Source of the DNA: Modestobacter lapidis
Lineage (GTDB): Bacteria > Actinomycetota > Actinomycetes > Mycobacteriales > Geodermatophilaceae
Assembly (NCBI GenBank): GCA_019779905.1
Contig: JABAKE010000002.1
Coordinates: forward strand, 124,001-188,000
Length of the DNA: 64,000 nucleotides
Reading direction: 5' to 3'
The position numbers and the translations under genes are program-made. Of this stretch, positions 1 to 64,000 are shown piece after piece. The notes below the pieces were generated by a model, which made no database searches, had not been told where the DNA came from, and was given only the letters and a program-made list of their open reading frames with translations. Positions within the stretch are counted from its first letter, which is position 1, and each line of letters starts with the position of its first letter.

Positions 1-1
1 G

Positions 2-1321
2 GACCGGACGCTGCCCAACGCCTACGAGGCGACCATCCCCGAGGTCTTCCCCGACCGGGCGCCGGGGTCGTTCAGCTGGGTGGCCGACGCCCTCGGGGGC
101 GCCGGCGGCTGGGTGTGGACGACGTTCTGGAGCTACCAGTGGGATCTCGACTACAGCAACCCCGAGGTCACCCTGGCCATGCTCGGTGAGATCACCTGGC
201 TGGCCAACCGGGGCGTCGAGATCTTCCGGATGGACGCCATCCCGTTCATGTGGAAGCGGATGGGCACCCACTGCCAGAACCAGCCCGAGGTGCACGACCT
301 GGTCCAGCTGCTGCACGCGCTGACCCGGATCGCCGCCCCCGCGGTCGTCTTCAAGGCCGAGGCGATCGTCGCGCCGGAGGACCTGGTGCCCTATCTCGGC
401 GCGCACGACCGCGAGCGGCCCGAGTGCGAGCTGGCCTACCACAACCAGTTGATGGTGCTGCTCTGGAGCAGCGTGGCCGCCCAGGACGCCAAGCTGGCGA
501 CCGCCGCCCTGCGCCGGATGCGGCCGATCCCCTCCGGCGCGACCTGGGTGACCTACGTGCGCGGCCACGACGACATCGGCTGGGCGGTGAGCGACACCGA
601 CGCGGCGTCGATCGGTGCCGACGGCGACGCCCACCGTCGGTTCCTCAACGACTTCTTCTCCGGCCGCTTTCCGCACTCACCCGCCCGGGGCGCGCTGTTC
701 CAGGAGAACCCGTTGACCGGCGACGCCCGGATCTCGGGGACGGCGGCCTCGCTGTGCGGCATCGAGTCGGCGCTGGAGCGCGGGGACGACGCGGCGCTGG
801 AACGGGGCGTCCGGCGGCTGCTGCTGATGTACTCGGTCGTCTTCGCCTTCGGCGGGATCCCGCTGCTCTACATGGGCGACGAGCTCGCGATGCGCAACGA
901 CACCGGCTACCTGGCCGACCCGGAACGCGCACCCGACAACCGGTGGATGCACCGCCCCCCGATGGACTGGGAGGCGGCGGCCCGCCGGCACGACCCGGCC
1001 ACGCTGGAGGGCCGGGTGTTCGCCCGGTTGCGCGAGCTGGGCCAGGTGCGCCGCTCGCTGCCGGCCCTGCGCGGCGGTGCCGAGCCCACCGTTCTGGACG
1101 CCGGCAGCGACCGGGTGCTCGTGTGGCGCCGCCGCCACCCGCGCAGCGGCACGTTCGTCGGGCTGGCCAACTTCGCCTCGATGCCCGCGGTCGTCGACGC
1201 CGACACGGTCACCGGCTTCGGCACCTACGAGTTCGTGCTCGGTGGCGACGGGCCGCTGGACGTCCGGAACGGCGGCCTCGTCGTTCCCGGGCTCGGCTTC
1301 GCCTGGTACGCCGAGCCCTGA
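2..1321 (+). CDS. amylosucrase-type GH13 enzyme, 3' part
   Basis: The gene is cut by the left window edge; the frame is open from base 2 to a TGA at 1319, giving about 439 C-terminal residues. Visible GH13 motifs are FRMDAIPFMWKR (nucleophile Asp), VFKAEAIV (acid/base Glu) and YVRGHDDIGW (third acidic residue). The MDAIPFMWK and RGHDDIGW forms are typical of amylosucrase (GH13_4), which makes alpha-1,4-glucan from sucrose, rather than of ordinary alpha-amylase or trehalose synthase. A beta-sandwich C-terminal domain follows the barrel. No signal peptide can be judged because the N-terminus is missing. The next gene starts about 80 bp downstream on the same strand and is unrelated. Sucrose specificity is inferred from the motif flavour; another glucosyl-transferring GH13 is possible. 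Confidence 0.85.
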   Translation, partial: DRTLPNAYEATIPEVFPDRAPGSFSWVADALGGAGGWVWTTFWSYQWDLDYSNPEVTLAMLGEITWLANRGVEIFRMDAIPFMWKRMGTHCQNQPEVHDLVQLLHALTRIAAPAVVFKAEAIVAPEDLVPYLGAHDRERPECELAYHNQLMVLLWSSVAAQDAKLATAALRRMRPIPSGATWVTYVRGHDDIGWAVSDTDAASIGADGDAHRRFLNDFFSGRFPHSPARGALFQENPLTGDARISGTAASLCGIESALERGDDAALERGVRRLLLMYSVVFAFGGIPLLYMGDELAMRNDTGYLADPERAPDNRWMHRPPMDWEAAARRHDPATLEGRVFARLRELGQVRRSLPALRGGAEPTVLDAGSDRVLVWRRRHPRSGTFVGLANFASMPAVVDADTVTGFGTYEFVLGGDGPLDVRNGGLVVPGLGFAWYAEP

Positions 1322-1402
1322 CGGCGGGCGCCGATGCCTGGTTCCGGGCCGCAGGACTGCGCATTCGCGCACTCCGTCGAGACGGTGGCTGCGGGAACTA
1401 GC

Positions 1403-3097
1403 GTGACGCGGGTGAGTGAGCCCGCGCGCCCGCCGTCCGACCTCGACCAGCTCGCCGAGCGCTACGTCGAGGAGTACGCCGCCTCGCAGCCCGCCGTCGC
1501 CACCTTCATCGGCGTCCCCGGGCACGAGGACCGGTGGCCGGACCTGACCACCGCCGGGCACGCGGCCCATGCCGACCTGCTGCGCCGCACGATCGCCGCC
1601 GTCGAGCGCATCGAACCGGTCGACCGGCGCGACGCGGTCGCCCGCAGCGCGATGCTCGAACGGCTCGGCGCGGAGCTCGCCCGCCACGACGCCGGCTGGG
1701 CGCCGGCGGACCTGAACACCGTCGAGAGCCCGCTGCAGCACTTCCGGACGACGTTCGACCTGATGGCCGCCGACACCGAGGAGGATTGGGAGACCATCGC
1801 CCGCCGGCTCGCCGCCGTCCCCGCTGCCCTGGCGGGTTACACGGCCGGGCTGGCCGACGCGGCCGCCGCGGGCCGGATCTCCGCCGCCCGCCAGGTGCGG
1901 CTGTGCGCCGGTATCGCCCGTCGCTGGGCCGGCACCGGCGATGACCCGGGCTTCTTCGTGCAGTTCGTCACCGGTGCGCCCGTCCCCGCGGGCGGCTCCC
2001 TGGCGCGCGAGCTGTCCGCCGCGGCGCAGGGCGTGGGTGCGGCCCTGCGCACCTTCGCCGACGACATCGAGCGGACGCTCCTCCCCCGGGCGCCGGAGCG
2101 GGACGGGGTCGGCCGCGAGCGGTACGCCCTGGAGTCCCGCTTCCACACCGGCGTCGACCTGGACCTGGCGGAGACCTACGCCTGGGGCTGGGAGGAGCTG
2201 GCCCGGATCGTCGCGGAGAAGCATGCGGTCGCCGAGCGCATCGCCCCGGGCCGGGGGGTGGCCGGCGCGGAGGCCGTGCTGGACGCCGATCCCGCCCGGC
2301 TGGTCCGCGGCCGTGCGGCGCTGCAGGCCTGGCTGCAGGAGACCGCCGACCGCGCCGTCGCCGCCCTGGACGGCGTCCACTTCGACATCCCGGAACCGGT
2401 GAAGCAGGTGGAGGGACGGCTGACCCCGACCTCCGGGGAGGGGGTGTACTACACCGGCCCGACCGAGGATTTCAGCCGTCCCGGGCGGATGTGGTGGTCG
2501 CTGCCCGAGGGCGTCACCGACATGACCACCTGGCGGGAGACGACGACCGTCTTCCACGAGGGCGTGCCCGGCCACCACCTGCAGGTCGGCCAGGCCGTCC
2601 ACAACGCCGCAACGCTCAACCGCTGGCAGCGGCTGCTCTGCGAGTGCTCCGCGCACGCCGAGGGCTGGGCGCTGTACTCGGAGCGGCTGATGGACGAACT
2701 CGGCTTCCTCGCCGACCCGGGTGACCGGCTGGGCATGCTGGACGCCCAGGAGCTGCGGGCGGCCCGGGTGGTGCTGGACATCGGCGTGCACCTCGACCTG
2801 CCCGTCCCGACCGGCCAGGGGCTGGGCGAGCGGTGGACCTACGAGGTGGCGGCCGAGTTCCTCCGCCGGCACGTGTCCATGGACGACGCGATGCGCACCG
2901 ATGAGCTGCACCGCTACCTCGGCTGGCCCGGGCAGGCGCCGGTCTACAAGGTGGGTGAGCGGGTGTTCCGCACCTGCCGCGAGCAGGCCCGCCGGCGCGC
3001 CGGCGCCGGCTTCGACCTCAAGGCCTGGCACCGCGCGGTCCTCGATCTCGGGCCCCTCGGCCTGGGTCCGCTCGCCGCCGAGCTCGCCCGGATGTGA
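1403..3097 (+). CDS. DUF885 family protein (putative metallopeptidase-like)
   Basis: About 564 residues. The key motif is FHEGVPGHHLQ, an HExxxGHH-type metal-binding signature characteristic of DUF885 proteins, which resemble zinc peptidases; substrate and reaction are not established. The open frame extends up to 1334, but the upstream part (CAFAHSVE...) is unlike the family. The GTG at 1403 or 1412, just before RVSEPARPPSDLDQLAERY, is the likelier start. No signal peptide or membrane segment is visible, so the protein is predicted to be cytoplasmic. A second conserved block late in the protein (YLGWPGQAPVYKVGE) matches the family. Annotation as a DUF885 member is secure, the enzymatic role is not. 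Confidence 0.85.
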   Translation: MTRVSEPARPPSDLDQLAERYVEEYAASQPAVATFIGVPGHEDRWPDLTTAGHAAHADLLRRTIAAVERIEPVDRRDAVARSAMLERLGAELARHDAGWAPADLNTVESPLQHFRTTFDLMAADTEEDWETIARRLAAVPAALAGYTAGLADAAAAGRISAARQVRLCAGIARRWAGTGDDPGFFVQFVTGAPVPAGGSLARELSAAAQGVGAALRTFADDIERTLLPRAPERDGVGRERYALESRFHTGVDLDLAETYAWGWEELARIVAEKHAVAERIAPGRGVAGAEAVLDADPARLVRGRAALQAWLQETADRAVAALDGVHFDIPEPVKQVEGRLTPTSGEGVYYTGPTEDFSRPGRMWWSLPEGVTDMTTWRETTTVFHEGVPGHHLQVGQAVHNAATLNRWQRLLCECSAHAEGWALYSERLMDELGFLADPGDRLGMLDAQELRAARVVLDIGVHLDLPVPTGQGLGERWTYEVAAEFLRRHVSMDDAMRTDELHRYLGWPGQAPVYKVGERVFRTCREQARRRAGAGFDLKAWHRAVLDLGPLGLGPLAAELARM

Positions 3098-3234
3098 GCG
3101 CTCAGGGCGCGCGCCGGGCTCCGCCTCCACGGGCGCGGCCCGGTGGCCCGCCACCGCCGCCACTCGACCACGCCGAGGGATGCCCACCCGACGGCGAACG
3201 CCAGGAAGACCCAGCCGCGGAGCCGCTCCCCCAC
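2944..3234 (-). CDS. possible small membrane protein antisense to the DUF885 3' end
   Basis: A 96-codon frame with a GTG start at 3234 begins GERLRGWVFLAFAVGW, which looks like one membrane-spanning helix followed by an arginine-rich tail. The first 45 codons lie in the intergenic gap and show almost exclusively G/C third positions, as real genes here do. The remaining half overlaps the DUF885 gene antisense and is low-complexity, which argues against a full-length product. No clear ribosome binding site is visible. It may be spurious, or a short gene whose 3' end is degraded. Confidence 0.2.
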   Translation of the reverse strand: MGERLRGWVFLAFAVGWASLGVVEWRRWRATGPRPWRRSPARALSAHIRASSAASGPRPRGPRSRTARCQALRSKPAPARRRACSRQVRNTRSPTL

Positions 3235-3547
3235 CGACGAGCGGTGGACCGACCTCGGGCGTGCTCACAGCTGCTTCTCATGCGCGCAGAGCGACCAGAT
3301 GGCGACATTGATCTAGCCGAAGCATTGCTCAGGCATGGGCACATCATGTGGTTGAGCGCGGCGTGTCCCGCCTGGGAAAGCTCATCGCGAGGCGGTAGGG
3401 GCGGATGTGACGCACGGGACAGCGCGTAACACCGCTGGCATTTGACCTGACCGGACCACACGCGTGTAATTCCCGGTGTTGTCACAGACGGTGACAGCGC
3501 GGCAACCGGACGTAGACGGATGCCACCGAGACGCAGGGGGACGCATC
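3098..3547. other. intergenic region upstream of whiB
   Basis: About 450 bp without a confident gene on the plus strand. Its right half is noticeably richer in A/T than the surroundings, as expected for a long regulatory leader. It contains the candidate whiB promoter at 3442-3470. The left 140 bp could hold the start of a small minus-strand membrane ORF. I see no further gene or repeat. Confidence 0.6.
3442..3470 (+). promoter_or_regulatory. candidate sigma-70-type promoter of whiB
   Basis: TTGACC at 3442-3447 and TGTAAT at 3465-3470 are separated by 17 bp, close to the vegetative -35/-10 consensus, in an unusually AT-rich patch about 80 bp upstream of the whiB start. Inferred from sequence only. 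Confidence 0.45.
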
Positions 3548-3895
3548 GTGATGGCTGAAGTTGCATGGCTGAGTGAGTACCGGGACGCTGCTGCCGCCAC
3601 GCCGGCCGGGTACGGCCAGGACGTGCTCGGCATGGCGGGCGTCTTCGACGCCGGCTTCGGTGGTCTGGCCACCGAGGAGCAGAGCTGGCACGAGCGCGCC
3701 CTGTGCGCCGAGACCGACCCCGAGGCGTTCTTCCCGGAGAAGGGCGGCTCGACCCGCGAGGCCAAGAAGATCTGCACCGGCTGCGAGGTCCGCGCCGAGT
3801 GCCTGGAGTTCGCGCTCGCCAACGACGAGCGCTTCGGCATCTGGGGCGGCCTGTCCGAGCGCGAGCGCCGTCGCCTGCGCCGTCAGGCCAGCTGA
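3548..3895 (+). CDS. whiB2: WhiB-family iron-sulfur regulator (WhiB2/WhmD type)
   Basis: About 115 residues. The four cluster-ligating cysteines are visible in RALCAETDP, the motif KKICTGCEVRAECLEFA (CxxCxxxxxC) and the spacing between them. The signature turn GIWGGLSERERRRLRR follows. The arrangement EAFFPEKGGSTREAKKIC closely matches WhiB of Streptomyces and WhmD/WhiB2 of mycobacteria, transcription factors required for septation or sporulation that bind a [4Fe-4S] cluster and partner with the principal sigma factor. The start is GTG 3548 or ATG 3551, both placed well after an AGGGGG ribosome binding site at 3535-3540; the longer frame from 3476 is unlikely. A structured repeat element begins exactly at the stop codon. 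Confidence 0.93.
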   Translation: MMAEVAWLSEYRDAAAATPAGYGQDVLGMAGVFDAGFGGLATEEQSWHERALCAETDPEAFFPEKGGSTREAKKICTGCEVRAECLEFALANDERFGIWGGLSERERRRLRRQAS

Positions 3896-3950
3896 AGGAC
3901 CCTGTCCCCCTCACCCCTCGCAGGCTCGGGGCGAGCCTCTGGACAGGGCC
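3895..3950 (+). repeat. nested-hairpin 3'-end element, copy A
   Basis: First of five related elements in the window (others at 37850, 43241, 45793, 60105). It begins AAGGACC at the whiB stop codon. Outer stem CCCTGTCC (3900-3907) pairs with GGACAGGG (3941-3948). Inner stem CCCC pairs with GGGG around the 10-nt loop TCGCAGGCTC. It probably acts as a terminator or RNA stability element. Confidence 0.75.
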
Positions 3951-4004
3951 ACGGCTGATCGCGACCAGATGACCGCGTCGGTCTCGACCGGGTAGGAAGG
4001 TCGC

Positions 4005-5018
4005 GTGCGAGCGATCTCCTACACCCAGACCGGCGGTCCTGACGTCCTGCAGCTCGTCGACCGCCCGACCCCTGACCCGGGCCCCGGCGAGGTGCGCGTC
4101 CGCCTCGCGTTCTCCGGCGTCAACCCCACCGACTGGCGCTCCCGCACCGGCACCGAGCCCGGCCCTGACGGCCAGGTCCCCGGCCAGGACGGCGCCGGCA
4201 CCATCGAGGCCGTCGGCCAGGGTGTCGACCCGGTTCTCGTCGCTGAGCGCGTGTGGATCTGGGAGGCCGCCTGGCAGCGGCCGCTCGGCACCGCCGCCGA
4301 GTACACCGTGGTTCCGGCGCGGCAGACCGTGCTGCTGGGCGCGGACGCCTCCTTCGAACTGGGCGCGGCCCTGGGCATCCCGTTCCTCACCGCGCACCGC
4401 TGCCTGACCGTCGGCGAGCTGCTGCCCGACCGGCTCGGTCCCGGCGCCCTCCAGGGGCACACCGTCCTGGTGCACGGTGGCGCGGGCGCGGTCGGCAACG
4501 CCGCCGTCCAACTGGCGCGCTGGGCCGACGCCACGGTGATCACCACCGTCAGCAGCCCGGAGAAGGCCCAGCTGGCCGCCGCGGCCGGCGCCGACCACGT
4601 TCTCGACTACCGGCGGCAGGACGTCGTCGCGGAGATCCGCAGGATCACCCCGCGCGGTGTCGACGCCATCGTCGAGGTCAACCCGGCGCAGAACGCCGCC
4701 ATCGACGTCGAGGTCACCGCGCCTCACGCGTCGGTCGCGGTCTACGCGACCAACGGCGGCGACGAGGTGACCATCCCGGTCCGCCCGCAGATGGTCTCCA
4801 ACGCCCGCTGGCAGTTCGTGCTGGTCTACACCGAGCCGGCGCGGGCCAAGGAGATCGCCGTGGCGGACGTCAACGCCGCGGCCCTGGACGGCGCCGTCCG
4901 GGTCGGGCCCGAGGCCGGCCTCCCGCTGCACGTCTTCCCGCTCGAACGGACTGCCGACGCGCACCGGGCCGTCGAGGGTGGCGCCGTCGGAAAGGTGCTC
5001 ATCGACGTCACCGCCTGA
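4005..5018 (+). CDS. NADPH:quinone oxidoreductase, zinc-independent MDR family
   Basis: 337 residues starting at GTG 4005 with GGAAGG immediately upstream (3995-4000). The N-terminal GroES-like domain carries SYTQTGGPDVLQLVDRP, standard for quinone oxidoreductases. The Rossmann motif VLVHGGAGAVGNAAVQLARW binds NADPH. There are no structural or catalytic zinc cysteines, so it belongs to the zinc-independent QOR branch that reduces quinones or alpha,beta-unsaturated carbonyls. It stands alone between the whiB element and a minus-strand gene. Cytoplasmic; substrate unknown. Confidence 0.9.
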   Translation: MRAISYTQTGGPDVLQLVDRPTPDPGPGEVRVRLAFSGVNPTDWRSRTGTEPGPDGQVPGQDGAGTIEAVGQGVDPVLVAERVWIWEAAWQRPLGTAAEYTVVPARQTVLLGADASFELGAALGIPFLTAHRCLTVGELLPDRLGPGALQGHTVLVHGGAGAVGNAAVQLARWADATVITTVSSPEKAQLAAAAGADHVLDYRRQDVVAEIRRITPRGVDAIVEVNPAQNAAIDVEVTAPHASVAVYATNGGDEVTIPVRPQMVSNARWQFVLVYTEPARAKEIAVADVNAAALDGAVRVGPEAGLPLHVFPLERTADAHRAVEGGAVGKVLIDVTA

Positions 5019-5061
5019 TCGGCGGGCGGGAGCGCAGCGGACCTGCGCTCCCGCTCGCCGG

Positions 5062-5688
5062 TCACATCGGCGGCATGACCTCCGACCGGGCCGCCATCCG
5101 GGACGCGACCACATCCGGGAGCCCGGCACGCCACTGCTCCCCCAGGTCGGTGCGTCGCCCGTCCCCGTGCAGCGCGGGCAGCCGCCGCGCGGCCTGGATG
5201 CCGAAGGCGGCCTGCCCGAGCTTCCGCCCGACCCCGCGCCGCCGGTGCCCGGCGGCGACGTAGACCTGGTGCACCAGCCCGGTGCCCGGCCACCACCGCA
5301 GCGCGGCCACCTGCTGGCTCCCGGTCACCCCGGCGACCGTTGCCGTGTCGGCGTCGAGCACCGTGCCCTCGGCGTACCGGGTGTCGGAGAAGGCCACCAG
5401 CGTCGTCGCCGCGTCCCCGGGCTCGGGCAGCTCGACGTACCAGAGCAGCGGCGCCTCCGGCAACGCCACGGCGACCGCGTGCACCCGCCCACCGGCCACG
5501 TCGGTCCGGACGGCGACCTGCCAGCCGGACGGCCGCCGCCCCCCGGGCAGGTCCACCACCGTGGACGGCGGGAACTCCATCGACAGGACCAGGACGAACT
5601 CGTGCTGGTGCGTCCGGCCCGGCCCGACGGTCACCGGGAGCCGGGCCAGCCACGGGTCCAGCACCGGCTCAGCCGAGGGGCCGGGCAC
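5062..5688 (-). CDS. GNAT-like acetyltransferase domain protein
   Basis: About 208 residues from GTG 5688 (alternative GTG 5664). The C-terminal part contains VHQVYVAAGHRRRGVGRKLG, matching GNAT motif A (R/QxxGxG/A), the acetyl-CoA pyrophosphate-binding loop, so an N-acetyltransferase fold is likely. The N-terminal ~110 residues are not recognisable. The start overlaps the stop of the upstream secreted-protein gene by about 20 bp, so the two are probably co-transcribed. Longer frames extending upstream merely run through the proline-rich coding sequence of that neighbour. Substrate unknown. Confidence 0.7.
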   Translation of the reverse strand: MPGPSAEPVLDPWLARLPVTVGPGRTHQHEFVLVLSMEFPPSTVVDLPGGRRPSGWQVAVRTDVAGGRVHAVAVALPEAPLLWYVELPEPGDAATTLVAFSDTRYAEGTVLDADTATVAGVTGSQQVAALRWWPGTGLVHQVYVAAGHRRRGVGRKLGQAAFGIQAARRLPALHGDGRRTDLGEQWRAGLPDVVASRMAARSEVMPPM

Positions 5689-7141
5689 GGCGCCGCGCGG
5701 ACCAGGCGAACCCGATGACGAGCGCGACGACCAGGGCCACCCCGCCGCCGAGCGCCAGGACCGGCATCGAGCTGCCGACCGTCTCGACCGGCGCCGCCTC
5801 GGGTTGCACCGCCACCGGGGGTGCAGTCGGCGCGGACCGGCCGGACGGAGGCGCCGGGGGTGCCACCGGCACCGGGGGTGCCGCCGACACCGGGGGCGGC
5901 GTGCTGGTCGGCGCGACCGCCGTCGCGGCGGGCCCGGCGGCGCTGACGCTCCCCCCGCGCGACCGCGGTGCGCTGCTCGGCGTCGCGGCGGCGGGCGGTG
6001 CGGCGGCGAGCGGTGCGGCGGCGGGCGGCGCAGCGGCGGGCGCAGGAGTCGGCGCCGGGGTGGGAACCGGAGCGGCAGCAGGGACGGGAGCCGGAGTTGC
6101 CGTCGGCTCGGGATCACCGACCAGGCTCGGCGCGACGAGCGGCGGAACCTGCAGCGGGCCGCTGCCGGCGCTCGGCCTGGCCACCGAGAAGGTGACCGGC
6201 GGCCCGGCCGGCAGGTCGTCGGCGGTGAGCGGGGTCAGCGTGTACCCGTCGTCCGGCTGGAACCAGCCCTCGAAGGTGACCGTGCCGTCGGCCCCGGTGG
6301 TCCTCCGGTCCGTGACGGGCGTGGCCCGGCTCGCCGACGCCAGGCCCGCCGGCGTCGAATCGGCGGCCGCGAGCCGGGCGGGAGCCGGTGTGGCGCGGAC
6401 GGGCTCGTCGTCCTGCACGGGTCGGTGCGGATAGCCGGGTGCGCCGAGCTCGACGCGGGTGTTGCGCACCGGGCCGCCGCCGGTACCGCGGACGGTGGTG
6501 GTCAACTGCTCGCGGTAGTGCGAGGCGTTCGAGAGCGTCAGCGGCGCGACCTCCCCGCAGGGAGAGTCGCACAGCTGGATGGACCCGGCCCCGGGCGCCA
6601 CCTCCAGGCCGGGCGCCGCCCTGGTCTGCCGCACGGGGTGGGTGCCGGACGGCAGCCCCGGCAGGTCGATCCGGTCCGGCGCCGGCATGCCCAGGAAGAA
6701 GGTGCAGACACCTGCCGGCGTGGCCGAACACGTGTACTCCACGCCGTTCGCGGTGAGCGTGAACCGGGTGTCGGACAGGTCGAGGTCACCGGGGGCGGTG
6801 CCCTCCGGGGCGGCGACCTCGACGGAGACGGAATACTTGCCGCGCCCGAAGAACGGCTCGATGGGCGGCCCGGCCGGGGCGACGGCGGCCGGGGAGCCGG
6901 CCACCTCGGCGGACGCGACCGACGGCGGCACGGACACGAGCGGGCCCGCCGTGCCGGCCGCGTCGTCCAGCACGTCCTGCGGCGCGTCCTCGGGCGGCGG
7001 CACGTCATCGACGGCGGCGAGGGCCGCCGGGGCCGCCGCGGTGGTCGCGGCCAGCAGGCCGACGCCCACCAGGGCGCCCCGGGTCAGGAACCACCTGGTC
7101 AGGGCGGGGCCACGCGGAGCGGGAGGACAGGGCGCGGGCAT
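5669..7141 (-). CDS. secreted Pro/Ala-rich protein with C-terminal membrane anchor
   Basis: About 490 residues starting at ATG 7141 with a CTGGAG ribosome binding site. An N-terminal signal peptide is clear (TRWFLTRGALVGVGLLAA then AAPAALA). The middle contains beta-rich segments; VTDRRTTGADGTVTFEGWF resembles a prealbumin/Cna-B-like domain. A long Pro/Ala-rich linker follows (about residues 350-450). It ends SSMPVLALGGGVALVVALVI then RRRARPLG, the hydrophobic helix and basic tail of a sortase substrate, but no LPXTG is present where expected (ETVGSS instead). Likely a cell-surface or membrane-anchored protein; function unknown. Confidence 0.75.
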   Translation of the reverse strand: MPAPCPPAPRGPALTRWFLTRGALVGVGLLAATTAAAPAALAAVDDVPPPEDAPQDVLDDAAGTAGPLVSVPPSVASAEVAGSPAAVAPAGPPIEPFFGRGKYSVSVEVAAPEGTAPGDLDLSDTRFTLTANGVEYTCSATPAGVCTFFLGMPAPDRIDLPGLPSGTHPVRQTRAAPGLEVAPGAGSIQLCDSPCGEVAPLTLSNASHYREQLTTTVRGTGGGPVRNTRVELGAPGYPHRPVQDDEPVRATPAPARLAAADSTPAGLASASRATPVTDRRTTGADGTVTFEGWFQPDDGYTLTPLTADDLPAGPPVTFSVARPSAGSGPLQVPPLVAPSLVGDPEPTATPAPVPAAAPVPTPAPTPAPAAAPPAAAPLAAAPPAAATPSSAPRSRGGSVSAAGPAATAVAPTSTPPPVSAAPPVPVAPPAPPSGRSAPTAPPVAVQPEAAPVETVGSSMPVLALGGGVALVVALVIGFAWSARRRARPLG

Positions 7142-7306
7142 CGATCTCTCCAGGGGTCTCCCGCCGACCGTCGTCGGGAGCCGCTGCGCAGCCTGTCCGA
7201 CCTCCGCGACCGGGCGATCGGCCCGCCCGCGAACGCGCCGAGACGGAACTGAGCCGTTTTCTCCGCCGCACCACCGGCCCCTCGCGCCCCACGACACGCC
7301 AGAGCG

Positions 7307-7349
7307 GCGGAGCGGATCCGTCGGCGTTTCGCCGACGGATCCACTCCGC
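7307..7349 (-). terminator. strong hairpin downstream of acyl-CoA dehydrogenase
   Basis: A 20-bp stem with one mismatch (C7313 opposite A7343) closes on a TTT loop at 7327-7329. It abuts the stop codon of the acyl-CoA dehydrogenase gene (7350-7352). There is no clear U-tract, typical for actinobacterial terminators. Confidence 0.75.
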
Positions 7350-8504
7350 TCAGCCCACGCCGAGCGAGCGGGCGATCAGCATCCGCTGCACCTCGGACGT
7401 GCCCTCACCGATCTCCAGGATCTTGGCATCGCGGTAGAACCGGCCCACCGGGAACTCGTTCATGAAGCCGTAGCCGCCGTGCACCTGCGCGGCGTAGCGG
7501 GCGTTCTCCATCGCCATCTCCGAGCTGTACAGCTTGGCGATCGAGGCCTCGCGCTTGAACGGCTCGCCGCGCAGCATCCGCTCCGCGGCCCGGTAGTAGG
7601 CAAGCCGCGCGGTGGAGGCCCGCACCTCCATGTCGGCGATCATGAACTGCACCGCCTGGTTGCGGCCGATCGGCTGACCGAAGGCCTCCCGCTGGGCGGC
7701 GTACTTCACGCTCTCGTCCACGCAGCCCTGCGCCAGCCCGACGGCCAGCGCCGAGATCGCGATGCGCCCCTCGTCGAGGATGGACAGGAACTGCGCGTAG
7801 CCGCGGCCCCGCTCCCCCACCAGGTTCTCCTCGGGCACCCGGACGTCGCTGAAGAAGAGCTCCCGGGTGTCGGAGGCGTTCCAGCCGACCTTGGAGTACC
7901 GCTTGCCGACGACGAAGCCCTCGGTGCCCGACGGGACGGCGATCGCCGAGATCTCCTTGCTCCCGTCGGCCTTGGTCCCGGTGACCGCCGTGACGATGAC
8001 GACCTCAGTCAGCTCGGTGCCCGAGTTGGTGATGAACGCCTTGCTGCCGTTGATCACCCACTGGCCGTCCTCCAGCCGCGCGGTGGTCCGCGTCGCGCCG
8101 GCGTCCGAGCCGCCACCGGGCTCGGTGAGCCCGAAGGCGCCCAGTGCCTCTCCCGAGCACAGCCGCGGCAGCCAGTGCTGCTTCTGCTCCTCGGTGCCGA
8201 ACCGGTAGATCGGCATCGCCCCCAGCGACACCCCGGCCTCCAGGGTGATCGCGACCGATGAGTCGACCCGGGCCAGCTCCTCCAGGGCGACGCAGAGGGT
8301 GAAGTAGTTCCCGCCCGAGCCGCCGTACTCCTCCGGGAAGGGCAGCCCGAACAGGCCGAGCTCCCCCATCTGCCGCACGATCGCGGTCGGGAACTCGTCA
8401 CGCTCGTAGAAGTCGCCGATCTGCGGGGCCACCACCTCCAGGGCGAACTCCCGCACCACCTTCCGCAGCGCTTCCGTCTCCTCGTCGAGCCGGTAGTCGA
8501 GCAC
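7350..8504 (-). CDS. acdH: acyl-CoA dehydrogenase (branched-chain/AcdH type)
   Basis: 384 residues, GTG start at 8504, 3 bp after the carboxylase alpha-subunit stop. FAD/substrate motifs GAFGLTEPGGGSDAGA and KAFITNSG are present. The catalytic glutamate sits at the canonical position near the C-terminus (LEIGEGTSEVQRML), unlike isovaleryl-CoA dehydrogenases, which move it. The gene order with biotin-dependent carboxylase subunits matches the Streptomyces acdH locus, so it likely oxidises branched short-chain acyl-CoAs in leucine/valine/isoleucine catabolism. Co-transcribed with the carboxylase gene and closed by a strong hairpin. Confidence 0.88.
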   Translation of the reverse strand: MLDYRLDEETEALRKVVREFALEVVAPQIGDFYERDEFPTAIVRQMGELGLFGLPFPEEYGGSGGNYFTLCVALEELARVDSSVAITLEAGVSLGAMPIYRFGTEEQKQHWLPRLCSGEALGAFGLTEPGGGSDAGATRTTARLEDGQWVINGSKAFITNSGTELTEVVIVTAVTGTKADGSKEISAIAVPSGTEGFVVGKRYSKVGWNASDTRELFFSDVRVPEENLVGERGRGYAQFLSILDEGRIAISALAVGLAQGCVDESVKYAAQREAFGQPIGRNQAVQFMIADMEVRASTARLAYYRAAERMLRGEPFKREASIAKLYSSEMAMENARYAAQVHGGYGFMNEFPVGRFYRDAKILEIGEGTSEVQRMLIARSLGVG

Positions 8505-8507
8505 TCG

Positions 8508-10517
8508 TCACTCCCCTCGCTCGGGCGCCGGTGGGGTCACCACGGCCACCCGCTCGTCCAGCCGGACCGATCGGCCCGCCGTCACACCGAGCTCGGTGAC
8601 CGTCCCGGCGAGGGGCGCGGTCAGCACGTGCTCCATCTTCATCGCCTCGACGACCAGCAGCGGGGTCCCCGCCTCCACCTGGTCGCCGATCGACACCTGC
8701 ACCACCGTGACCGTGCCCGGCATCGGCGCGGTCACCGCGCCGTCGGTCGCCGCCGCACCGGCAGCGCCCGCCAGCCGCTCCTGCTCCCGCAGCGCGGTCA
8801 CCCGGCCGGCCGCGGCCAGCCAGAGCGCGCCGCCGGAGTGGACGACGGTGTACCGGGTGCGCACGCCGTCCACGGTGACCGCCAGGCCCGGGCCGTCCCG
8901 CTCGACGCGGGCCGGTTGCGGGTCGCCGTCCCCGACCCGGACGACGGCGTCGGCCGCCCGGCCGCGGACCCGGACCGTCACCGGCTCCCCGCCGGGGGCC
9001 TGCAGCCGCCGCACGGTCCAGGCCGGCTCGCCCAGCCGCCAGCCGTCGGGCACGTCCCAGCGGTCGACGAGCGGCCCGGCGGGCTCGGACTCCAGCAGCT
9101 CGGCCAGCGCGGCCGCCGCATACACCGCCGGCGGCGGCGGCTCCACGGCGGTCAGCGTTTCGCCGCGCCGCTCGATCAGCCCGGTGTCCAGCCGGCCGGC
9201 GACGACGTCGGGATCGCTGAGCAGCGCCTGCAGGAAGCCGGTGTTGGTGGCCACCCCGAGCACGGCGGTGCCGCCGAGGGCGGCGACCAACCGGGCGCGG
9301 GCGGTCTCCCGGTCCGGCCCGGTCGCGATCACCTTGGCCAGCATCGGGTCGTAGTCGGTGCCCACCACGCTGCCCACGGCCAGCGAGCTGTCCACCCGCA
9401 CGCCGGGCCCGGCCGGCTCGACGAGCCCGAGCACGGTGCCGGCCTGGGGCAGGAACCCGCGGACCGGGTCCTCGGCGTAGATCCGGGCCTCGATGGCGTG
9501 CCCGGTGAGGACGACGTCGTCCTGGGCGATCGGCAGCGGTTCCCCGGCGGCGGCCCGCAGCTGGAGCTCGACCAGGTCGAGCCCGGTGACGCACTCGGTG
9601 ACCGGGTGCTCGACCTGCAGCCGGGTGTTCATCTCCAGGAAGAAGAAGTCTGTGTCGGCGCCCCGCCCACCCGAGTCGGCGTCCACGATGAACTCGACCG
9701 TGCCGGCGCCGGTGTAGCCGACGGCCCGGGCCGCGTCGACCGCGGCACGGCCCATCTGGGCCCGGCCCGCGGCGTCCAGCAGCGGTGACGGCGCCTCCTC
9801 GACGACCTTCTGGTGCCGCCGCTGCAGGCTGCACTCGCGCTCGCCGAGGTGGACGACGGTGCCGTGCGTGTCACCGAACACCTGCACCTCGATGTGCCGG
9901 GAGTTCCCGACGTACCGCTCGACCAGCAGGGTGTCGTCGCCGAAGGAGCCGCGGGCCTCGCGGCGGGCGCCGGCGATCTGCTCGGCCAGCTCGGTCTCGG
10001 CCCGCACCACCCGCATGCCCTTGCCGCCGCCCCCGGCGCTCGGCTTGAGCAGCACGGGGAAGCCGACCTCGAGCGCCGCGGCGACCACCGCGGCGTCGTC
10101 CATGCCCGGCTCGGTGCGGCCGGGGACCACCGGGACACCGGCGGCCGCGACGGTCCGCTTGGCCCGGATCTTGTCACCCATCGCCTCGATCGCGGCGACC
10201 GGCGGGCCGATGAAGACGAGCCCGGCATCGGCGCAGGCACGGGCGAACCCGACGTTCTCCGACAGGAACCCGTAGCCCGGGTGCACGGCCTGCGCACCGG
10301 TGCGGACGGCGGCGTCGAGCACCCGCTCGGCCGACAGGTAGCTCTGCGCGGCCGGCGCCGGGCCGAGGCGGACGGCGAGGTCGGCCAGCCGGGTGTGCAG
10401 CGCACCGGTGTCGGCGTCGCTGTAGACGGCGACCGAGCGGATACCCATCGCCCGCAATGTGCGGATCACCCGGACGGCGATCTCGCCGCGATTGGCGACC
10501 AGGACGGTGGAGAACAC
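8508..10517 (-). CDS. mccA: acyl/methylcrotonyl-CoA carboxylase alpha subunit (biotin carboxylase-BCCP)
   Basis: About 669 residues. Domains in order: biotin carboxylase N-domain (VLVANRGEIAVRVIRTLR at the very start), ATP-grasp with PSAGGGGKGMRVV, biotin carboxylase C-domain (HAIEARIYAEDP), a linker domain, and a C-terminal biotinyl domain with EAMKMEH, where Lys is biotinylated. The start at GTG 10517 fits the family N-terminus and sits after a CGGGGG ribosome binding site; GTGs at 10523 and 10526 are alternatives. It forms a unit with acdH. Its partner beta subunit is encoded about 1 kb away at 11472-13085. Specificity for methylcrotonyl-CoA is inferred from context; propionyl- or acetyl-CoA remain possible. 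Confidence 0.9.
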   Translation of the reverse strand: MFSTVLVANRGEIAVRVIRTLRAMGIRSVAVYSDADTGALHTRLADLAVRLGPAPAAQSYLSAERVLDAAVRTGAQAVHPGYGFLSENVGFARACADAGLVFIGPPVAAIEAMGDKIRAKRTVAAAGVPVVPGRTEPGMDDAAVVAAALEVGFPVLLKPSAGGGGKGMRVVRAETELAEQIAGARREARGSFGDDTLLVERYVGNSRHIEVQVFGDTHGTVVHLGERECSLQRRHQKVVEEAPSPLLDAAGRAQMGRAAVDAARAVGYTGAGTVEFIVDADSGGRGADTDFFFLEMNTRLQVEHPVTECVTGLDLVELQLRAAAGEPLPIAQDDVVLTGHAIEARIYAEDPVRGFLPQAGTVLGLVEPAGPGVRVDSSLAVGSVVGTDYDPMLAKVIATGPDRETARARLVAALGGTAVLGVATNTGFLQALLSDPDVVAGRLDTGLIERRGETLTAVEPPPPAVYAAAALAELLESEPAGPLVDRWDVPDGWRLGEPAWTVRRLQAPGGEPVTVRVRGRAADAVVRVGDGDPQPARVERDGPGLAVTVDGVRTRYTVVHSGGALWLAAAGRVTALREQERLAGAAGAAATDGAVTAPMPGTVTVVQVSIGDQVEAGTPLLVVEAMKMEHVLTAPLAGTVTELGVTAGRSVRLDERVAVVTPPAPERGE

Positions 10518-10550
10518 GGTCACCACCCCCGACCGACGACACCCGCGTGC

Positions 10551-10589
10551 CTTTTCGGCCTCAAGCACGCGTGCTTGAGCCCGAAAAAG
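10551..10589. repeat. palindromic hairpin between small Cys protein gene and mccA
   Basis: An 18-bp perfect palindrome (10561-10578, TCAAGCAC half-site) is extended by C/G pairs and TTTT/AAAA flanks with one mismatch. The T-run is on the 5' arm and the A-run on the 3' arm, so it is not a classical U-tract terminator in either direction. It could attenuate transcription or serve as a protein-binding palindrome. Confidence 0.55.
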
Positions 10590-10613
10590 CGCACCTCGCG
10601 GGACGCGGAGGGG

Positions 10614-10781
10614 TCAGGCTGCCTTGCGGGTGCTCTTCGCCAGCACGAGGTCGGCCTTGTCCAGCTTGACCAGCCGGCGCTTCTTGACCGTGTACCCGGG
10701 TGGGAGCTTGCCCTCGGCGAGCGCGCGCAGCGGACACCGGCCGCAGCGCGGCTTGTCCTCGCAGCACTTCTTCTTGGGCAT
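10614..10781 (-). CDS. small Cys-rich conserved protein
   Basis: 55 residues, ATG 10781 (GTG 10799 possible); GGGGAAG about 8 bp upstream of the ATG serves as ribosome binding site. The sequence has MPKKKCCEDKPRCGRCPLR, a CCxxxxxCxxC cluster that could bind zinc or an Fe-S cluster, then a lysine-rich tail. It is divergent from the ferritin gene and shares its control region, which holds an IdeR-like box, suggesting an iron-linked role. Function unknown. Confidence 0.7.
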   Translation of the reverse strand: MPKKKCCEDKPRCGRCPLRALAEGKLPPGYTVKKRRLVKLDKADLVLAKSTRKAA

Positions 10782-10803
10782 CTTCGCCGACTTCCCCACG
10801 CGG

Positions 10804-10822
10804 TGAGGTTAGCCATACCTTG
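10804..10822. promoter_or_regulatory. IdeR/DtxR-like iron box
   Basis: The 19-mer TGAGGTTAGCCATACCTTG matches the IdeR consensus TTAGGTTAGGCTAACCTAA at 13 of 19 positions, including the AGGTTAG half-site and an ACCT in the second half. It lies between the divergent small Cys protein gene and the ferritin gene, about 75 bp upstream of the ferritin start, where IdeR activates bfrB in mycobacteria. Confidence 0.6.
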
Positions 10823-10897
10823 CCCACCCGTCGAGGGGTTCGGCGTGTCGACGGCTACCGTCTGCACCGACGCCGTCCCGTTGAACCAGGAGCACCC

Positions 10898-11422
10898 ATG
10901 GCCGCCGATGCCTTCATCGACCAGCTCAACCTGCAGATCGGCCACGAGTTCGCCGCTCACCAGCAGTACATCGCGATCGCCATCTACTACGACGAGCAGA
11001 CGATGCAGCAGACCGCGCAGCTCTTCTTCGACCAGGCGGTCGAGGAGCGCAACCACGCGCTGATGATGGTGCGCTACCTGCTGGACGCCGACGCCCGCGT
11101 GGAGATCCCCGGCATCGTCGCCCCGGTCTGCCACTTCGAGGACGTCGTCGCCCCGGTCGTGCTCGCCCTCGAGCAGGAGAAGCGGGTCACCAGCCAGATC
11201 AACGAGCTGATCGGCATCGCCCGGCGGGAGAACGACTTCGCCTCCGACCAGTTCATGCAGTGGTTCATCAAGGAGCAGATCGAGGAGGTCAGCAAGATGA
11301 GCGATCTGCTGGCCGTCGTCCGCCGCTCCTCGCATGACGTCGAGCAGATCGAGGACTACGTGCAGCGCGAGTCGGCCTCCGACGCCGCCGACCCGACCGC
11401 CCCCCGCATCGCCGGCGTCTGA
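10898..11422 (+). CDS. ferritin (non-heme, BfrB/Ftn type)
   Basis: 174 residues, ATG 10898 with AGGAG at 10888-10892. The four-helix ferritin fold is shown by HEFAAHQQYIAIAIYYD, the ferroxidase ligands in EERNHALMMVRYLL (ExxH) and the late helix FMQWFIKEQIEEVSKM. The N-terminus (IDQLNLQIGHEFAAHQQY) is like actinobacterial ferritin Ftn/BfrB. It stores iron as a ferric core in the cytoplasm. It sits between the two carboxylase genes, and the upstream IdeR-like box implies induction under iron-replete conditions. Ends in a bidirectional hairpin. Confidence 0.93.
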   Translation: MAADAFIDQLNLQIGHEFAAHQQYIAIAIYYDEQTMQQTAQLFFDQAVEERNHALMMVRYLLDADARVEIPGIVAPVCHFEDVVAPVVLALEQEKRVTSQINELIGIARRENDFASDQFMQWFIKEQIEEVSKMSDLLAVVRRSSHDVEQIEDYVQRESASDAADPTAPRIAGV

Positions 11423-11473
11423 CCCCACCCTGGGGCCAAAGTCGCGACTTTGGCCCCGCTGGGGGGTGGGGTT
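11423..11473. terminator. bidirectional terminator between ferritin and mccB
   Basis: A perfect 26-bp palindrome at 11432-11457 (arm GGGGCCAAAGTCG) is flanked by CCCCACCC and GGGTGGGG, which extend the pairing. It lies between convergent stop codons. Confidence 0.8.
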
Positions 11474-13085
11474 ACATCCGGAAGACGCCATAGCCGACCT
11501 CCTCGAGGGGTGCGTTGGCGCAGGCGGAGAGCGCCAGCCCGAGCACGGTGCGGGTCTGCGCCGGGTCGATGACGCCGTCGTCCCACAGCCGGGCCGTGGC
11601 GTGGTACGGGTGCCCCTGGGCCTCGTACTGGGCCCGGATCGGCTCCTTGAACGCCTCCTCGTCGGCGGCCGACCACTCCTCGCCGCGGGCCTCGACCCCC
11701 TCCCGACGGACGGTGGCCAGCACGCTGGCCGCCTGCTCCCCGCCCATGACCGAGATCCGGGCGTTGGGCCACGTCCACAGGAACCGGGGCGAGTAGGCCC
11801 GCCCGCACATCGAGTAGTTGCCGGCGCCGAACGACCCACCGATGACCACGGTCAGCTTGGGCACCCGGGCACAGGCGACGGCGGTGACCATCTTCGCGCC
11901 GTGCTTGGCGATGCCCCCGGCCTCGTAGTCGCGGCCGACCATGAACCCGGAGATGTTCTGCAGGAAGAGCAGCGGGATGCTGCGCCGGTCGCACAGCTCG
12001 ATGAAGTGCGCGCCCTTGAGCGCCGACTCGCTGAACAGCACGCCGTTGTTGGCGATGATGCCGACCGGGTGGCCGTGCAGCCGGGCGAAGCCGGTGACCA
12101 GGGTGGGCCCGTACAGCGGCTTGAACTCGGCGAACCGGCTGCCGTCGACCAGCCGGGCGATCACGTCGCGGACGTCGTAGGGCGTACGCGACTCCGGCGG
12201 CACGACCTCGTACACCGACGCCGGGTCGTACCGCGGCTCCTCCACCGGCTCGACGTCCCAGGGGCGGGGGCTGCGCGGCCCGAGCGTGCCGACGATCTGC
12301 CGGACGATCTGCAGCGCGTGCGCGTCGTCGTCGGCCAGGTGGTCGGTGACGCCGCTGACCCGGGAGTGCAGGTCGCCGCCACCGAGGTCCTCGGCGCTGA
12401 CCTCCTCGCCGGTCGCAGCCTTCACCAGCGGCGGGCCGCCCAGGAAGATCGTGCCCTGACCGCGCACGATGACCGCCTCGTCGCTCATCGCCGGCACGTA
12501 GGCGCCGCCCGCGGTGCACGACCCGAGGACGGCGGCGATCTGCGGGATCGACGCCTTCGACATCGTCGCCTGGTTGTAGAAGATCCGGCCGAAGTGCTCC
12601 CGGTCGGGGAAGACCTCCTCCTGCAGCGGCAGAAAGGCGCCACCCGAGTCGACCAGGTAGATGCAGGGCAGCCGGTTGTGCAGCGCCACCTCCTGGGCGC
12701 GCAGGTGCTTCTTCACCGTCATCGGGTAGTAGGTGCCGCCCTTGACGGTGGCGTCGTTGGCGACGACGACGACCTCCCGGCCGGCCACCCGTCCGATGCC
12801 GGTGATGATCCCGGCGGCCGGGGCCGCACCGTCGTAGAGCCCGTGCGCGGCCAGCGGCGACAGCTCGAGGAACGGGCTGCCCGGGTCCAGCAGCGCGTCG
12901 ACCCGGTCACGGGGCAGCAGCTTGCCGCGGGCGACGTGCCGCTCGCGGGCCCGCTCGCCGCCACCGGCGGCCACCAGCCGCAGCTGCTCGGCCAGGTCGG
13001 CGGCGAGCGCCGCGTGGGCGGCCGTGTTGCGGGCCGGGGCGCCGGGGTCGGCGGGCGGCGCGCTGGGAAGCACCGGAGCATCCAC
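11472..13085 (-). CDS. mccB: methylcrotonyl-CoA carboxylase beta subunit (carboxyltransferase)
   Basis: 537 residues, GTG 13085. Features of the MCC-type carboxyltransferase: [51 protein letters not shown], the acyl-CoA oxyanion loop [16 protein letters not shown] and the second half motif [23 protein letters not shown] and [16 protein letters not shown] are hallmarks of methylcrotonyl- (and geranyl-) CoA carboxylases, supporting a leucine-degradation role with the alpha subunit at 8508 and the acyl-CoA dehydrogenase. A divergent TetR gene starts 56 bp away and is the probable regulator. No hmgL is present in this stretch. Confidence 0.92.
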
Positions 13086-13117
13086 GGGTCGGAGTCAACC
13101 ACGATCCCGGCGACCAT

Positions 13118-13133
13118 GTGAACAGCCGTTAAC
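13118..13133. promoter_or_regulatory. candidate TetR operator
   Basis: An imperfect inverted repeat GTGAAC-AGCC-GTTAAC (5 of 6 pairs) lies in the 56-bp gap between divergent mccB and tetR, immediately upstream of the TetR start. Position suggests an autoregulatory and mccB operator. Confidence 0.4.
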
Positions 13134-13141
13134 CTCGGGCC

Positions 13142-13738
13142 GTGACGTCGGAGCCGGACAGTGCGCTGCACGCCGACGCCGACCGCCCGTCCCGGCGGGA
13201 GCAGATCCTGCGCGCCGCGGCCCAGCTGTTCGCCGAGCGGGGGTCGCGCGCGGTCGGCGTCGACGACGTGGGTGCGGCCGTCGGGGTCACCGGGCCGGCG
13301 ATCTACCGGCACTTCGCGAGCAAGGACGCGATGCTGGCCGAGATGCTGGTGCGGATCAGCGAGCGCCTGCTCGCCGGCGGCGCCGCGCAGGTCGCGGCCG
13401 CCGGGGACGACGCCGCCGCCCAGCTCCGGGCGCTGATCGCCTTCCAGGTCGACTTCGCCCTCGGCAACCCCGCGCTGATCACCGTCCAGGACCGCGACCT
13501 GGGTGCGCTCAGCGACGCCGACGCCCGGCGGGTGCGGCAGTTGCAGCGCCGCTACGTGGAGGAGTGGGTCGCCGTGCTGGCCCGGCTCGACCCGCCGGCG
13601 ACGACGGCGACCTGCCGGGCTCGGGCGCACGCAGTCTTCGGCCTGATCAACTCCACACCGCACAGCGCCGGGCGGCTGGACCGCCCGGCCATGGCCGACC
13701 TGCTGACCCGGATGGCGGAGGCCGCCGCGCGCGCCTGA
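13142..13738 (+). CDS. TetR-family regulator of the mcc locus
   Basis: 198 residues, GTG 13142 with no clear ribosome binding site (possibly leaderless). The N-terminal helix-turn-helix is typical: REQILRAAAQLFAERGSRAVGVDDVG then VTGPAIYRHFASKDAML. The C-terminal ligand domain resembles TetR proteins that control acyl-CoA metabolism in actinobacteria. Divergent to mccB, it probably represses the branched-chain acyl-CoA pathway until an acyl-CoA intermediate accumulates; this role is inferred from position. Confidence 0.88.
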   Translation: MTSEPDSALHADADRPSRREQILRAAAQLFAERGSRAVGVDDVGAAVGVTGPAIYRHFASKDAMLAEMLVRISERLLAGGAAQVAAAGDDAAAQLRALIAFQVDFALGNPALITVQDRDLGALSDADARRVRQLQRRYVEEWVAVLARLDPPATTATCRARAHAVFGLINSTPHSAGRLDRPAMADLLTRMAEAAARA

Positions 13739-13758
13739 GCCCGGGGCCGCCGCAGGGC

Positions 13759-14664
13759 TCAGCGCCGGCGGCGGCCCGGTCGGCGCCCGGCGGGAGCGGC
13801 CGCGGCCCAGTGGGCCGGCCGGGACAGCACCGGCGGGATCCCCGTCGCCGTGTCGCCCCGGGCCGCCTCGACCTGCGGCTGGGTGAGGAAGAGGCTGTCG
13901 CGGAGATCGGCCCCGCGCAGGTCGGCCCCGCGCAGGTCCGCGCCCAGCAGGTCGGCGCGGCGCAGGTCGGCGCCCCGGAGGTCCGCGCCGATCAGGTAGG
14001 CGCCGCGCAGGCTCGCTCCGCGGAGCGCCGCCCCCCGCAGGTCCGCCCCGATCAGGTCCGCCCCCCGGCGGTCGACCCGGGCCTGCGGCAGGTCCGCGCG
14101 GACGTGCTCGCTGACCCGCTGCAGCAACACCCCGACCGCCTGCCGGTGCGGCGGGACCTCGAGGGCGGCCAGCTCCGCCGGTCCGAGGTCGGACAGCTGC
14201 CGGGTGTTCCGCAGTGCGCCGCGCACGTCGTCGGCCAGGACGGCGGGCACCGGGAGGGTGCACGCCTCGGTGAGGTGCCACAGCAGCTCGTGCAGCTGCC
14301 GCATCACCGCGAAGCCGGCGAACATCGCCGTCGCGGTCTCCGGGGCTTCCCGCCAGTCGCGGCCGCCGAAGGTGCCCTGGGTGAGGTGCTGGCCGGCGCC
14401 GAAGCAGTCGAAGACGGTGCAGCCGGGGAAGCCGCGCTTCCGCAGCTCGGCGTGCACCCCGCAGCGGCTGTCGCCCTGCAGGTGACGGCACGGCCGGCCG
14501 GCGGGCTTGTCGATCGCGAAGTCGGCGGAGGCCACGAACGTCGGGGCCACGCAGCACAGCCCCACGCAGCGGGCGCAGTCCGCCCGCAGCTCCGTCCGCA
14601 GCTCCGTCCGGCCGTCCGGCCGGGGGACGCCGGACGGCGCCTCGCTGTCAGTCGACGGGGGCAC
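13759..14664 (-). CDS. pentapeptide-repeat protein with Cys-rich N-terminal domain
   Basis: 301 residues from GTG 14664; the longer frame is a shadow of the upstream gene. Residues 30-90 hold eight cysteines (C30, C33, C37, C38, C59, C68, C82, C87) in CARCVGLCC, PCRH, RCGVH and GCTVFDC, suggesting a zinc or Fe-S site. Residues 191-250 form about twelve A(D)LXX pentapeptides (ADLIG ADLRG ...), which fold as a right-handed beta-helix. The DNA here is a run of 15-bp repeats. The start overlaps the end of the upstream membrane-protein gene by 17 bp. Function unknown; some pentapeptide proteins mimic DNA. Confidence 0.85.
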   Translation of the reverse strand: MPPSTDSEAPSGVPRPDGRTELRTELRADCARCVGLCCVAPTFVASADFAIDKPAGRPCRHLQGDSRCGVHAELRKRGFPGCTVFDCFGAGQHLTQGTFGGRDWREAPETATAMFAGFAVMRQLHELLWHLTEACTLPVPAVLADDVRGALRNTRQLSDLGPAELAALEVPPHRQAVGVLLQRVSEHVRADLPQARVDRRGADLIGADLRGAALRGASLRGAYLIGADLRGADLRRADLLGADLRGADLRGADLRDSLFLTQPQVEAARGDTATGIPPVLSRPAHWAAAAPAGRRPGRRRR

Positions 14665-16672
14665 GGGGAACGGCGGCGGCAGGCAGGGCCAGGGCTGCGT
14701 CCGCGAGCGTGTCCAGGGTCGCGGAGCCACCGCGCACCGCCGGGTCGGCCCAGTCGGTCTCGACGATGGTGACGGTCGCGCCGTCGACCGCGCTGCCGTA
14801 CTCGGCCCCGGAGAGCCGTTCCGGCGCGCCGTCGACGCGCACCCCCTCCCGGAGGAGGTCGCTGACGTTGCCGCTGCCGTCGGTGTCGGCGAGGTCCTGC
14901 AGCGCCTGGGCGCTGGCGGCGTTCGGCATGACCACGCGGGACAGCGACACGACCGCCCAGCCGCCCTCGGTCTCCGCCGTCCACAGCGCCCGGGACAGGC
15001 CCACGCAGTCGGACCGGGTGAAGTAGTCGGCGACGGCGCCGTAGGCGCGGCCGGCGCAGCTGTCGTCGACCCGTCCGGTCTGCAGGGTGAACCGGAATCC
15101 CTCGAGCACCTCGGTGTCACCCGGGGCGGGGGCGGCGGGGGTCGTCGGCGTCGCCGGGTTACCGGTGGTGGCCGCGGCCGGCGTCGTACCGGCGTCGCCC
15201 CCGTCGGGGTCGCGGAGGAGCAGGAAGCCGCCGACGCCGAGCAGCACGGCGACCAGCAGGGCGGCGGTCACCAGCAGCGCCAGGGGACGCCGCGGTGCAC
15301 CGCCCGGCCCGGGGAGCCCGGCGGGGTGAGCCGCGGCGCCAGTGTCGGGACCACCGAACAGGCCGCGCAGCCCACCGGTGTCGTCCGGCGCCGTGCCGGG
15401 GCCGGCCACCCGGTCGGGGCGGCCGGGACGCACGTCGACCGTCTCCGGGCCGGGCCCGGTCGGCAACGCCATCGTGTCGCGGCTCGCGGACGGCGCGGCC
15501 GCGGGTGACCGGGTCGCCGAACTCCCGGACGGCGTGGTCGCGGGCAGCGCCACGGTCGACCCGGCGGAAGCCTGGGCCGCGGCCGGCAGCGAGCCGGCGA
15601 CCGCGGTCCGCTCGGCTGCGTCGTCCCGGTCCGCACCGGCCGGCGCGTCGGCCGAGGGGCCGGAACCGGGGGAGGACACGGCGACGGTGGGCACCGCGGC
15701 CTGGTCAGCACCCGCCTGGTCGGCACCCGCCTGGTCAGCACCCACCTGGTCGGCGTCCGCTGCGGGCTGGGCGGTCCGCTCCTGCGCCGGCCGGTCGGCC
15801 GCGGCCCGCGCGGCCTCGGCGACCTCCGCCGCCTCCTGCGCATGGACCGCGGCGGCGGCCAGCCGGGCCGCGGCGGCGGGATCGACCAGGGGGCCGTCGG
15901 CGACGGCCCGGCGGGGCGCTGCGGTCGCGGTCGGGGCGGCCGCCCCGTCGGAGGACCACGGCATGGCCGCGCCGCGGGCGGAGGGCAGCGACATGGGCAC
16001 GAGCAGTTCGCGGCGCCGCAGCACGTAGGGCGAGTAGGGGAAGCCCTCGACGTTCAGCTCCTCCACCGCGGGGCTGCGGCCGGTCACGCCGAGCGCCTCG
16101 ATGCCCGAGCGGACGTCGGCCGTCGTCCAGAGCCGGGGGTTGTCCTTGCCGGCGTACCGGCTGGCCCGGGCGATGCCGAGCAGGAGGGAACGCGGGTCCA
16201 GCAGGGCGACCTGGTCGCCGTCGCCGAGGTCGCCGTCGGCCGGGACGAGGCCGGTGACGTCGCCGGTGAGCACGGTGAGCCGGGCGATTCGGCCGGGCTC
16301 CAGGCCGGCCTTCCGCAGCCGGACGGCGGCGTCCATCCCGGCCCGCATCAACCCCTCCAGCGGGGTCGACCCCCCGCCGGCGAGGCGCAGCACGTCGCCC
16401 GGTCCAGCATCGGGGCCGATCGTCCAGGACCCTTCCTCGATGGCGGTGACGACGCCGGACTGGCGCGACACCTCTACGACCCGGACCACGGCGATGCCCT
16501 CGGGCACGAAGAGGACGGCGTCGGCCTGGCGGCGCTGCATCGGCCCGTCGACGGCGGGCAGGGAGGCCATCACGCCCCCGCGGACCGAGCCACCGGTGTC
16601 CCAGCCGGCCAGCTCCGCGAAGAAGGCCCGTTCGGCCGCCGTCTCCAGAGGTGTCGGCGTGAGGATCAGCAC
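14648..16672 (-). CDS. NERD-like domain membrane protein, single TM
   Basis: About 674 residues from GTG 16672, which is preceded by GGAG at ideal spacing (GTG 16735 is the longer option). The N-terminal ~210 residues (TPLETAAERAFFAELAG, ADAVLFVPEGIAVVRVVEV) resemble a nuclease-related NERD-like domain. A low-complexity Ala/Pro region with the repeat DQVGADQAGADQ follows. One transmembrane helix (LALLVTAALLVAVLLGVGGF) lies near residues 464-486, and a ~190-residue outer domain has cysteines in DSCAGRAYG and RSDCVGL. Topology is cytoplasmic N-terminus, extracellular C-terminus. Role unknown. Confidence 0.75.
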   Translation of the reverse strand: MLILTPTPLETAAERAFFAELAGWDTGGSVRGGVMASLPAVDGPMQRRQADAVLFVPEGIAVVRVVEVSRQSGVVTAIEEGSWTIGPDAGPGDVLRLAGGGSTPLEGLMRAGMDAAVRLRKAGLEPGRIARLTVLTGDVTGLVPADGDLGDGDQVALLDPRSLLLGIARASRYAGKDNPRLWTTADVRSGIEALGVTGRSPAVEELNVEGFPYSPYVLRRRELLVPMSLPSARGAAMPWSSDGAAAPTATAAPRRAVADGPLVDPAAAARLAAAAVHAQEAAEVAEAARAAADRPAQERTAQPAADADQVGADQAGADQAGADQAAVPTVAVSSPGSGPSADAPAGADRDDAAERTAVAGSLPAAAQASAGSTVALPATTPSGSSATRSPAAAPSASRDTMALPTGPGPETVDVRPGRPDRVAGPGTAPDDTGGLRGLFGGPDTGAAAHPAGLPGPGGAPRRPLALLVTAALLVAVLLGVGGFLLLRDPDGGDAGTTPAAATTGNPATPTTPAAPAPGDTEVLEGFRFTLQTGRVDDSCAGRAYGAVADYFTRSDCVGLSRALWTAETEGGWAVVSLSRVVMPNAASAQALQDLADTDGSGNVSDLLREGVRVDGAPERLSGAEYGSAVDGATVTIVETDWADPAVRGGSATLDTLADAALALPAAAVPRAPVD
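15700..15759 (-). repeat. four tandem 15-bp units inside coding sequence
   Basis: Units of CCTGGTCAGCACCCG type at 15700, 15715, 15730 and 15745 differ by one to four bases each. They encode the ADQ(A/V)G pentad repeat of the membrane protein. Prone to copy-number variation by slippage. Confidence 0.85.
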
Positions 16673-16822
16673 GGGGGCTCCAGGGGACGGGTTCGCGGCG
16701 GGGGCACGGGCTGGCGACGTCGGCAGAGCGGCCACCGGGCGGGCCGGGACGGGCTCGCGGGAGTGCGGCCTGGCCGCTGGCGGCCTCCCCGACGTTACGT
16801 CATCGGAGCCGACGCTCCAGGG

Positions 16823-18034
16823 TCACGACGCGGGCGTGCCGCCGACCCGCACCGGCACGTCCGATGCCTCGGCGGGAGCCGCCGGGGACACCTCGGGCAC
16901 CTGCCAGCGGGCGAACGCCGCGGTGCCGGTGAGCCGGTCGAGCCCGGTCCACAGCACGGCGAGCCCGATGGCGACCAGCGGAATCGCCGCCCACTGCCAC
17001 GGCGGGAGCACCCACAGCGCGTCCTGCGCCCAGGCGGCGAACCCGACCCCGCCGGTGGCTCCCAGCGCGGCGAGCCAGCCGGGCACCCGGCCGGTGACGG
17101 CGAGGTCGACCAGCACGGCGCCGGCCAGCAGCGCCACCGGCAGCACCGAGGGCGGGAAGCCGGTGGCGGTGAGCAGCACCCAGGCGACCGCGCGGTAGCC
17201 GAGGTAGAGACCGGCCAGCAGGGTCGCCGTCCAGCGCAGCCCGACGGCCCGGCGGGCCACGACCAGGGTCAGCAGCCCGGCGCAGACCAGCCAGGCGGGG
17301 TGCACCCACGCCGGCACCGGCAGCATGAACTGCTCGGGCGACTGCCCCTGGGAGGCGGCGAAGTCGAGCAGCGACGGTTCGGCCGTCGTGCGGCCGGCCC
17401 GGTAGTCAGACAGCGCGAGGACGCCGTACTCCTGGTGCTGGTTGGGGAACAGCACGTTCTCCACGAAGAACAGCCACAGGCCCAGCGCGACCAGCTCGCG
17501 CACCCGGCCGGGGGCGGCGTACAGCCACCAGCCGCGCAGCGCCCCGGCGAGCATGACGGCGGTGCCCAGGTAGAGCAACGCGTGGCTGGGGCTCCAGCTG
17601 GTGATGTCCAGGCCGTTGACCCGGTGGTTGACCAGGTCGATGGGGACGGCGAGCAGGAAGATGCCGGTCCCCCACTGCATGAGCCGCAGCGCGCGCCGGT
17701 CGACCCCGTAGCCGCTGTAGCTGGAGAAGGCGACCAGCGCGACGACGAGCACCGTCCCGGCCGAGTTGAGCAGGTGCGGGGGCGCCAGGTCGTCGCGGAG
17801 CCACTTGAAGTGCCAGGACACGTCCCAGGAGGAACCCAGCATCTTCAGGCCGAAGGCGACGAGCCAGGCGGTGTAGATCCACTGCAGTTCCTGCTGGGTG
17901 GTCGGCCGGCCGGGGCTGCCCGGGGTCATGTAGGCCTGCCACAGCCAGCGGACCAGCGTGACCGGTGAGCGCAGCCCCGCACGCAGCGAGGTGGGTGCCG
18001 GGGGGCGGGGAGCGGTGGGCGTGGGGGACGACAC
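16823..18034 (-). CDS. polytopic membrane protein, unknown function
   Basis: About 403 residues from GTG 18034, which follows GGAG; GTG 18064 is an alternative. At least eight hydrophobic helices are visible, for example TVLVVALVAFSSYSGYG, ALLYLGTAVMLAGALRGWW, LVALGLWLFFVENVLF and VLPVALLAGAVLVDLAV. Conserved-looking soluble signatures include SSWDVSWHFKWLRDD and DLVNHRVNGLDITSWSPSH, with several His/Trp residues near the membrane face. No family is recognised. A 136-bp gap separates it from the NERD-like gene. Confidence 0.75.
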   Translation of the reverse strand: MSSPTPTAPRPPAPTSLRAGLRSPVTLVRWLWQAYMTPGSPGRPTTQQELQWIYTAWLVAFGLKMLGSSWDVSWHFKWLRDDLAPPHLLNSAGTVLVVALVAFSSYSGYGVDRRALRLMQWGTGIFLLAVPIDLVNHRVNGLDITSWSPSHALLYLGTAVMLAGALRGWWLYAAPGRVRELVALGLWLFFVENVLFPNQHQEYGVLALSDYRAGRTTAEPSLLDFAASQGQSPEQFMLPVPAWVHPAWLVCAGLLTLVVARRAVGLRWTATLLAGLYLGYRAVAWVLLTATGFPPSVLPVALLAGAVLVDLAVTGRVPGWLAALGATGGVGFAAWAQDALWVLPPWQWAAIPLVAIGLAVLWTGLDRLTGTAAFARWQVPEVSPAAPAEASDVPVRVGGTPAS

Positions 18035-18233
18035 GAGCGGCTCCGCTGACGAGGTGCAGGACACCCGACCCTAGCGGCGCGAACACCCCTGATCGCCGTC
18101 CGTGACGGATGTCGGGCGCTTCCCGGGCGGCCGGGTGCCCCGCCCGTCCCGCCCGCCCCGCGCGTACCGCGCCCGCCGTGCCCGGCCGGGGGGTGCGGCG
18201 TCCGCCGGGAACCGGTGCGTAGGGTCGCGGGAC

Positions 18234-18914
18234 GTGGCGGACAGCGCAGCGAACAACCTGGTCTGGATCGACTGCGAGATGACCGGACTGGACATCACGC
18301 GCGACAGGCTCATCGAGGTGGCCGTGGTGGTCACCGACTCCCAGCTCAACCTGCTCGACCCCGGCCTGGACGTGATCATCCACGCCGATGACGAGGACCT
18401 GGCCGCGATGGGCGACGTCGTCACCACCATGCACGCCAACTCCGGCCTCACCGAGGCCGTGCGCGCCTCGACGGTGACCCTCGCCGAGGCCGAGCAGCTG
18501 GTCCTCGAGTACGTGCGGCGGTTCGTGCCCGAGCGGCGCACCGCACCGCTGTGCGGCAACTCGATCGGCACCGACCGCGGCTTCCTGGCCAGGGACATGC
18601 CCGTCCTCGACGATCATCTGCACTACCGGATGATCGACGTCTCCTCGATCAAGGAGCTGGCCCGCCGCTGGTTCCCCCGGGTGTACTTCGCCCAGCCGCC
18701 CAAGGGCCTGGCCCACCGGGCCCTGGCCGACATCCTGGAGTCGATCCGGGAGCTCGCCTACTACCGGCAGACGCTGTTCGTGCCCCCGCCGGGGCCGTCC
18801 AGCGAGCAGGCCCAGACCGCGTCCGGTGACGTCGTGGCCTCCTTCGCCCCGCTGCTGGAGGCCGGTGCGGCGAACGACGGACCGGCCGCGACCCCGGCCT
18901 CGTCGGGGGCCTGA
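18234..18914 (+). CDS. orn: oligoribonuclease
   Basis: 226 residues, GTG 18234. DEDDh exonuclease motifs: [12 protein letters not shown] (Asp and Glu metal ligands), [10 protein letters not shown] (Asp), and [11 protein letters not shown] (His and Asp). The block [16 protein letters not shown] is diagnostic of oligoribonuclease, which degrades 2-5 nt RNAs and pGpG, the product of c-di-GMP phosphodiesterases. The C-terminus carries an Ala/Gly-rich tail beyond the usual ~180 residues. An upstream open frame to 18102 is not supported. tRNA-His follows. Confidence 0.95.
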
Positions 18915-18975
18915 CCCCCTCCGGTATCGTTGGCTCGTCCACCGGGCCGGCTCTCGCCAGCCGCCCGGTGTGCAT

Positions 18976-19052
18976 GGTGGGTGTAGCTCAGCTGGTAGAG
19001 CGCCAGGTTGTGATCCTGGATGTCGCGGGTTCAAGTCCCGTCACTCACCCCA
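18976..19052 (+). tRNA. tRNA-His (GTG)
   Basis: Full cloverleaf: acceptor GTGGGTG (18977-18983) pairs with CACTCAC (19042-19048) with one G-U pair. The anticodon loop TTGTGAT has GTG at 19010-19012, and the T-loop is TTCAAGT. An encoded G at 18976 can supply the His-specific G-1 opposite C73 (19049). CCA is encoded at 19050-19052. Confidence 0.97.
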
Positions 19053-19058
19053 CGTGGA

Positions 19059-19086
19059 GGCCCCGGTCGGTTCGCTGACCGGGGCC
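19059..19086 (+). terminator. terminator of tRNA-His
   Basis: GGCCCCGGTC (19059-19068) pairs perfectly with GACCGGGGCC (19077-19086) over an 8-nt loop, followed by TTCCGTTGT. Confidence 0.85.
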
Positions 19087-19139
19087 TTCCGTTGTCCGGC
19101 TGCCCACGGAGAGGCGTGGAAGGCGGCGGGAGCTGAGTC

Positions 19140-19616
19140 CTATCCTGAGACCTCCCGGGCCTCGGGATCCCCCGAACTGACGAGGACCCGCTCGGCGAGA
19201 GCCTCCTCGAGGCTCTCGATGACCAGGTAGACGATGCCGGCGACGAACGGCGCCACCGCCCAGACGATGAGGTGCGTGAAGGACGCGCTCAGCAGCGATG
19301 CGGCACCCAGCGCGCCGAGGACCGAGACGATGTTCATGCTCGTGCCCAGCGCCAACGTCTGGGTCTTGTGCTGAGGCATCGGTCGCCGGAACCCGCTGGA
19401 GAGGATCCCCTCCAGGAGGGTGAAGGACATGACCGCGCCGGCCGCGTAGAGGAATACGCGCGGCAGGTCGGGGGTGCCCTGCGTCACCTGGAGGACTCCG
19501 AACGTCGCGGAGACGAGGATGGAGAAGCCGAACGTGGTGCTCTCCCGGCCCACCGTGCTCCGCATGCCCCGGACGACGGCACCGGTGCCGCTGTCCGCGT
19601 TGTCCCCTGTCGGCAC
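19140..19616 (-). CDS. four-helix membrane protein, unknown
   Basis: 158 residues from GTG 19616, chosen because AGGAGG lies 4 bp upstream. Four hydrophobic segments are seen: FGFSILVSATFGVLQV, VFLYAAGAVMSFTLLEGIL, TSMNIVSVLGALGAASLL and FTHLIVWAVAPFVAGIVYLV. The loops are short and there is no recognised motif. Codon use is slightly less G/C-biased than in neighbouring genes, which may reflect later acquisition. Monocistronic; its 3' end faces the tRNA-His terminator. Confidence 0.7.
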   Translation of the reverse strand: MPTGDNADSGTGAVVRGMRSTVGRESTTFGFSILVSATFGVLQVTQGTPDLPRVFLYAAGAVMSFTLLEGILSSGFRRPMPQHKTQTLALGTSMNIVSVLGALGAASLLSASFTHLIVWAVAPFVAGIVYLVIESLEEALAERVLVSSGDPEAREVSG

Positions 19617-19892
19617 GACGCCTCCTGACCATGTGCAGGCCATCGCACGCCCTCGGTGACGCGCGCACAGCCCTGCCGTGGAGCTGGAGGTAACCCGTCC
19701 CGCCGCGTTCATGCCCGGCCGCTGCGACCCGTACGTCGCCGTGGACTGGCGGGGCGGTGGCCTGGAGGCGCGGAGCTCGGCGAGCTGCGCCCCGGTCCGG
19801 CCGGATCGGTCCGCGCCTTCGTGTCCGGTGGCCGTCGCCGCACCGGCCTGCCAGTGTGAGGCGGATCACTCGCGCTGCTCCGGGAGATGCTG

Positions 19893-20195
19893 ATGCTGTT
19901 GACGCTGAAAGAACGCGAGCGCCTCCTGATCTTCACCGCCGCAGAGGTCGCGCAGCGACGCAAGGATCGTGGCCTGAAGCTCAACCTGCCGGAGGCGACC
20001 GCCATCATCACGGCATTCGTCCTCGAGGGCGCCCGGGACGGGCGGACGAAGGCCGACCTGCAGAACGCCGCGCGCAACGTGCTCGGCCGCAGCGACGTGA
20101 TGGACGGCGTTCCGGAGATGCTGGCGCAGGTGCACGTGGAGGCCACGTTCCCCGACGGCACGAAGCTCGTCACGGTGCCGGAGCCGATCTCGTGA
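19893..20195 (+). CDS. ureA: urease gamma subunit
   Basis: 100 residues when started at ATG 19893, seven bases after GGGAG, matching the family's usual [12 protein letters not shown] start and length (ATG 19887 also in frame). Conserved blocks: [31 protein letters not shown] and [17 protein letters not shown]. It is the smallest structural subunit of nickel urease. First gene of a fully overlapping ureABCFGD operon; the next start lies in its stop codon. Confidence 0.96.
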
Positions 20196-20767
20196 GCCCG
20201 CTGGGCAAGCGGCTCAAGGACACCCTCACCAACCAGCTGCAGAAGCCGGCCCCGTCCGGGGCAGCCAGCACCGCGGTGTCCCGGGTGCAGCAGGTCGTTG
20301 CGCGCACGCCCGTGCTCGGCAAGCTCGCCGGTCTGCTCGACCTGCCGCCGCCGACCCGGAAGCGGCCGGGCAGCGGCACGCACGTCGTCCTGGGCGGCGG
20401 CAGGGGCGGGGCCATCGGCATCACCCACCCCGGTGCCGACTCGTCGGCCAAGCCCGGCACCCCGGGAGAGATCCTCTACGGGGAGGGCCCGGTGCACATC
20501 AACGTCGGGCGGGAGCCGATCACGCTGACCGTCGTCAACACCGGGGACCGGCCGGTCATGGTGGGCTCGCACTACCACTTCGCGGAGACCAACCCTGCGC
20601 TGCACTTCGACCGGACGGCGGCGTGGGGGCGGCGGCAGAACATCGTGGCCGGTGGCCTGACCCGGTTCGACCCGGGCGCCCCGCAGGAGGTCGAGCTGAT
20701 CCCGTACGCCGGACGGCGGATCATGGCCGGCTTCCGCGGCGGGAGCGAAGGGCAGCTCGATGGGTGA
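20192..20767 (+). CDS. ureB: urease beta subunit with long N-terminal extension
   Basis: 191 residues, GTG 20192 overlapping the ureA stop (GTGA). The UreB core spans about residues 90-191 ([56 protein letters not shown]). The normal subunit is about 100 residues; here an extra ~88 residues precede it ([32 protein letters not shown], then a Gly-rich stretch). The extension is open throughout, with codon bias like a true coding region, and no better internal start is evident. It overlaps ureC by 8 bp. Confidence 0.9.
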
Positions 20768-22469
20768 GATCGAGCACCAGTTGTACGTGTCGATGCTGGG
20801 CCCGACGACCGGCGACCGGTTGCGCCTGGCCGACACCAACCTGCTCATCGAGATCGAGCAGGACCACTGCGTCGGCGGCGACGAGACCGTGTTCGGCGGC
20901 GGCAAGTCCGGCCGGGAGTCGCAGGGTCAGTCGCACACCCCGCGGTCGGAGGGCACACCGGACCTGGTGGTGACCAACGTGGTCGTCGTCGACTACTGGG
21001 GGATCGTGAAGGCCGACGTCGGCATCCGCGACGGGCGGTTCACCGCGATCGGCAAGTCGGGCAACCCCGACATCATGGACGGCGTCGACCCCGGCCTGGT
21101 CGTCGGGCCGTCCACCGAGATCATGAACGGCATGGGCATGATCATGACCGCGGGGTGCATCGACACCCACGTGCACATGGTCTCCCCGGACATGTGCCAG
21201 GTGGCTCTGGAGGCCGGTACGACGACCCTCGTCGGGGGCGGCTCCGGCCCGACCAGCGGATCGCAGGCCACCCTCGCCACCCCGGGGGCCTGGTGGCTCG
21301 AGCGGATGTTCGAGGCGTTCGACCCCTGGCCGGTCAACGTTGCCTTCCTCGGCCGCGGGACCACGGTGTCGGAGGAGTCGCTCCAGGAGCAGCTGCGGGC
21401 CGGCGTCGCCGGGTTCAAGTGCCACGAGGACTGGGGCGCCGGTCCCGCGGTGATCGACGCCGCGCTCCGCGTCGCCGACGTCTCGGGCGTGCAGGTCGCC
21501 ATCCACAGCGACACCCTCAACGAATCCGGGTTCGTCGAGGATCTGATGCGCACCGTGGCGGGGCGGACGTTCCACAGCTACCACACCGAGGGGGCAGGCG
21601 GCGGGCACGCCCCGGACATCATCCGCATCGCCGGCGAGCGCAACGTGCTCCCCTCGTCGACGACGCCGACCCGCCCCTTCAGCGTCAACACCGTCGACGA
21701 GCAGCTGGACATGGTGCTCGTCGCCCACCACCTCAACCCGCGGGTCCCCGCCGAGCTGCAGTTCGCCGAGAGCCGGGTGCGCGCCAGCACCATCGCGGCC
21801 GAGGACATCCTGCAGGACATCGGCGCCATCTCGGGGATGCAGTCCGATGCCCAGGCCATGGGCCGGCTGGGCGAGGTCGTCCAGCGCACCTGGCAGACCG
21901 CGCACGTGATGAAGGAGTTGCGCGGCGCCCTGCCCGGCGACGGCCGGGCCGACAACAACCGGGTGCGCCGCTACGTCGCCAAGTACACGATCGTCCCCGC
22001 GGTCATCCACGGGCTGGAGCGCGAGGTCGGGTCGATCGAGGCGGGCAAGCTGGCCGACTTCGTGCTCTGGGAGCCGGCCCTCTTCGGGGTCAAGCCCACC
22101 CAGGTCTACAAGGGCGGGATGGCGGCCATGGCCATGCTCGGCGACCCGAGCGCCTCGGTACCGACCCCGCAGCCGGTGCTGCCGCGGCGGGGCTACAACG
22201 TGCACACCCGCGCTGCGCAGGCGACCAGCCTGGCCTTCGTCGCACCGGCCGCGCTGGAGGACGGCCTGGCCGACCGGCTCGCGGTGCACCGCCGGCTGGT
22301 CCCGATCGAGAACGTCCGCGGCCGCACCAAGGCCGACCTGCCGCTGAACACCGCACTGCCGAACATCGAGGTGAACCCGGACACCTTCGAGGTCCGCATC
22401 GACGGGGAGACCGTCGACCACCAGCCACCGACGGTGCTGCCCATGACCCAGCGCTACTTCCTGTTCTGA
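20760..22469 (+). CDS. ureC: urease alpha (catalytic) subunit, divergent
   Basis: 569 residues, ATG 20760. Nickel ligands are intact: H137 and H139 (IDTHVH), the carbamylated K220 (GFKCHEDWG), [21 protein letters not shown] and Asp in SDAQAMGR. Numbering runs three ahead of the Klebsiella enzyme. At the flap cysteine (Klebsiella C319) the sequence reads VLVAHHL, so Ala322 replaces Cys. The normally invariant GGGKVIRDGMGQ block is [12 protein letters not shown]. It hydrolyses urea to ammonia and carbamate. The substitutions suggest a divergent but probably active subfamily; C319A is known to leave substantial activity in Klebsiella urease. Confidence 0.95.
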
Positions 22470-23146
22470 TGGCCGCGGAGACCCTCGCGGCTCTCCTCCT
22501 GCTCGCAGACGGCCGGCTGCCGGCCGGTGGGCACGCCCACTCCGGCGGATTGGAGCCGACCGTGGCCGCCGGCGGGGTGCACGACATCGCGTCGCTGGAG
22601 GAGTTCCTGCGCGGGCGGGCCACCACCAGTGGCGCCGTGGCGGCCGCGTTCGCCGCCGCCGCCTGCGCGGCCCTGACCGCGGGAGATACCGGCCGGTTCG
22701 CCGTCCTGGACGCCGAACTCGACGCCCGCACCCCGTCCCCGGCGCTGCGGGCGACCTCGCGGAAGCTGGGCCGCCAACTCCAGCGGGCGATGCGAGCCAT
22801 CCGGCCGCACCCGTGCTGGGCCGAGCTGGGCTCCAGACCACACCACCCCGTCGTGCTCGGCGCGGCGGCCGCCGTCTCCGGCCTGTCGCCGTCCGCCGCC
22901 GCGCTGGCCGCCGTCCACGACGCCGTCGCCGGGCCGGCCACCGCCGCCGTCCGGCTGCTGGGCCTCGACCCGTTCGCCACCCACGCCGTGCTGGCCCGGC
23001 TGGGGCCGCTGCTGGACGACGTCGCCGCCGACGCCACGCGCCGGGCAGCGGGCTCTCCTGCCGACCTGCCGGCCTCGGCTGCTCCCCTGCTCGACCTCGC
23101 CGCCGAACGGCACGCCACCTGGGAGGTGCGTCTCTTTGCTTCATGA
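22469..23146 (+). CDS. ureF: urease accessory protein UreF
   Basis: 225 residues; its ATG shares a base with the ureC stop (TGATG). The N-terminus [20 protein letters not shown] is the UreF signature, followed by an all-helical Ala-rich body. UreF acts with UreG and UreD as the GTPase-gating chaperone that loads nickel on the apo-urease. Sequence conservation beyond the N-terminal motif is modest, normal for actinobacterial UreF. Confidence 0.9.
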
Positions 23147-23849
23147 CCAGAACACCCACGATCGGGACCCCGAGACCGACGACCACGAGCACCCGCACCC
23201 GCACCCGCACACCGACACCGCCGGCGTCCTGCCCCGCACGCCGGGCCGGGGCCTGCGCATCGGCATCGGCGGCCCGGTCGGCTCCGGCAAGACCGCGCTG
23301 GTCGCCGCCCTCTGCCGTGCCCTCGGCAGCGAGGTGAGCCTGGCGGTGGTGACCAACGACATCTACACCACCGAGGACGCCGACTTCCTGCTGCGCAACG
23401 GCGTCCTGCCCGAGCAGCGGGTGCGGGCCGTGGAGACCGGCTGCTGCCCGCACACGGCCATCCGCGACGACATCTCGGCCAACCTCGAGGCCCTGGAGGA
23501 GCTCGAGGAGAGCCTGCCCGGGGTCGAGCTGCTGTTGGTGGAGAGCGGTGGGGACAACCTGACCGCCACGTTCAGCCGTGGCCTGGTGCACCGGCAGATC
23601 TACGTGGTGGACGTGGCCGGGGGTGACAAGGTGCCGCGCAAGGGCGGCCCGGGGGTCACCCGCGCGGACCTGCTCGTGATCAACAAGACCGACCTGGCCG
23701 ACCGGGTCGGTGCCGACCTGTCCGTCATGGACCGCGACGCCAGGGCCCAGCGCGGGCAGCTGCCGACGATCTTCCTGTCCCTCACCGAGGACCCTGGCGC
23801 CGCACCGGTCGCCGCCTGGGTGCGATCCTGCCTGTCGACCATGGACTGA
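23136..23849 (+). CDS. ureG: urease accessory GTPase UreG with His-rich N-terminus
   Basis: 237 residues from TTG 23136, overlapping ureF by 11 bp. Residues about 15-25 are a His-rich tract ([11 protein letters not shown]) likely to bind nickel. The GTPase core has P-loop [13 protein letters not shown], the nickel-site [10 protein letters not shown], switch residues [13 protein letters not shown] and base motif NKTD. UreG delivers nickel to urease. No ureE exists in the operon, so the His-rich tail may substitute for its metal storage role. No standard ATG or GTG start in frame precedes the His tract. Confidence 0.95.
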
Positions 23850-24646
23850 TGCGCGCCCGCGCAACCCTGGCCACGGCACTGGCCGCCGACGGGCGCACCC
23901 GGGTCGCCACGTTGCACTCGCAGGCACCGCTGACCCTCCGGCTCACCCACCCCAAGGGCCCCGAGCCCTGGACCGGCCACGATGCCGGGGCGGCACGAGT
24001 GTGCGTGGCCGCGAGCGCCGCGGGGCCCATCGGCGGCGACGACTACGACCTCACCGTCGACGTCGGGGCGGGCAGCACGCTGGTGCTGCGCGACATCTCG
24101 GCGACCCTGCTGCTCCCCGGGCCGCACGGCGAGCTGTCCCGCCTGCGCACCACGGTGCAGGTGGGCGCCGGCGCCACCCTGGTCTGGCTGCCCGAGCCGG
24201 TCATCGCCGCCCACGGCTGCCGCCACCGCAGCGACATCCGCGTCGAGCTCGGCACCGGCGCCCGCCTGATCCTGTCCGAGCAGCTGCTCCTGGGCCGGCA
24301 CGGCGAGCAACCCGGCAGCGTCGTCCAGCACCTCCGCGTCCGCCTGGCGGGCCGGCCACTGCTGAACCAGCAGCTGGCCGTGGGCCCCGGCGCGGCGGGC
24401 TGGGACGGCTCTGCGGTGATCGGGGACCGGCGGGCCATCGGCTCGCTCGTCGTCGTCGACCCCGGCTGGACCGAGCACCCGCCCGAGCCCGCCCTCCTCG
24501 GCGACGCCGCCGTGCTGCCCCTGGCCGGGCCCGCCGTCCTCGTATCGGCCCTCGCCCCGGACGCGCTCACGCTGCGGCGCTGCCTCGACACCGCGCTGGC
24601 CCGCCTCGCCGGAACCCACGGGCACCGGCAGCCGGCCGCACGCTGA
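23849..24646 (+). CDS. ureD: urease accessory protein UreD/UreH
   Basis: 265 residues; ATG 23849 overlaps the ureG stop (TGATG). Typical UreD motifs: DDYDLTVDVGAGSTLVLRD, GAGATLVWLPEPVIAAHGC and a LxEQLLLGRHGE block. UreD scaffolds the UreF-UreG complex on apo-urease. Last gene of the operon; the downstream minus-strand gene converges on it 24 bp away. Confidence 0.92.
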   Translation: MRARATLATALAADGRTRVATLHSQAPLTLRLTHPKGPEPWTGHDAGAARVCVAASAAGPIGGDDYDLTVDVGAGSTLVLRDISATLLLPGPHGELSRLRTTVQVGAGATLVWLPEPVIAAHGCRHRSDIRVELGTGARLILSEQLLLGRHGEQPGSVVQHLRVRLAGRPLLNQQLAVGPGAAGWDGSAVIGDRRAIGSLVVVDPGWTEHPPEPALLGDAAVLPLAGPAVLVSALAPDALTLRRCLDTALARLAGTHGHRQPAAR

Positions 24647-24670
24647 GCCGGCGCACGCCGGACCAGGTCG

Positions 24671-24949
24671 TCACGCGGTGGCGGCCAGCCGGCCGGGCGT
24701 GGTGACGTCGACCGTCAGCACGCTGGGCAGCCGGTCCAGCCGGAGGGTCACGAGCTCCAGCTGGTGCGCCGAGGCGGTCAGATGAACGGTGATCGTCCAC
24801 CGCCCCTGGTTGGCCTCCTCGGCTTCCAGGCGGGTGAAGGCGTGGTTGCGCCCGCTCAACACGGTGAGGACGCGCTGCAGTCCGAGGGTGTCGGTGACGC
24901 CGACGCGCACCTTGGCAGCGGTGGGAACGAGATCGTGGTGGGTGGCCAT
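24671..24949 (-). CDS. small ACT-domain-like protein
   Basis: 92 residues from ATG 24949 with GGAGG 5 bp upstream. KVRVGVTDTLGLQRVLTVLSGRN followed by beta strands WTITVHLTASAHQLELVTLRL fits an ACT domain, as in the acetolactate synthase small subunit, but the regulatory second domain of IlvN is missing. It could bind an amino acid. No ilv genes are nearby, so its partner is unknown. Confidence 0.7.
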   Translation of the reverse strand: MATHHDLVPTAAKVRVGVTDTLGLQRVLTVLSGRNHAFTRLEAEEANQGRWTITVHLTASAHQLELVTLRLDRLPSVLTVDVTTPGRLAATA

Positions 24950-25221
24950 GGGTGCCTCCGGGCCGTGTGCCCTGGTCAGCGGGAGAAGGACCTCGACCGA
25001 TGTGCTCCCGGACCCACCGGCGCGAGGGTCAGTCGCCGGCGAGCCCGCACAGAATTCCGAATCCAGCCACGTCGGCAACGGTACCCCGGTCAGCCACGAT
25101 CGCTCCGCCCCGGCTCCCGTAGTCTGCGCAACCACCGGGTCACCCGGTCCCTGCCTCTCGGTCAGCCCCGCCGAGCGCGCCCCCAGACGTCTCGCGCCGC
25201 TCGACCATTCGGAGGCACCCC

Positions 25222-25950
25222 ATCCTCATTGACGAGTTCGCCACCGCGCTCGCCGCGACGGAGCTCGAGCTGCCGGGCAGCGAACTGCTGCCGGAGCGGC
25301 TGGCCCGGGCGGCCGCGCAGGTGCTCCCGGTCGACGGCGCGGGCCTGTCCCTGGCGTTCGCCCCCGACCGGCGACTCCCGTTGGGAGCCAGTGACGACAC
25401 CGCCGCGCTCGCCGAGCGGCTGCAGTTCACCGTCGGCGAGGGGCCGTGCCAGGCCGCGCACGCCACGGGTGAGCGGGTGGTCGCCGGGGAAGCCGAGATC
25501 GGATCCCGGTGGCCGGCCTTCGCCGAGCTCCTGACGACGCGCACACCCTTCCGCGCCGTGCTCTCCGTGCCCCTGGCCGACGAGCTCCGCGGCATCGGCG
25601 CACTCGACGTGTTCCTGGCCCCGCCGCGGGACGTCCGCGACGTCCGGCTCCCCGATGTGCTCGCCGTCGCCACGGCGATCGCGGCGACCCTCTCCAACCC
25701 GACCACAGCACCGCACCGCGAGGAGGGCCCGGCCTGGCTGGATGCCCCCGCTGCCGATCGACGGGCCCTGGTCTGGCAGGCCATCGGCTACGTGAACGCC
25801 GGTCTGGAGGTGTCCAGCACCGACGCCCTGGCGCTGCTGCGCGGCCACGCCTGGGCCCAGGGCCGGGACCTGGACGACGTGGCGCGGGCGGTGCTCGAGC
25901 AGCAGTTGCCCCTGCAGAACCTGGCGCTGGACGCGGGCACCTCCTTCTGA
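25222..25950 (+). CDS. GAF domain protein with ANTAR-like C-terminus, apparent AUC start
   Basis: About 242 residues. The GAF domain runs from LIDEFATALAATE through LQFTVGEGPCQAAH to about residue 160. The C-terminal helices (WQAIGYVNAGLEVSSTDALALLRGHAW, then LDDVARAVL) align in pattern with ANTAR RNA-binding modules but are degenerate. The N-terminal GAF helix is coding up to 25222, but no ATG, GTG or TTG exists in frame between the upstream TAG (25120) and GTG 25321. ATC 25222 sits 6 bp after GGAGG and ATT 25228 12 bp after it. Starting at 25321 would truncate the GAF fold. Confidence 0.75.
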   Translation: MLIDEFATALAATELELPGSELLPERLARAAAQVLPVDGAGLSLAFAPDRRLPLGASDDTAALAERLQFTVGEGPCQAAHATGERVVAGEAEIGSRWPAFAELLTTRTPFRAVLSVPLADELRGIGALDVFLAPPRDVRDVRLPDVLAVATAIAATLSNPTTAPHREEGPAWLDAPAADRRALVWQAIGYVNAGLEVSSTDALALLRGHAWAQGRDLDDVARAVLEQQLPLQNLALDAGTSF

Positions 25951-25965
25951 GGTGCCGCGGGCCGG

Positions 25966-26700
25966 TCAGCGGCCGCTGCGGCTCGTGCCCACCTCACCGG
26001 TGAGCACGACGCGCTCGGCGATCACCCGCACCTTGACGTTCGACTCCATCGACAGGGTCGCCATCATCTGGAAGGCGCGGTCCGCGGAGAGCTTGTAGCG
26101 CTCCATCAGGATGCCCTTGGCCTGGTCGATGACCGCCCGTGACTCCAGCGCCGTCTGCAGGTGCTGACCACGCCGCACGGCCTCCTGGTAGGCCTGCATG
26201 TTGGCGACCGCGACCGCCGCGTAGCCGGCGAACCGGCTGCCCCGTTCCCGCTCGTCGGCCCCGAAGGCGGCCGGCCGGCGGGCGTAGATGTTCAGCGCCC
26301 CGCGCAGCGTGTCGTCCAGCGGCAGGGGAACCGACAGCGAACTCAGGCAGCCGTGCCGCGCTGCCTCCATCAGGTACTCCCGCCAGCGGAGGTCGGTCCG
26401 GGTGTCGTCGATCGCCACGATCTCGCGGCTGGTGGCGGCGGTCAGGCAGGGCCCGTCACCGTGGCTGTACTGCCGCTCGTCCAGGTCGACGGCCAGCTGC
26501 CCGGCGAAGACGGGGGTCTCCGGCCGGTCACCGGCCAGGACGCTCACCGACGCCGCGATGTCCCCGGGCATGACCTCGGTGATGAGCTGGCAGACGAGCT
26601 GGAGGACGGACTCCATCGTCTGCTCGGCGAGCGTGATCTGGCCCAGCTGCTCGAACGCGCCGGGCGCGTCCCTGGGGTTGGGTCCGTCCTGGGCGGGCAT
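25966..26700 (-). CDS. GAF-ANTAR antiterminator-type regulator
   Basis: 244 residues, ATG 26700 after GGAG. The GAF domain spans roughly residues 15-170 (YSHGDGPCLTAATS, GALNIYARRPAAFG). The ANTAR domain follows: ALESRAVIDQAKGILMER then LSADRAFQMMATLSME, with the conserved AKG(I/L)LMER core. ANTAR proteins bind tandem hexaloop RNA hairpins and prevent termination. Convergent with the preceding GAF gene (15 bp between stops). Signal unknown. Confidence 0.9.
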   Translation of the reverse strand: MPAQDGPNPRDAPGAFEQLGQITLAEQTMESVLQLVCQLITEVMPGDIAASVSVLAGDRPETPVFAGQLAVDLDERQYSHGDGPCLTAATSREIVAIDDTRTDLRWREYLMEAARHGCLSSLSVPLPLDDTLRGALNIYARRPAAFGADERERGSRFAGYAAVAVANMQAYQEAVRRGQHLQTALESRAVIDQAKGILMERYKLSADRAFQMMATLSMESNVKVRVIAERVVLTGEVGTSRSGR

Positions 26701-26902
26701 GGGGACACTCCGGTCTGCATGCCCGAGCGCGAGGTCCCCGGCGGCTGCATGGTCAGGAAGGCCCCGGGGATCGGAGCCTCCGACCGTGCACGCCGCGTCC
26801 TGACGTGAAGGTCGACGCCCAGCGGGCGCCCGGCCAACCTACCCGCCGGCCCGGCGGCGCAGACCCCGCCGTCACCGACGGGTCGCAGGGCGGCCGGAAT
26901 GA

Positions 26903-28126
26903 TCAGGACAGGGCGCTGCCGGCCCTCCACTCGTCCCAGGGGATCGCCCAGCCGTAGATGTCCCCGTCGGCCGGTGACAGGGTCGGGCCGATGGAGTTCA
27001 CGACCTCCACCACGTCGCCGGGCTGGGAGAAGCCGAAGAACCAGGCCGCCCGCTCGGTCGACAGGTTGATGCAGCCGTGCGACACGTTCGCCGAGCCCTG
27101 CTGCGCCACCGACCACGGCGCCGCGTGCACGAACTCGCCGTTGTTGGAGATCCGGACCGCGTACTCGACGTCGGTGCGGTAGCCGCCCGGGGCGTCGACG
27201 GCCAGGCCGAAGGTACTGGAGTCCATGGTGATGTAGCGGTGGGACTCCAGGACGACGTGTGGCCCGTTGCGCGTGGGGTTCTCCCCGCTGCCGGCGCTCA
27301 TCGGATAGGTCTGCACCACCGTGTCGCCGTCGCGCACGGTGAGGGTGTGCGCCGCGGCGTCGACCACCGAGACGTGCCGGTCGCCCACGTGGAAGGAGAC
27401 CGTCCGGTCCTTCTCCCCCCAGGTGCCCTCGCCGAAGTCGACGCCGTAGAGGTCGGCCTCCAGGGTGACGTCGATCTGCGCCGGCCAGTACTGCGAGGGC
27501 CGGAAGTGCACCTCGCTGTCGCTGATCCAGTTCCAGGCGCCATCGGTCGGGGCGCTGCTGATCACCGTGAGATTCCTCTCCACGGCTGCCTTGTCGGCCA
27601 CCGGGTCGTCGAAGAACACCCGGATCGGCATGCCCACGCCCACCGTCGTCCCGTCCAGCGGCCCGATCGAGGGAGTGGACAGCGTCGCCGGGGTGACCGT
27701 GCTGAACGTGCTGGTCGCGGTGACCTCGGCGTCGTCGGCGTTGGCCGCCGCCGCGGTCAGCGTGTAACTCGTGCCGTACGCGAGCGGGGATTCCGGCGTC
27801 CAGAGCTGGGTGTCGGCGTCATCCGGCGACGGGGCGACGCTGCCCGGAACCGGAGCCCCCGTCCCGTCGGCGACGGTGACCTTCCCGAGCTCACCCCCGC
27901 TGACGGCGACCTCGACCGGGGTGGCCGGCGAGAGGCCGGTGCTGCCGTCGGCCGGGGCCAGCTCCAGCTCGGCGGGCGCGGCAGCAGCGGGAACGTCCGC
28001 GTCGTCGCCCTCCGGCGCGGCGGCGGACGACGGGCCCGTGCATCCGGCGACGAGCGCGAGCGCTCCGGCGACGAGCACCGCGGCGACCCGCCTCGACTGC
28101 CGGAATCCCGTCTGCTGCTGTCCCAC
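26903..28126 (-). CDS. L,D-transpeptidase lipoprotein (LdtMt2 type)
   Basis: 407 residues from GTG 28126; the longer frame to 28324 crosses tRNA-Lys and is rejected. Lipobox ALVAGC gives lipidation at Cys29. Two immunoglobulin-like domains follow (about residues 50-250), then the YkuD catalytic domain with HAAPWSVAQQGSANVSHGCI, whose Cys is the nucleophile. It forms 3-3 peptidoglycan cross-links at the outer face of the membrane. Architecture matches mycobacterial LdtMt2/LppS. Monocistronic. Confidence 0.93.
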   Translation of the reverse strand: MGQQQTGFRQSRRVAAVLVAGALALVAGCTGPSSAAAPEGDDADVPAAAAPAELELAPADGSTGLSPATPVEVAVSGGELGKVTVADGTGAPVPGSVAPSPDDADTQLWTPESPLAYGTSYTLTAAAANADDAEVTATSTFSTVTPATLSTPSIGPLDGTTVGVGMPIRVFFDDPVADKAAVERNLTVISSAPTDGAWNWISDSEVHFRPSQYWPAQIDVTLEADLYGVDFGEGTWGEKDRTVSFHVGDRHVSVVDAAAHTLTVRDGDTVVQTYPMSAGSGENPTRNGPHVVLESHRYITMDSSTFGLAVDAPGGYRTDVEYAVRISNNGEFVHAAPWSVAQQGSANVSHGCINLSTERAAWFFGFSQPGDVVEVVNSIGPTLSPADGDIYGWAIPWDEWRAGSALS

Positions 28127-28317
28127 CCGGTCCTGCTCCCTTCGTCCCGGCGGGCACCGTGCCGGGTATCCGGCGCGACGCCCGCGTCTGATCTCCCAGT
28201 GTGCACGCCGGAACCGACAGGACCGGCTGACCGACGCGGGCACGCCCCTCCCCCGGCCCGGTCCCCGGGGTGCGCCGTGTACAGTTCTCCAGCGTCGCCG
28301 ACTGCACCGTGCGACAC

Positions 28318-28393
<76 letters not shown>

Positions 28394-28402
28394 CGTTCGA
28401 TC

Positions 28403-28430
28403 AGCGGCTTCTCCCCCGGGAGGAGCCGCT
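28403..28430 (+). terminator. terminator of tRNA-Lys
   Basis: AGCGGCTTCTCC pairs with GGAGGAGCCGCT region (one T-G wobble) across a CCCGGG-containing loop, followed by TCGTCGTT. Confidence 0.75.
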
Positions 28431-28489
28431 TCGTCGTTACCGGACGTTCCTGTTCCCCGGGCGGTACCGCCGGTCAGTAGGTTCTCCGG

Positions 28490-29224
28490 ATGACCGTGGA
28501 CCAGGACGACAGCGGGGCCGGGACCACCCCACATCTCGGCGACGCGATGAGCCGGGTGGCCCGAGAGCTCCAGGAGGAGCACGGCGACGTCGAGGGCACG
28601 CTGCAGGCGATCACCGCGTCGGCCGTCCGGACCGTTCCGCACGCGGAGGAGTGCGGGGTCAACTACGTGATCGGCCGCACCAGGATCGAGCCGCGGGCGT
28701 GGACCAGCGACCTGCCCAAGGGCGTCGACTCCCTGCAGCAGGAACTCGGGCAGGGCCCGTGCATCGACGCGGTCCGGGAGCAGCAGGTCGTGCGGGTCGA
28801 CGACGTCCGCACGGACGAGCGGTGGCCGGAGTTCGCCCGGCGGGCCGCCGCGCTGGGCGTCGGCAGCATGCTGTGCTTCCAGCTCTTCGTCGACGGTGAC
28901 CGGCTCGGCGCGCTGAACCTGTACGCGCGCCGGGCGCGGGCCTTCGACGAGGACACCGAGGAGATCGGGCTGGTCTTCGCCAGCCACGCCGCGGTGGCGC
29001 TGGCCGGTGCCGTGCACGAGGAGCACCTGCGCACCGGCATGGGCAACCGCGACGTCATCGGACAGGCGAAGGGCATCCTCATGGAGCGGCACCGGATCAC
29101 GGCCGACCAGGCGTTCGCCGTCCTCGCCCGGGTCTCCCAGGAGCTGAACCGCCGGCTCGTCGACATCGCCGTCGAGCTCGCCGACACCGGCTCCGTGCCC
29201 GGCGGCTCCCGCCGCCGGGACTGA
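28490..29224 (+). CDS. GAF-ANTAR regulator
   Basis: 244 residues, ATG 28490. GAF core: GVDSLQQELGQGPCIDAV, RWPEFARRAAALGVGSMLCF, LGALNLYARRARAF. ANTAR: NRDVIGQAKGILMERHRI then ADQAFAVLARVSQELNRRLVDIA, with all core residues present. It follows the tRNA-Lys terminator and has its own promoter region of about 60 bp. Predicted RNA-binding antiterminator responding to a small molecule or redox signal. Confidence 0.92.
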   Translation: MTVDQDDSGAGTTPHLGDAMSRVARELQEEHGDVEGTLQAITASAVRTVPHAEECGVNYVIGRTRIEPRAWTSDLPKGVDSLQQELGQGPCIDAVREQQVVRVDDVRTDERWPEFARRAAALGVGSMLCFQLFVDGDRLGALNLYARRARAFDEDTEEIGLVFASHAAVALAGAVHEEHLRTGMGNRDVIGQAKGILMERHRITADQAFAVLARVSQELNRRLVDIAVELADTGSVPGGSRRRD

Positions 29225-29249
29225 CCCCGCCGCCGACCGCCGGGGCAGG

Positions 29250-29459
29250 TCAGGGGATGGCGTCCCGCTGCTGGGGGTCGACGGGCGGCGGGGCGAGCAC
29301 CGAGTCGGTGAAGTGCGTGCGCTGGTCGGTGAACGCGCCGAAGGTCGGCAGCGCGACGACGCCGGCGGCGGCGACCACCGTCGCCAGGGAGGCAGCCACC
29401 TTCCGGCCGGTGTCCCCCGCCCGTCGGCGCCGTCCGGGTCGCTCGCGGGGGGTCGTCAC
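29250..29459 (-). CDS. short secreted or membrane-anchored peptide
   Basis: 69 residues from GTG 29459. An arginine-rich N-terminus (PRERPGRRRR) precedes a hydrophobic helix KVAASLATVVAAAGVVALP and the tail FGAFTDQRTHFTDSVLAPP. The layout resembles a signal-anchor or SipW-like leader, but no known family is recognised. Convergent with the preceding GAF-ANTAR gene. Small size makes the call tentative. Confidence 0.4.
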   Translation of the reverse strand: MTTPRERPGRRRRAGDTGRKVAASLATVVAAAGVVALPTFGAFTDQRTHFTDSVLAPPPVDPQQRDAIP

Positions 29460-29750
29460 CCCGGCATCCTGCACGGCGCCGACTCCGTTCCGTGAGCATC
29501 GGGCCGGGCGTCCCCCGGACCGGGGACAGCCGTTCCCCCGGACGGGCGCGCCGGGCCCCGAGCGCCCCGAGCGCCCCGGGCTGCCCGGCCGTCGACGCCG
29601 GACCGTGACAGTCGGTACCCTCCCCGTCGATTGCGCGTCACACAGCCGGCGCGCACGGGGCCCGCCCCGTCTCCGGTCTCCAGCAGCGTGGACCTCGCAC
29701 CCCGTGCCGGGCATGGCCGCCCGGCACCCGCCGTTCCTGGAGTACGACCC

Positions 29751-30497
29751 GTGATCTTCCCTGCCGACGAGCGACCCGCCGTCGCCCCCCTCCAGCTGGC
29801 GCTGGCCGAGCTCAGCGGGCTCTCCTTCGCCGAGCACTCGATGGAGTCCGTGCTGCGCGAGGTGACCGTCCTGACCACCCGCCTCCTCCCGGCCGCCCTG
29901 GCCACCTCGGTGACCGTGCTCTCCGACGGCCGGCCGACGACCGTGGCCGCCACCGAGGAGCTCGCCCTGGACCTGGACCTGGTGCAGTACCGCCTGGGCA
30001 CCGGCCCGTGCCTGCAGGCCGCCGGCAGCGGTGACCTGGTCGAGGTGGTGGACCTGCGCGCCGAGCGGCGCTGGGCCGGATTCCCCGAGCAGGCCGCCGG
30101 GCGCGGCTGCCACGGCATGGTGTCGATCCCCTTCCCGCCGGCGCCGGTGGCCGGCGGGCTGAATGTGTACGTGGGGTCGCCGCAGGTGTGGGACGAGGAG
30201 ACGCGGGGGCTGGCGACCCGGTTCCTGACGCAGGCCACCGTCCCGGTGGTGAACCGGTACCTCTACGAGAGCGCGGTCGCGCGGGCCCGGCACCTGGAGA
30301 CCGCGATGGCCTCCCGGGCAGCCATCGAGCAGGCCAAGGGCATCCTGATGGAACGGCTCAAGCTCTCGTCCGAGCGGGCCTTCGAGACGCTGGCCCGGGC
30401 GTCGATGGCGGCGAACACGAAGCTGCGCGACGTCGCCGACCACGTCGTCGCCACCGGGGAGTTCCCGCCGGAGATCGGGCAGGATCGCCGGTCATGA
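29751..30497 (+). CDS. GAF-ANTAR regulator
   Basis: 248 residues from GTG 29751, chosen because CTGGAG lies 8 bp upstream. GAF domain: LSFAEHSMESVLREV, VQYRLGTGPCLQAAGSG, GLNVYVGSPQVWDEE. ANTAR: AAIEQAKGILMERLKLSSERAF then ASMAANTKLRDVADHVV. Its GAF N-terminus resembles that of the protein at 25966 (AEQTMESVL), so the two are probably paralogues. It overlaps the enoyl-CoA hydratase start by 4 bp, implying translational coupling. Confidence 0.9.
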   Translation: MIFPADERPAVAPLQLALAELSGLSFAEHSMESVLREVTVLTTRLLPAALATSVTVLSDGRPTTVAATEELALDLDLVQYRLGTGPCLQAAGSGDLVEVVDLRAERRWAGFPEQAAGRGCHGMVSIPFPPAPVAGGLNVYVGSPQVWDEETRGLATRFLTQATVPVVNRYLYESAVARARHLETAMASRAAIEQAKGILMERLKLSSERAFETLARASMAANTKLRDVADHVVATGEFPPEIGQDRRS

Positions 30498-31285
30498 CGG
30501 TGCAACGATCCGATTCGGGGCTGATCGCCGAGACCCGCGGCCACGTCCGGCTGCTCACCCTCGACCGGCCCGAGCGCCGCAACGCGCTGTCCTCGGCGCT
30601 GCAGGCCGACCTCGTCGAGGAGCTGCTGACCTGCTCGACCGATCCCGGGGTGCGCGCGATCGTGCTGACGGGCAACGGTCCGGCCTTCTGCGCCGGCTTC
30701 GACCTCAAGGAGATCCGCGCGGCCGACGAGCGGGGCGAGCCGTTCCGCCCGCCGATGAACCGTCCCGGCCGCAACCTGTTCGAGGTGCTCACCGAGACCT
30801 ACGTGCCGGTGGTCGCCGCCCTCACCGGGCACGCGGTCGCCGGTGGCTTCGAGCTCGCGCTGGCCTGCGACCTGCGGATCGCCGCTCCCGGCATCAAGCT
30901 CGGCCTGCCGGAGGCGGCGATCGGCATGGGCGCCAACTTCGGCTCGGTCGTGCTGCCCAGGCGGCTGCCGATGGGCATCGCCCTGGAGATGCTGCTCACC
31001 GGCGAGTACGTCACCAGCGAGGACGCCGAGCGCTGGGGGCTGGTCAACCGGGTGGTGCCCGCCGCCGAGGTGCTGCCTGCCGCGCTCGCCCTGGCCGGGA
31101 GGATCGCCGCGAACGCACCGCTGTCGGTGCGCCGGATGAAGGAGACCGCGGTCAAGGGCGTGGACCTGCCGCTGGCCGCCGCACTGCGGCTGGACGTCGG
31201 GCCCAACCCGTACCTGAGCGAGGACCGCCGCGAGGGCATCGCCTCGTACCTGGAGAAGCGTCCACCGCGCTGGACCGGCCGGTGA
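30494..31285 (+). CDS. enoyl-CoA hydratase/isomerase (crotonase family)
   Basis: 263 residues, ATG 30494 overlapping the ANTAR gene stop. Crotonase motifs: ALTGHAVAGGFELALACDLRI with the first catalytic Glu, and LPEAAIGMGANFGSV with the second; NGPAFCAGFDLKEI forms the CoA/oxyanion site. Both acidic residues of true hydratases are retained. It hydrates trans-2-enoyl-CoA; chain-length preference unknown. Overlaps the next gene by 4 bp. Confidence 0.88.
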   Translation: MTVQRSDSGLIAETRGHVRLLTLDRPERRNALSSALQADLVEELLTCSTDPGVRAIVLTGNGPAFCAGFDLKEIRAADERGEPFRPPMNRPGRNLFEVLTETYVPVVAALTGHAVAGGFELALACDLRIAAPGIKLGLPEAAIGMGANFGSVVLPRRLPMGIALEMLLTGEYVTSEDAERWGLVNRVVPAAEVLPAALALAGRIAANAPLSVRRMKETAVKGVDLPLAAALRLDVGPNPYLSEDRREGIASYLEKRPPRWTGR

Positions 31286-31701
31286 CGGCGGGCACGGCGG
31301 CCGGCGGGCACAGTGGAGGGGTGGACGCAACCCCCGAGACCCCCGCCGACCTCGGCGCCCGCCGCGCACGGCAGTACCTGCACCTGCTCGAGACCGACCG
31401 CACCGACGAGGCCGAGAAGCTGCTCCAGAACCTCACCGACGCCCGTGAGCTGGTGTTCGTCGGCGCCGGGTTCACCCTGCTCGCCCGCCGGATCGGCCGC
31501 CCGCTGCCCACGGCGATGCGCGCCCAGGCCAGCTCCCGGCAGGTGCGGCTCGGCCAGCTGCGCGACGCCAATCGCCGCGACGTCGACGGGCTGCGCAGCT
31601 GGCTGCGCGCGGCGGCCGAGGAGGTCCTGCTGGTGGCGGGCCTGGCCGAACCCGACGCCACCGCCCGGCACCGACTGCTCGACCTGACCCTGGCCGGCTG
31701 A
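31282..31701 (+). CDS. conserved small helical protein, unknown
   Basis: 139 residues from GTG 31282 (GTGA overlap with the hydratase stop); GTG 31321 is an alternative. Mostly helical, Arg/Leu/Ala-rich: LGARRARQYLHLLETDRTDEA, ARELVFVGAGFTLLARRIG, LRDANRRDVDGLRSWLRAA. No membrane segment or known motif. The last gene of the three-gene overlap chain 29751-31701. Confidence 0.6.
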   Translation: MTAGTAAGGHSGGVDATPETPADLGARRARQYLHLLETDRTDEAEKLLQNLTDARELVFVGAGFTLLARRIGRPLPTAMRAQASSRQVRLGQLRDANRRDVDGLRSWLRAAAEEVLLVAGLAEPDATARHRLLDLTLAG

Positions 31702-31752
31702 CGGCGCGTCCGCCCCGGGATGCGGGGCAGCTGGGCGGGCCGGGAGCGGCGG

Positions 31753-32931
31753 TCAGCCGGCCGCGCGGAGCGCCCGCGGCAGCGTGACCGCCAGCGGCAG
31801 GACCGACGCCAGCGCGACGGCGACGAACACGTAGCTCAGCGGCAGCCCGACCTGCGCGGCGACCGCGCCGACCAGAACGGCGCCGACGGCCGTTCCGCTG
31901 TCGTAGCAGGCGTTCCAGACCGCGCTCACCGTCGTCGTCCGGCCGGCCCCGGCGCGGGCCAGGGCGATCACCAGGGTCAGGTTCTGCACGGCGCCGTAGG
32001 CGACGCCGAGCAGCAGGGCACCGGTCAGCACGACCGCCGCACCCCAGGCTGCCCCGACGCCCAGCCCGAGCGCCACTCCGGCCATGCCCACCGCGCCGCT
32101 GGCCAGCGAGGCGGGGAACAGCACGCGGGCGCCCACCCGGTCGACCAGCACCCCGGCCTGCCACCGGCAGGCCGCGCTGCTGAGACCGAAGAGGAGCAGC
32201 GCGACCGCGGCCAGCGAGCCGTCCGGACGCTCGATCGGCAGGAAGGTCATCAGTCCCCCGCCGGCCAGGGTGACCACCAGCAGCACCAGCGACGGCGCCG
32301 CGGCGGCCCACACCGCCGCCCGGGAGCTTCCCGTCCCGGCGGCCTCGTCGTCCGGCACCACCGCCCGCACCAGGCCCGGCACGAACGGCACGGCCAGCAC
32401 CGCGGAGGCCGCCAGCACGGCCACCCAGGGAAAGTGACCGGCCAGGGTGAGCGCCGTCCCGCCGGGCACCGCCGCCAGCGAGGGGATGGCCGCCGCGAGC
32501 CCGAAGATGCCGATGGACTCCCCGCGCCGCTCGCGCGGCACCGCCTGCGCGGCGATGGTCGAGCCCAGCACCGTGATGACGGCGAAGCCGGTGCCGCGGA
32601 CGGCGGAGACCGCGAGCAGCCAGCGGACGTCGTCCCCGAGCAGGTAGAGCGGCGCCGGGGCACCCAGCGAGACCAGGCCGCCGACCAGCACCGGCCCGAG
32701 CCCCCACCGGCGCACCAGCGCCGGCACCGTCCCCTGCACGAGCACGGTGACCACCAGGAATACCGTGGTGACCGAGCCCGCCGCCGTCAGACCGGCGCCC
32801 TGGGCCGCCGCGTGGGCGGGCAGCGCGGACAGCAGCAGCGCGTAGCTGGAGATGCCCAGCAGGGTGACCACGAACAGCGACCGCACCACCGGCAACCGCC
32901 ACAGCGAGCCGGTCGTCGTCCCCGTCGCCAC
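31753..32931 (-). CDS. MFS transporter (drug-efflux type)
   Basis: 392 residues, GTG 32931. Twelve hydrophobic segments in two six-helix halves; VPRERRGESIGIFG is the loop 2-3 motif A equivalent of exporters and the central loop is VVPDDEAAGTGSS. Similar to YnfM/AraJ-like exporters; substrate unknown. Divergent from gluconokinase with a 64-bp shared upstream region. Confidence 0.85.
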   Translation of the reverse strand: MATGTTTGSLWRLPVVRSLFVVTLLGISSYALLLSALPAHAAAQGAGLTAAGSVTTVFLVVTVLVQGTVPALVRRWGLGPVLVGGLVSLGAPAPLYLLGDDVRWLLAVSAVRGTGFAVITVLGSTIAAQAVPRERRGESIGIFGLAAAIPSLAAVPGGTALTLAGHFPWVAVLAASAVLAVPFVPGLVRAVVPDDEAAGTGSSRAAVWAAAAPSLVLLVVTLAGGGLMTFLPIERPDGSLAAVALLLFGLSSAACRWQAGVLVDRVGARVLFPASLASGAVGMAGVALGLGVGAAWGAAVVLTGALLLGVAYGAVQNLTLVIALARAGAGRTTTVSAVWNACYDSGTAVGAVLVGAVAAQVGLPLSYVFVAVALASVLPLAVTLPRALRAAG

Positions 32932-32995
32932 CTGTACCCCGGCTCCCGTTGCCCTCGCCGTACCGCTCCCGGCCGCCGTTCCCTACGGTCAGCGC

Positions 32996-33538
32996 ATGGA
33001 ATCAGCGCCCAGCATCCCGGCGACCACGTCGATCATCGTCATGGGGGTGTCCGGATCGGGGAAGACGAGCGTCGCCGTCGAACTCGCACGCCTGCTCGGC
33101 TGGAACTACATCGAGGGCGACGACCTGCACCCGGAGGCGAACGTCGCCAAGATGGCCGCCGGCACCCCGCTGGACGACGACGACCGCTGGCCCTGGCTGC
33201 GGAAGATCGCGGCGGTGATCGGTGAGCACGAACGCGCCGGCACGTCGTTCCTGGTGACCTGCTCGGCGCTCAAGCGCAGCTACCGCGACGTGCTGCGCGA
33301 CGGGCACCCCTCGGTCTGGTTCGCCCACGTGAACCCCTCGGAGGCGGTGCTCACCGACCGGTTGGCGAAGCGGACCGGCCACTACATGCCCCCCTCGCTG
33401 CTGGGCAGCCAGCTCGCCACGCTGGAGCCGCTGGCCGCCGACGAGCCCGGTGCCGCCGTTCCCGGCGAGGCGTCGGTCGAGCAGACCGTGACCGAGCTGC
33501 TCGCCGCCCTCCAGGCCGGGGGCGCGGCGACGGGCTAG
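32996..33538 (+). CDS. gntK: gluconokinase
   Basis: 180 residues, ATG 32996. P-loop VMGVSGSGKTSVA, then YIEGDDLHPEANVAKMAAGTPLDDDDRWPWL, the gluconokinase fingerprint, and CSALKRSYRD. It phosphorylates gluconate to 6-phosphogluconate for the pentose phosphate pathway. The upstream frame to 32852 is not supported. No gluconate transporter is adjacent, although an MFS gene is divergent. Confidence 0.95.
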   Translation: MESAPSIPATTSIIVMGVSGSGKTSVAVELARLLGWNYIEGDDLHPEANVAKMAAGTPLDDDDRWPWLRKIAAVIGEHERAGTSFLVTCSALKRSYRDVLRDGHPSVWFAHVNPSEAVLTDRLAKRTGHYMPPSLLGSQLATLEPLAADEPGAAVPGEASVEQTVTELLAALQAGGAATG

Positions 33539-33565
33539 TCGGCCAGGTCTGCCCGCGGCGAGGGA

Positions 33566-34756
33566 TCAGACGAGGAGCGCGGTCCCGCAGTCGGTGCAGA
33601 ACCGGGCGTCCCGGGCGCTGCCCGCGTGCGAGCAGGGCGCCGGCCGGCGGGAGCCGCGCCTGCCCAGCAGGAACGCGCCTCCGGCGGCCAGCAGCACCGC
33701 GCCCGCGCCCCCGCCGGCGAGGTACGGCCACTCCGGCAGCGAGCCGGCCGGCGACGCCGTGGCCGAGAACCGGGACGAGCCGGGCAGCTGCTGGCCGCTG
33801 CCGGCCGGACCCACGTCCTCGGTGCCGGCCTCGGGAGCCCCCTCGACGCCGTGCCGCTCGAGGAAGCCGCGCAGCGCCTCGCCGTCGGTGATGAAGTTGA
33901 AGCCCTGCTCCTCGCCGCGGACGAGGAAGCTGTTCACCCCGAGCACGCGGCCGTCGGCATCGACCGTGGGCCCACCCGACATCCCGCCGGAGAGGTCGGC
34001 GTTGATCTCGGTGTGCACGACCCCCGTGTCGGAGGTCTGCACCGAGCTGACCGTGCCGCTCTTGAACGAGGCGCGGAGCCGGTCGACGTTGGACACGTCC
34101 TGCACGCTGCCGGGGTAGCCCATCGCCGTGACCGGGTCGCCGACCGCCGGCGGATCGGTGGCGACGGCCAGTGGCGGCGTCGCCGTCGCGAGCTGGTTGG
34201 CCTTGAGCAGGGCGACGTCGCCGTTCTCGAACGGCTGCCAGTCGACCACCTGCACCGTCAACGGGTCGTCCAGGACCGCGCCGTCGACGGCCGACGGCTG
34301 GGAGGCGATCACGACCCGGGTCGGCTCCGCCTCCCCCTCCGTACCCACGACCCGCCAGCCGTCGATGGCCTCGGGGAGCAGCTCCGGTGCGTCGGCGGCG
34401 GTCAGGAACTGCTCCAGCACCAGCTCCCGGGCGCCGTCGTCCTCGACGCAGTGGCCGGCGGTCACGATGTGTCCCTCCGCGCTGGCGAACCAGCCCGAGC
34501 ACTGGCCGGCGTACACCTCGACCGGCTCGTCGGACCGGTACCACTCGCCGTCCATCGGGAACTCGACGTACCCCTGCCAGAAGGTCTGGAGGTAGACGAG
34601 GGACTTCTCGGCGTCCCCCGGCGAACCGGCGGTCGCGGTGGGCTCCGCGGCCAGCGCGGAGGGCGGCGTGGCCAGCAGCACGGCGCCGGCGACCGTGCCC
34701 AGGACGGCGGTCGCGAGTGCGCGCCGGACGGGGGTCCGGGCGGCGGTACGGATCAT
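33566..34756 (-). CDS. secreted membrane-anchored trypsin-like serine protease with C-terminal zinc ribbon
   Basis: 396 residues, ATG 34756. Signal peptide to about residue 37 (AVLLATPPSALAAEP). The catalytic triad is His102 (VTAGHC), Asp180 (NGDVALLK) and Ser260 (SGGMSGGPTVD). After a linker, a transmembrane helix (YLAGGGAGAVLLAAGGAFLLG) leads to a cytoplasmic C-terminus with CSHAG...FCTDCG, a short zinc-ribbon-like motif. The protease would face outward. An upstream element (34791-34857) is nearly identical to one before the calcium-loop protein, and a divergent FHA-HTH gene starts 13 bp beyond it. Confidence 0.88.
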   Translation of the reverse strand: MIRTAARTPVRRALATAVLGTVAGAVLLATPPSALAAEPTATAGSPGDAEKSLVYLQTFWQGYVEFPMDGEWYRSDEPVEVYAGQCSGWFASAEGHIVTAGHCVEDDGARELVLEQFLTAADAPELLPEAIDGWRVVGTEGEAEPTRVVIASQPSAVDGAVLDDPLTVQVVDWQPFENGDVALLKANQLATATPPLAVATDPPAVGDPVTAMGYPGSVQDVSNVDRLRASFKSGTVSSVQTSDTGVVHTEINADLSGGMSGGPTVDADGRVLGVNSFLVRGEEQGFNFITDGEALRGFLERHGVEGAPEAGTEDVGPAGSGQQLPGSSRFSATASPAGSLPEWPYLAGGGAGAVLLAAGGAFLLGRRGSRRPAPCSHAGSARDARFCTDCGTALLV

Positions 34757-34790
34757 GGCGGTGGTCCCTTCAGGAGGAGGTGCGGTGCCC

Positions 34791-34857
34791 GACGGGACGA
34801 GCGTCGGGCGGCCGGACCGCTCCCTCCAGGCCCCCTGGGGTGGTGATCGACCCACCC
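34791..34857 (-). promoter_or_regulatory. shared upstream element, copy 1
   Basis: Bases 34826-34857 match 36083-36114 at 29 of 32 positions, containing CCCCTGGGGTG and GATCGACCCACCC. A second block, GGGACGAGCGT near 34794-34804, is also shared. The core lies 70 bp upstream of the protease start and directly abuts the divergent FHA-HTH gene. Probably promoter plus operator. Confidence 0.7.
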
Positions 34858-34870
34858 CGCGCCGCATCAT

Positions 34871-35503
34871 GTGCGCGTGACGGGTGAGGCCCCGAGCTGC
34901 CCACTCCTGCGGTACACCGACGCGGAGGGCCGGACCGCGGAGGTGCTGCTGACCGGTGCGGCGGCACGCCTGACCGTCGGGCGGGCACCGGAGAACGACC
35001 TCGCCCTGACGTGGGACGCCGAGGTCTCCCGGCTGCACGCCACCTTCGAGTGGATCGGCGGTACCTGGACCATCGCCGACGACGGGCTCTCGCGGAACGG
35101 CACGTACGTCAACGGCGAGCGCATCACCGGCCGGCGGCGGTTGCACGCCGGCGACGGCATCCGGGTCGGCGGCACCCTGCTGGCCTACCGGGAGTACGTG
35201 CCCCGTCGGGACGAGTCGACCCGGGTGGCTGCCGACATCCCGACCCTGAGCGCGCTGACGGAGTCGCAGCGCGCGGTGCTGCTGGCGCTGTGCCGGCCGT
35301 TCAAGCACGGCAGCGCCTACGCGGTGCCCACCACCAACCAGCAGATCGGCGCCGAGCTGTTCCTCAGCCCGGACGCGGTCAAGACGCACCTGCGGGCGCT
35401 GTTCGCAAAGTTCGGCGTCGAGGAGCTGCCGCACAACCAGAAGCGCCTGCGGCTGGTCGAGCGGGCACTGCAGAGCGGCGTCGTCCGGGACCGCGACCTG
35501 TAG
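34871..35503 (+). CDS. FHA domain protein with C-terminal helix-turn-helix
   Basis: 210 residues from GTG 34871 (GTG 34877 also possible; no ribosome binding site seen). The FHA domain covers about residues 30-105 with phosphothreonine-binding motifs LTVGRAPENDL, VSRLHATFEW and SRNGTYVNG. The C-terminal region (TNQQIGAELFLSPDAVKTHL) is a LuxR-like helix-turn-helix. It likely couples Ser/Thr-kinase signalling to transcription. Divergent from the protease gene whose upstream element borders its start, so it is the best candidate regulator of the element. Confidence 0.85.
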   Translation: MRVTGEAPSCPLLRYTDAEGRTAEVLLTGAAARLTVGRAPENDLALTWDAEVSRLHATFEWIGGTWTIADDGLSRNGTYVNGERITGRRRLHAGDGIRVGGTLLAYREYVPRRDESTRVAADIPTLSALTESQRAVLLALCRPFKHGSAYAVPTTNQQIGAELFLSPDAVKTHLRALFAKFGVEELPHNQKRLRLVERALQSGVVRDRDL

Positions 35504-35523
35504 GCCGACCGGCTCCGGACAGC

Positions 35524-35559
35524 GACCCGCCCCGACGCGGCGGCGCGTCGGGGCGGGTC
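35524..35559. terminator. bidirectional terminator
   Basis: A 15-bp perfect stem (GACCCGCCCCGACGC at 35524-35538 with its complement 35545-35559) over a 6-nt loop, between the convergent FHA-HTH and calcium-loop genes. Confidence 0.8.
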
Positions 35560-35583
35560 CGGGAAGGGCGACGGGGCGGACGG

Positions 35584-36009
35584 TCAGGCCGGCCGGCTCT
35601 GCACCAGGATGGTCACGCTGACCTCGAACGTCGCGGGGGCGCTGAAGACCCGCGGGTCGTAGGTCCAGCTGTCCACGACGAAGTCCTGGTTCGGGTCGTA
35701 ACCCCACAGGTCGGCGTAGCCGTCACCGTTGTTGTCGGTGCCGTAGGAGTCCGGCCGGGCGTCCTCGTTCGTGTCGAACAGCCACATCAGTGCCCCGTTG
35801 GCGATGACCACGTTCCGGTCGAGGTAGCCGTTGCCCGACGTGTCGGTCGCCGACCCGTCGATCCAGCCGTCCCGGTTGACGTCGTACATGTAGAAGGACT
35901 GCGCCGCGCCGGCGGCCGGCATGCCGGCCAGCGAGACGCCGGCGGCGACGGCGACCGTGCCGGCGAGGGTGGCAGCGGTTCGGAGCGGGGAGCGAGCGGT
36001 GCGGGCCAT
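35584..36009 (-). CDS. secreted calcium-loop (EF-hand/TSP3-like) protein
   Basis: 141 residues, ATG 36009. Signal peptide with cleavage near GAAQS (residues 34-37). The mature part is built from five DxNxDG-type loops: DVNRDGWIDG, DTSGNGYLD, DTNEDARPD, DNNGDGYAD and DPNQDFVVD, typical of calcium-binding thrombospondin-type-3 or dockerin-like loops. It may be an extracellular structural or matrix protein. Its upstream region shares two conserved blocks with that of the protease gene. Confidence 0.82.
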   Translation of the reverse strand: MARTARSPLRTAATLAGTVAVAAGVSLAGMPAAGAAQSFYMYDVNRDGWIDGSATDTSGNGYLDRNVVIANGALMWLFDTNEDARPDSYGTDNNGDGYADLWGYDPNQDFVVDSWTYDPRVFSAPATFEVSVTILVQSRPA

Positions 36010-36047
36010 GCCGGTGTCCCTTCGGGGAGGGGAACGGGGTGTTCCCC

Positions 36048-36114
36048 GATGGGACGAGCGTGGGGCGCGCCGGCCGGGTTCCCCAGGACCCCTGGGGTGC
36101 CGATCGACCCACCC
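36048..36114 (-). promoter_or_regulatory. shared upstream element, copy 2
   Basis: Counterpart of the element at 34791-34857: 32-bp core at 36083-36114 (three differences) and the GGGACGAGCGT block at 36051-36061. The core is 74 bp from the calcium-loop protein start, almost the same distance as in copy 1. Confidence 0.7.
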
Positions 36115-36185
36115 TGTGGCCCCCTCCAGGGCGGCCGCCTGCGGCCTCCGGCACCTGGCAGCGGTCGGCGCGCGAGGCGCGACAG

Positions 36186-37811
<1,626 letters not shown>

Positions 37812-37849
37812 GTCGGCTCCTTGGATCGGCCTCGGGGAGGTACGGGGTC

Positions 37850-37907
37850 GGCCACCCTTCAGGGTCCCGCGCCGAGCGTGCGAGGCGTGGGGGGAAGGGT
37901 GGTCCTT
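37850..37907 (-). repeat. nested-hairpin 3'-end element, copy B
   Basis: Minus-strand orientation, starting 2 bp after the proline dehydrogenase stop. Outer stem CCACCCTTC pairs with GAAGGGTGG (9 bp); inner stem CGCC/GGCG around loop TCGCACGCTC. It lies inside the putB-pruA gap, so it may lower pruA expression or process the transcript. Confidence 0.8.
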
Positions 37908-37909
37908 TC

Positions 37910-38842
37910 TCAGGACTTGGTGGCGAGCGAACGGAGGAAGAACTGCAGGTTGGCGGGGCGCTCGGCCAGCCGGCGCATGAAGTAGCCGTACCAGTCGGCG
38001 CCGTAGGGGACGTAGGCCCGCACGGTGTGCCCGGCGGCGGCCAGCCGGGCCTGCTCGTCGGGCCGGATGCCGTAGAGCAGCTGGAACTCGTAGCTGTCGG
38101 AGGCCCGGCCGGTCCCGGCGACCAGGGCGAGCAGCCGCTCGATCAACGCAGGATCGTGGGTGCCGGCCATCGGGTACCCGGGGCCGCGGACCAGGATCTC
38201 GAGGCAGCGGGCGTAGGCCGCGTCGACCTCGGCCTTGTCCTGGTGGGCGACGGTGGCCGGCTCGCGGTAGGCGCCCTTGACCAGCCGTACCCGCGAGCCC
38301 GGGGCGGCCAGCGCGCGCGCGTCGTCCTCGGTGCGGTGCAGCATCGCCTGCAGCACCGCACCGGTGCCGGGGTGGTCGCGGCGCAGCTCGGCCAGGACGG
38401 CGAGGGTCGAGTCGACCGTCCGGTGACCCTCCATGTCCAGGGTCACCGTGGTGCCGTGCGCGGTGGCCGCCTCGGCCACCGCGCGCACCAGCTCCAGCGC
38501 CACGTCGTGCCCGCCCACCGGCAGCGCCTGCCCGAAGGCCGACAGCTTGACCGACACCTCCGCCGCCCGGCCGAGGCCGAGCGGGGCGAGGCCGTCGAGC
38601 GCGGCGAGGTAGGCGTCCCGGGAACGGAGCGCCGCGCTGCGGTCGGTCACGTCCTCGCCGAGATGGTCGAGGGTGACGGCGATGCCGTCGGCGGCCAGCG
38701 TCCGGACGGCGGCCAGCGCGTCGGGCAGCGCGTCGCCGGCGACGAACCGGTCGACGACCCGGCGGGTCACCGGCGTCCCGGTGACGACGCGGCGCAGCGC
38801 CGGCCGGCGGGCCGCGGCGAGCAGGGCCTTCTGGGTCAGCAC
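37910..38842 (-). CDS. putB: proline dehydrogenase
   Basis: 310 residues from GTG 38842 with GGAGG 6 bp upstream. FAD-dependent beta/alpha barrel with VSVKLSAFG, VTLDMEG, RVRLVKGAYRE, and the C-terminal YFMRRLAERPANLQFFLRSL that binds proline and FAD. It oxidises proline to P5C at the membrane. Monofunctional, unlike the PutA fusion of enteric bacteria. Divergent from a PucR-type regulator with a 129-bp gap. Confidence 0.95.
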   Translation of the reverse strand: MLTQKALLAAARRPALRRVVTGTPVTRRVVDRFVAGDALPDALAAVRTLAADGIAVTLDHLGEDVTDRSAALRSRDAYLAALDGLAPLGLGRAAEVSVKLSAFGQALPVGGHDVALELVRAVAEAATAHGTTVTLDMEGHRTVDSTLAVLAELRRDHPGTGAVLQAMLHRTEDDARALAAPGSRVRLVKGAYREPATVAHQDKAEVDAAYARCLEILVRGPGYPMAGTHDPALIERLLALVAGTGRASDSYEFQLLYGIRPDEQARLAAAGHTVRAYVPYGADWYGYFMRRLAERPANLQFFLRSLATKS

Positions 38843-38971
38843 GGGCCACCTCCGGTCGAGCGCCGGGCACCCGACGCTGGACCCGACGCTAGGGACGGCG
38901 CGGCCGCCCCACCACGGACAGCTGTCGGAACTCTGCTCATACGATCGTCTGAGACAGCCGGGGAGGCAACC

Positions 38972-40147
38972 GTGCGCGACGACCTGCAGGACCTGGTGGA
39001 CGAGGTGTCCCGGCTGCTCGGCGCACCGGCGACGCTGGAGGACCGCGACTTCACCCTGCTGGCGTTCTGCGCACACCCGGCCAGCGGGGACGACGCCGCG
39101 CCGGGCACCGCGCTCGACGCCGTCCGCACCCGGTCGATCCTGACCCGCGGCTCACCGGTGGCGACCCGGCGCTGGTTCGAGGAGTTCGGCATCGCCACGG
39201 CGACCGGGCCGCTGCGCATCCCCGCCGATCCGGACGCCGGAATCCTCACCCGGTTGTGCCTGCCGGTGCGGTCGGCCGGGCTGCTGCACGGCTGGCTGTG
39301 GCTGCTCGACGAGGGGCGCACCGACCTCGGCGACCCGGCGGCGCCCGCACTGGTCGCCGCCCTGGAGCTGGCTGCGGCGGCCGGCCGGCTGCTCGCCGGC
39401 GACGGCGCCCCGGGGACGGCGGACCTGTCGGCGGCACTGCGGTCGGTGCTGCTCGGTATCGCCCCGCTACGGGCGACGCAGACCCTGGCCGCCGCTCTCG
39501 GCGACCGCACCCCGGTCGCCCTGGTCGCCCTGCACCCGGCGGCCGGCGGGCTGCCCCCCGGCTGGGTACCGCCCGCCGCCGGCGCCGTCCCGGTGGTGCT
39601 GGACGGCGGGGAGGTCGCCGTCCTGCTGCCGCTGCCGCGGGCCGCTGACCCCCGCCCGGCCGGCGCGCTGACCGCCGCCGCCCTGGCCGGCCTCCCGCCC
39701 GGCAGCACCGCCGGCGTGTCGGCCGCGCGCACCGGCTGCGGCGAGCTGCCGGCACAGTGGCACGAGGCGCGCACCGCCGCCCGCGTCGCGGCGGTGGCTC
39801 CCGGGCTGGCCCCGGTCGCGTCCTGGACCGAGCTGGGTGCCTGGCGCTCGGTCGCCGAGCTGTCCGGGCCCGACCCGGCGCTGGCCCGGCTGCTGGCCGA
39901 TCCGGTGCTCACCGAGACCGCCGGGGTGTGGCTGGACTGCGCCGGCAGCCCGCAGCGCGCGGCGTCCCGGCTGCGCATCCACCGGCAGACGCTGTACTAC
40001 CGGCTCGGCCGGATCGCCGACCTCACCGGGCTGGACCTCGCCGACGGCGCCGACCGGCTGCTGCTGCACCTCGGCGTGCGGGCGGCCCGGCTGCTCCGGG
40101 CGCGGACACCGGTCGGCACCGGTCGTGACCTAGGCTCAGCAGGCTGA
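38972..40147 (+). CDS. PucR/CdaR-type transcriptional regulator (PutR-like)
   Basis: 391 residues from GTG 38972 after GGGAGG (38961-38966). The C-terminal helix-turn-helix RAASRLRIHRQTLYYRLGRI with DLTGLDL is the PucR/HTH_30 signature. The N-terminal ~300 residues are the sensory part with no obvious cofactor site. Its position opposite the proline dehydrogenase matches actinobacterial PutR activators of proline catabolism. Its stop overlaps the heme oxygenase start (TGATG), forming an operon with the photoreceptor genes. Confidence 0.88.
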   Translation: MRDDLQDLVDEVSRLLGAPATLEDRDFTLLAFCAHPASGDDAAPGTALDAVRTRSILTRGSPVATRRWFEEFGIATATGPLRIPADPDAGILTRLCLPVRSAGLLHGWLWLLDEGRTDLGDPAAPALVAALELAAAAGRLLAGDGAPGTADLSAALRSVLLGIAPLRATQTLAAALGDRTPVALVALHPAAGGLPPGWVPPAAGAVPVVLDGGEVAVLLPLPRAADPRPAGALTAAALAGLPPGSTAGVSAARTGCGELPAQWHEARTAARVAAVAPGLAPVASWTELGAWRSVAELSGPDPALARLLADPVLTETAGVWLDCAGSPQRAASRLRIHRQTLYYRLGRIADLTGLDLADGADRLLLHLGVRAARLLRARTPVGTGRDLGSAG

Positions 40148-40872
40148 TGACTTCGGGAAGACAGGCGCTGCCGGGCGGCGGGCACGGCGCCGCGGGGGAC
40201 GGGGACCGGGTGGCCGACGACGCGGACGTGCTGCGCCGGCTGCGCGCCGACACCGCGCCGGAGCACGAGGCGGTCGAGCAGGCGCTGAACCTCCTCGACG
40301 CCGGCCTGACCCCCGCCCGGCTGACCGTGGTGCTGGCCCGGATGCACGCCTTCTGGCTCGCCGCGGAAGCGGGGCTGGACGCGTGGGCCGCCGCGTCGCC
40401 GGCCGCCGCGGCCGCCCTGCAGTGGACCGACCGCCGCCGGACCCACCTGTTCGCCGCCGACCTCGCCGCGCTGGGCGCCGCGCCGGCCGGGCCCGGCGAC
40501 GCACCCGACCTGCCCGCGGTCCCCGACACCGACGCCGCGCTCGGCCGGCTGTACGTGCTGGAGGGATCGACGTTGGGCGGGGTGTTCATCGACCGGCACC
40601 TGGCCACGCTTCCCCAGCTGGCCGGCACCGGCACCCTGCGCGCCTTCTCCCCCTACGGCGGGCGCGCCGGCGCCATGTGGCACGCCTACCGCGCGGCCAC
40701 CCGCGCGCACGTCGCCACCGGCGGGGACGCCGACCGGCTGGTCGCCGCCGCGCAGCAGACGTTCACCGCGCTCGCCGCCTGGTGCGGCGCGCCCGTGCTG
40801 GAGCACACCGGCACCGCAGCACCGGGGCCGCGCGGTCGCGCGGCCCGACGGAACGAGGCCCCCGTCCCATGA
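40147..40872 (+). CDS. bphO: biliverdin-producing heme oxygenase (BphO)
   Basis: 241 residues, ATG 40147. Proximal heme ligand His40 lies in DTAPEHEAVEQALNLLD and the distal helix is YVLEGSTLGGVFI, as in bacterial BphO. It opens heme to biliverdin IX-alpha, the chromophore of the phytochrome encoded next; the two genes overlap by ATGA. About 20 N-terminal residues are Gly-rich and may be non-native; GTG 40210 is an alternative start. The C-terminus is slightly longer than typical. Confidence 0.9.
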   Translation: MTSGRQALPGGGHGAAGDGDRVADDADVLRRLRADTAPEHEAVEQALNLLDAGLTPARLTVVLARMHAFWLAAEAGLDAWAAASPAAAAALQWTDRRRTHLFAADLAALGAAPAGPGDAPDLPAVPDTDAALGRLYVLEGSTLGGVFIDRHLATLPQLAGTGTLRAFSPYGGRAGAMWHAYRAATRAHVATGGDADRLVAAAQQTFTALAAWCGAPVLEHTGTAAPGPRGRAARRNEAPVP

Positions 40873-43238
40873 CCGACCAACTCGGGTCGGGGAACTGGCT
40901 GGCGCCGGGCACCCCCGTCGACCTCGGCAACTGCGAGCGCGAGCCCATCCACGTGCCGGGCAGCATCCAGCCGCGCGGCGTCCTGCTGGCGGTGAGCGAA
41001 CCGGACATGGTGGTCCGGCAGGTGTCGCGCAACCTCGCCGCCGTCGTCGGGACGGCGTGGGACGACGCGCTGGGCCGGTCGCTGGCCGACGTGCTCGGCG
41101 CCGTCCCGGCCCAGGCGATCGCCCGCTCGGCCCGGGCGTTCGGCGACCTGCGCGAGCGCAACCCGGTGGAGCTGGTGCTCGACCTGGCCGGCACGCCCGT
41201 CCCGGTCGACGCGATCCTGCACCGCGCCGTCCACTCCTTCGATCAGCCCGCGCGCCCGGCCGGTGACGGCGCCCCGGCCGCGCGGACGGCGAGCACGCTG
41301 GTCGTGGAGCTGGAACCGGCCTACGGCCCCCGGCCGTTCAGCTTCCCGAACACCTACCAGGCGGTACGCGGAACGATCAGCGAGCTCAACCGGGCCGCGG
41401 GCCTGCAGGAGCTCTACGACATCACCGCCACGGCGGTCCGCACCCTCACCGGCTTCGACCGCGTGATGGTCTACCGCTACGACGCCGACTACAACGGCGA
41501 GGTCGTCGCCGAGGCCAAGCTGCCGGAGCTGAACTCCTTCCTCGGCCTGCACTACCCCGCCTCCGACATCCCGGCCCAGGCCCGGGCGCTGTACGAGAAG
41601 AACTGGATCCGGCTGATCTCCGACGTCGGCTACACCCCGGCACCGCTGGAGCCGGTCGAGCTGCCCGTCACCGGCCGGCCGCTGGACCTCACCTACTCCA
41701 CGCTGCGCAGCGTCTCCCCGATCCACTGCGAGTACCTGCAGAACATGGGCGTGCGGGCGTCGATGTCGATCTCGCTGCTGCACGGCGAACGGCTGTGGGG
41801 GCTCATCGCCTGCCACCACTACTCCGGGCCGCACGCCCCGCCGTACGCCACCCGCGCGGCTGCGGAGTTCCTCGGCTCGACGCTGTCGCTGCGGCTGGTC
41901 GACCGGGCGCAGGAGGAGGAGCACCGGCGGGCACTGCGGGTGCGCTCCACGCTGGCCTGGCTGACCGCCGCCACGCTGGACGAGGACCGCCCGCTGGCCG
42001 AGACGCTGCTGGGCCGGCCCGGAATGCTCGACGTCGTTCCGGCCGACTCGGTGCACGTGGGCCTGCAGGGACGCACCGGCACGGCCGGCGTGCCGCTGCC
42101 GCCGGCGGTGGTCAGCTCGCTCGCGGCCTGGGCGGCGCACCAGGGCGAGGACGTCGTCGTCACCGACCAGCTGCCATTGGTGGCGCCGGAGCTCGACGTT
42201 CCCGCCGGGATGGCGTGCGGGGTGCTGGCGCTGCCGCTGCCCGACGGTCAGTACGTGCTCTGGACCCGCGGCGAGCAGGTGCACTCCGTCGACTGGGGCG
42301 GCGACCCGCACAACAAGGCGATCGCCGAGCGCGAGGGCGACGCGGTGCGGCTGTCGCCGCGCACGTCCTTCGACCGGTGGCGGGAGACGGTCCGCGACCG
42401 CTCCGACCCGTGGACGGCGGCCGAGCTGGCCGAGGCGGGCGAGCTGCGCACCCACCTGCTGGAGGCGCTCTACGCCCGGTCCCGGCGGGTGGCGCGGGCC
42501 GCGCTCACCCTGCAGCGCAGCCTGCTGTCCGAGCCGCCGGACCCCGACTCGCTGGAGTTCGCGGTGCGCTACGTCCCGGCGGCGCGGGAGGCCCAGGTCG
42601 GCGGCGACTGGTACGACGTGTTCGAGCAGCCCGATGGCGCGACCGCGCTGGTCATCGGCGACGTGGTGGGGCACGACACCGAGGCGGCCGCCTGCATGGG
42701 GCAGCTGCGCGGGCTGCTGCGCGGGATCAGCTTCGACAGCGCCGACAGCCCGGCCGGGGTGCTGACCCGGCTGGACCGGGCGATGGACGGTCTGCACCTG
42801 CAGACCCTGGCCTCGGTGCTGGTCGCCCGCCTGGAGCAGACCCCCGCGGAGGTGGCCGCCGGCACCACCCGGCTGCGCTGGTCCAACGCCGGTCACCTGC
42901 CTCCGGTGGTGCTGCTGCCCGACGGCTCGACCGAGGTGCTCACCCGCACCCCGGCCGAGCTGCTCACCGGGGTGCACACCGACGCGGAACGTCGCGATCA
43001 CGTGGTCACCCTGCCCCGCGGCGCGACCGTGCTGCTCTACACCGACGGCCTGGTCGAGCGCCGTGACCGGCTCTTCGACACCGGCATCGCCCGGCTGCGC
43101 GAGGAGCTCACCGCGCTGCGCGACCGGCCGGTGGCCGAGCTGGCCGACGAGCTGCTCGCGCGGCTGCTGCCCGAGCGGGCCGAGGACGACGTCGCGCTGA
43201 TCGTGGTGCGGCTGCACCGCCAGGACCGCCCCGCCTGA
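40869..43238 (+). CDS. bphP: bacteriophytochrome with C-terminal PP2C (SpoIIE) phosphatase
   Basis: 789 residues, ATG 40869. PAS domain: Cys22 in NCEREPIHVPGSIQPRG is the biliverdin attachment site. GAF domain: PASDIPAQAR around Asp233, and His286 in SPIHCEYL. PHY domain: tongue motif PRTSF at 497-501. The output is not a histidine kinase but a PP2C/SpoIIE domain (about residues 560-780) with GGDWYD at 578, GDVVGHDTEAA, YTDGLVER and DDVALIVV, all metal-binding motifs intact. It is a red/far-red photoreceptor that likely dephosphorylates an anti-sigma antagonist. Confidence 0.96.
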   Translation: MTDQLGSGNWLAPGTPVDLGNCEREPIHVPGSIQPRGVLLAVSEPDMVVRQVSRNLAAVVGTAWDDALGRSLADVLGAVPAQAIARSARAFGDLRERNPVELVLDLAGTPVPVDAILHRAVHSFDQPARPAGDGAPAARTASTLVVELEPAYGPRPFSFPNTYQAVRGTISELNRAAGLQELYDITATAVRTLTGFDRVMVYRYDADYNGEVVAEAKLPELNSFLGLHYPASDIPAQARALYEKNWIRLISDVGYTPAPLEPVELPVTGRPLDLTYSTLRSVSPIHCEYLQNMGVRASMSISLLHGERLWGLIACHHYSGPHAPPYATRAAAEFLGSTLSLRLVDRAQEEEHRRALRVRSTLAWLTAATLDEDRPLAETLLGRPGMLDVVPADSVHVGLQGRTGTAGVPLPPAVVSSLAAWAAHQGEDVVVTDQLPLVAPELDVPAGMACGVLALPLPDGQYVLWTRGEQVHSVDWGGDPHNKAIAEREGDAVRLSPRTSFDRWRETVRDRSDPWTAAELAEAGELRTHLLEALYARSRRVARAALTLQRSLLSEPPDPDSLEFAVRYVPAAREAQVGGDWYDVFEQPDGATALVIGDVVGHDTEAAACMGQLRGLLRGISFDSADSPAGVLTRLDRAMDGLHLQTLASVLVARLEQTPAEVAAGTTRLRWSNAGHLPPVVLLPDGSTEVLTRTPAELLTGVHTDAERRDHVVTLPRGATVLLYTDGLVERRDRLFDTGIARLREELTALRDRPVAELADELLARLLPERAEDDVALIVVRLHRQDRPA

Positions 43239-43240
43239 AG

Positions 43241-43298
43241 AAGGACCCCCTTGCCCCCCACCACTCGCAAGCTCGTGGCGGGACCCTGCAAGGGGGCC
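43241..43298 (+). repeat. nested-hairpin 3'-end element, copy C
   Basis: Starts AAGGACC 2 bp after the bphP stop. Outer stem CCCCCTTGC (43246-43254) pairs perfectly with GCAAGGGGG (43288-43296); inner stem CCAC/GTGG encloses loop TCGCAAGCTC (43265-43274). Confidence 0.8.
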
Positions 43299-43301
43299 TG
43301 A

Positions 43302-43574
43302 TCAGCGGTCGGTGAATTCCGGGGTCAACTCGTCACCCGGGTCCCCACCGGGGATGCCCGCCGTCGGGAGGGGTGCGTCATCGTCAGCGGCCGCGGCGGC
43401 CGCCGGGGAGTCCTCCACGGCAGCCTGTGCGGGGCCGGCGGCCGGCGTAGCCAGCTCCTCGAGGACCTGCTTCTCGTCGGGGTCCAGCGGTCCGCCGTCC
43501 CGGTGCTCGCCGGGTTCGCCCTCGTCGTTGCCGGTGGCCATCGCGGTGTCGGGGGTGGTGTCGTCTGGGGTCAC
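43302..43574 (-). CDS. small acidic Ala-rich protein
   Basis: 90 residues from GTG 43574 (ATG further in also possible). Strongly acidic, low-complexity (NDEGEPGEHRDGGPLDPDEK, AAAAADDDAP), no membrane segment, likely disordered. Function unknown; convergent with bphP. Confidence 0.45.
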   Translation of the reverse strand: MTPDDTTPDTAMATGNDEGEPGEHRDGGPLDPDEKQVLEELATPAAGPAQAAVEDSPAAAAAADDDAPLPTAGIPGGDPGDELTPEFTDR

Positions 43575-43616
43575 CGCCCTGCACTACCTGCCCGGGCGCC
43601 CCGCCAACCGTCGGGA

Positions 43617-44666
43617 TCAGGCGGCGTCGGCCCTGGCCAGGGTGCGCAGCAGCTCCCGTGCCGCGCGGGGGCCGGCCCGGTTGGCGCCGATGGTGCTCGC
43701 CGACGGGCCGTAGCCGACCAGGTGCAGCCGCGGCTCGCCGACCACCCGGGTGCCGTCCATGACGATGCCGCCGCCCGCGGCCCGGAGGTGCAGTGGGGCG
43801 AGGTGGTCCAGGGCCGGGCGGAAGCCGGTGGCCCAGAGGACGACGTCGGCGCGCAGGGTGCGGCCCGGGTCGCCGTCCCACGCCACGCCGTCCGGCGTCA
43901 GCCGGTCGAACACCGGCAACCGGTCCAGCACACCCCGCGCCCGGGCGGCCAGCACGGCGTCGGTCTCCATCAGACCGGTGACGCCGACGACGCTCCCCGG
44001 CGGCAGCCCGGCCCGCACCCGCTGGTCGACCAGCGCGACCGCGGCCCGGCCGGCGTCGGCGTCGAAGGCGCTGCTGCGCCAGACCGGCTCGCGGCGGGTG
44101 ACCCAGGTGGTCGTCGTGACCTCGCTGATCTCGATGAGCTGCTGCACCGCGGAGGTGCCGCCGCCCACCACGACCACGTGCCGGCCGCGGAACTCCTCGG
44201 CTCCGCGGTAGTCCGCGGCGTGCAGCTGGCGTCCGCGGAACTGCTCGCGGCCGGGATAGGCGGGCCAGAACGGCCGGGTCCAGGTGCCGGTGGCGTTCAC
44301 CAGCCCGGACGCCGTCCACTCCCCCGCGCTGGTGTCCAGCGTGAAGCCGTCGTCGGTGCGGTGCACGGCGCGCACCGCCACCGGCCGGCGCACCGGCAGC
44401 TGGAAGCGGCGCTCGTAGTCGGCGAAGTACCCGGCGACCACCTCGCTGGCCGGGCTGGCCGGGTCCGCGGCGGGCAGCTCCATGCCGGGCAGCGCGGCGA
44501 TGCGGTGCGCCCGGTCCAGCCGGAGCGAGGGCCAGCGGTGCTGCCACGCCCCACCGGGACCGTCGTCGCCGTCCAGCACCACGAAGTCGGCCCCGGCCCG
44601 GGCCAGCGCGTGCGCCGCGGACAGGCCGGCCTGGCCGCCACCGATCACCACGACGTCGTTGTGCAC
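43617..44666 (-). CDS. FAD-dependent flavoprotein oxidoreductase/monooxygenase
   Basis: 349 residues from GTG 44666; longer frames are unsupported. N-terminal FAD-binding motif DVVVIGGGQAGLSAAHALAR and a second Rossmann motif VVVVGGGTSAVQQL for NADPH, with ATGTWTRP and LWATGFRP (ATG motifs) between and after. Resembles YhiN/TrkA-like and arsenite-associated flavin monooxygenases, but no arsenic genes are nearby. Soluble; substrate unknown. Confidence 0.85.
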   Translation of the reverse strand: MHNDVVVIGGGQAGLSAAHALARAGADFVVLDGDDGPGGAWQHRWPSLRLDRAHRIAALPGMELPAADPASPASEVVAGYFADYERRFQLPVRRPVAVRAVHRTDDGFTLDTSAGEWTASGLVNATGTWTRPFWPAYPGREQFRGRQLHAADYRGAEEFRGRHVVVVGGGTSAVQQLIEISEVTTTTWVTRREPVWRSSAFDADAGRAAVALVDQRVRAGLPPGSVVGVTGLMETDAVLAARARGVLDRLPVFDRLTPDGVAWDGDPGRTLRADVVLWATGFRPALDHLAPLHLRAAGGGIVMDGTRVVGEPRLHLVGYGPSASTIGANRAGPRAARELLRTLARADAA

Positions 44667-44834
44667 GTCGGCTGCAACACCGCCCGCCCCGCCGTTCTGC
44701 CCGACCCACCCGCACCGGGGCCGATCAGGGGCGGACGGCGACCAGGACGGCGCCTGCGTCCCCCGATGTGTCGGCGCCCGGTCAGCGGGCACATACGGAG
44801 AGTCGGAGCAGACGACACACACGGGGCGGACCGC

Positions 44835-45791
44835 ATGACGCAGGACGAGGGAAGACCCGCCGGGTACCGGCACGTGGGACACGTGCGCACGGCGGACGAG
44901 GATGTGGTGGCGGTGGTCGCCTCGTTCCTGGACCGGGTCTCGGCGGCCGGTGACCGGGTGGTCATCGCCTGCCCCGAACCGGTGGCCGGCCTGCTGGCCC
45001 GGGCGTTCGACGGGGTGTACGTGCTCGAGCCCGAGCCGGTGGACGCGCGGCCGGCGACCGTGGTGGCCGAGCTGGTCCGGCTGGTCGACGGGGCGTTGCC
45101 CGACGACGGCTCCCGGCTGCAGTTGGTGACCGCGGTGCAGCAGCCGGCGAACGGCTGGGCCGGATGGATGCAGACCGAGGCGCTGCTCAACCACGTGCTG
45201 GCCGACCGGCCGGTCGACCAGCTCTGCCTGCTCGGGCCCGGCGCGGACGACGCCCATCCGCCCGGCCCCGCCGACGTGACGGTCGCGACGCACCCCTGGC
45301 TCATGGTCGACGGCGAGCCGGCCAGGAACCCGGGCTACCGGGAGCCGGCCGAGGTGGTCGCCGAGCTGCAGCACTCCCGGGTGCCCGATCCGATCGAGTC
45401 GACGGAGCCGGCGCTGGCGCTGCTCGACCTGGACGACCTGCGGTCGCTGCGCCGGTCAATCGCCCGGGTGCTGGCCGACAGCGCGCTGAGCGACGATGCG
45501 GCCCAGGACTTCGTGCTGGCCATCGACGAGATCGTCGCCAACGCCGCCGAGCACGGCGTCCCGCCGGTCGACGTCCGGCTGTGGTGCGGCCGCGACCGGC
45601 TGCTGTGCTCCATCACCGACCACGGCACCTGCTTCGACGACCCGTTGGCCGGCTACGGGCCGGCGCACGGCGACATGGCCGTGGGGGGCATGGGGTTGTG
45701 GCTGGCCCGGCGGTCCGTGGACGACCTGGTCGCCTCCCCGACCCGGGAGTCCGGCGAGGGCTGCACCGTCCGGCTGGTCGTCCGCGCCTAA
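44835..45791 (+). CDS. MEDS domain plus HATPase_c anti-sigma-like kinase
   Basis: 318 residues, ATG 44835. N-terminal ~160 residues (YRHVGHVRTADEDVVAVVASF, DRVVIACPEP) fit a MEDS sensory domain; the C-terminus (ALSDDAAQDFVLAIDEIVAN, DHGTCFDDP, GGMGLWLARRSVDDL) is a Bergerat-fold ATPase with the N box (EIVANAAEHG) and G box, as in RsbW-type anti-sigma kinases. It may be a partner-switching counterpart for the nearby PP2C proteins. Its stop overlaps the idi stop. Confidence 0.8.
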   Translation: MTQDEGRPAGYRHVGHVRTADEDVVAVVASFLDRVSAAGDRVVIACPEPVAGLLARAFDGVYVLEPEPVDARPATVVAELVRLVDGALPDDGSRLQLVTAVQQPANGWAGWMQTEALLNHVLADRPVDQLCLLGPGADDAHPPGPADVTVATHPWLMVDGEPARNPGYREPAEVVAELQHSRVPDPIESTEPALALLDLDDLRSLRRSIARVLADSALSDDAAQDFVLAIDEIVANAAEHGVPPVDVRLWCGRDRLLCSITDHGTCFDDPLAGYGPAHGDMAVGGMGLWLARRSVDDLVASPTRESGEGCTVRLVVRA

Positions 45792-46405
45792 CGGCCTCGC
45801 TGCAGGGGCCCGCGCCGAGCTTGCGAGGCGTGGGGGGCAGCGAGGTCCTTGATCAGCCCGGCCTCCTCGATCAGCCGGGCCTGCTCCCGGCACCAGGGTG
45901 ACCACGCGTCCCTCTCGGTCTCCTGCCGCCGGCGGAACGCCGCCCAGTCCAGCAGCTCCCACTCGGCCACCTCGGTCGGGTCGGGCGCCGGGGAGCCGGT
46001 GAACCGGCCCAGGTAGACCGGGCAGATCTCGTTCTCCACGACGCCGCGGAACTCGGCCCGGTACCGGTAGCCGGGCAGCGCCGGCGTCAGGGCGCGCACC
46101 CCGAGACCGATCTCCTGGCCGGCGCGGCGCGTGATCGCGGCCGCGTCGTCCTCCCCGGGCCCCGGGTGACCGCACACGGTGTTGGTCCACATGCCGGGAA
46201 AGGTGGCCTTGTCCACGGCCCGCCGGGTGACCAGCAGCCGGGCGTCGTCGTCGAAGAGGTAGGCGGAGAAGGCACGGTGCAGCGGCGTCTCCCCGGTGTG
46301 CACCAGCCGTTTGGGCATCGTGCCGATCGCGGCCCCGGACTCGTCGACCAGCACGATGATCTCGTCCGCCCGCGGTGCCACCACGTCCTGTGTCGTCTCG
46401 TCCAT
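45788..46405 (-). CDS. idi: isopentenyl-diphosphate delta-isomerase, type I
   Basis: 205 residues from ATG 46405 (ATG 46414 in frame). Nudix fold with catalytic Cys in WTNTVCGHPGPGED and Glu in ENEICPVY. It interconverts IPP and DMAPP for isoprenoid and carotenoid synthesis. The C-terminus beyond EEAGL (about 20 residues, KDLAAPHASQARRGPLQRGR) is encoded by the repeat element and is unlikely to be native. Its TAG lies across the convergent gene's TAA. Confidence 0.93.
   Translation of the reverse strand: MDETTQDVVAPRADEIIVLVDESGAAIGTMPKRLVHTGETPLHRAFSAYLFDDDARLLVTRRAVDKATFPGMWTNTVCGHPGPGEDDAAAITRRAGQEIGLGVRALTPALPGYRYRAEFRGVVENEICPVYLGRFTGSPAPDPTEVAEWELLDWAAFRRRQETERDAWSPWCREQARLIEEAGLIKDLAAPHASQARRGPLQRGR
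45793..45850 (-). repeat. nested-hairpin element, copy D, fused into idi 3' end
   Basis: On the minus strand it reads AAGGACC; outer stem CCTCGCTGC/GCAGCGAGG (9 bp) and inner CGCC/GGCG around TCGCAAGCTC. Unlike other copies it is within the open frame of idi and supplies about 20 codons of its C-terminus. Confidence 0.75.
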
Positions 46406-46467
46406 CGCACCCATCGTCCCCGACCGGGTTGCCGGCCGTCCAAGCGAGCCCGGCACCGGCGGTCCGG

Positions 46468-46899
46468 TCAGCCGGCCAGCCAGCGCAGGACTCCCCGGCG
46501 GCTCGCCTCGCCGGCCACCACCGCGGCCCCGAGGCACACCGCCCAGAGCGCCGGCACCGGCCAGCCGGCGTCGGCGTCCAGCACCGGCAGCCCGGTGGTG
46601 GCGTGCAGCACGACCGTCGGCAGCGCCGAGGCCGCCACGGCCACCGTCACCAGGCCGCAGGATGCCGCGATCCACACGTCGGTGCGGCTGCGCCCCGCGC
46701 GGGTGGTGCGACGCACCCCTCGCCAGGCGAGCACCGCGGCCGGCACCCCGACGGCCGCGCTGACCCCGATGAGGTCGGCGCCCACCGCGCCGCGGACGCC
46801 CCCGCGGTCGCCGGCCGACTCCAGCACGACCGCGGGCGCGACGACGGCGGCGAGCACGAGCAGGGAGTAGCCGGCGGCCGCGGCGGCCGGCACGGTCAC
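46468..46899 (-). CDS. small integral membrane protein
   Basis: 143 residues from GTG 46899, overlapping the phosphatase stop by 4 bp. Hydrophobic segments GYSLLVLAAVVAPAVVL, GVSAAVGVPAAVLAW, CGLVTVAVAASALPTVVL and ALWAVCLGAAVVAGEA. Coupled with the Tat phosphatase gene; unknown function. Confidence 0.65.
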   Translation of the reverse strand: MTVPAAAAAGYSLLVLAAVVAPAVVLESAGDRGGVRGAVGADLIGVSAAVGVPAAVLAWRGVRRTTRAGRSRTDVWIAASCGLVTVAVAASALPTVVLHATTGLPVLDADAGWPVPALWAVCLGAAVVAGEASRRGVLRWLAG

Positions 46900-47864
46900 C
46901 GGCCTTCCCGGGCCCGCAGCTCGAACCGGTCGACGACCCGCCCGTCGGCGCGGACGGACCGGCCGGTCAGCCGGTCACCGACCACGTCGACGTGCAGGTA
47001 CTGCAGCGTCGAGGATGCCGCGGCCGTGAAGCGGCCCGGCCGCACCGGCGTCGTCTTGCAGCCACCGCCGCTGACCACGTAGGTGACGCCGTCCACCGGA
47101 TGGGTGCGCTCGTAGTGGTGGTCGTGCCCGGACAGGACCAGGTCGACGCGCCGGTCGGCGAGCAGCGGCTCCAGCAGCTCGTCGGCGCCCGGCGTCGAGC
47201 CGTGCGCGCCGGAGGAGTACACCGGGTGGTGCATGCAGACGACCTTCCACTGGTTGGTGGAGCTGGCCAGGGCGTCGTCGAGCCACTCGAGCTGCACCGA
47301 GGCGTCGTCCCCGAACAGGCCGGGGGTGCTGGAGTCGAGGTAGAAGAAGTCCACCGGGCCGTGGCTGGTGGTGTAGTGCCGGGCGGGGGTGCCGAGCAGG
47401 CGCAGCTCCGCGTCGATCTCGGCCAGGCTGGCGTCGCTGTGGTGCAGGGCGCCGTCGTGGTTGCCGATCGCCAGCTCGAAGGCGACGCCGGCATCGATGA
47501 GCGGGCGCATCGGCCGGGTGAACACGTCGTCGAAGCGGTCCTCGACGCTGCCGTAGTAGCAGAGGTCGCCCAGATGGGTCACCAGGCCGTAGGGCGAGTC
47601 CTGGTAGCCGCGGGCCATGCGGTCGGCCACCGCCATCGCCTGCCGCCCCCCGCTGCCGGTGTCGCCGACCGCCGCGAAGGTCAGCCGGTCGGCCGCCGGC
47701 GACCAGGCCCCGGCCGGCAGCACCAGCTCCGGGGTGCGGCCGGGAACGAGGTCCTCCCGCCCCATCAGCGGCCACAGCTGGCTGCCCAGTCCGGTTCCGG
47801 CGGCCACGCTGCCGACCGCTCCCAGGCTCGCCGCGAGGAACTGCCTCCTGTTCAGTGCCGGCAC
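46896..47864 (-). CDS. Tat-exported metallophosphatase (purple acid phosphatase-like)
   Basis: 322 residues from GTG 47864. Tat signal NRRQFLAASLGAVGSVAAG. Metallophosphoesterase motifs: AVGDTGSGG, GDLCYYG, GNHDG, VCMHHPVYSSG and GHDHHYER give the dimetal site. It likely hydrolyses phosphate esters outside the cell, similar to PhoD-like or purple acid phosphatases. Followed by a coupled membrane protein. Confidence 0.88.
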   Translation of the reverse strand: MPALNRRQFLAASLGAVGSVAAGTGLGSQLWPLMGREDLVPGRTPELVLPAGAWSPAADRLTFAAVGDTGSGGRQAMAVADRMARGYQDSPYGLVTHLGDLCYYGSVEDRFDDVFTRPMRPLIDAGVAFELAIGNHDGALHHSDASLAEIDAELRLLGTPARHYTTSHGPVDFFYLDSSTPGLFGDDASVQLEWLDDALASSTNQWKVVCMHHPVYSSGAHGSTPGADELLEPLLADRRVDLVLSGHDHHYERTHPVDGVTYVVSGGGCKTTPVRPGRFTAAASSTLQYLHVDVVGDRLTGRSVRADGRVVDRFELRAREGR

Positions 47865-47938
47865 GTCTCCGGTGACCTCCCGCTCGTGTCCTGCCGTCCA
47901 TCGGCGTCTCCCCGGGGTCAACCCCGGCCCGCCCGGGG

Positions 47939-48340
47939 TTAGTTCCGGTCGTCCCGGTCGCGCGGCGTCACCGTCTCCAGCCGCCGGACGTCGAGGAGCA
48001 GGTGCTGCACCCGGGTGTCGCGCAGGCAGCCCCGCAGCTCCCGCTGGTCGAACTCGTCGAGGCCCGGCTGGAGGCGGAACGCGAAGGTCTGCGGCCCCAC
48101 CTGCGCGAAGGACTCCTGGACGACGTCGGCGTTGACCAGCAGCCGGCAGGTGCTCACCAGGCCCCGGGTCATCTCCTCGTGCACGGCTGCCTCCTCCTGC
48201 ACGACCTGCGCCTCCACGACGACGTCGGTGAACGACCCCTCCGGCTGCGGGACGTCGACGGTCATGAGCTCCGCGCGCAGCAGGACGATGCCGGTGGCGA
48301 GCACGGCGGCGGCCACCACCCAAGCCAGCACCCGTCTCAC
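47939..48340 (-). CDS. single-TM protein, third gene of the PEP-enzyme operon
   Basis: 133 residues, GTG 48340 overlapping the upstream gene's stop (GTGA). One N-terminal helix (VLAWVVAAAVLATGIVLL) then a soluble domain with two Cys (STCRLL, RGCLRD) and acidic patches, predicted outside. Unknown family; co-translated with 48337 and 48885. Confidence 0.65.
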   Translation of the reverse strand: MRRVLAWVVAAAVLATGIVLLRAELMTVDVPQPEGSFTDVVVEAQVVQEEAAVHEEMTRGLVSTCRLLVNADVVQESFAQVGPQTFAFRLQPGLDEFDQRELRGCLRDTRVQHLLLDVRRLETVTPRDRDDRN

Positions 48341-48888
48341 CGGGTCACCCCGGTCGCGGCCGGACCCAGCAGCAGCCGCAGTGCCGGGTCCTCGGCCAGG
48401 CCGGCCCCCGCGGTCAGCGCCTCGGCGTCCGTGGGCACCAGGCCGCCGGCCGGGAAGGCCACGGCCACCAGCTCGGCGGCGAGCTCCTCCTCGACGCCGG
48501 CCCGGGCCGAGCTCCCGGCGACCCGTTCGATCAGCCAGGCCAGGCCCGAGACGACGACCCCACCACCCAGGAGCACCGGGATGAAGATGTGGCCGCCGTC
48601 GAATGCCTCGGGCCGGAGCCACCGGAACGGCGTGGCCTCCACCGGTGCGGCGCGCAGCCGCGCCAGGGCCCCCGGCGGGGGCTCGCTGCGCGTGTCCGGC
48701 GACAGGTGGGTGTCGAGCCGGGCCAGCCGGCGCAGCACGAGCGCCGTGCACAGCGTCACCAGGGCGGCCAGGAAGAGGATCCCCACCAGCAGTGCCCGGT
48801 GCCACTCCCACCGGTAGACGTAGACGAACAGGTAGCTGCCCGAGCCGATCAGGGCCACCGTGCCGAGGACCCAGCTCAGCCGTCTCAT
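48337..48888 (-). CDS. membrane protein, second gene of the PEP-enzyme operon
   Basis: 183 residues, ATG 48888 overlapping the upstream stop (ATGA). Helices near the N-terminus (LGTVALIGSGSYLFVYVY, ALLVGILFLAALVTLC) and middle (FIPVLLGGGVVVSGLAWL). No known motif. The coupling to a PEP-utilising enzyme suggests a shared membrane process. Confidence 0.65.
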   Translation of the reverse strand: MRRLSWVLGTVALIGSGSYLFVYVYRWEWHRALLVGILFLAALVTLCTALVLRRLARLDTHLSPDTRSEPPPGALARLRAAPVEATPFRWLRPEAFDGGHIFIPVLLGGGVVVSGLAWLIERVAGSSARAGVEEELAAELVAVAFPAGGLVPTDAEALTAGAGLAEDPALRLLLGPAATGVTR

Positions 48889-50957
48889 GAGCTCTCCTCC
48901 TCCTTCTCGACGGTGCCGGCGTCCCCGTCCACGCGGACCGGGACGCCCGGTGGGAACTGCTCCAGCGCGCCGGAGAACCCGACGACGGTGGGCACCTGCG
49001 ACTCGCGGGCCAGGATCGCCAGGTGCGCCAGCACGCTGCCGGTCTCGGCGACGAGGCCGGCCAGCCGCGGCAGCAGGGGGGCCAGCGAGGGATCCAGGGT
49101 GCGCACGACCAGCACCGCGCCCTCCGGGGGGTCCGCGCCGTGGTGCACGGGCCCGCGGCCGGTACCGCCACCGGCGCCGGTGGCCGCGGCGGTGCCCGCC
49201 ACGGGCACGGGGCGGCCGGTGTCGCTCAGCCGGAACCGGGCGGGGAGCGGCTCCCCCGCGACGACCGGGGCGGGTGCCAGCGCCCGGCCGCCGTTCCGCA
49301 CCGCATCGGTGAGGTCGGCCAGCCGCAGGCCGCGGACCTCCTCGGGAGCGGTCAGCCGGCCGGCGGCCGCCAGCCGTTCCCCGAGCGTCCAGGCGGCCCG
49401 CGCGCTGACCTCCTGCAGCCACCGCACCCGCAGCCGCAGTGCCTCGCGGAGCAGTCCGGCATCGTCGTCGGCACCGGGCGGCGGGCTCTCCGGTGCGGTC
49501 ACGTCCGGCGGCAGCTGCGGGAACCGGCAGACCAGCGGCGCCGCCAGGGCGAGGACGACGGGGTTGGCGGCGATCACGTCGGCATCCCGCAGGCCTGCCT
49601 GCCGGGCGGCGGACAGCGCGCGCAGCGCCGTGCCGGCGCCGGTCAGCCGCGGTGCCGCGGGGTCGACCAGCAGCCCCATGAGCACCTCGTGCGCGTGCGC
49701 CGAGGCCAGCGCCGGCTGCACGCGGTGCAGGACCGCGGCCAGCTGCCGGTCGGTGAGCGCGTCGAGGGCGGGGACCTCGCCGAGTACCCGGTCGGCGGAC
49801 CCGACGACGTCCGCGGCCAGCGCGGGCAGCGCCGAACGCAGCCGCCCGACCCGCCAGGAGGCGCGCAGCCGCCGCAGCCGGGGCCGGGGGTCGAGCCGTT
49901 CCCGGAGGCTGGGGGCGTCCTGCCCCGCCTCGAACAGGTCCAGGTCGACCGCGACCCGCCCGTCGACGACGGCGACCAGCGGGGAGGCATCGACGGCGGC
50001 CGCGGTGGCCGTTCCGGCGAGCAGCAGCGCGTGCTGCAGGGCGGTGCGCAGCGGGGCCACCCACAGGTCGACCTCCAGCGGCTGCAGCGGCTCGGGAAAG
50101 GTCTCGGCCACCGGGCCGGGGCCGAGCACCGGCCCGCCGGGCCGGCCACGCGGCTCGGCGGTGACCGGCCGGCTCTGCAGCAACCGGAGCCGGCCGGCCT
50201 CGTCGTACGCCCACTCGACGTCCTGCGGGCCGCCGAACACCTCCGCCGTCCGCTCGGCGAGTCCGGTGAGGGCCCGCAGCTGCGCGCGCCGCAGCCGGGC
50301 CCCGTCGTTCCCCCGGGAGACCTGGACGACGCCGCCGGCCCGGTCCAGCTCGTACCGGCTGCCGTCGACCTGCCCACTGACCAGCCGGTCGGGGCCGCCC
50401 TGCACGGCGGCCACGACCACCCGGTCCTCCCGGCCGGACACCGGGTCGATGCCGAAGAGCACCCCGCCGCTGCGGGCGTCGAGCATCGGCTGGACGAGGA
50501 CGGCCAGCGGCTCGTCGCCGGTGAGGCCGTCCGACCCGCCGGCCGCCGCGGCCCGGGAGCCGATGACGGTGTCGATCGCCCGCTGGAACTGCTCCCACCC
50601 CCGCGCACCGACGACCGACTCGAAGCGGCCGGCCATGGAGGAGTCGCCGAGATCCTCCACGGTCGAGCTGCTGCGCACGACCAGCGGTACGGCGCCGTCC
50701 CGGGACAGCTCTCGCCAGACGTCGACCACGGCGCCGGGCAGGGCCGCGCCGGCGGCCAGCCGGTCGACGCCCGCGGTGGTGAGCACGAACCCGGGCACGG
50801 TGGGCAACCCGTGCCGGGCCGCCGTGGCCAGCGCGGCCGCCTTCGCGCCGGTCCACGCCTGCTCCGCGGCCCGGTCGTCGTCCAGGGGCAGGACCCAGGG
50901 CAGCGCCCCGGAATCGGGCGCGGCCCCGGGGCCGTCGGCGGTCGCGGCGGTGGACAT
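48885..50957 (-). CDS. PEP synthase/rifampin phosphotransferase-like enzyme
   Basis: 690 residues, ATG 50957. The N-terminal ATP-binding domain has LVVRSSSTVEDLGDSSMAG, FGIDPVSGRED and VEWAYDEAGRLRLLQSRPV (PPDK_N type). The C-terminal swivelling domain has GSVLAHLAILARES, whose His is the phosphoryl carrier. No PEP-binding TIM barrel is present, as in rifampin phosphotransferase, so it may phosphorylate a small molecule; substrate unknown. Shorter than typical Rph (about 860). First gene of a coupled three-gene unit with two membrane proteins. Confidence 0.82.
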   Translation of the reverse strand: MSTAATADGPGAAPDSGALPWVLPLDDDRAAEQAWTGAKAAALATAARHGLPTVPGFVLTTAGVDRLAAGAALPGAVVDVWRELSRDGAVPLVVRSSSTVEDLGDSSMAGRFESVVGARGWEQFQRAIDTVIGSRAAAAGGSDGLTGDEPLAVLVQPMLDARSGGVLFGIDPVSGREDRVVVAAVQGGPDRLVSGQVDGSRYELDRAGGVVQVSRGNDGARLRRAQLRALTGLAERTAEVFGGPQDVEWAYDEAGRLRLLQSRPVTAEPRGRPGGPVLGPGPVAETFPEPLQPLEVDLWVAPLRTALQHALLLAGTATAAAVDASPLVAVVDGRVAVDLDLFEAGQDAPSLRERLDPRPRLRRLRASWRVGRLRSALPALAADVVGSADRVLGEVPALDALTDRQLAAVLHRVQPALASAHAHEVLMGLLVDPAAPRLTGAGTALRALSAARQAGLRDADVIAANPVVLALAAPLVCRFPQLPPDVTAPESPPPGADDDAGLLREALRLRVRWLQEVSARAAWTLGERLAAAGRLTAPEEVRGLRLADLTDAVRNGGRALAPAPVVAGEPLPARFRLSDTGRPVPVAGTAAATGAGGGTGRGPVHHGADPPEGAVLVVRTLDPSLAPLLPRLAGLVAETGSVLAHLAILARESQVPTVVGFSGALEQFPPGVPVRVDGDAGTVEKEEESS

Positions 50958-51111
50958 GTCCGATCCGTTGCCGGACGGGCGGGGATCCAACCCGGTCCGG
51001 GCCCGTACGGCGCGAATGTCAGACAGTCGTAACACCGGCGGCCGGCCGGAGGGATCCGTCATCTCACCCGGCCAGCAGTAAGGGCGGGCCGGAACGGGCA
51101 GGGAGGGGGAC

Positions 51112-51945
51112 ATGGACACCTTCCACCGCGGCGACCTGGTCTTCGACGTGCGGGACGCCGGCTCCCCGGACGGCGAGCCGGTCGTCCTGCTGCACGGCTT
51201 TCCGCAGGACTCCGGCGCCTTCGACCGGCTGAGCCCGGCGCTGCACCAGGCCGGGCTGCGCACGCTCGCTCCCGACCAGCGCGGGTACTCCCCCGGCGCC
51301 CGGCCGGCCGGCCGGTCGGACTACCGGGTGCGCGCCGCGGTGGACGACGTGCTGGCGCTGCTCGACGCCGCCGGGCTGGACAGCGCGCACGTCCTCGGCC
51401 ACGACTGGGGCGGCGCGGCGGCCTGGGCGCTCGCCGCCTGGCACCCGTGGCGGGTGCGCACGCTGACCGTGCTGTCCCTCCCGCACCCGGCCGCGATGGC
51501 GCAGGCGATGGTCAGCAGCGACCAGGCGCTGCGGTCGGGCTACATGGGCTTCTTCCAACTGCCCGGCGTGCCCGAGCGGGTGCTGCTGGCCGGTGGCGGG
51601 GCGGTGCTGCGACGCACGCTCCGGCAGGGTGGCCTGCCCGACGAGCTGGTCGAGCGGTACGTCGGGCGCATGCAGCAGCCGGGTGCGCTCACCGGCGCGC
51701 TGAACTGGTACCGGGCGATCCCGTTCGCCGCGCGCGACCGGGTGGGCACCGTGCGGGTGCCGACGCTGCACATGTGGGGTGACCGGGACACCTTCCTCGG
51801 CCGGGCCGCGATCGAGGCCAGCGCCCAGTTCGTCGCCGCCCCCTACCGGCTCGAGGTGCTCGCCGGAGAGAACCACTGGCTGCCCGAGCTCGCTGCCGAG
51901 CGGGTCGCCGAGCTGCTCACCGCCCACGTCCGGGCCGGCGGCTGA
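51112..51945 (+). CDS. alpha/beta hydrolase (epoxide hydrolase/dehalogenase-like)
   Basis: 277 residues, ATG 51112 after GGGAGG. HGFPQD forms the oxyanion region; nucleophile Asp in GHDWGGAAAW; catalytic His in ENHWLPE; acidic partner in WGDRDTFL. The Asp nucleophile is typical of epoxide hydrolases and haloalkane dehalogenases. Soluble; substrate unknown. Confidence 0.87.
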   Translation: MDTFHRGDLVFDVRDAGSPDGEPVVLLHGFPQDSGAFDRLSPALHQAGLRTLAPDQRGYSPGARPAGRSDYRVRAAVDDVLALLDAAGLDSAHVLGHDWGGAAAWALAAWHPWRVRTLTVLSLPHPAAMAQAMVSSDQALRSGYMGFFQLPGVPERVLLAGGGAVLRRTLRQGGLPDELVERYVGRMQQPGALTGALNWYRAIPFAARDRVGTVRVPTLHMWGDRDTFLGRAAIEASAQFVAAPYRLEVLAGENHWLPELAAERVAELLTAHVRAGG

Positions 51946-52038
51946 CGCCCGGCGGGGCTCGGTCGCCGGGCCGGAGCCGCTGGGGCAAGCTGGCTGCACA
52001 CGCGGATCGCCGAACGAGGAGAAGAGGAGGTCGTCCGG

Positions 52039-53382
52039 ATGCCGGAGCGGGGCCGGGCAACGGCCCGGGAACGGCTCGCGCCGGACGACGCCGCGGCGGA
52101 GGGGCCGGACAGCGCCGCCCGGGCCGCCGACGTGACCACGTTGCGGGCGGTGGAGGCAGAGCTGTCCCGCGCGCTGGCGCTGTCGGAGAAGGTGCTCGCC
52201 AACGCCGCCGACGGCATCTACGGGCTGGACGCCGACGGCCGGGTCGAGTTCGTCAACCCGGCCGCCGTCCGGGTCACCGGGCACGACCGGGAGTCGCAGC
52301 TGGGCCGCGACCAGCACGGGCTGATCCACGCACGGCGCCGCGACGGATCGCCCTACCCCGCCGAGGAGTGCCCGGTGTGGCGGGCGCTCCGCACCGGCGA
52401 GACGGTCGTCGCCGACGACGAGGCCTTCTGGCACCGCGACGGGCGGGCGGTGCCCGTGGAGCTCATCGCCGTCCCGACCGTGGAGGAGGACACGGTGACC
52501 GGCGTGGTCGTCTCCTTCCGTGACCTCACCGACCGCATGGCCGCGCAGGCGCAGGCCGCCGAGCTGCGCCGGCTGTCCCGCCGGGTGGCCGAGGAGCGGG
52601 CGCTGTCGGACCGGCTGCAGCAGGCACTGCTCACCCCGCCACCGGAACCGGACCACCTGCACGTGGTGGTGCGGTACCAGCCGGCCGCCAGCGGCGCCCA
52701 GGTCGGTGGCGACTGGTACGACGCCTTCCTGCAGCCCGACGGCGCCACGGTGCTGGTCATCGGCGACGTGGTCGGGCACGACAGCCGGGCCGCGGCGGCG
52801 ATGGGCCAGCTGCGCGGACTGCTACGGGCACTGGCCTACGACAACGACGAGGAGCTCCCGGCCACGCTGACCCGGGCGGAGCGCGCCGCCCGGGGGCTGG
52901 CGGTCAGCACCCTGGCCACCGTCGTCCTGGCCCGGGTCGAACGGTGCCCGGACATCCCGGTGTCCGGCACCCGCATCCTGCGCTGGACCAACGCCGGGCA
53001 CCCGCCGCCGGTCGTGCTGCTCCCCGACGGCACCACCACCGTGCTGGAGACCCCGACGGACATGATGTTCGGCGTCGACCCGGACACCCCCCGGTACGGC
53101 CACGAGGCGCACCTTCCCGACGGCGCCACCCTGCTGCTCTACACCGACGGGCTGGTCGAACGGCCCGGCAGCGATCTGGACGAGGGGACGGCCGCCCTCC
53201 GGGCGAGCCTGAGCGGCCTGCGCGGGCTCCCGCTGGACGAGCTCTGCGACGCGCTGCTCGACCGGCTGGTGCCCCAGCACGGCCTCGACGACGTCGCCCT
53301 CATCGCCGTGCGCGCCCATCCGGAGGACCGCCCCCGGCCGGCGGAGGCGGGCCCCACCCGGCTGCCCGAGGGAATCGACTGA
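52039..53382 (+). CDS. PAS-PP2C (SpoIIE) phosphatase
   Basis: 447 residues, ATG 52039 with GAGGAGG upstream. PAS domain (about 45-165: ANAADGIYGLDADGRVEFVNPAA region), coiled linker, and PP2C domain with GGDWYDAF, GDVVGHDSRAAAAMGQLRG, YTDGLVE and DDVALIAV. Closely resembles the output domain of the phytochrome at 40869. It probably dephosphorylates an anti-anti-sigma factor in response to a PAS signal. Confidence 0.9.
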   Translation: MPERGRATARERLAPDDAAAEGPDSAARAADVTTLRAVEAELSRALALSEKVLANAADGIYGLDADGRVEFVNPAAVRVTGHDRESQLGRDQHGLIHARRRDGSPYPAEECPVWRALRTGETVVADDEAFWHRDGRAVPVELIAVPTVEEDTVTGVVVSFRDLTDRMAAQAQAAELRRLSRRVAEERALSDRLQQALLTPPPEPDHLHVVVRYQPAASGAQVGGDWYDAFLQPDGATVLVIGDVVGHDSRAAAAMGQLRGLLRALAYDNDEELPATLTRAERAARGLAVSTLATVVLARVERCPDIPVSGTRILRWTNAGHPPPVVLLPDGTTTVLETPTDMMFGVDPDTPRYGHEAHLPDGATLLLYTDGLVERPGSDLDEGTAALRASLSGLRGLPLDELCDALLDRLVPQHGLDDVALIAVRAHPEDRPRPAEAGPTRLPEGID

Positions 53383-53427
53383 CGCATCGACCGCCGGCAT
53401 GTCGTACCGCGGTCCTACGGTGACCGC

Positions 53428-54528
53428 GTGGCCATCGAGCTGACCCGCGCCGACGTGCTCGGCGCCCGCGTGCGCGCCCAGCAGCTGGACCGGCCGGCCG
53501 GTGCGCTCACCGGCACCGCCGTCCTGGACCTGGGGGTGCAGGACACCGGTCCCGACGGCGGCCGCTGGGCGCTCGCCGTCCGGGGGGTCGACGTCGGCGC
53601 ACTGGACGACGACGCCCTGGTGACCGTGTGGACCATCCGCGGCGCACCGCACGTCTACCGCCGCGCCGACCTGCCGGGGGTGGCCGCGGCGACCCGGCCG
53701 TTCTCGGAGGCCGACGCCGGCAAGCGGATCTTCGACGCGGCGAAGCCGCTCAGGGCGGCCGGCATCCCCGTCGAGGCCGCGCTCGACGTCATCGCGGCGG
53801 AGCTGCGGTCGATCGTGACCCGGCCGACCGTCAAGGGCGAGATGTCCCGGCAGCTCACCGCGGCCCTGCCCGACCCGTACCTGCGGGAGTGCGTGCCGTG
53901 CCGGGCCGTCCACCCGTGGGAGCAGCCGTTCCGGCTGGCCGCGCTGCGCGCCGGGCTGGAGCTGCAGCCCGGCACCTCCCCGCCGGTGCTCCAGCCGATC
54001 CCGGGGTTCGCCGTCGCCGCCGCCGTGCCCGGGCGGCTCGACGTCGTCCGGGCGTACCTGCGGCTGTTCGGGCCGGCCACGCCCCAGCACGTGGCCGGCT
54101 ACCTCGACGCGCCGCAGGCCGATGTCACGGCCCGCTGGCCGGACGACGCCGTCGAGGTGTCGGTCGACGGCGGGCGCCGGTGGGCGCTGGCCGAGGACGT
54201 CGACCGGCTGGCGGCCGGCCCGGCGACGACGACCCGGCTGCTGGGCCCTTTCGACCCCTACCTGCAGACCCGCGACCGGTCGCTGCTGGCCCCCGACCCT
54301 GCCCGGGCCAGAACGCTCTGGCCGGCGCTGGGCCGCCCCGGCGCGGTGCTCGTCGACGGCGAGGTGGCCGGCACCTGGCGCCCGCGCAAGGCCGGGAAGC
54401 GACTGAACGTGCGGGTCGACCTCTGGCACCCGCTCCCGCCGGCCGTGCGGAAGGCGATCGGTGCGCAGGCCGAGCTGCTCGCCGCCTCCCGGCAGCTGGC
54501 GCTGGGCGCGGTCGAGGGCATCGGCTGA
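53428..54528 (+). CDS. winged-helix DNA-binding protein (YcaQ/HTH_42 family)
   Basis: 366 residues, GTG 53428. TRADVLGARVRAQQLD at the start, TVWTIRGAPHVYRR, RPTVKGEMSRQLTAALPD, and LLGPFDPYLQTRDRSLL, the motif set of DUF1006/HTH_42 (winged helix) proteins, some of which are DNA glycosylases unhooking crosslinks (YcaQ, AlkX). Whether it retains glycosylase activity cannot be told. Confidence 0.83.
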   Translation: MAIELTRADVLGARVRAQQLDRPAGALTGTAVLDLGVQDTGPDGGRWALAVRGVDVGALDDDALVTVWTIRGAPHVYRRADLPGVAAATRPFSEADAGKRIFDAAKPLRAAGIPVEAALDVIAAELRSIVTRPTVKGEMSRQLTAALPDPYLRECVPCRAVHPWEQPFRLAALRAGLELQPGTSPPVLQPIPGFAVAAAVPGRLDVVRAYLRLFGPATPQHVAGYLDAPQADVTARWPDDAVEVSVDGGRRWALAEDVDRLAAGPATTTRLLGPFDPYLQTRDRSLLAPDPARARTLWPALGRPGAVLVDGEVAGTWRPRKAGKRLNVRVDLWHPLPPAVRKAIGAQAELLAASRQLALGAVEGIG

Positions 54529-54569
54529 GGACGCGTGATCCCCGCCGCGCGCCGGGTAGGAGCCGCGCC

Positions 54570-55973
54570 ATGACCGCCGACGTGCCGACCCCGCCGCACC
54601 CCGGCCCGCCGTCGTCCCTGACCCGCGCGGCCCGGCTGGACCGCCTGCCGTTTACCCGGGAGCACGGCAGGCTCGTCGCCGGGTCGGGGTTCGGCTGGGC
54701 GCTGGACGCCATGGACGTCGGGCTCATCTCCTTCGTGATGGCCGCGCTCGCGGTGCAGTGGTCGCTGTCGCCGACGGAGCTGTCCTGGATCGGCTCCATC
54801 GGCTTCGTCGGGATGGCCCTGGGGGCCACGCTCGGCGGCCTGCTGGCCGACCGGATCGGCCGCCGGCAGGTCTTCGCAGTCACGCTGCTGGTGTTCGGGC
54901 TGGCCACCGGCGCGGCCGCGCTGTCCTGGTCGGTCGGTGCGCTGCTGGTCTTCCGGTTCCTCATCGGGCTGGGTCTGGGCGCCGAACTGCCGGTGGCGTC
55001 CACGCTGGTCAGCGAGTTCGCCCCGGCCGCGGTGCGCGGCCGGGTGGTCGTCGTCCTCGAGGCGTTCTGGGCGGTCGGCTGGCTGCTCGCCGCCCTGATC
55101 GGCTACTTCGTGGTGCCGACCAGCGACAACGGCTGGCGCTGGGCGTTCGCGATCGGCGCGCTGCCGGCGGTCTACACCGTCGTCGTCCGGCGCGGGCTGC
55201 CCGAGTCGGTGCGCTTCCTGGAACTGCGGGGCCGGGTCGACGAGGCCGAGGCCACCGTCCGCCGCTTCGAGGCGGCCGCCGGGGTGGCGCCGGTCCCCTC
55301 CCCCGTTCCCGAGCCGACGCCGGCGCCGGGCCCGCGGGCGCTGTGGGCGCGCGGCAGCCGGGTGCGCACCGGGGCGCTGTGGACGGTCTGGTTCAGCATC
55401 AACTTCGCCTACTACGGGGCGTTCATCTGGCTGCCCACGCTGCTGGTCGCCTCGGGTTTCTCGCTGGTGCGGTCCTTCGGGTACACGCTGCTCATCACGC
55501 TGGCGCAGTTGCCCGGGTACGCGGTGGCGGCGTTCCTCATCGAGCGGTGGGGCCGGCGTCCCACGCTGGCCGTGTTCACCCTCGGCTCGGCCCTGGGCGC
55601 GGGGCTGTTCGCCGGCGCGGACGGCGAGACAGCGGTACTGGCCACCGGAATGGTGCTGTCGTTCTTCAACCTGGGCGCCTGGGGTGCGCTGTACGCGGTG
55701 ACGCCGGAGGTGTACCCGACCGCGCTGCGGGCCACCGGCGCCGGGGCGGCCGCCGGGTTCGGCCGGATCGCCTCGATCCTGGCGCCGCTGTGCGTGCCGC
55801 CGCTGCTCGAGCGCGGCGGGAACGGGCTGGTGTTCGGCGTCTTCGCGGCGTTCTTCGTGCTCGCGGCGCTGGCCACCTGGGGGCTGCCGGAGCGTCGCGG
55901 CCGCACGTTGGAGGAGATCGACGCCGGGCCGGCGGTGCCGGCGGGTGACCCGGTGCGGCCGTCCGGTCCCTGA
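54570..55973 (+). CDS. MFS transporter (aromatic acid/sugar-type)
   Basis: 467 residues, ATG 54570 after GTAGGAG. DAMDVGLISF in helix 1, LADRIGRRQVFA motif A, RFLIGLGLGAELPVASTLVSEF and the second-half motif ERWGRRPT place it with the AAHS/sugar-porter-like MFS. Twelve helices; central loop is Pro-rich. Likely a carboxylate or sugar importer. Confidence 0.87.
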   Translation: MTADVPTPPHPGPPSSLTRAARLDRLPFTREHGRLVAGSGFGWALDAMDVGLISFVMAALAVQWSLSPTELSWIGSIGFVGMALGATLGGLLADRIGRRQVFAVTLLVFGLATGAAALSWSVGALLVFRFLIGLGLGAELPVASTLVSEFAPAAVRGRVVVVLEAFWAVGWLLAALIGYFVVPTSDNGWRWAFAIGALPAVYTVVVRRGLPESVRFLELRGRVDEAEATVRRFEAAAGVAPVPSPVPEPTPAPGPRALWARGSRVRTGALWTVWFSINFAYYGAFIWLPTLLVASGFSLVRSFGYTLLITLAQLPGYAVAAFLIERWGRRPTLAVFTLGSALGAGLFAGADGETAVLATGMVLSFFNLGAWGALYAVTPEVYPTALRATGAGAAAGFGRIASILAPLCVPPLLERGGNGLVFGVFAAFFVLAALATWGLPERRGRTLEEIDAGPAVPAGDPVRPSGP

Positions 55974-56026
55974 TCGCGGCCCGTCCCGGACGGGTGGCGG
56001 GCGGATCTCGCGGGTAGCAGCGGGGG

Positions 56027-57106
56027 ATGCCGGAACTCACCAGTGGACTCCTGCCCGGGCTGACCGTCGCCGTCACCGGCGCCACCGGCAACGTCGGAAC
56101 GGCACTGCTGCGGGCCCTCGCCGACGGCGGCGCGACCGAGGTGCGCGGTCTCGCGCGGCGCCAGCCGCCGGACACCGCTCCCTACGACGGCGTGCACTGG
56201 TACCTGACCGACCTCGGCGAGCCCGACAGCGAGGAGGTGCTGGCGGAGTTCCTGCACGGCGCGGACGTCGTCGTCCACCTGGCCTGGGCGCTGCAGCCGG
56301 GGCGCGAGCCCGAACGCCTGCGCCGGGTCAACGTCGACGGGACGCAGCGGGTGCTCGACGCGGCCGGCGCCGCGGGTGTTCCGCACGTGGTGCACATGTC
56401 GTCCCTGGGCGTCTACTCCGCCGGCCCGCCGTCGCGGCGGATCGCCGAGGACTGGCCGACCGAGGGCGTGCCCAGCTCGCAGTACAGCCGGGACAAGGTC
56501 GCCGCCGAGGGGCTGGTCCGGAAGTTCGTGGCCACGCATCCCGACGTGACCGTGTCGGTGACCCGGCCGACGCTGGTGCTGCAGCCCGACGCCGCGAGCG
56601 AGATCGGCCGGTACTTCCTCGGCGACCTGCTGCTCGCGGCGGCCCGGCTGCTGCCGGGTCCGGTGGCCAAGGTGCTGCCGCTCCCGCTGCCCGGGAGCCT
56701 GCATCTTTCCTTCGTCCACGCCGACGACGTGGCCTCGGCGCTGGTGCGGATCATGGACCAGCGCGCCCCCGGTGCGTTCAACCTGTCCACCGACCCGGCG
56801 CTGGACGCCGACGGCCTGGCCGCCGCGCTGGGCTCGTTCCGGGTGCCGGTGCCGGTGTTCGTGCTGCGGGCGGCGATGGACGCGGCGTTCCAGACCCGGC
56901 TGGTCCCGACCGAGCCGGGCTGGCTCGACCTCGCGCTCGGGGTGCCGCTGCTGGAGTGGGCCCGGGCCCGCACGGTGCTGGGCTGGACGCCGCGGCGCCG
57001 CGGGCCCGACGTGCTGCGGGAGTTCGTCGCCGCCCTGGGCCGGGGCGAGGGCAGCGCCGGCCCGCTGCTGGAGCCCGCCGGCGGGCCGGAGCGTCCGCCG
57101 GCCTGA
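56027..57106 (+). CDS. NAD-dependent epimerase/dehydratase (extended SDR)
   Basis: 359 residues, ATG 56027. VAVTGATGNVGTALLRAL binds NAD(P); HMSSLGVYS and YSRDK supply the Ser/Tyr/Lys triad. Extended-SDR fold of sugar-nucleotide epimerases or reductases. Substrate unknown. A short hairpin (57159-57176) separates it from the convergent gene. Confidence 0.86.
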   Translation: MPELTSGLLPGLTVAVTGATGNVGTALLRALADGGATEVRGLARRQPPDTAPYDGVHWYLTDLGEPDSEEVLAEFLHGADVVVHLAWALQPGREPERLRRVNVDGTQRVLDAAGAAGVPHVVHMSSLGVYSAGPPSRRIAEDWPTEGVPSSQYSRDKVAAEGLVRKFVATHPDVTVSVTRPTLVLQPDAASEIGRYFLGDLLLAAARLLPGPVAKVLPLPLPGSLHLSFVHADDVASALVRIMDQRAPGAFNLSTDPALDADGLAAALGSFRVPVPVFVLRAAMDAAFQTRLVPTEPGWLDLALGVPLLEWARARTVLGWTPRRRGPDVLREFVAALGRGEGSAGPLLEPAGGPERPPA

Positions 57107-57158
57107 GCCCGAGTCGGGCAGCGGCTCAGCGGCGGCCGGGACGGCTCCTGGCCGCGGC

Positions 57159-57176
57159 GTCGTCCGGGAGGACGAC
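57159..57176. terminator. short bidirectional hairpin
   Basis: GTCGTCC pairs with GGACGAC over a GGGA loop at the convergent 3' ends of the SDR and aldo/keto reductase genes. Confidence 0.55.
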
Positions 57177-58030
57177 TAGGCGATCGCGTCCAGCGTGGCC
57201 ATGGCGTCGTCGGGCAGCGTGAGCTGCGCGGCGGCCATGTTCTCGGTCAGGTGCTCGACCGACTTGGTGCCGGGGATGGGCAGGATGACCGGCGACTTCT
57301 GCAGCAGCCAGGCCAACGCCACCTGGGACGGCGTGGCATCCAGCTCCGTGGCGACGGCGGCGACCGGGCTGTCCGGCCTGGCCAGGTCACCGGTGGCGAT
57401 CGGGAACCACGGGATGAAGGCGATGCCCTCGGCGGTGGCGTACTCGAGCACGTCGGCGGACTGCCGGTTGGTCAGGTTGTACAGGTTCTGCACGCTGGCG
57501 ATCTCGGTGATCTGCCGCGCCGCCTTCAGCTCCTCGACCGACACCTCGGAGACGCCGATGTGCCGCACCTTGCCCTGTTCCTTCAGCTCGGCGAAGGCGC
57601 CGAGCTGGTCGGCCAGCGGGACGTCGGGATCGATGCGGTGCAGCTGGATGAGGTCGATCCGCTCGACGCCCAGGTGCCGCAGCGAGAGCTCGACCTGCTG
57701 CTTGAGGTAGGCGGGGCGGCCGACCGGCACCCACTCGCCCGGGCCGGTGCGGGTCAGGCCGGCCTTGGTGCCGATGACCAGCGACTCCGGGTAGGGGTGC
57801 AGCGCCTCGGCGATGATCTGCTCGCTGACCAGCGGGCCGTAGGAGTCCGCGGTGTCGATGAAGTCGACGCCCTGCTCGACGGCGGCCCGGACGACGCGGA
57901 CGGCGCCGGCGCGGTCGGCCGGCTCGCCCCACACGCCGGGACCGGGGAGCTGCATGGCGCCGTAGCCGAGGCGGTGGACGGGGAGGTCCCCACCGAGGTC
58001 GAAGGTGAGCGGGCGGGTGGCGGTGGTCAT
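57176..58030 (-). CDS. aldo/keto reductase
   Basis: 284 residues, ATG 58030 with AGGAGG upstream. TIM barrel with FIDTADSYG (catalytic Asp, Tyr), KAGLTR (Lys), IDLIQLHRIDP (His) and the NADPH-site PIPGTKSVEHL. Similar to YdbC/AKR-type oxidoreductases. Single gene. Confidence 0.9.
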   Translation of the reverse strand: MTTATRPLTFDLGGDLPVHRLGYGAMQLPGPGVWGEPADRAGAVRVVRAAVEQGVDFIDTADSYGPLVSEQIIAEALHPYPESLVIGTKAGLTRTGPGEWVPVGRPAYLKQQVELSLRHLGVERIDLIQLHRIDPDVPLADQLGAFAELKEQGKVRHIGVSEVSVEELKAARQITEIASVQNLYNLTNRQSADVLEYATAEGIAFIPWFPIATGDLARPDSPVAAVATELDATPSQVALAWLLQKSPVILPIPGTKSVEHLTENMAAAQLTLPDDAMATLDAIA

Positions 58031-58211
58031 GCGTCCTCCTGGGAGCTGGACGATCCGGGTGACCGGCGGCGGCGCCGCCCGGTCTCTCCCCGCACAGCTC
58101 CGTTGCACGCAACCTTCTTCCCGACGGCCGCGGATGTGACCGGCGGCACGGTGCGCGGGGCGCGGCTCCCCGGGTGCCGGGCGCGGCCGGCGGCTGCGGC
58201 ATCGTGGTCGC

Positions 58212-59510
58212 GTGCAACGGTCGGGACGGCGCCGCTCCGCGATCGGTCTACCCCCCGGCCGGGTGGCCGTGCCCGGGCTGCTGCTGGCCGGTGTGCTGCT
58301 GGTCGCGTTGAACCTGCGCGGTCCGCTGGTGGCGGTCGCGCCGGTGGTCGACGCCATCGGCCGGGACCTCGCCCTCAGCGCCGGCACCGTGGGCCTGCTG
58401 ACCAGCATCCCGGTGCTCTGCTTCGGTCTGGCCGCACCGTTCGCCTCGCTGCTCATCGCCCGGACCGGGGTGCACCGGGCCGTCCTGGTCTCCCTCGGCG
58501 GCGTGCTGCTGGGCAGCCTGCTGCGCTCGACGGGCAGCCCGGCCACGGCCATCGCCGGCACCGTCGTCCTCGGGCTGGGCATCACGGTGGGCAACGTGGT
58601 CGTCCCGGTGGTCATCGGCCGCGACTTCCCCACCGCGACCAACGTGGTGATGGCGGCCTACACCGCCGCGCTCAACCTGGGCTCGGCGTTCACCACCTCG
58701 CTCACCGCCCCGCTCGCCGAGGTGGCCGGCTGGCAGGTGGCGCTGGCCTCGTGGGGGCTGCTGACCGTGGTGGCCGCCGGGGTCTGGACGGCGGCGCTGC
58801 GCCGGCAGGTGGCGCGGGCCGCGGCCCGCGCCACCGACCACCCGCCTGCCGTCCCGCCGGTCCCGGAACCGGCACCGACCCGCCCGCTGTGGCGCAATCC
58901 GGTGGCCTGGGGGCTCATGCTCGCCTTCGCCGGGCAGGCGTTCAGCTACTACGGCCTCACCGCGTGGCTGCCCAGCCTGCTCGCCGACGAGCAGGGGCTC
59001 TCCCGCGCCGCGGCCGGGGTCAGCTCGTCGCTGTTCCAGCTGCTGGCCATCGTGGGGGCCTTCGCCGTCCCGGCGCTGGTGGCCTGGTGGGGCCGGCCCG
59101 CGCTGGTGCTGCTGGCGATCACCGCAGCCTGGGCCACGCTGCCGCTTGGCCTGCTGGTCGCGCCGTCGTTGTGGGCGCTGTGGTGCTGCTTGGCCGGCGC
59201 GGCACAGGGCGGTGGCATCACGGTCATCTTCATCGCGGTGGTCCGCCGGTCCCGGGGGCTCACGGAGAACCGGCGGATGTCGGCCATGGTGCAGGGCGGC
59301 GGGTACACCGTGGCCGCGACCGGTCCGCTGGTCATCGGCGCGGTGCACGACGCCTCGGGCGGTTGGACCCTTCCACTGCTGGTCATCCTGGGGGCGGTGG
59401 CAGTGATGGCCGTCGCCGGCGCCCCGGCTGCCGGCGGCCGGCCCGACGTGGTCGCCGATGACGCTGCGGAGTCCGCCCGGGCCCCGTCGGAGAGGGGATC
59501 GCGTGGGTGA
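58212..59510 (+). CDS. MFS transporter (CynX/NimT family)
   Basis: 432 residues, GTG 58212. ALNLRGPLVAVAPV in helix 1, LIARTGVHR motif A, LGLGITVGNVVVPVVI, and QGGGYTVAATGPLVIG in the last third, typical of the CynX/NimT branch that includes cyanate and nitroimidazole transporters. Twelve helices. Overlaps the next gene by 8 bp. Confidence 0.87.
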   Translation: MQRSGRRRSAIGLPPGRVAVPGLLLAGVLLVALNLRGPLVAVAPVVDAIGRDLALSAGTVGLLTSIPVLCFGLAAPFASLLIARTGVHRAVLVSLGGVLLGSLLRSTGSPATAIAGTVVLGLGITVGNVVVPVVIGRDFPTATNVVMAAYTAALNLGSAFTTSLTAPLAEVAGWQVALASWGLLTVVAAGVWTAALRRQVARAAARATDHPPAVPPVPEPAPTRPLWRNPVAWGLMLAFAGQAFSYYGLTAWLPSLLADEQGLSRAAAGVSSSLFQLLAIVGAFAVPALVAWWGRPALVLLAITAAWATLPLGLLVAPSLWALWCCLAGAAQGGGITVIFIAVVRRSRGLTENRRMSAMVQGGGYTVAATGPLVIGAVHDASGGWTLPLLVILGAVAVMAVAGAPAAGGRPDVVADDAAESARAPSERGSRG

Positions 59511-60102
59511 ACTGGTGGTCGTCCGGCACGGGCAGACCGAGTGGAGCCGGAGCGGCCAGCACACCGGCCTGACCGACCTGCCGTTGCTGCCGGCGGGTGA
59601 GGACGACGCCCGGCGGCTGCGGCCGGTGCTCGCCGAGCGGCCCATCACGCACGCCTTCGTCAGCCCGCTCGGTCGGGCCCGCCGGACCGCCGAGCTGGCC
59701 GGGCTGTTCGACGGCGGGCTGGAGACGGTCCTCGAGCCGGATCTCGTGGAGGTCGACTACGGCGGCTACGAGGGGCTGACCACGCCGGAGATCGGCGCGC
59801 AGCTCGGCGGCCGGTGGTCGCTGTGGGCCGACGGCACGGTGCCGGGCGAGACCCCCGGCGAGGCGCTGGACCAGGTGGCGGAACGGGTCGACCGGGTGCT
59901 GGCGCGGGTGCGGCCGCTGCTGGCCGACGGCGACGTCGTCCTGGTCGCCCACGGGCACCTGCTGCGCATCCTCACCGCCCGCTGGCTGGGCCTGGGGCCG
60001 GCAGCGGGCGCGCTGTTCCCGCTGGCGACCGGCCGGTACGGGCTGCTGGGCACCGAACACGACTGGCCCGCGCTGACCGGGTGGAACGTCGGCTGCCCCT
60101 GA
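59503..60102 (+). CDS. histidine phosphatase (phosphoglycerate mutase superfamily)
   Basis: 199 residues from GTG 59503, overlapping the MFS stop. RHGQTEWS holds the phospho-accepting His; SPLGRARRTAEL, EVDYGGYEG and VAHGHLLR supply the remaining pocket residues. Small phosphatase of the PhoE/GpmB type. An element copy starts right after its stop. Confidence 0.9.
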   Translation: MGELVVVRHGQTEWSRSGQHTGLTDLPLLPAGEDDARRLRPVLAERPITHAFVSPLGRARRTAELAGLFDGGLETVLEPDLVEVDYGGYEGLTTPEIGAQLGGRWSLWADGTVPGETPGEALDQVAERVDRVLARVRPLLADGDVVLVAHGHLLRILTARWLGLGPAAGALFPLATGRYGLLGTEHDWPALTGWNVGCP

Positions 60103-60104
60103 GA

Positions 60105-60160
60105 CAGGACCCCCTCGCCCTATCGCTCGCAAGCTCGCGACGGGCCCCTACACGGGGGCC
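60105..60160 (+). repeat. nested-hairpin 3'-end element, copy E
   Basis: Starts AGGACC 2-3 bp after the histidine phosphatase stop. Inner stem TCGC/GCGA around loop TCGCAAGCTC (60127-60136). The outer stem is weaker (CCCCC/GGGGG). Its right end overlaps the EAL gene stop. Confidence 0.75.
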
Positions 60161-61242
60161 TCGGCGTGCAGCAGCTCCGGCGCCACGGAGGGACTCGGGC
60201 GAACCGGGCGGCCGAAGAACCAGCCCTGCCCCAGGTCCGCGCCCAGCGCCCGCACCTCGTCGGCGACCCGCTCGGACTCCACCCCCTCGGCGACGACGGT
60301 GGCGCCCAGGCCGTGGGCCAGGCTGATCACCGAGGCGGCGACCGCCCGGGGGCCGGCGTCGGTCAGCCGGGAGACGAGCTCCTTGTCCAGCTTCACCACG
60401 TCGGGCCGGACGGCGGAGACCAGCGCGAGGCTCGACCAGCCCGCGCCGACGTCGTCCAGGGCGACCCGCCAGCCCAGCGACCGGTGGTGCTCCAGCACGG
60501 CCAGCAGGTGGCCGCGGTCGGGGATGGCGTGCGACTCGACCACCTCGAAGACCAGCTGTCCGGGCGAGAGTCCGCTGTCGTGCACGGCGGCCTCGGTGCC
60601 GGCCAGGCAGACCTGGGGGCGGTGGACGGCGGCCGGGTTGCTGTTGACGTAGAGGTCGGCGCTGCCGAGCCAGCCGGCGGCGCCGCGGACCGCCGCCTCC
60701 CGCGCGATCCGGTCCAGGCGGTCCAGCCACCCGGCGGACTCGGCGAGGAAGAACAGGTCGCCACCGCCGACCTCCCGGCCGTGGGCGCGGCCGCGCAGCA
60801 GGGCCTCGTGCGCGACGACGGCACCGTCGGTGAGCGAGACGATCGGCTGGTAGACCGGCCACAGCTCGGCCTCGGTGAGCACGCCGATCTCGACGGTCAC
60901 CCCGCGGCGGGCGAGCTCCACGGCCAGGGACGGCGCACCGAGCAGCCGCGCGGCCAGCGCGATCTCGTTCTCCGGCGGGTCGGCGGCCACCCGCACGGCC
61001 TCGGTCTCGGCCGCGGTCAGGTCGCGGGCCAGCCGGGTGAGCAGTCGGTCCACCCGCCGGCCGTCGCCGTCGTGCGCGACGACCTCCAGCAGCCCGGGAT
61101 CGGCGTAGACGTCCAGCCCGACCAGCGCGGCGGTGCGCGCGATGGCCGGCAGCACGTGTTCCAGGGGGCTGGCCAGCAACAGCCGGGTGGCGCGCTCGGG
61201 GGTCGCCCAGGCGGGGCGGACGACGTCGGCGGTTCCGCTCAC
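60148..61242 (-). CDS. EAL-domain c-di-GMP phosphodiesterase
   Basis: 364 residues, ATG or GTG at 61242. N-terminal ~115 residues lack a recognised domain. EAL domain: YQPIVSL, HEALLRG (EAL), NSNPAAV, ESHAIPD, DDVGAG (variant of DDFGTG), VKLDKEL and VAEGVES; all metal-binding acidic residues are present. It hydrolyses c-di-GMP to pGpG, which oligoribonuclease (18234) could finish. Divergent from a TetR gene. Confidence 0.9.
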   Translation of the reverse strand: MSGTADVVRPAWATPERATRLLLASPLEHVLPAIARTAALVGLDVYADPGLLEVVAHDGDGRRVDRLLTRLARDLTAAETEAVRVAADPPENEIALAARLLGAPSLAVELARRGVTVEIGVLTEAELWPVYQPIVSLTDGAVVAHEALLRGRAHGREVGGGDLFFLAESAGWLDRLDRIAREAAVRGAAGWLGSADLYVNSNPAAVHRPQVCLAGTEAAVHDSGLSPGQLVFEVVESHAIPDRGHLLAVLEHHRSLGWRVALDDVGAGWSSLALVSAVRPDVVKLDKELVSRLTDAGPRAVAASVISLAHGLGATVVAEGVESERVADEVRALGADLGQGWFFGRPVRPSPSVAPELLHAEAPV

Positions 61243-61339
61243 CGGTGCAGGATGACCGCCCGATCACGCCGTGCGCTGCACGACGCGCCCGGCCGGGCAC
61301 GAGAGCCCGCGACGACGGATCGTCGTTGCAGAGATCAAC

Positions 61340-61984
61340 ATGCCTAGAGTGTGCGGCGTGCCTGCCCTCGCCCTGCCCGATGACGGGCGCCCCCACCGCG
61401 GTGGGCGTCCCCGCGATCCCTCCCGCGACGGGGCCATCCGCTCGGCGATCCTGCGGGTTCTCGCCGAGGAGGGGTACGCCGCGCTGACCATGGACGCGGT
61501 CGCGACCCGGGCGGGGGTGGGCAAGGCGACCATCTACCGCCGCTGGCGGACCAAGTCCCAGCTCGTCGCCGACGCCGTCGTGTCCCTCGGCGACGAGGTC
61601 ATGGTGCTGCCCGACTCCGGCTCGCTGGAGGACGACCTGCGCGTCCTGATGCGCTGGCTGGTCACCGCCGTGAACGGCCCGCTGGGCGCCGCGACCCGCT
61701 CGCTGTTGTCGGCCATGGCGCACGAGCCGCAGTTGCGGGCCGCCTTCCACGGCGGCCCCATGGAGCACTGGCACGCCCTGTTCCACCAGGTCTGGACCCG
61801 CGCGGAGGACCGCGGCGAGGTCCGTCCGGGCCTCGCCGGTACCGCGATCGCCGCCACGGCGTCCGCGGCGATCCTGCAGCGCTGGTTGTTCGGCGTCGAG
61901 CCGGTCGACCAGGCGTTCGCCGACGAGGTGCTCGCCGACGTCGTGCTGCCGCTGGTCGACGCCACCTGCCCGCTGCGGCGCTGA
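61340..61984 (+). CDS. TetR-family regulator
   Basis: 214 residues from ATG 61340. Helix-turn-helix: AIRSAILRVLAEEGYAALTM then GVGKATIYRRWRTKSQLVAD. The C-terminal TetR_C domain has typical hydrophobic helices. Divergent from the EAL gene (97 bp) and convergent with the P-type ATPase gene; target unknown. Confidence 0.9.
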   Translation: MPRVCGVPALALPDDGRPHRGGRPRDPSRDGAIRSAILRVLAEEGYAALTMDAVATRAGVGKATIYRRWRTKSQLVADAVVSLGDEVMVLPDSGSLEDDLRVLMRWLVTAVNGPLGAATRSLLSAMAHEPQLRAAFHGGPMEHWHALFHQVWTRAEDRGEVRPGLAGTAIAATASAAILQRWLFGVEPVDQAFADEVLADVVLPLVDATCPLRR

Positions 61985-62006
61985 CCGGGCGTCCGGAGGG
62001 CAGCGG

Positions 62007-64000
62007 TCAGGCGCCGTCCGCGCTGGACCGGAAGCGGCGCAGCCGCAGGCTGTTGGTGACCACCAGCACCGAGGACGCCGCCATCGCCAGACCGGCCAGC
62101 AGCGGGTTCAGGTAGCCCAGCGCCGCCAGCGGGATCAGCGCCACGTTGTAGGCGAAGGCCCAGAACAGGTTGCCCTTGATCACCGCCAGGGTGCGCCGGG
62201 ACAGGCGCACGGCGTCCACGGCGGCGTCCAGGTCGGCTCGGACGAGGGTCAGGTCGCTGGCCTCGATCGCCACGTCGGTGCCCGACCCCATGGCCAGCCC
62301 CAGGTCGGCCTGGGCGAGCGCCGGAGCGTCGTTGACGCCGTCGCCGACCATCGCCACGACCCGACCGCGGGCCTGCAGGTCGCGCACGACGTCGACCTTG
62401 CCGGCCGGCAACACCCCGGCGACGACCTCGCCGCGGTCGGGGTCCAGCCCGACCGACCGGGCCACCGCGGCGGCGGCACCGGGGTTGTCGCCGGTGAGCA
62501 GGACGGGCGCCAGGCCGAGCTCCCGCAGCCGCGCGATCGCGGCCGCGCTGGTCGGCTTGACGGTGTCGGCGACGACGCAGACGCCCGTGACCGCGCCGTC
62601 CACGGCGACCAGGACGGCGGTCTGCCCGGCGCCCTCGGCCCGGTCGACGACGACGGCCAGGTCGGCCGGCACCGGGCCCGGCATCGCCGACGCCCGCCCG
62701 ACGACGACGTCCCGGCCGGACACCCGGCCGCGCACGCCGATCCCCTGCTCGCTGCTGAAGCCCTCGACCTCGGGCAGGTCGCCGGCGGCCGCCACGATCG
62801 CGCGGGCGATGGGGTGCTCGGAGCCGGCCTCCACGGCGGCGGCCAGGCGCAGGGTGTCCGGCGGGCCGGCCACCTCGAGCAGGCTCATCTGCCCGGTGGT
62901 GACGGTGCCGGTCTTGTCCAGCAGGACGGTGTCCACCCGCCGGGTGCTCTCCAGCACCTCCGGCCCCTTGATCAGCACGCCGAGCTGGGCACCACGGCCG
63001 GTGCCGACGAGCAGCGCGGTGGGAGTGGCCAGGCCGAGCGCGCAGGGGCAGGCGATGACGAGCACCGCGACGGCCGCGGTGAACGCCACCGTGGCATCGC
63101 CGGTTACGAGCAGCCAGGTGACCAGGGTGCCCAGGGCGAGGACCAGGACGATCGGCACGAAGACCGCCGAGACCCGGTCGGCCAGCCGCTGCACCGGCGC
63201 CTTGCCGCTCTGCGCCCGGGTGACCAGCCGGCCCAGCTGGGCGAGCGTGGTCGCGGACCCGACGCGGGTCGCCTCGACGACCAGCCGGCCGCCGGCGTTG
63301 ACCGTGGCGCCGGTGACGGGCGCGCCGGTGCCGACCTCGACGGGAACGCTCTCCCCGGTCAGCATCGACATGTCGACCGCGGAGCTGCCGCTGACGACGA
63401 CGCCGTCGGTGGCGATCTTCTCCCCCGGCCGGACGACGAACCGGTCGCCGACCGCCAGCGCACCGATGGGCACCCGGACCTCGCGGCCCTCGCGCAGCAC
63501 GGCGGCGTCCTTGGCGCCCAGCTCCAGCAGCGCGGTCAGGGCGGCGCCGGAGCGGCGCTTGGCCCGGGCCTCGGCGTAGCGGCCGGCGAGCAGGAAGACC
63601 GTGACCGCCGCGGCGACCTCGAGGTAGATCTCGTGGCTGCCGGCGCCCTGCTCGGCGATCAGCGTGAAGGACATCCGCATGCCGGACATGCCGGCGTCCC
63701 CGAGGAACAACGCCCACAGCGACCACAGGTAGGCCGCCGAGATGCCGATCGAGACCAGGGTGTCCATGGTGCTGGCGCGGTGCCGGGCGTTGACCACCGC
63801 GGCGCGGTGGAACGGCCAGGCACCCCAGACCGCTACCGGGCTGGCCAGGGTGAGCACCAGCCACTGCCAGTTGTCGAACTGCAGCGCCGGGATCATCGAC
63901 AGCAGCACGACGGGCAGGGTGAGCGCCGCGCTGATGATCAGCCGCTGGCGCAGGCCCGCCTCCGGCGCGGGGGCGTCGGGGACGGGGTCCCCGTCGTCCG
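62007..64000 (-). CDS. copA: copper-type P1B ATPase, 3' part
   Basis: The gene runs off the right edge; about 664 C-terminal residues are present. Transmembrane metal site [12 protein letters not shown] (CPC), actuator MLTGES, phosphorylation site [10 protein letters not shown], the HP locus [12 protein letters not shown] and hinge [12 protein letters not shown]. The CPC motif and this order indicate a Cu(I) (or Ag) exporter. The N-terminal metal-binding domain lies outside the window. Confidence 0.92.

Follow-up and report, generated by a model that had tools for sequence, protein, structure and literature searches.

A dispersed, REP-like hairpin repeat behind stop codons in Modestobacter lapidis and other Geodermatophilaceae

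The genome of Modestobacter lapidis carries a family of dispersed hairpin repeats with a unit length of about 56 to 60 nt, five copies of which lie in the 64,000-nt stretch of DNA analyzed here (the window). The repeat is probably a REP-like, non-autonomous mobile hairpin that lacks the usual tag or transposase and inserts at stop codons. This reading draws on a unit that is duplicated without its flanks, on occupancy that differs at orthologous gene ends, on the spacing to the stop codon, on covariation of the arms and on the fold of the antisense strand. An earlier note on this DNA had left the choice between a family-specific terminator, a REP-like mobile hairpin and a protein-bound 3' RNA element, and the mobile hairpin accounts best for identical copies at unrelated loci and for uneven occupancy. 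Bacterial chromosomes commonly contain non-coding REP-like repeats. An abundant family that combines a sharp stop spacing, a strand signature and filled and empty sites in many species makes a mobilizer and its targeting rule directly testable. Stop-anchored repeats in a family of soil bacteria are also a good case for how genomes gain and tolerate repeats.

In the orientation chosen by the earlier note, the repeat begins with GAAGGACC, followed by an outer arm of 8 or 9 bases, CC, then CCC or CTC, A, four bases and the loop TCGCANGCTC; after the loop come four bases, C, then GGG or GAG, NCYCT, the second outer arm and finally GGCC, beyond which the next base is mostly G and no further consensus exists. 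All five elements that the note had listed were found in the sequence with their positions, ends, loop and inner stems. The outer stem was perfectly paired in four of them, as had been claimed, and the fifth (60103 to 60160) carries mismatches. That four copies adjoin a stop was also borne out, since those at 3893, 37850, 43239 and 60103 each follow a coding stop; 1 nt separates this stop from GGACC in the 3893 copy and 4 nt in each of the other three. Genes were predicted by a codon-usage script alone, and copies were scored with R1, a covariance model built from 13 copies. The copy at 3893 to 3950 (+; 66.7 bits), of the CTC/GAG subtype, overlaps the stop of a WhiB-family gene (3632 to 3895, +). 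The copy at 37850 to 37909 (-; 83.3 bits) lies right behind the stop of a proline dehydrogenase gene (37910 to 38842, -), with an aldehyde dehydrogenase gene (36186 to 37811, -) downstream, and that at 43239 to 43298 (+; 88.8 bits) right behind the stop of a PAS-GAF-PHY-SpoIIE gene (40869 to 43238, +); a convergent open reading frame (43302 to 43574, -) is called 3 nt beyond the latter copy. The degraded copy at 60103 to 60160 (+; 52.8 bits) stands right behind the stop of a histidine phosphatase gene (59503 to 60102, +), and a convergent open reading frame called at 60148 to 61242 (-) has its stop codon and 3' end within this copy. The remaining copy, at 45793 to 45852 (-; 86.1 bits), is located inside the 3' end of a NUDIX-domain gene (45788 to 46405, -), which we take to be isopentenyl-diphosphate-isomerase-like, at a site common to several relatives. 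This gene reads in frame across the repeat, which thus encodes its last residues, and the TGA at the usual position is out of frame; the relative L035 looks alike. Such coding use of the repeat looks incidental.

Exact matches to TCGCANGCTC occurred five times in the window, one in each element, and 291 times in the whole genome as opposed to 54 times for a reversed control pattern. With one mismatch allowed, the window gave 21 matches against 34 expected, and so it holds no excess of the degenerate loop as such. The earlier note had staked its claim of selected structure on the existence of further copies and on stems that covary in them beyond chance. A search of the 4.78-Mb genome with R1 indeed returned at least 154 matches, partial units included. 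Genome searches scored 93, 18 or 150 candidates per genome, so that all such counts are minima and the true copy number is probably above 154. We then have 59 genomes searched with R1 under the stricter filters used for sets of more than 40 genomes, in which weak matches are lost: the window's own, 22 of the same genus, 12 others of the family and 24 from other families of the order. The repeat was present in 32 of the 59, every one in the Geodermatophilaceae, and in none of the 24 genomes from other families; since filters were strict and candidates limited, these absences say little about divergent copies. Within the Geodermatophilaceae, 3 of 12 genera were without a detected repeat at these filters, which may miss weak copies, the genomes concerned being G027, G029 and G031, and in a fourth genus it is rare, with 5 matches in genome G025. 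Detection of the family in other genomes by R1 places its occurrence far above chance. When named genomes were scanned with a sequence pattern, at least 110 stretches with the repeat were obtained; among the 80 matches listed, 79 belonged to Geodermatophilus, Blastococcus, Modestobacter, Trujillonella, Goekera or "Geodermatophilaceae bacterium" and one to an unverified record labelled Bacillus. A class-wide sample of 296 genomes contained divergent relatives in two genomes besides the window's own, both of one genus of another order. In these relatives the inner hairpin is retained, as is the CCCT side of the internal loop, and the outer stems are different; 9 of 10 lie behind a gene on the same strand, as judged by a gene model trained on only 1655 codons. 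The term "family-specific" in the earlier note therefore holds for a repeat that is widespread in one family, but not for its divergent cousins in another order. Head-to-tail arrays with a period of 48 to 54 nt are found at L018:5628-5889, L168:8911-9121 and L176:17943-18378; their inner units align to the middle of the R1 model only.

Pairing is maintained while the arms change. Among 130 matches from other species, 95.5% of the stem cells pair, compared with 84.9% in shuffles, and 215 cells are changed on both sides, compared with 52, the cells not being independent events because copies descend from one another. Most loci in these tests came from a pattern search in which the inner stem and the A-C position are fixed, and this introduces a bias for the inner stem. 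When the partners were shifted by one to three columns, pairing dropped to 45 to 51%. On the antisense strand, 62 copies (the window contributed one, and the 130 matches just mentioned the other 61) gave 97 double-change cells as opposed to 23 in shuffles. Selection for, or at least maintenance of, structure, as proposed in the earlier note, is thus backed by covariation, and the stems do covary beyond chance in the further copies.

The strand that folds better is the one antisense to the upstream gene. The elements described in the earlier note are real; the strand on which they were described is the less well paired one. In that note's orientation, an A-C mismatch is nearly constant and the ten-base loop is unpaired. 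On the antisense strand, the mismatch becomes G-U in 59 of 60 distinct rows, most of them selected with the fetch pattern. The loop, GAGCNTGCGA, is presumably compatible there with tandem G-A pairs next to G(CNUG)C; the two G-C pairs of this reading hold in 59 and 60 of the 60 rows. The apical loop of the 43239 copy (43265 to 43274), for example, reads TCGCAAGCTC on the plus strand and GAGCTTGCGA on the minus strand by sequence and folding, and the latter may be taken as tandem G.A pairs and G(CUUG)C. In 174 copies, which remained after 13 had been removed from 187 distinct ones for having fewer than 6 of 9 outer pairs, we found 67 A-C and 9 G-T departures from Watson-Crick pairing in the note's orientation, with the constant mismatch and the outermost counted pair excluded. 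Since the fetch pattern fixes the A-C position, the test was repeated with 71 copies that do not match the pattern: these had 28 A-C and 7 G-T stem cells, and their mismatch position was A-C in 50 cases, Watson-Crick in 19 and G-T in 1. The RNA folding energy was lower on the antisense strand in 204 of 206 copies (mean, -38.4 versus -32.3 kcal/mol), and DNA folding parameters agreed for three window copies. A strand bias is not expected of a double-stranded cruciform; therefore, we infer that the relevant form is probably the antisense strand by itself, be it DNA or RNA.

The repeat is anchored to translation stops. For this analysis, 219 distinct copies were collected by a regular-expression scan of the window, L001 to L158 and L167 to L178 (duplicates removed, L159 to L166 left out), and a coding stop was defined as the end of an open frame of at least 40 codons with a codon score above threshold, provided that its end fell in the range from 45 nt ahead of GGACC to 40 nt past it. 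Such a stop was nearby in 157 of the 219 copies, in one of them after GGACC, and a TGA stop stood exactly 4 nt ahead of GGACC in 89; TAG stops favor a spacing of five (11 copies) or two (8 copies). No coding stop was detected nearby for the other 62 copies, some of which are inner units of tandem arrays, and this counts against the mobile reading. Simple targeting of TGA does not fit the data. A TGA at position -7 was present in 93 copies, and 89 of these use it as the coding stop, as opposed to a genome baseline (694 kb) of 531 TGA stops and 1614 intergenic non-stop TGAs (531 of 2145 being stops). C precedes the TGA in 78 of the 93 copies and in 322 of the 531 TGA stops at large. Where a convergent gap holds no element, TGAs that are stops and those that are not occur in nearly equal numbers (126 and 120), and hence the contrast is weaker there. 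A pull toward true stops rather than any TGA is hard to obtain from DNA targeting alone, which also speaks against mobility.

Gene context was determined for 81 near-full-length copies in 694 kb, namely those longer than 50 nt among 49 of 58 matches (E of 3.4e-5 or less) plus 38 of 60 further matches; mainly partial tandem units and one antisense match were left out. Sense-oriented copies numbered 36 between tandem genes and 22 between convergent genes; 8 copies were antisense between tandem genes, 5 lay between divergent genes, and 10 overlapped genes or lay at a stretch end. Gaps of at least 40 nt between called genes served as the baseline, and 233 of 397 were tandem, 67 convergent and 97 divergent. 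Co-orientation with replication was seen at 93 of 150 listed places (from 371 matches in three genomes; P of 0.004 against one half), with dnaA taken as the origin and the opposite point as the terminus; this value lacks a baseline for genes and may be no more than a consequence of how the genes are oriented. Copies that are not behind a called same-strand gene (L018:11127+, L019:9649-, L007:10604+ and L167:5577-) sometimes have a foot with TAGT or TAG, as in GATCCTAGT and GGATAGTC, and such copies are possibly a separate subtype.

Identical copies at unrelated loci and orthologous sites that differ in occupancy demonstrate that the repeat disperses. Among the 81 copies, four pairs from different loci match exactly along 56 nt; one of these pairs shares the upstream flank as well, and both of its members are in tandem arrays, which argues against the mobile reading. 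In 47 pairs that are at least 93% identical, mean flank identity was 0.35, compared with 0.31 to 0.32 for all pairs. At the proline dehydrogenase stop, the copy is present in the window, G012 and G020, and an apparent remnant, judged by eye, in G017 (16 relatives compared). A different palindrome, likewise judged by eye, occupies this site in 12 of the 16 relatives; palindromes of this kind in the gap between the proline dehydrogenase and aldehyde dehydrogenase genes were noted in L029 to L032, L035, L036 and L039 to L044, for example CCAAAATGGCCATTTTGG and GCCAAAAGCGTGCTTTTGGC. The NUDIX gene site has six clear copies and one weak copy among 18 relatives. At the phytochrome gene site, none of 16 relatives has a copy in the same orientation, and G020 has one on the opposite strand behind the stop of the convergent gene. 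Conversely, the end of the aldehyde dehydrogenase gene carries a copy in G016, G010 and G012 and none in the window. Two more gene ends have a copy in relatives and not in the window, with only one flank mapping to the window at the expected place. A target duplication was not clear among 177 copies: over 784 offset and length combinations, the strongest was observed 6 times against 1.4 expected, and this counts against mobility, as does the alternative that palindromes spread and are repaired through gene conversion or template switching. GCCTGA is found at both ends of the 43239 copy and is not a general feature, since the right flank has TGA in 6 of 90 copies with a left TGA. To our knowledge, HUH-type elements need no target-site duplication.

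We looked for a mobilizer of the usual kinds. No Y1_Tnp domain (PF01797, RAYT) was detected in 57 genomes of the family, and the control search had matches in 5 of 14 genomes. Integron integrase (TIGR02249) was above the cut-off in none of 9 genomes, with matches below the cut-off in all 9 and in all 14 controls; as no control genome exceeded the cut-off either, this search has no positive control. That no mobilizer was found by either search was counted against the mobile reading. A constant GTAG or CGTC tag is also missing. A GTAG head appeared plausible from separate position counts and failed as a tetramer, the foot being GTAG in 12 of 219 copies, GTGG in 5 and, most commonly, GAAG in 36. 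At the gathering score, Rfam matched two tRNAs in the window and none of the hairpin copies; over the 43239 copy, the top subthreshold match had 14 bits against a cut-off of 43, and nothing credible appeared up to an E value of 10.

The repeat shares features with several known systems. Integron attC sites are also about 60 nt long and located behind open reading frames, with one strand that folds better, a bulged base and variable arms; unlike attC sites as we know them, which form cassette arrays, the present repeats are dispersed, and no integrase was above the cut-off in the nine genomes. According to excerpts of two REP papers (PMC2817692 and PMC3733652), REPs of the GTAG and CGTC superfamilies likewise occur as more than 100 imperfect palindromes per genome, mostly 3' of genes, and GTAG REP ends often provide the stop codon. 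Excerpts of PMC2817692 describe REPs with a GT(A/G)G head together with their RAYTs; the repeat analyzed here has neither a constant GTAG head nor a Y1/RAYT protein that we could find. In this respect it resembles CGTC REPs, which, in the excerpts of PMC3733652, have no dedicated transposase and no known mobilizer. The REP of Coxiella burnetii even has the ten-base loop GAGCTTGCGA (PMC2817692, Table 1, as excerpted), identical to that of the antisense strand here, but with respect to the foot that abuts the stop, our repeat has this loop on the other strand. Moreover, at 56 to 60 nt the repeat exceeds the 20 to 40 nt of REPs as excerpted, and it is nested, has a 5+2 internal loop and a sharp stop spacing and is actinobacterial. 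MIRUs, too, are short, apparently mobile actinobacterial repeats at coding signals, but in the excerpts of PMC12548453 they are at start codons, with an open reading frame coupled to the neighbor gene by a 4-nt overlap, whereas our hairpins are behind stops, most often at a spacing of 4 nt. Excerpts of PMC1590033 report that stem-loops are concentrated 3' of genes and that some form repeat families, those of PMC2229807 contain nothing on stop-anchored hairpins, and among the papers listed by our literature search, limited in coverage, none described this family.

How, then, might such a repeat arise? Under the mobile reading, a candidate enzyme would recognize the folded single strand by its GA/CNNG loop, the AGGGN/GG internal loop and a bulged T near the foot, and would place new copies at or beside stop codons. 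Selection would remove most other copies, i.e., those in genes, promoters and 5' leaders, and the hairpin would influence mRNA 3' ends, if at all, as a by-product or through later co-option. A more specific version, in which a hairpin-mobilizing system that is neither RAYT nor integron folds the template strand and delivers sense-oriented copies specifically to translation stop codons, perhaps sensing more than TGA, and is active across the Geodermatophilaceae and a second actinobacterial order, is conceivable, and we regard it as doubtful. Sense orientation behind genes, tight spacing and stable hairpins would also be expected of a functional mRNA 3' element, either an untailed terminator or a 3'-end stabilizer that starts right behind the stop codon. 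The different palindrome seen by eye at the proline dehydrogenase site in most relatives fits such a role, and REPs adjoin the 3' ends of open reading frames (excerpts of PMC3733652). Like an intrinsic terminator, the repeat is a GC-rich hairpin just behind genes, but it has a conserved loop and internal loop, is dispersed and has no T-tract: none of 206 copies has five or more T in the next 10 nt, and a terminator pattern scan of both strands of 36001 to 46000, which holds three copies, found nothing. These two results lend no support to the canonical intrinsic terminator, and with it the first of the earlier note's readings in its canonical form. The wobble pairs on the opposite strand disfavor a protein-bound RNA element on the mRNA strand, and the copy between the co-directional, adjacent proline dehydrogenase and aldehyde dehydrogenase genes and the differing occupancy among species likewise speak against an mRNA 3' function, which we consider unlikely.

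If the antisense strand matters as RNA, the hairpin could be a terminator or processing signal for transcripts that enter the gene from its 3' side. The better fold of that strand agrees with this, and so does the conserved AA ahead of GGACC, which on the other strand is TT behind the antisense stem, GGTCC-TTC then being where a weak T-rich tail starts. We nevertheless hold this to be quite improbable: the 36 of 81 copies in sense orientation between tandem genes are at places where no antisense gene is expected, the repeat is anchored to the stop of the sense gene while distances to the downstream gene vary widely, and the scan had covered both strands. Finally, palindromes could be perfected by templated repair (quasi-palindrome correction or strand switching) and spread by gene conversion, with neither enzyme nor function. 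As we understand this mechanism, it would yield paired arms without selection, and the tandem arrays point in the same direction; yet the fixed loop and internal-loop letters, the wobble strand bias and the stop-codon spacing would be left unexplained, which makes it a very improbable account of the family.

A second dispersed repeat was noticed at L001:7163+, L015:14861+, L016:5026+, L059, L068, L090, L142, L171 and L176. Its 77-nt unit, which starts at an (A/G)TGA overlapping a stop upstream, codes for some 26 amino acids, [MV]SE[LP]A...TSxSEE. It resembles mycobacterial MIRUs, as excerpted in PMC12548453, and may be their counterpart in the Geodermatophilaceae. Four hairpins with a shared loop turned out to be members of this MIRU-like repeat and not of the hairpin family. 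Three tandem units of the 77-nt repeat, 77 nt apart, are present on the minus strand of L015.
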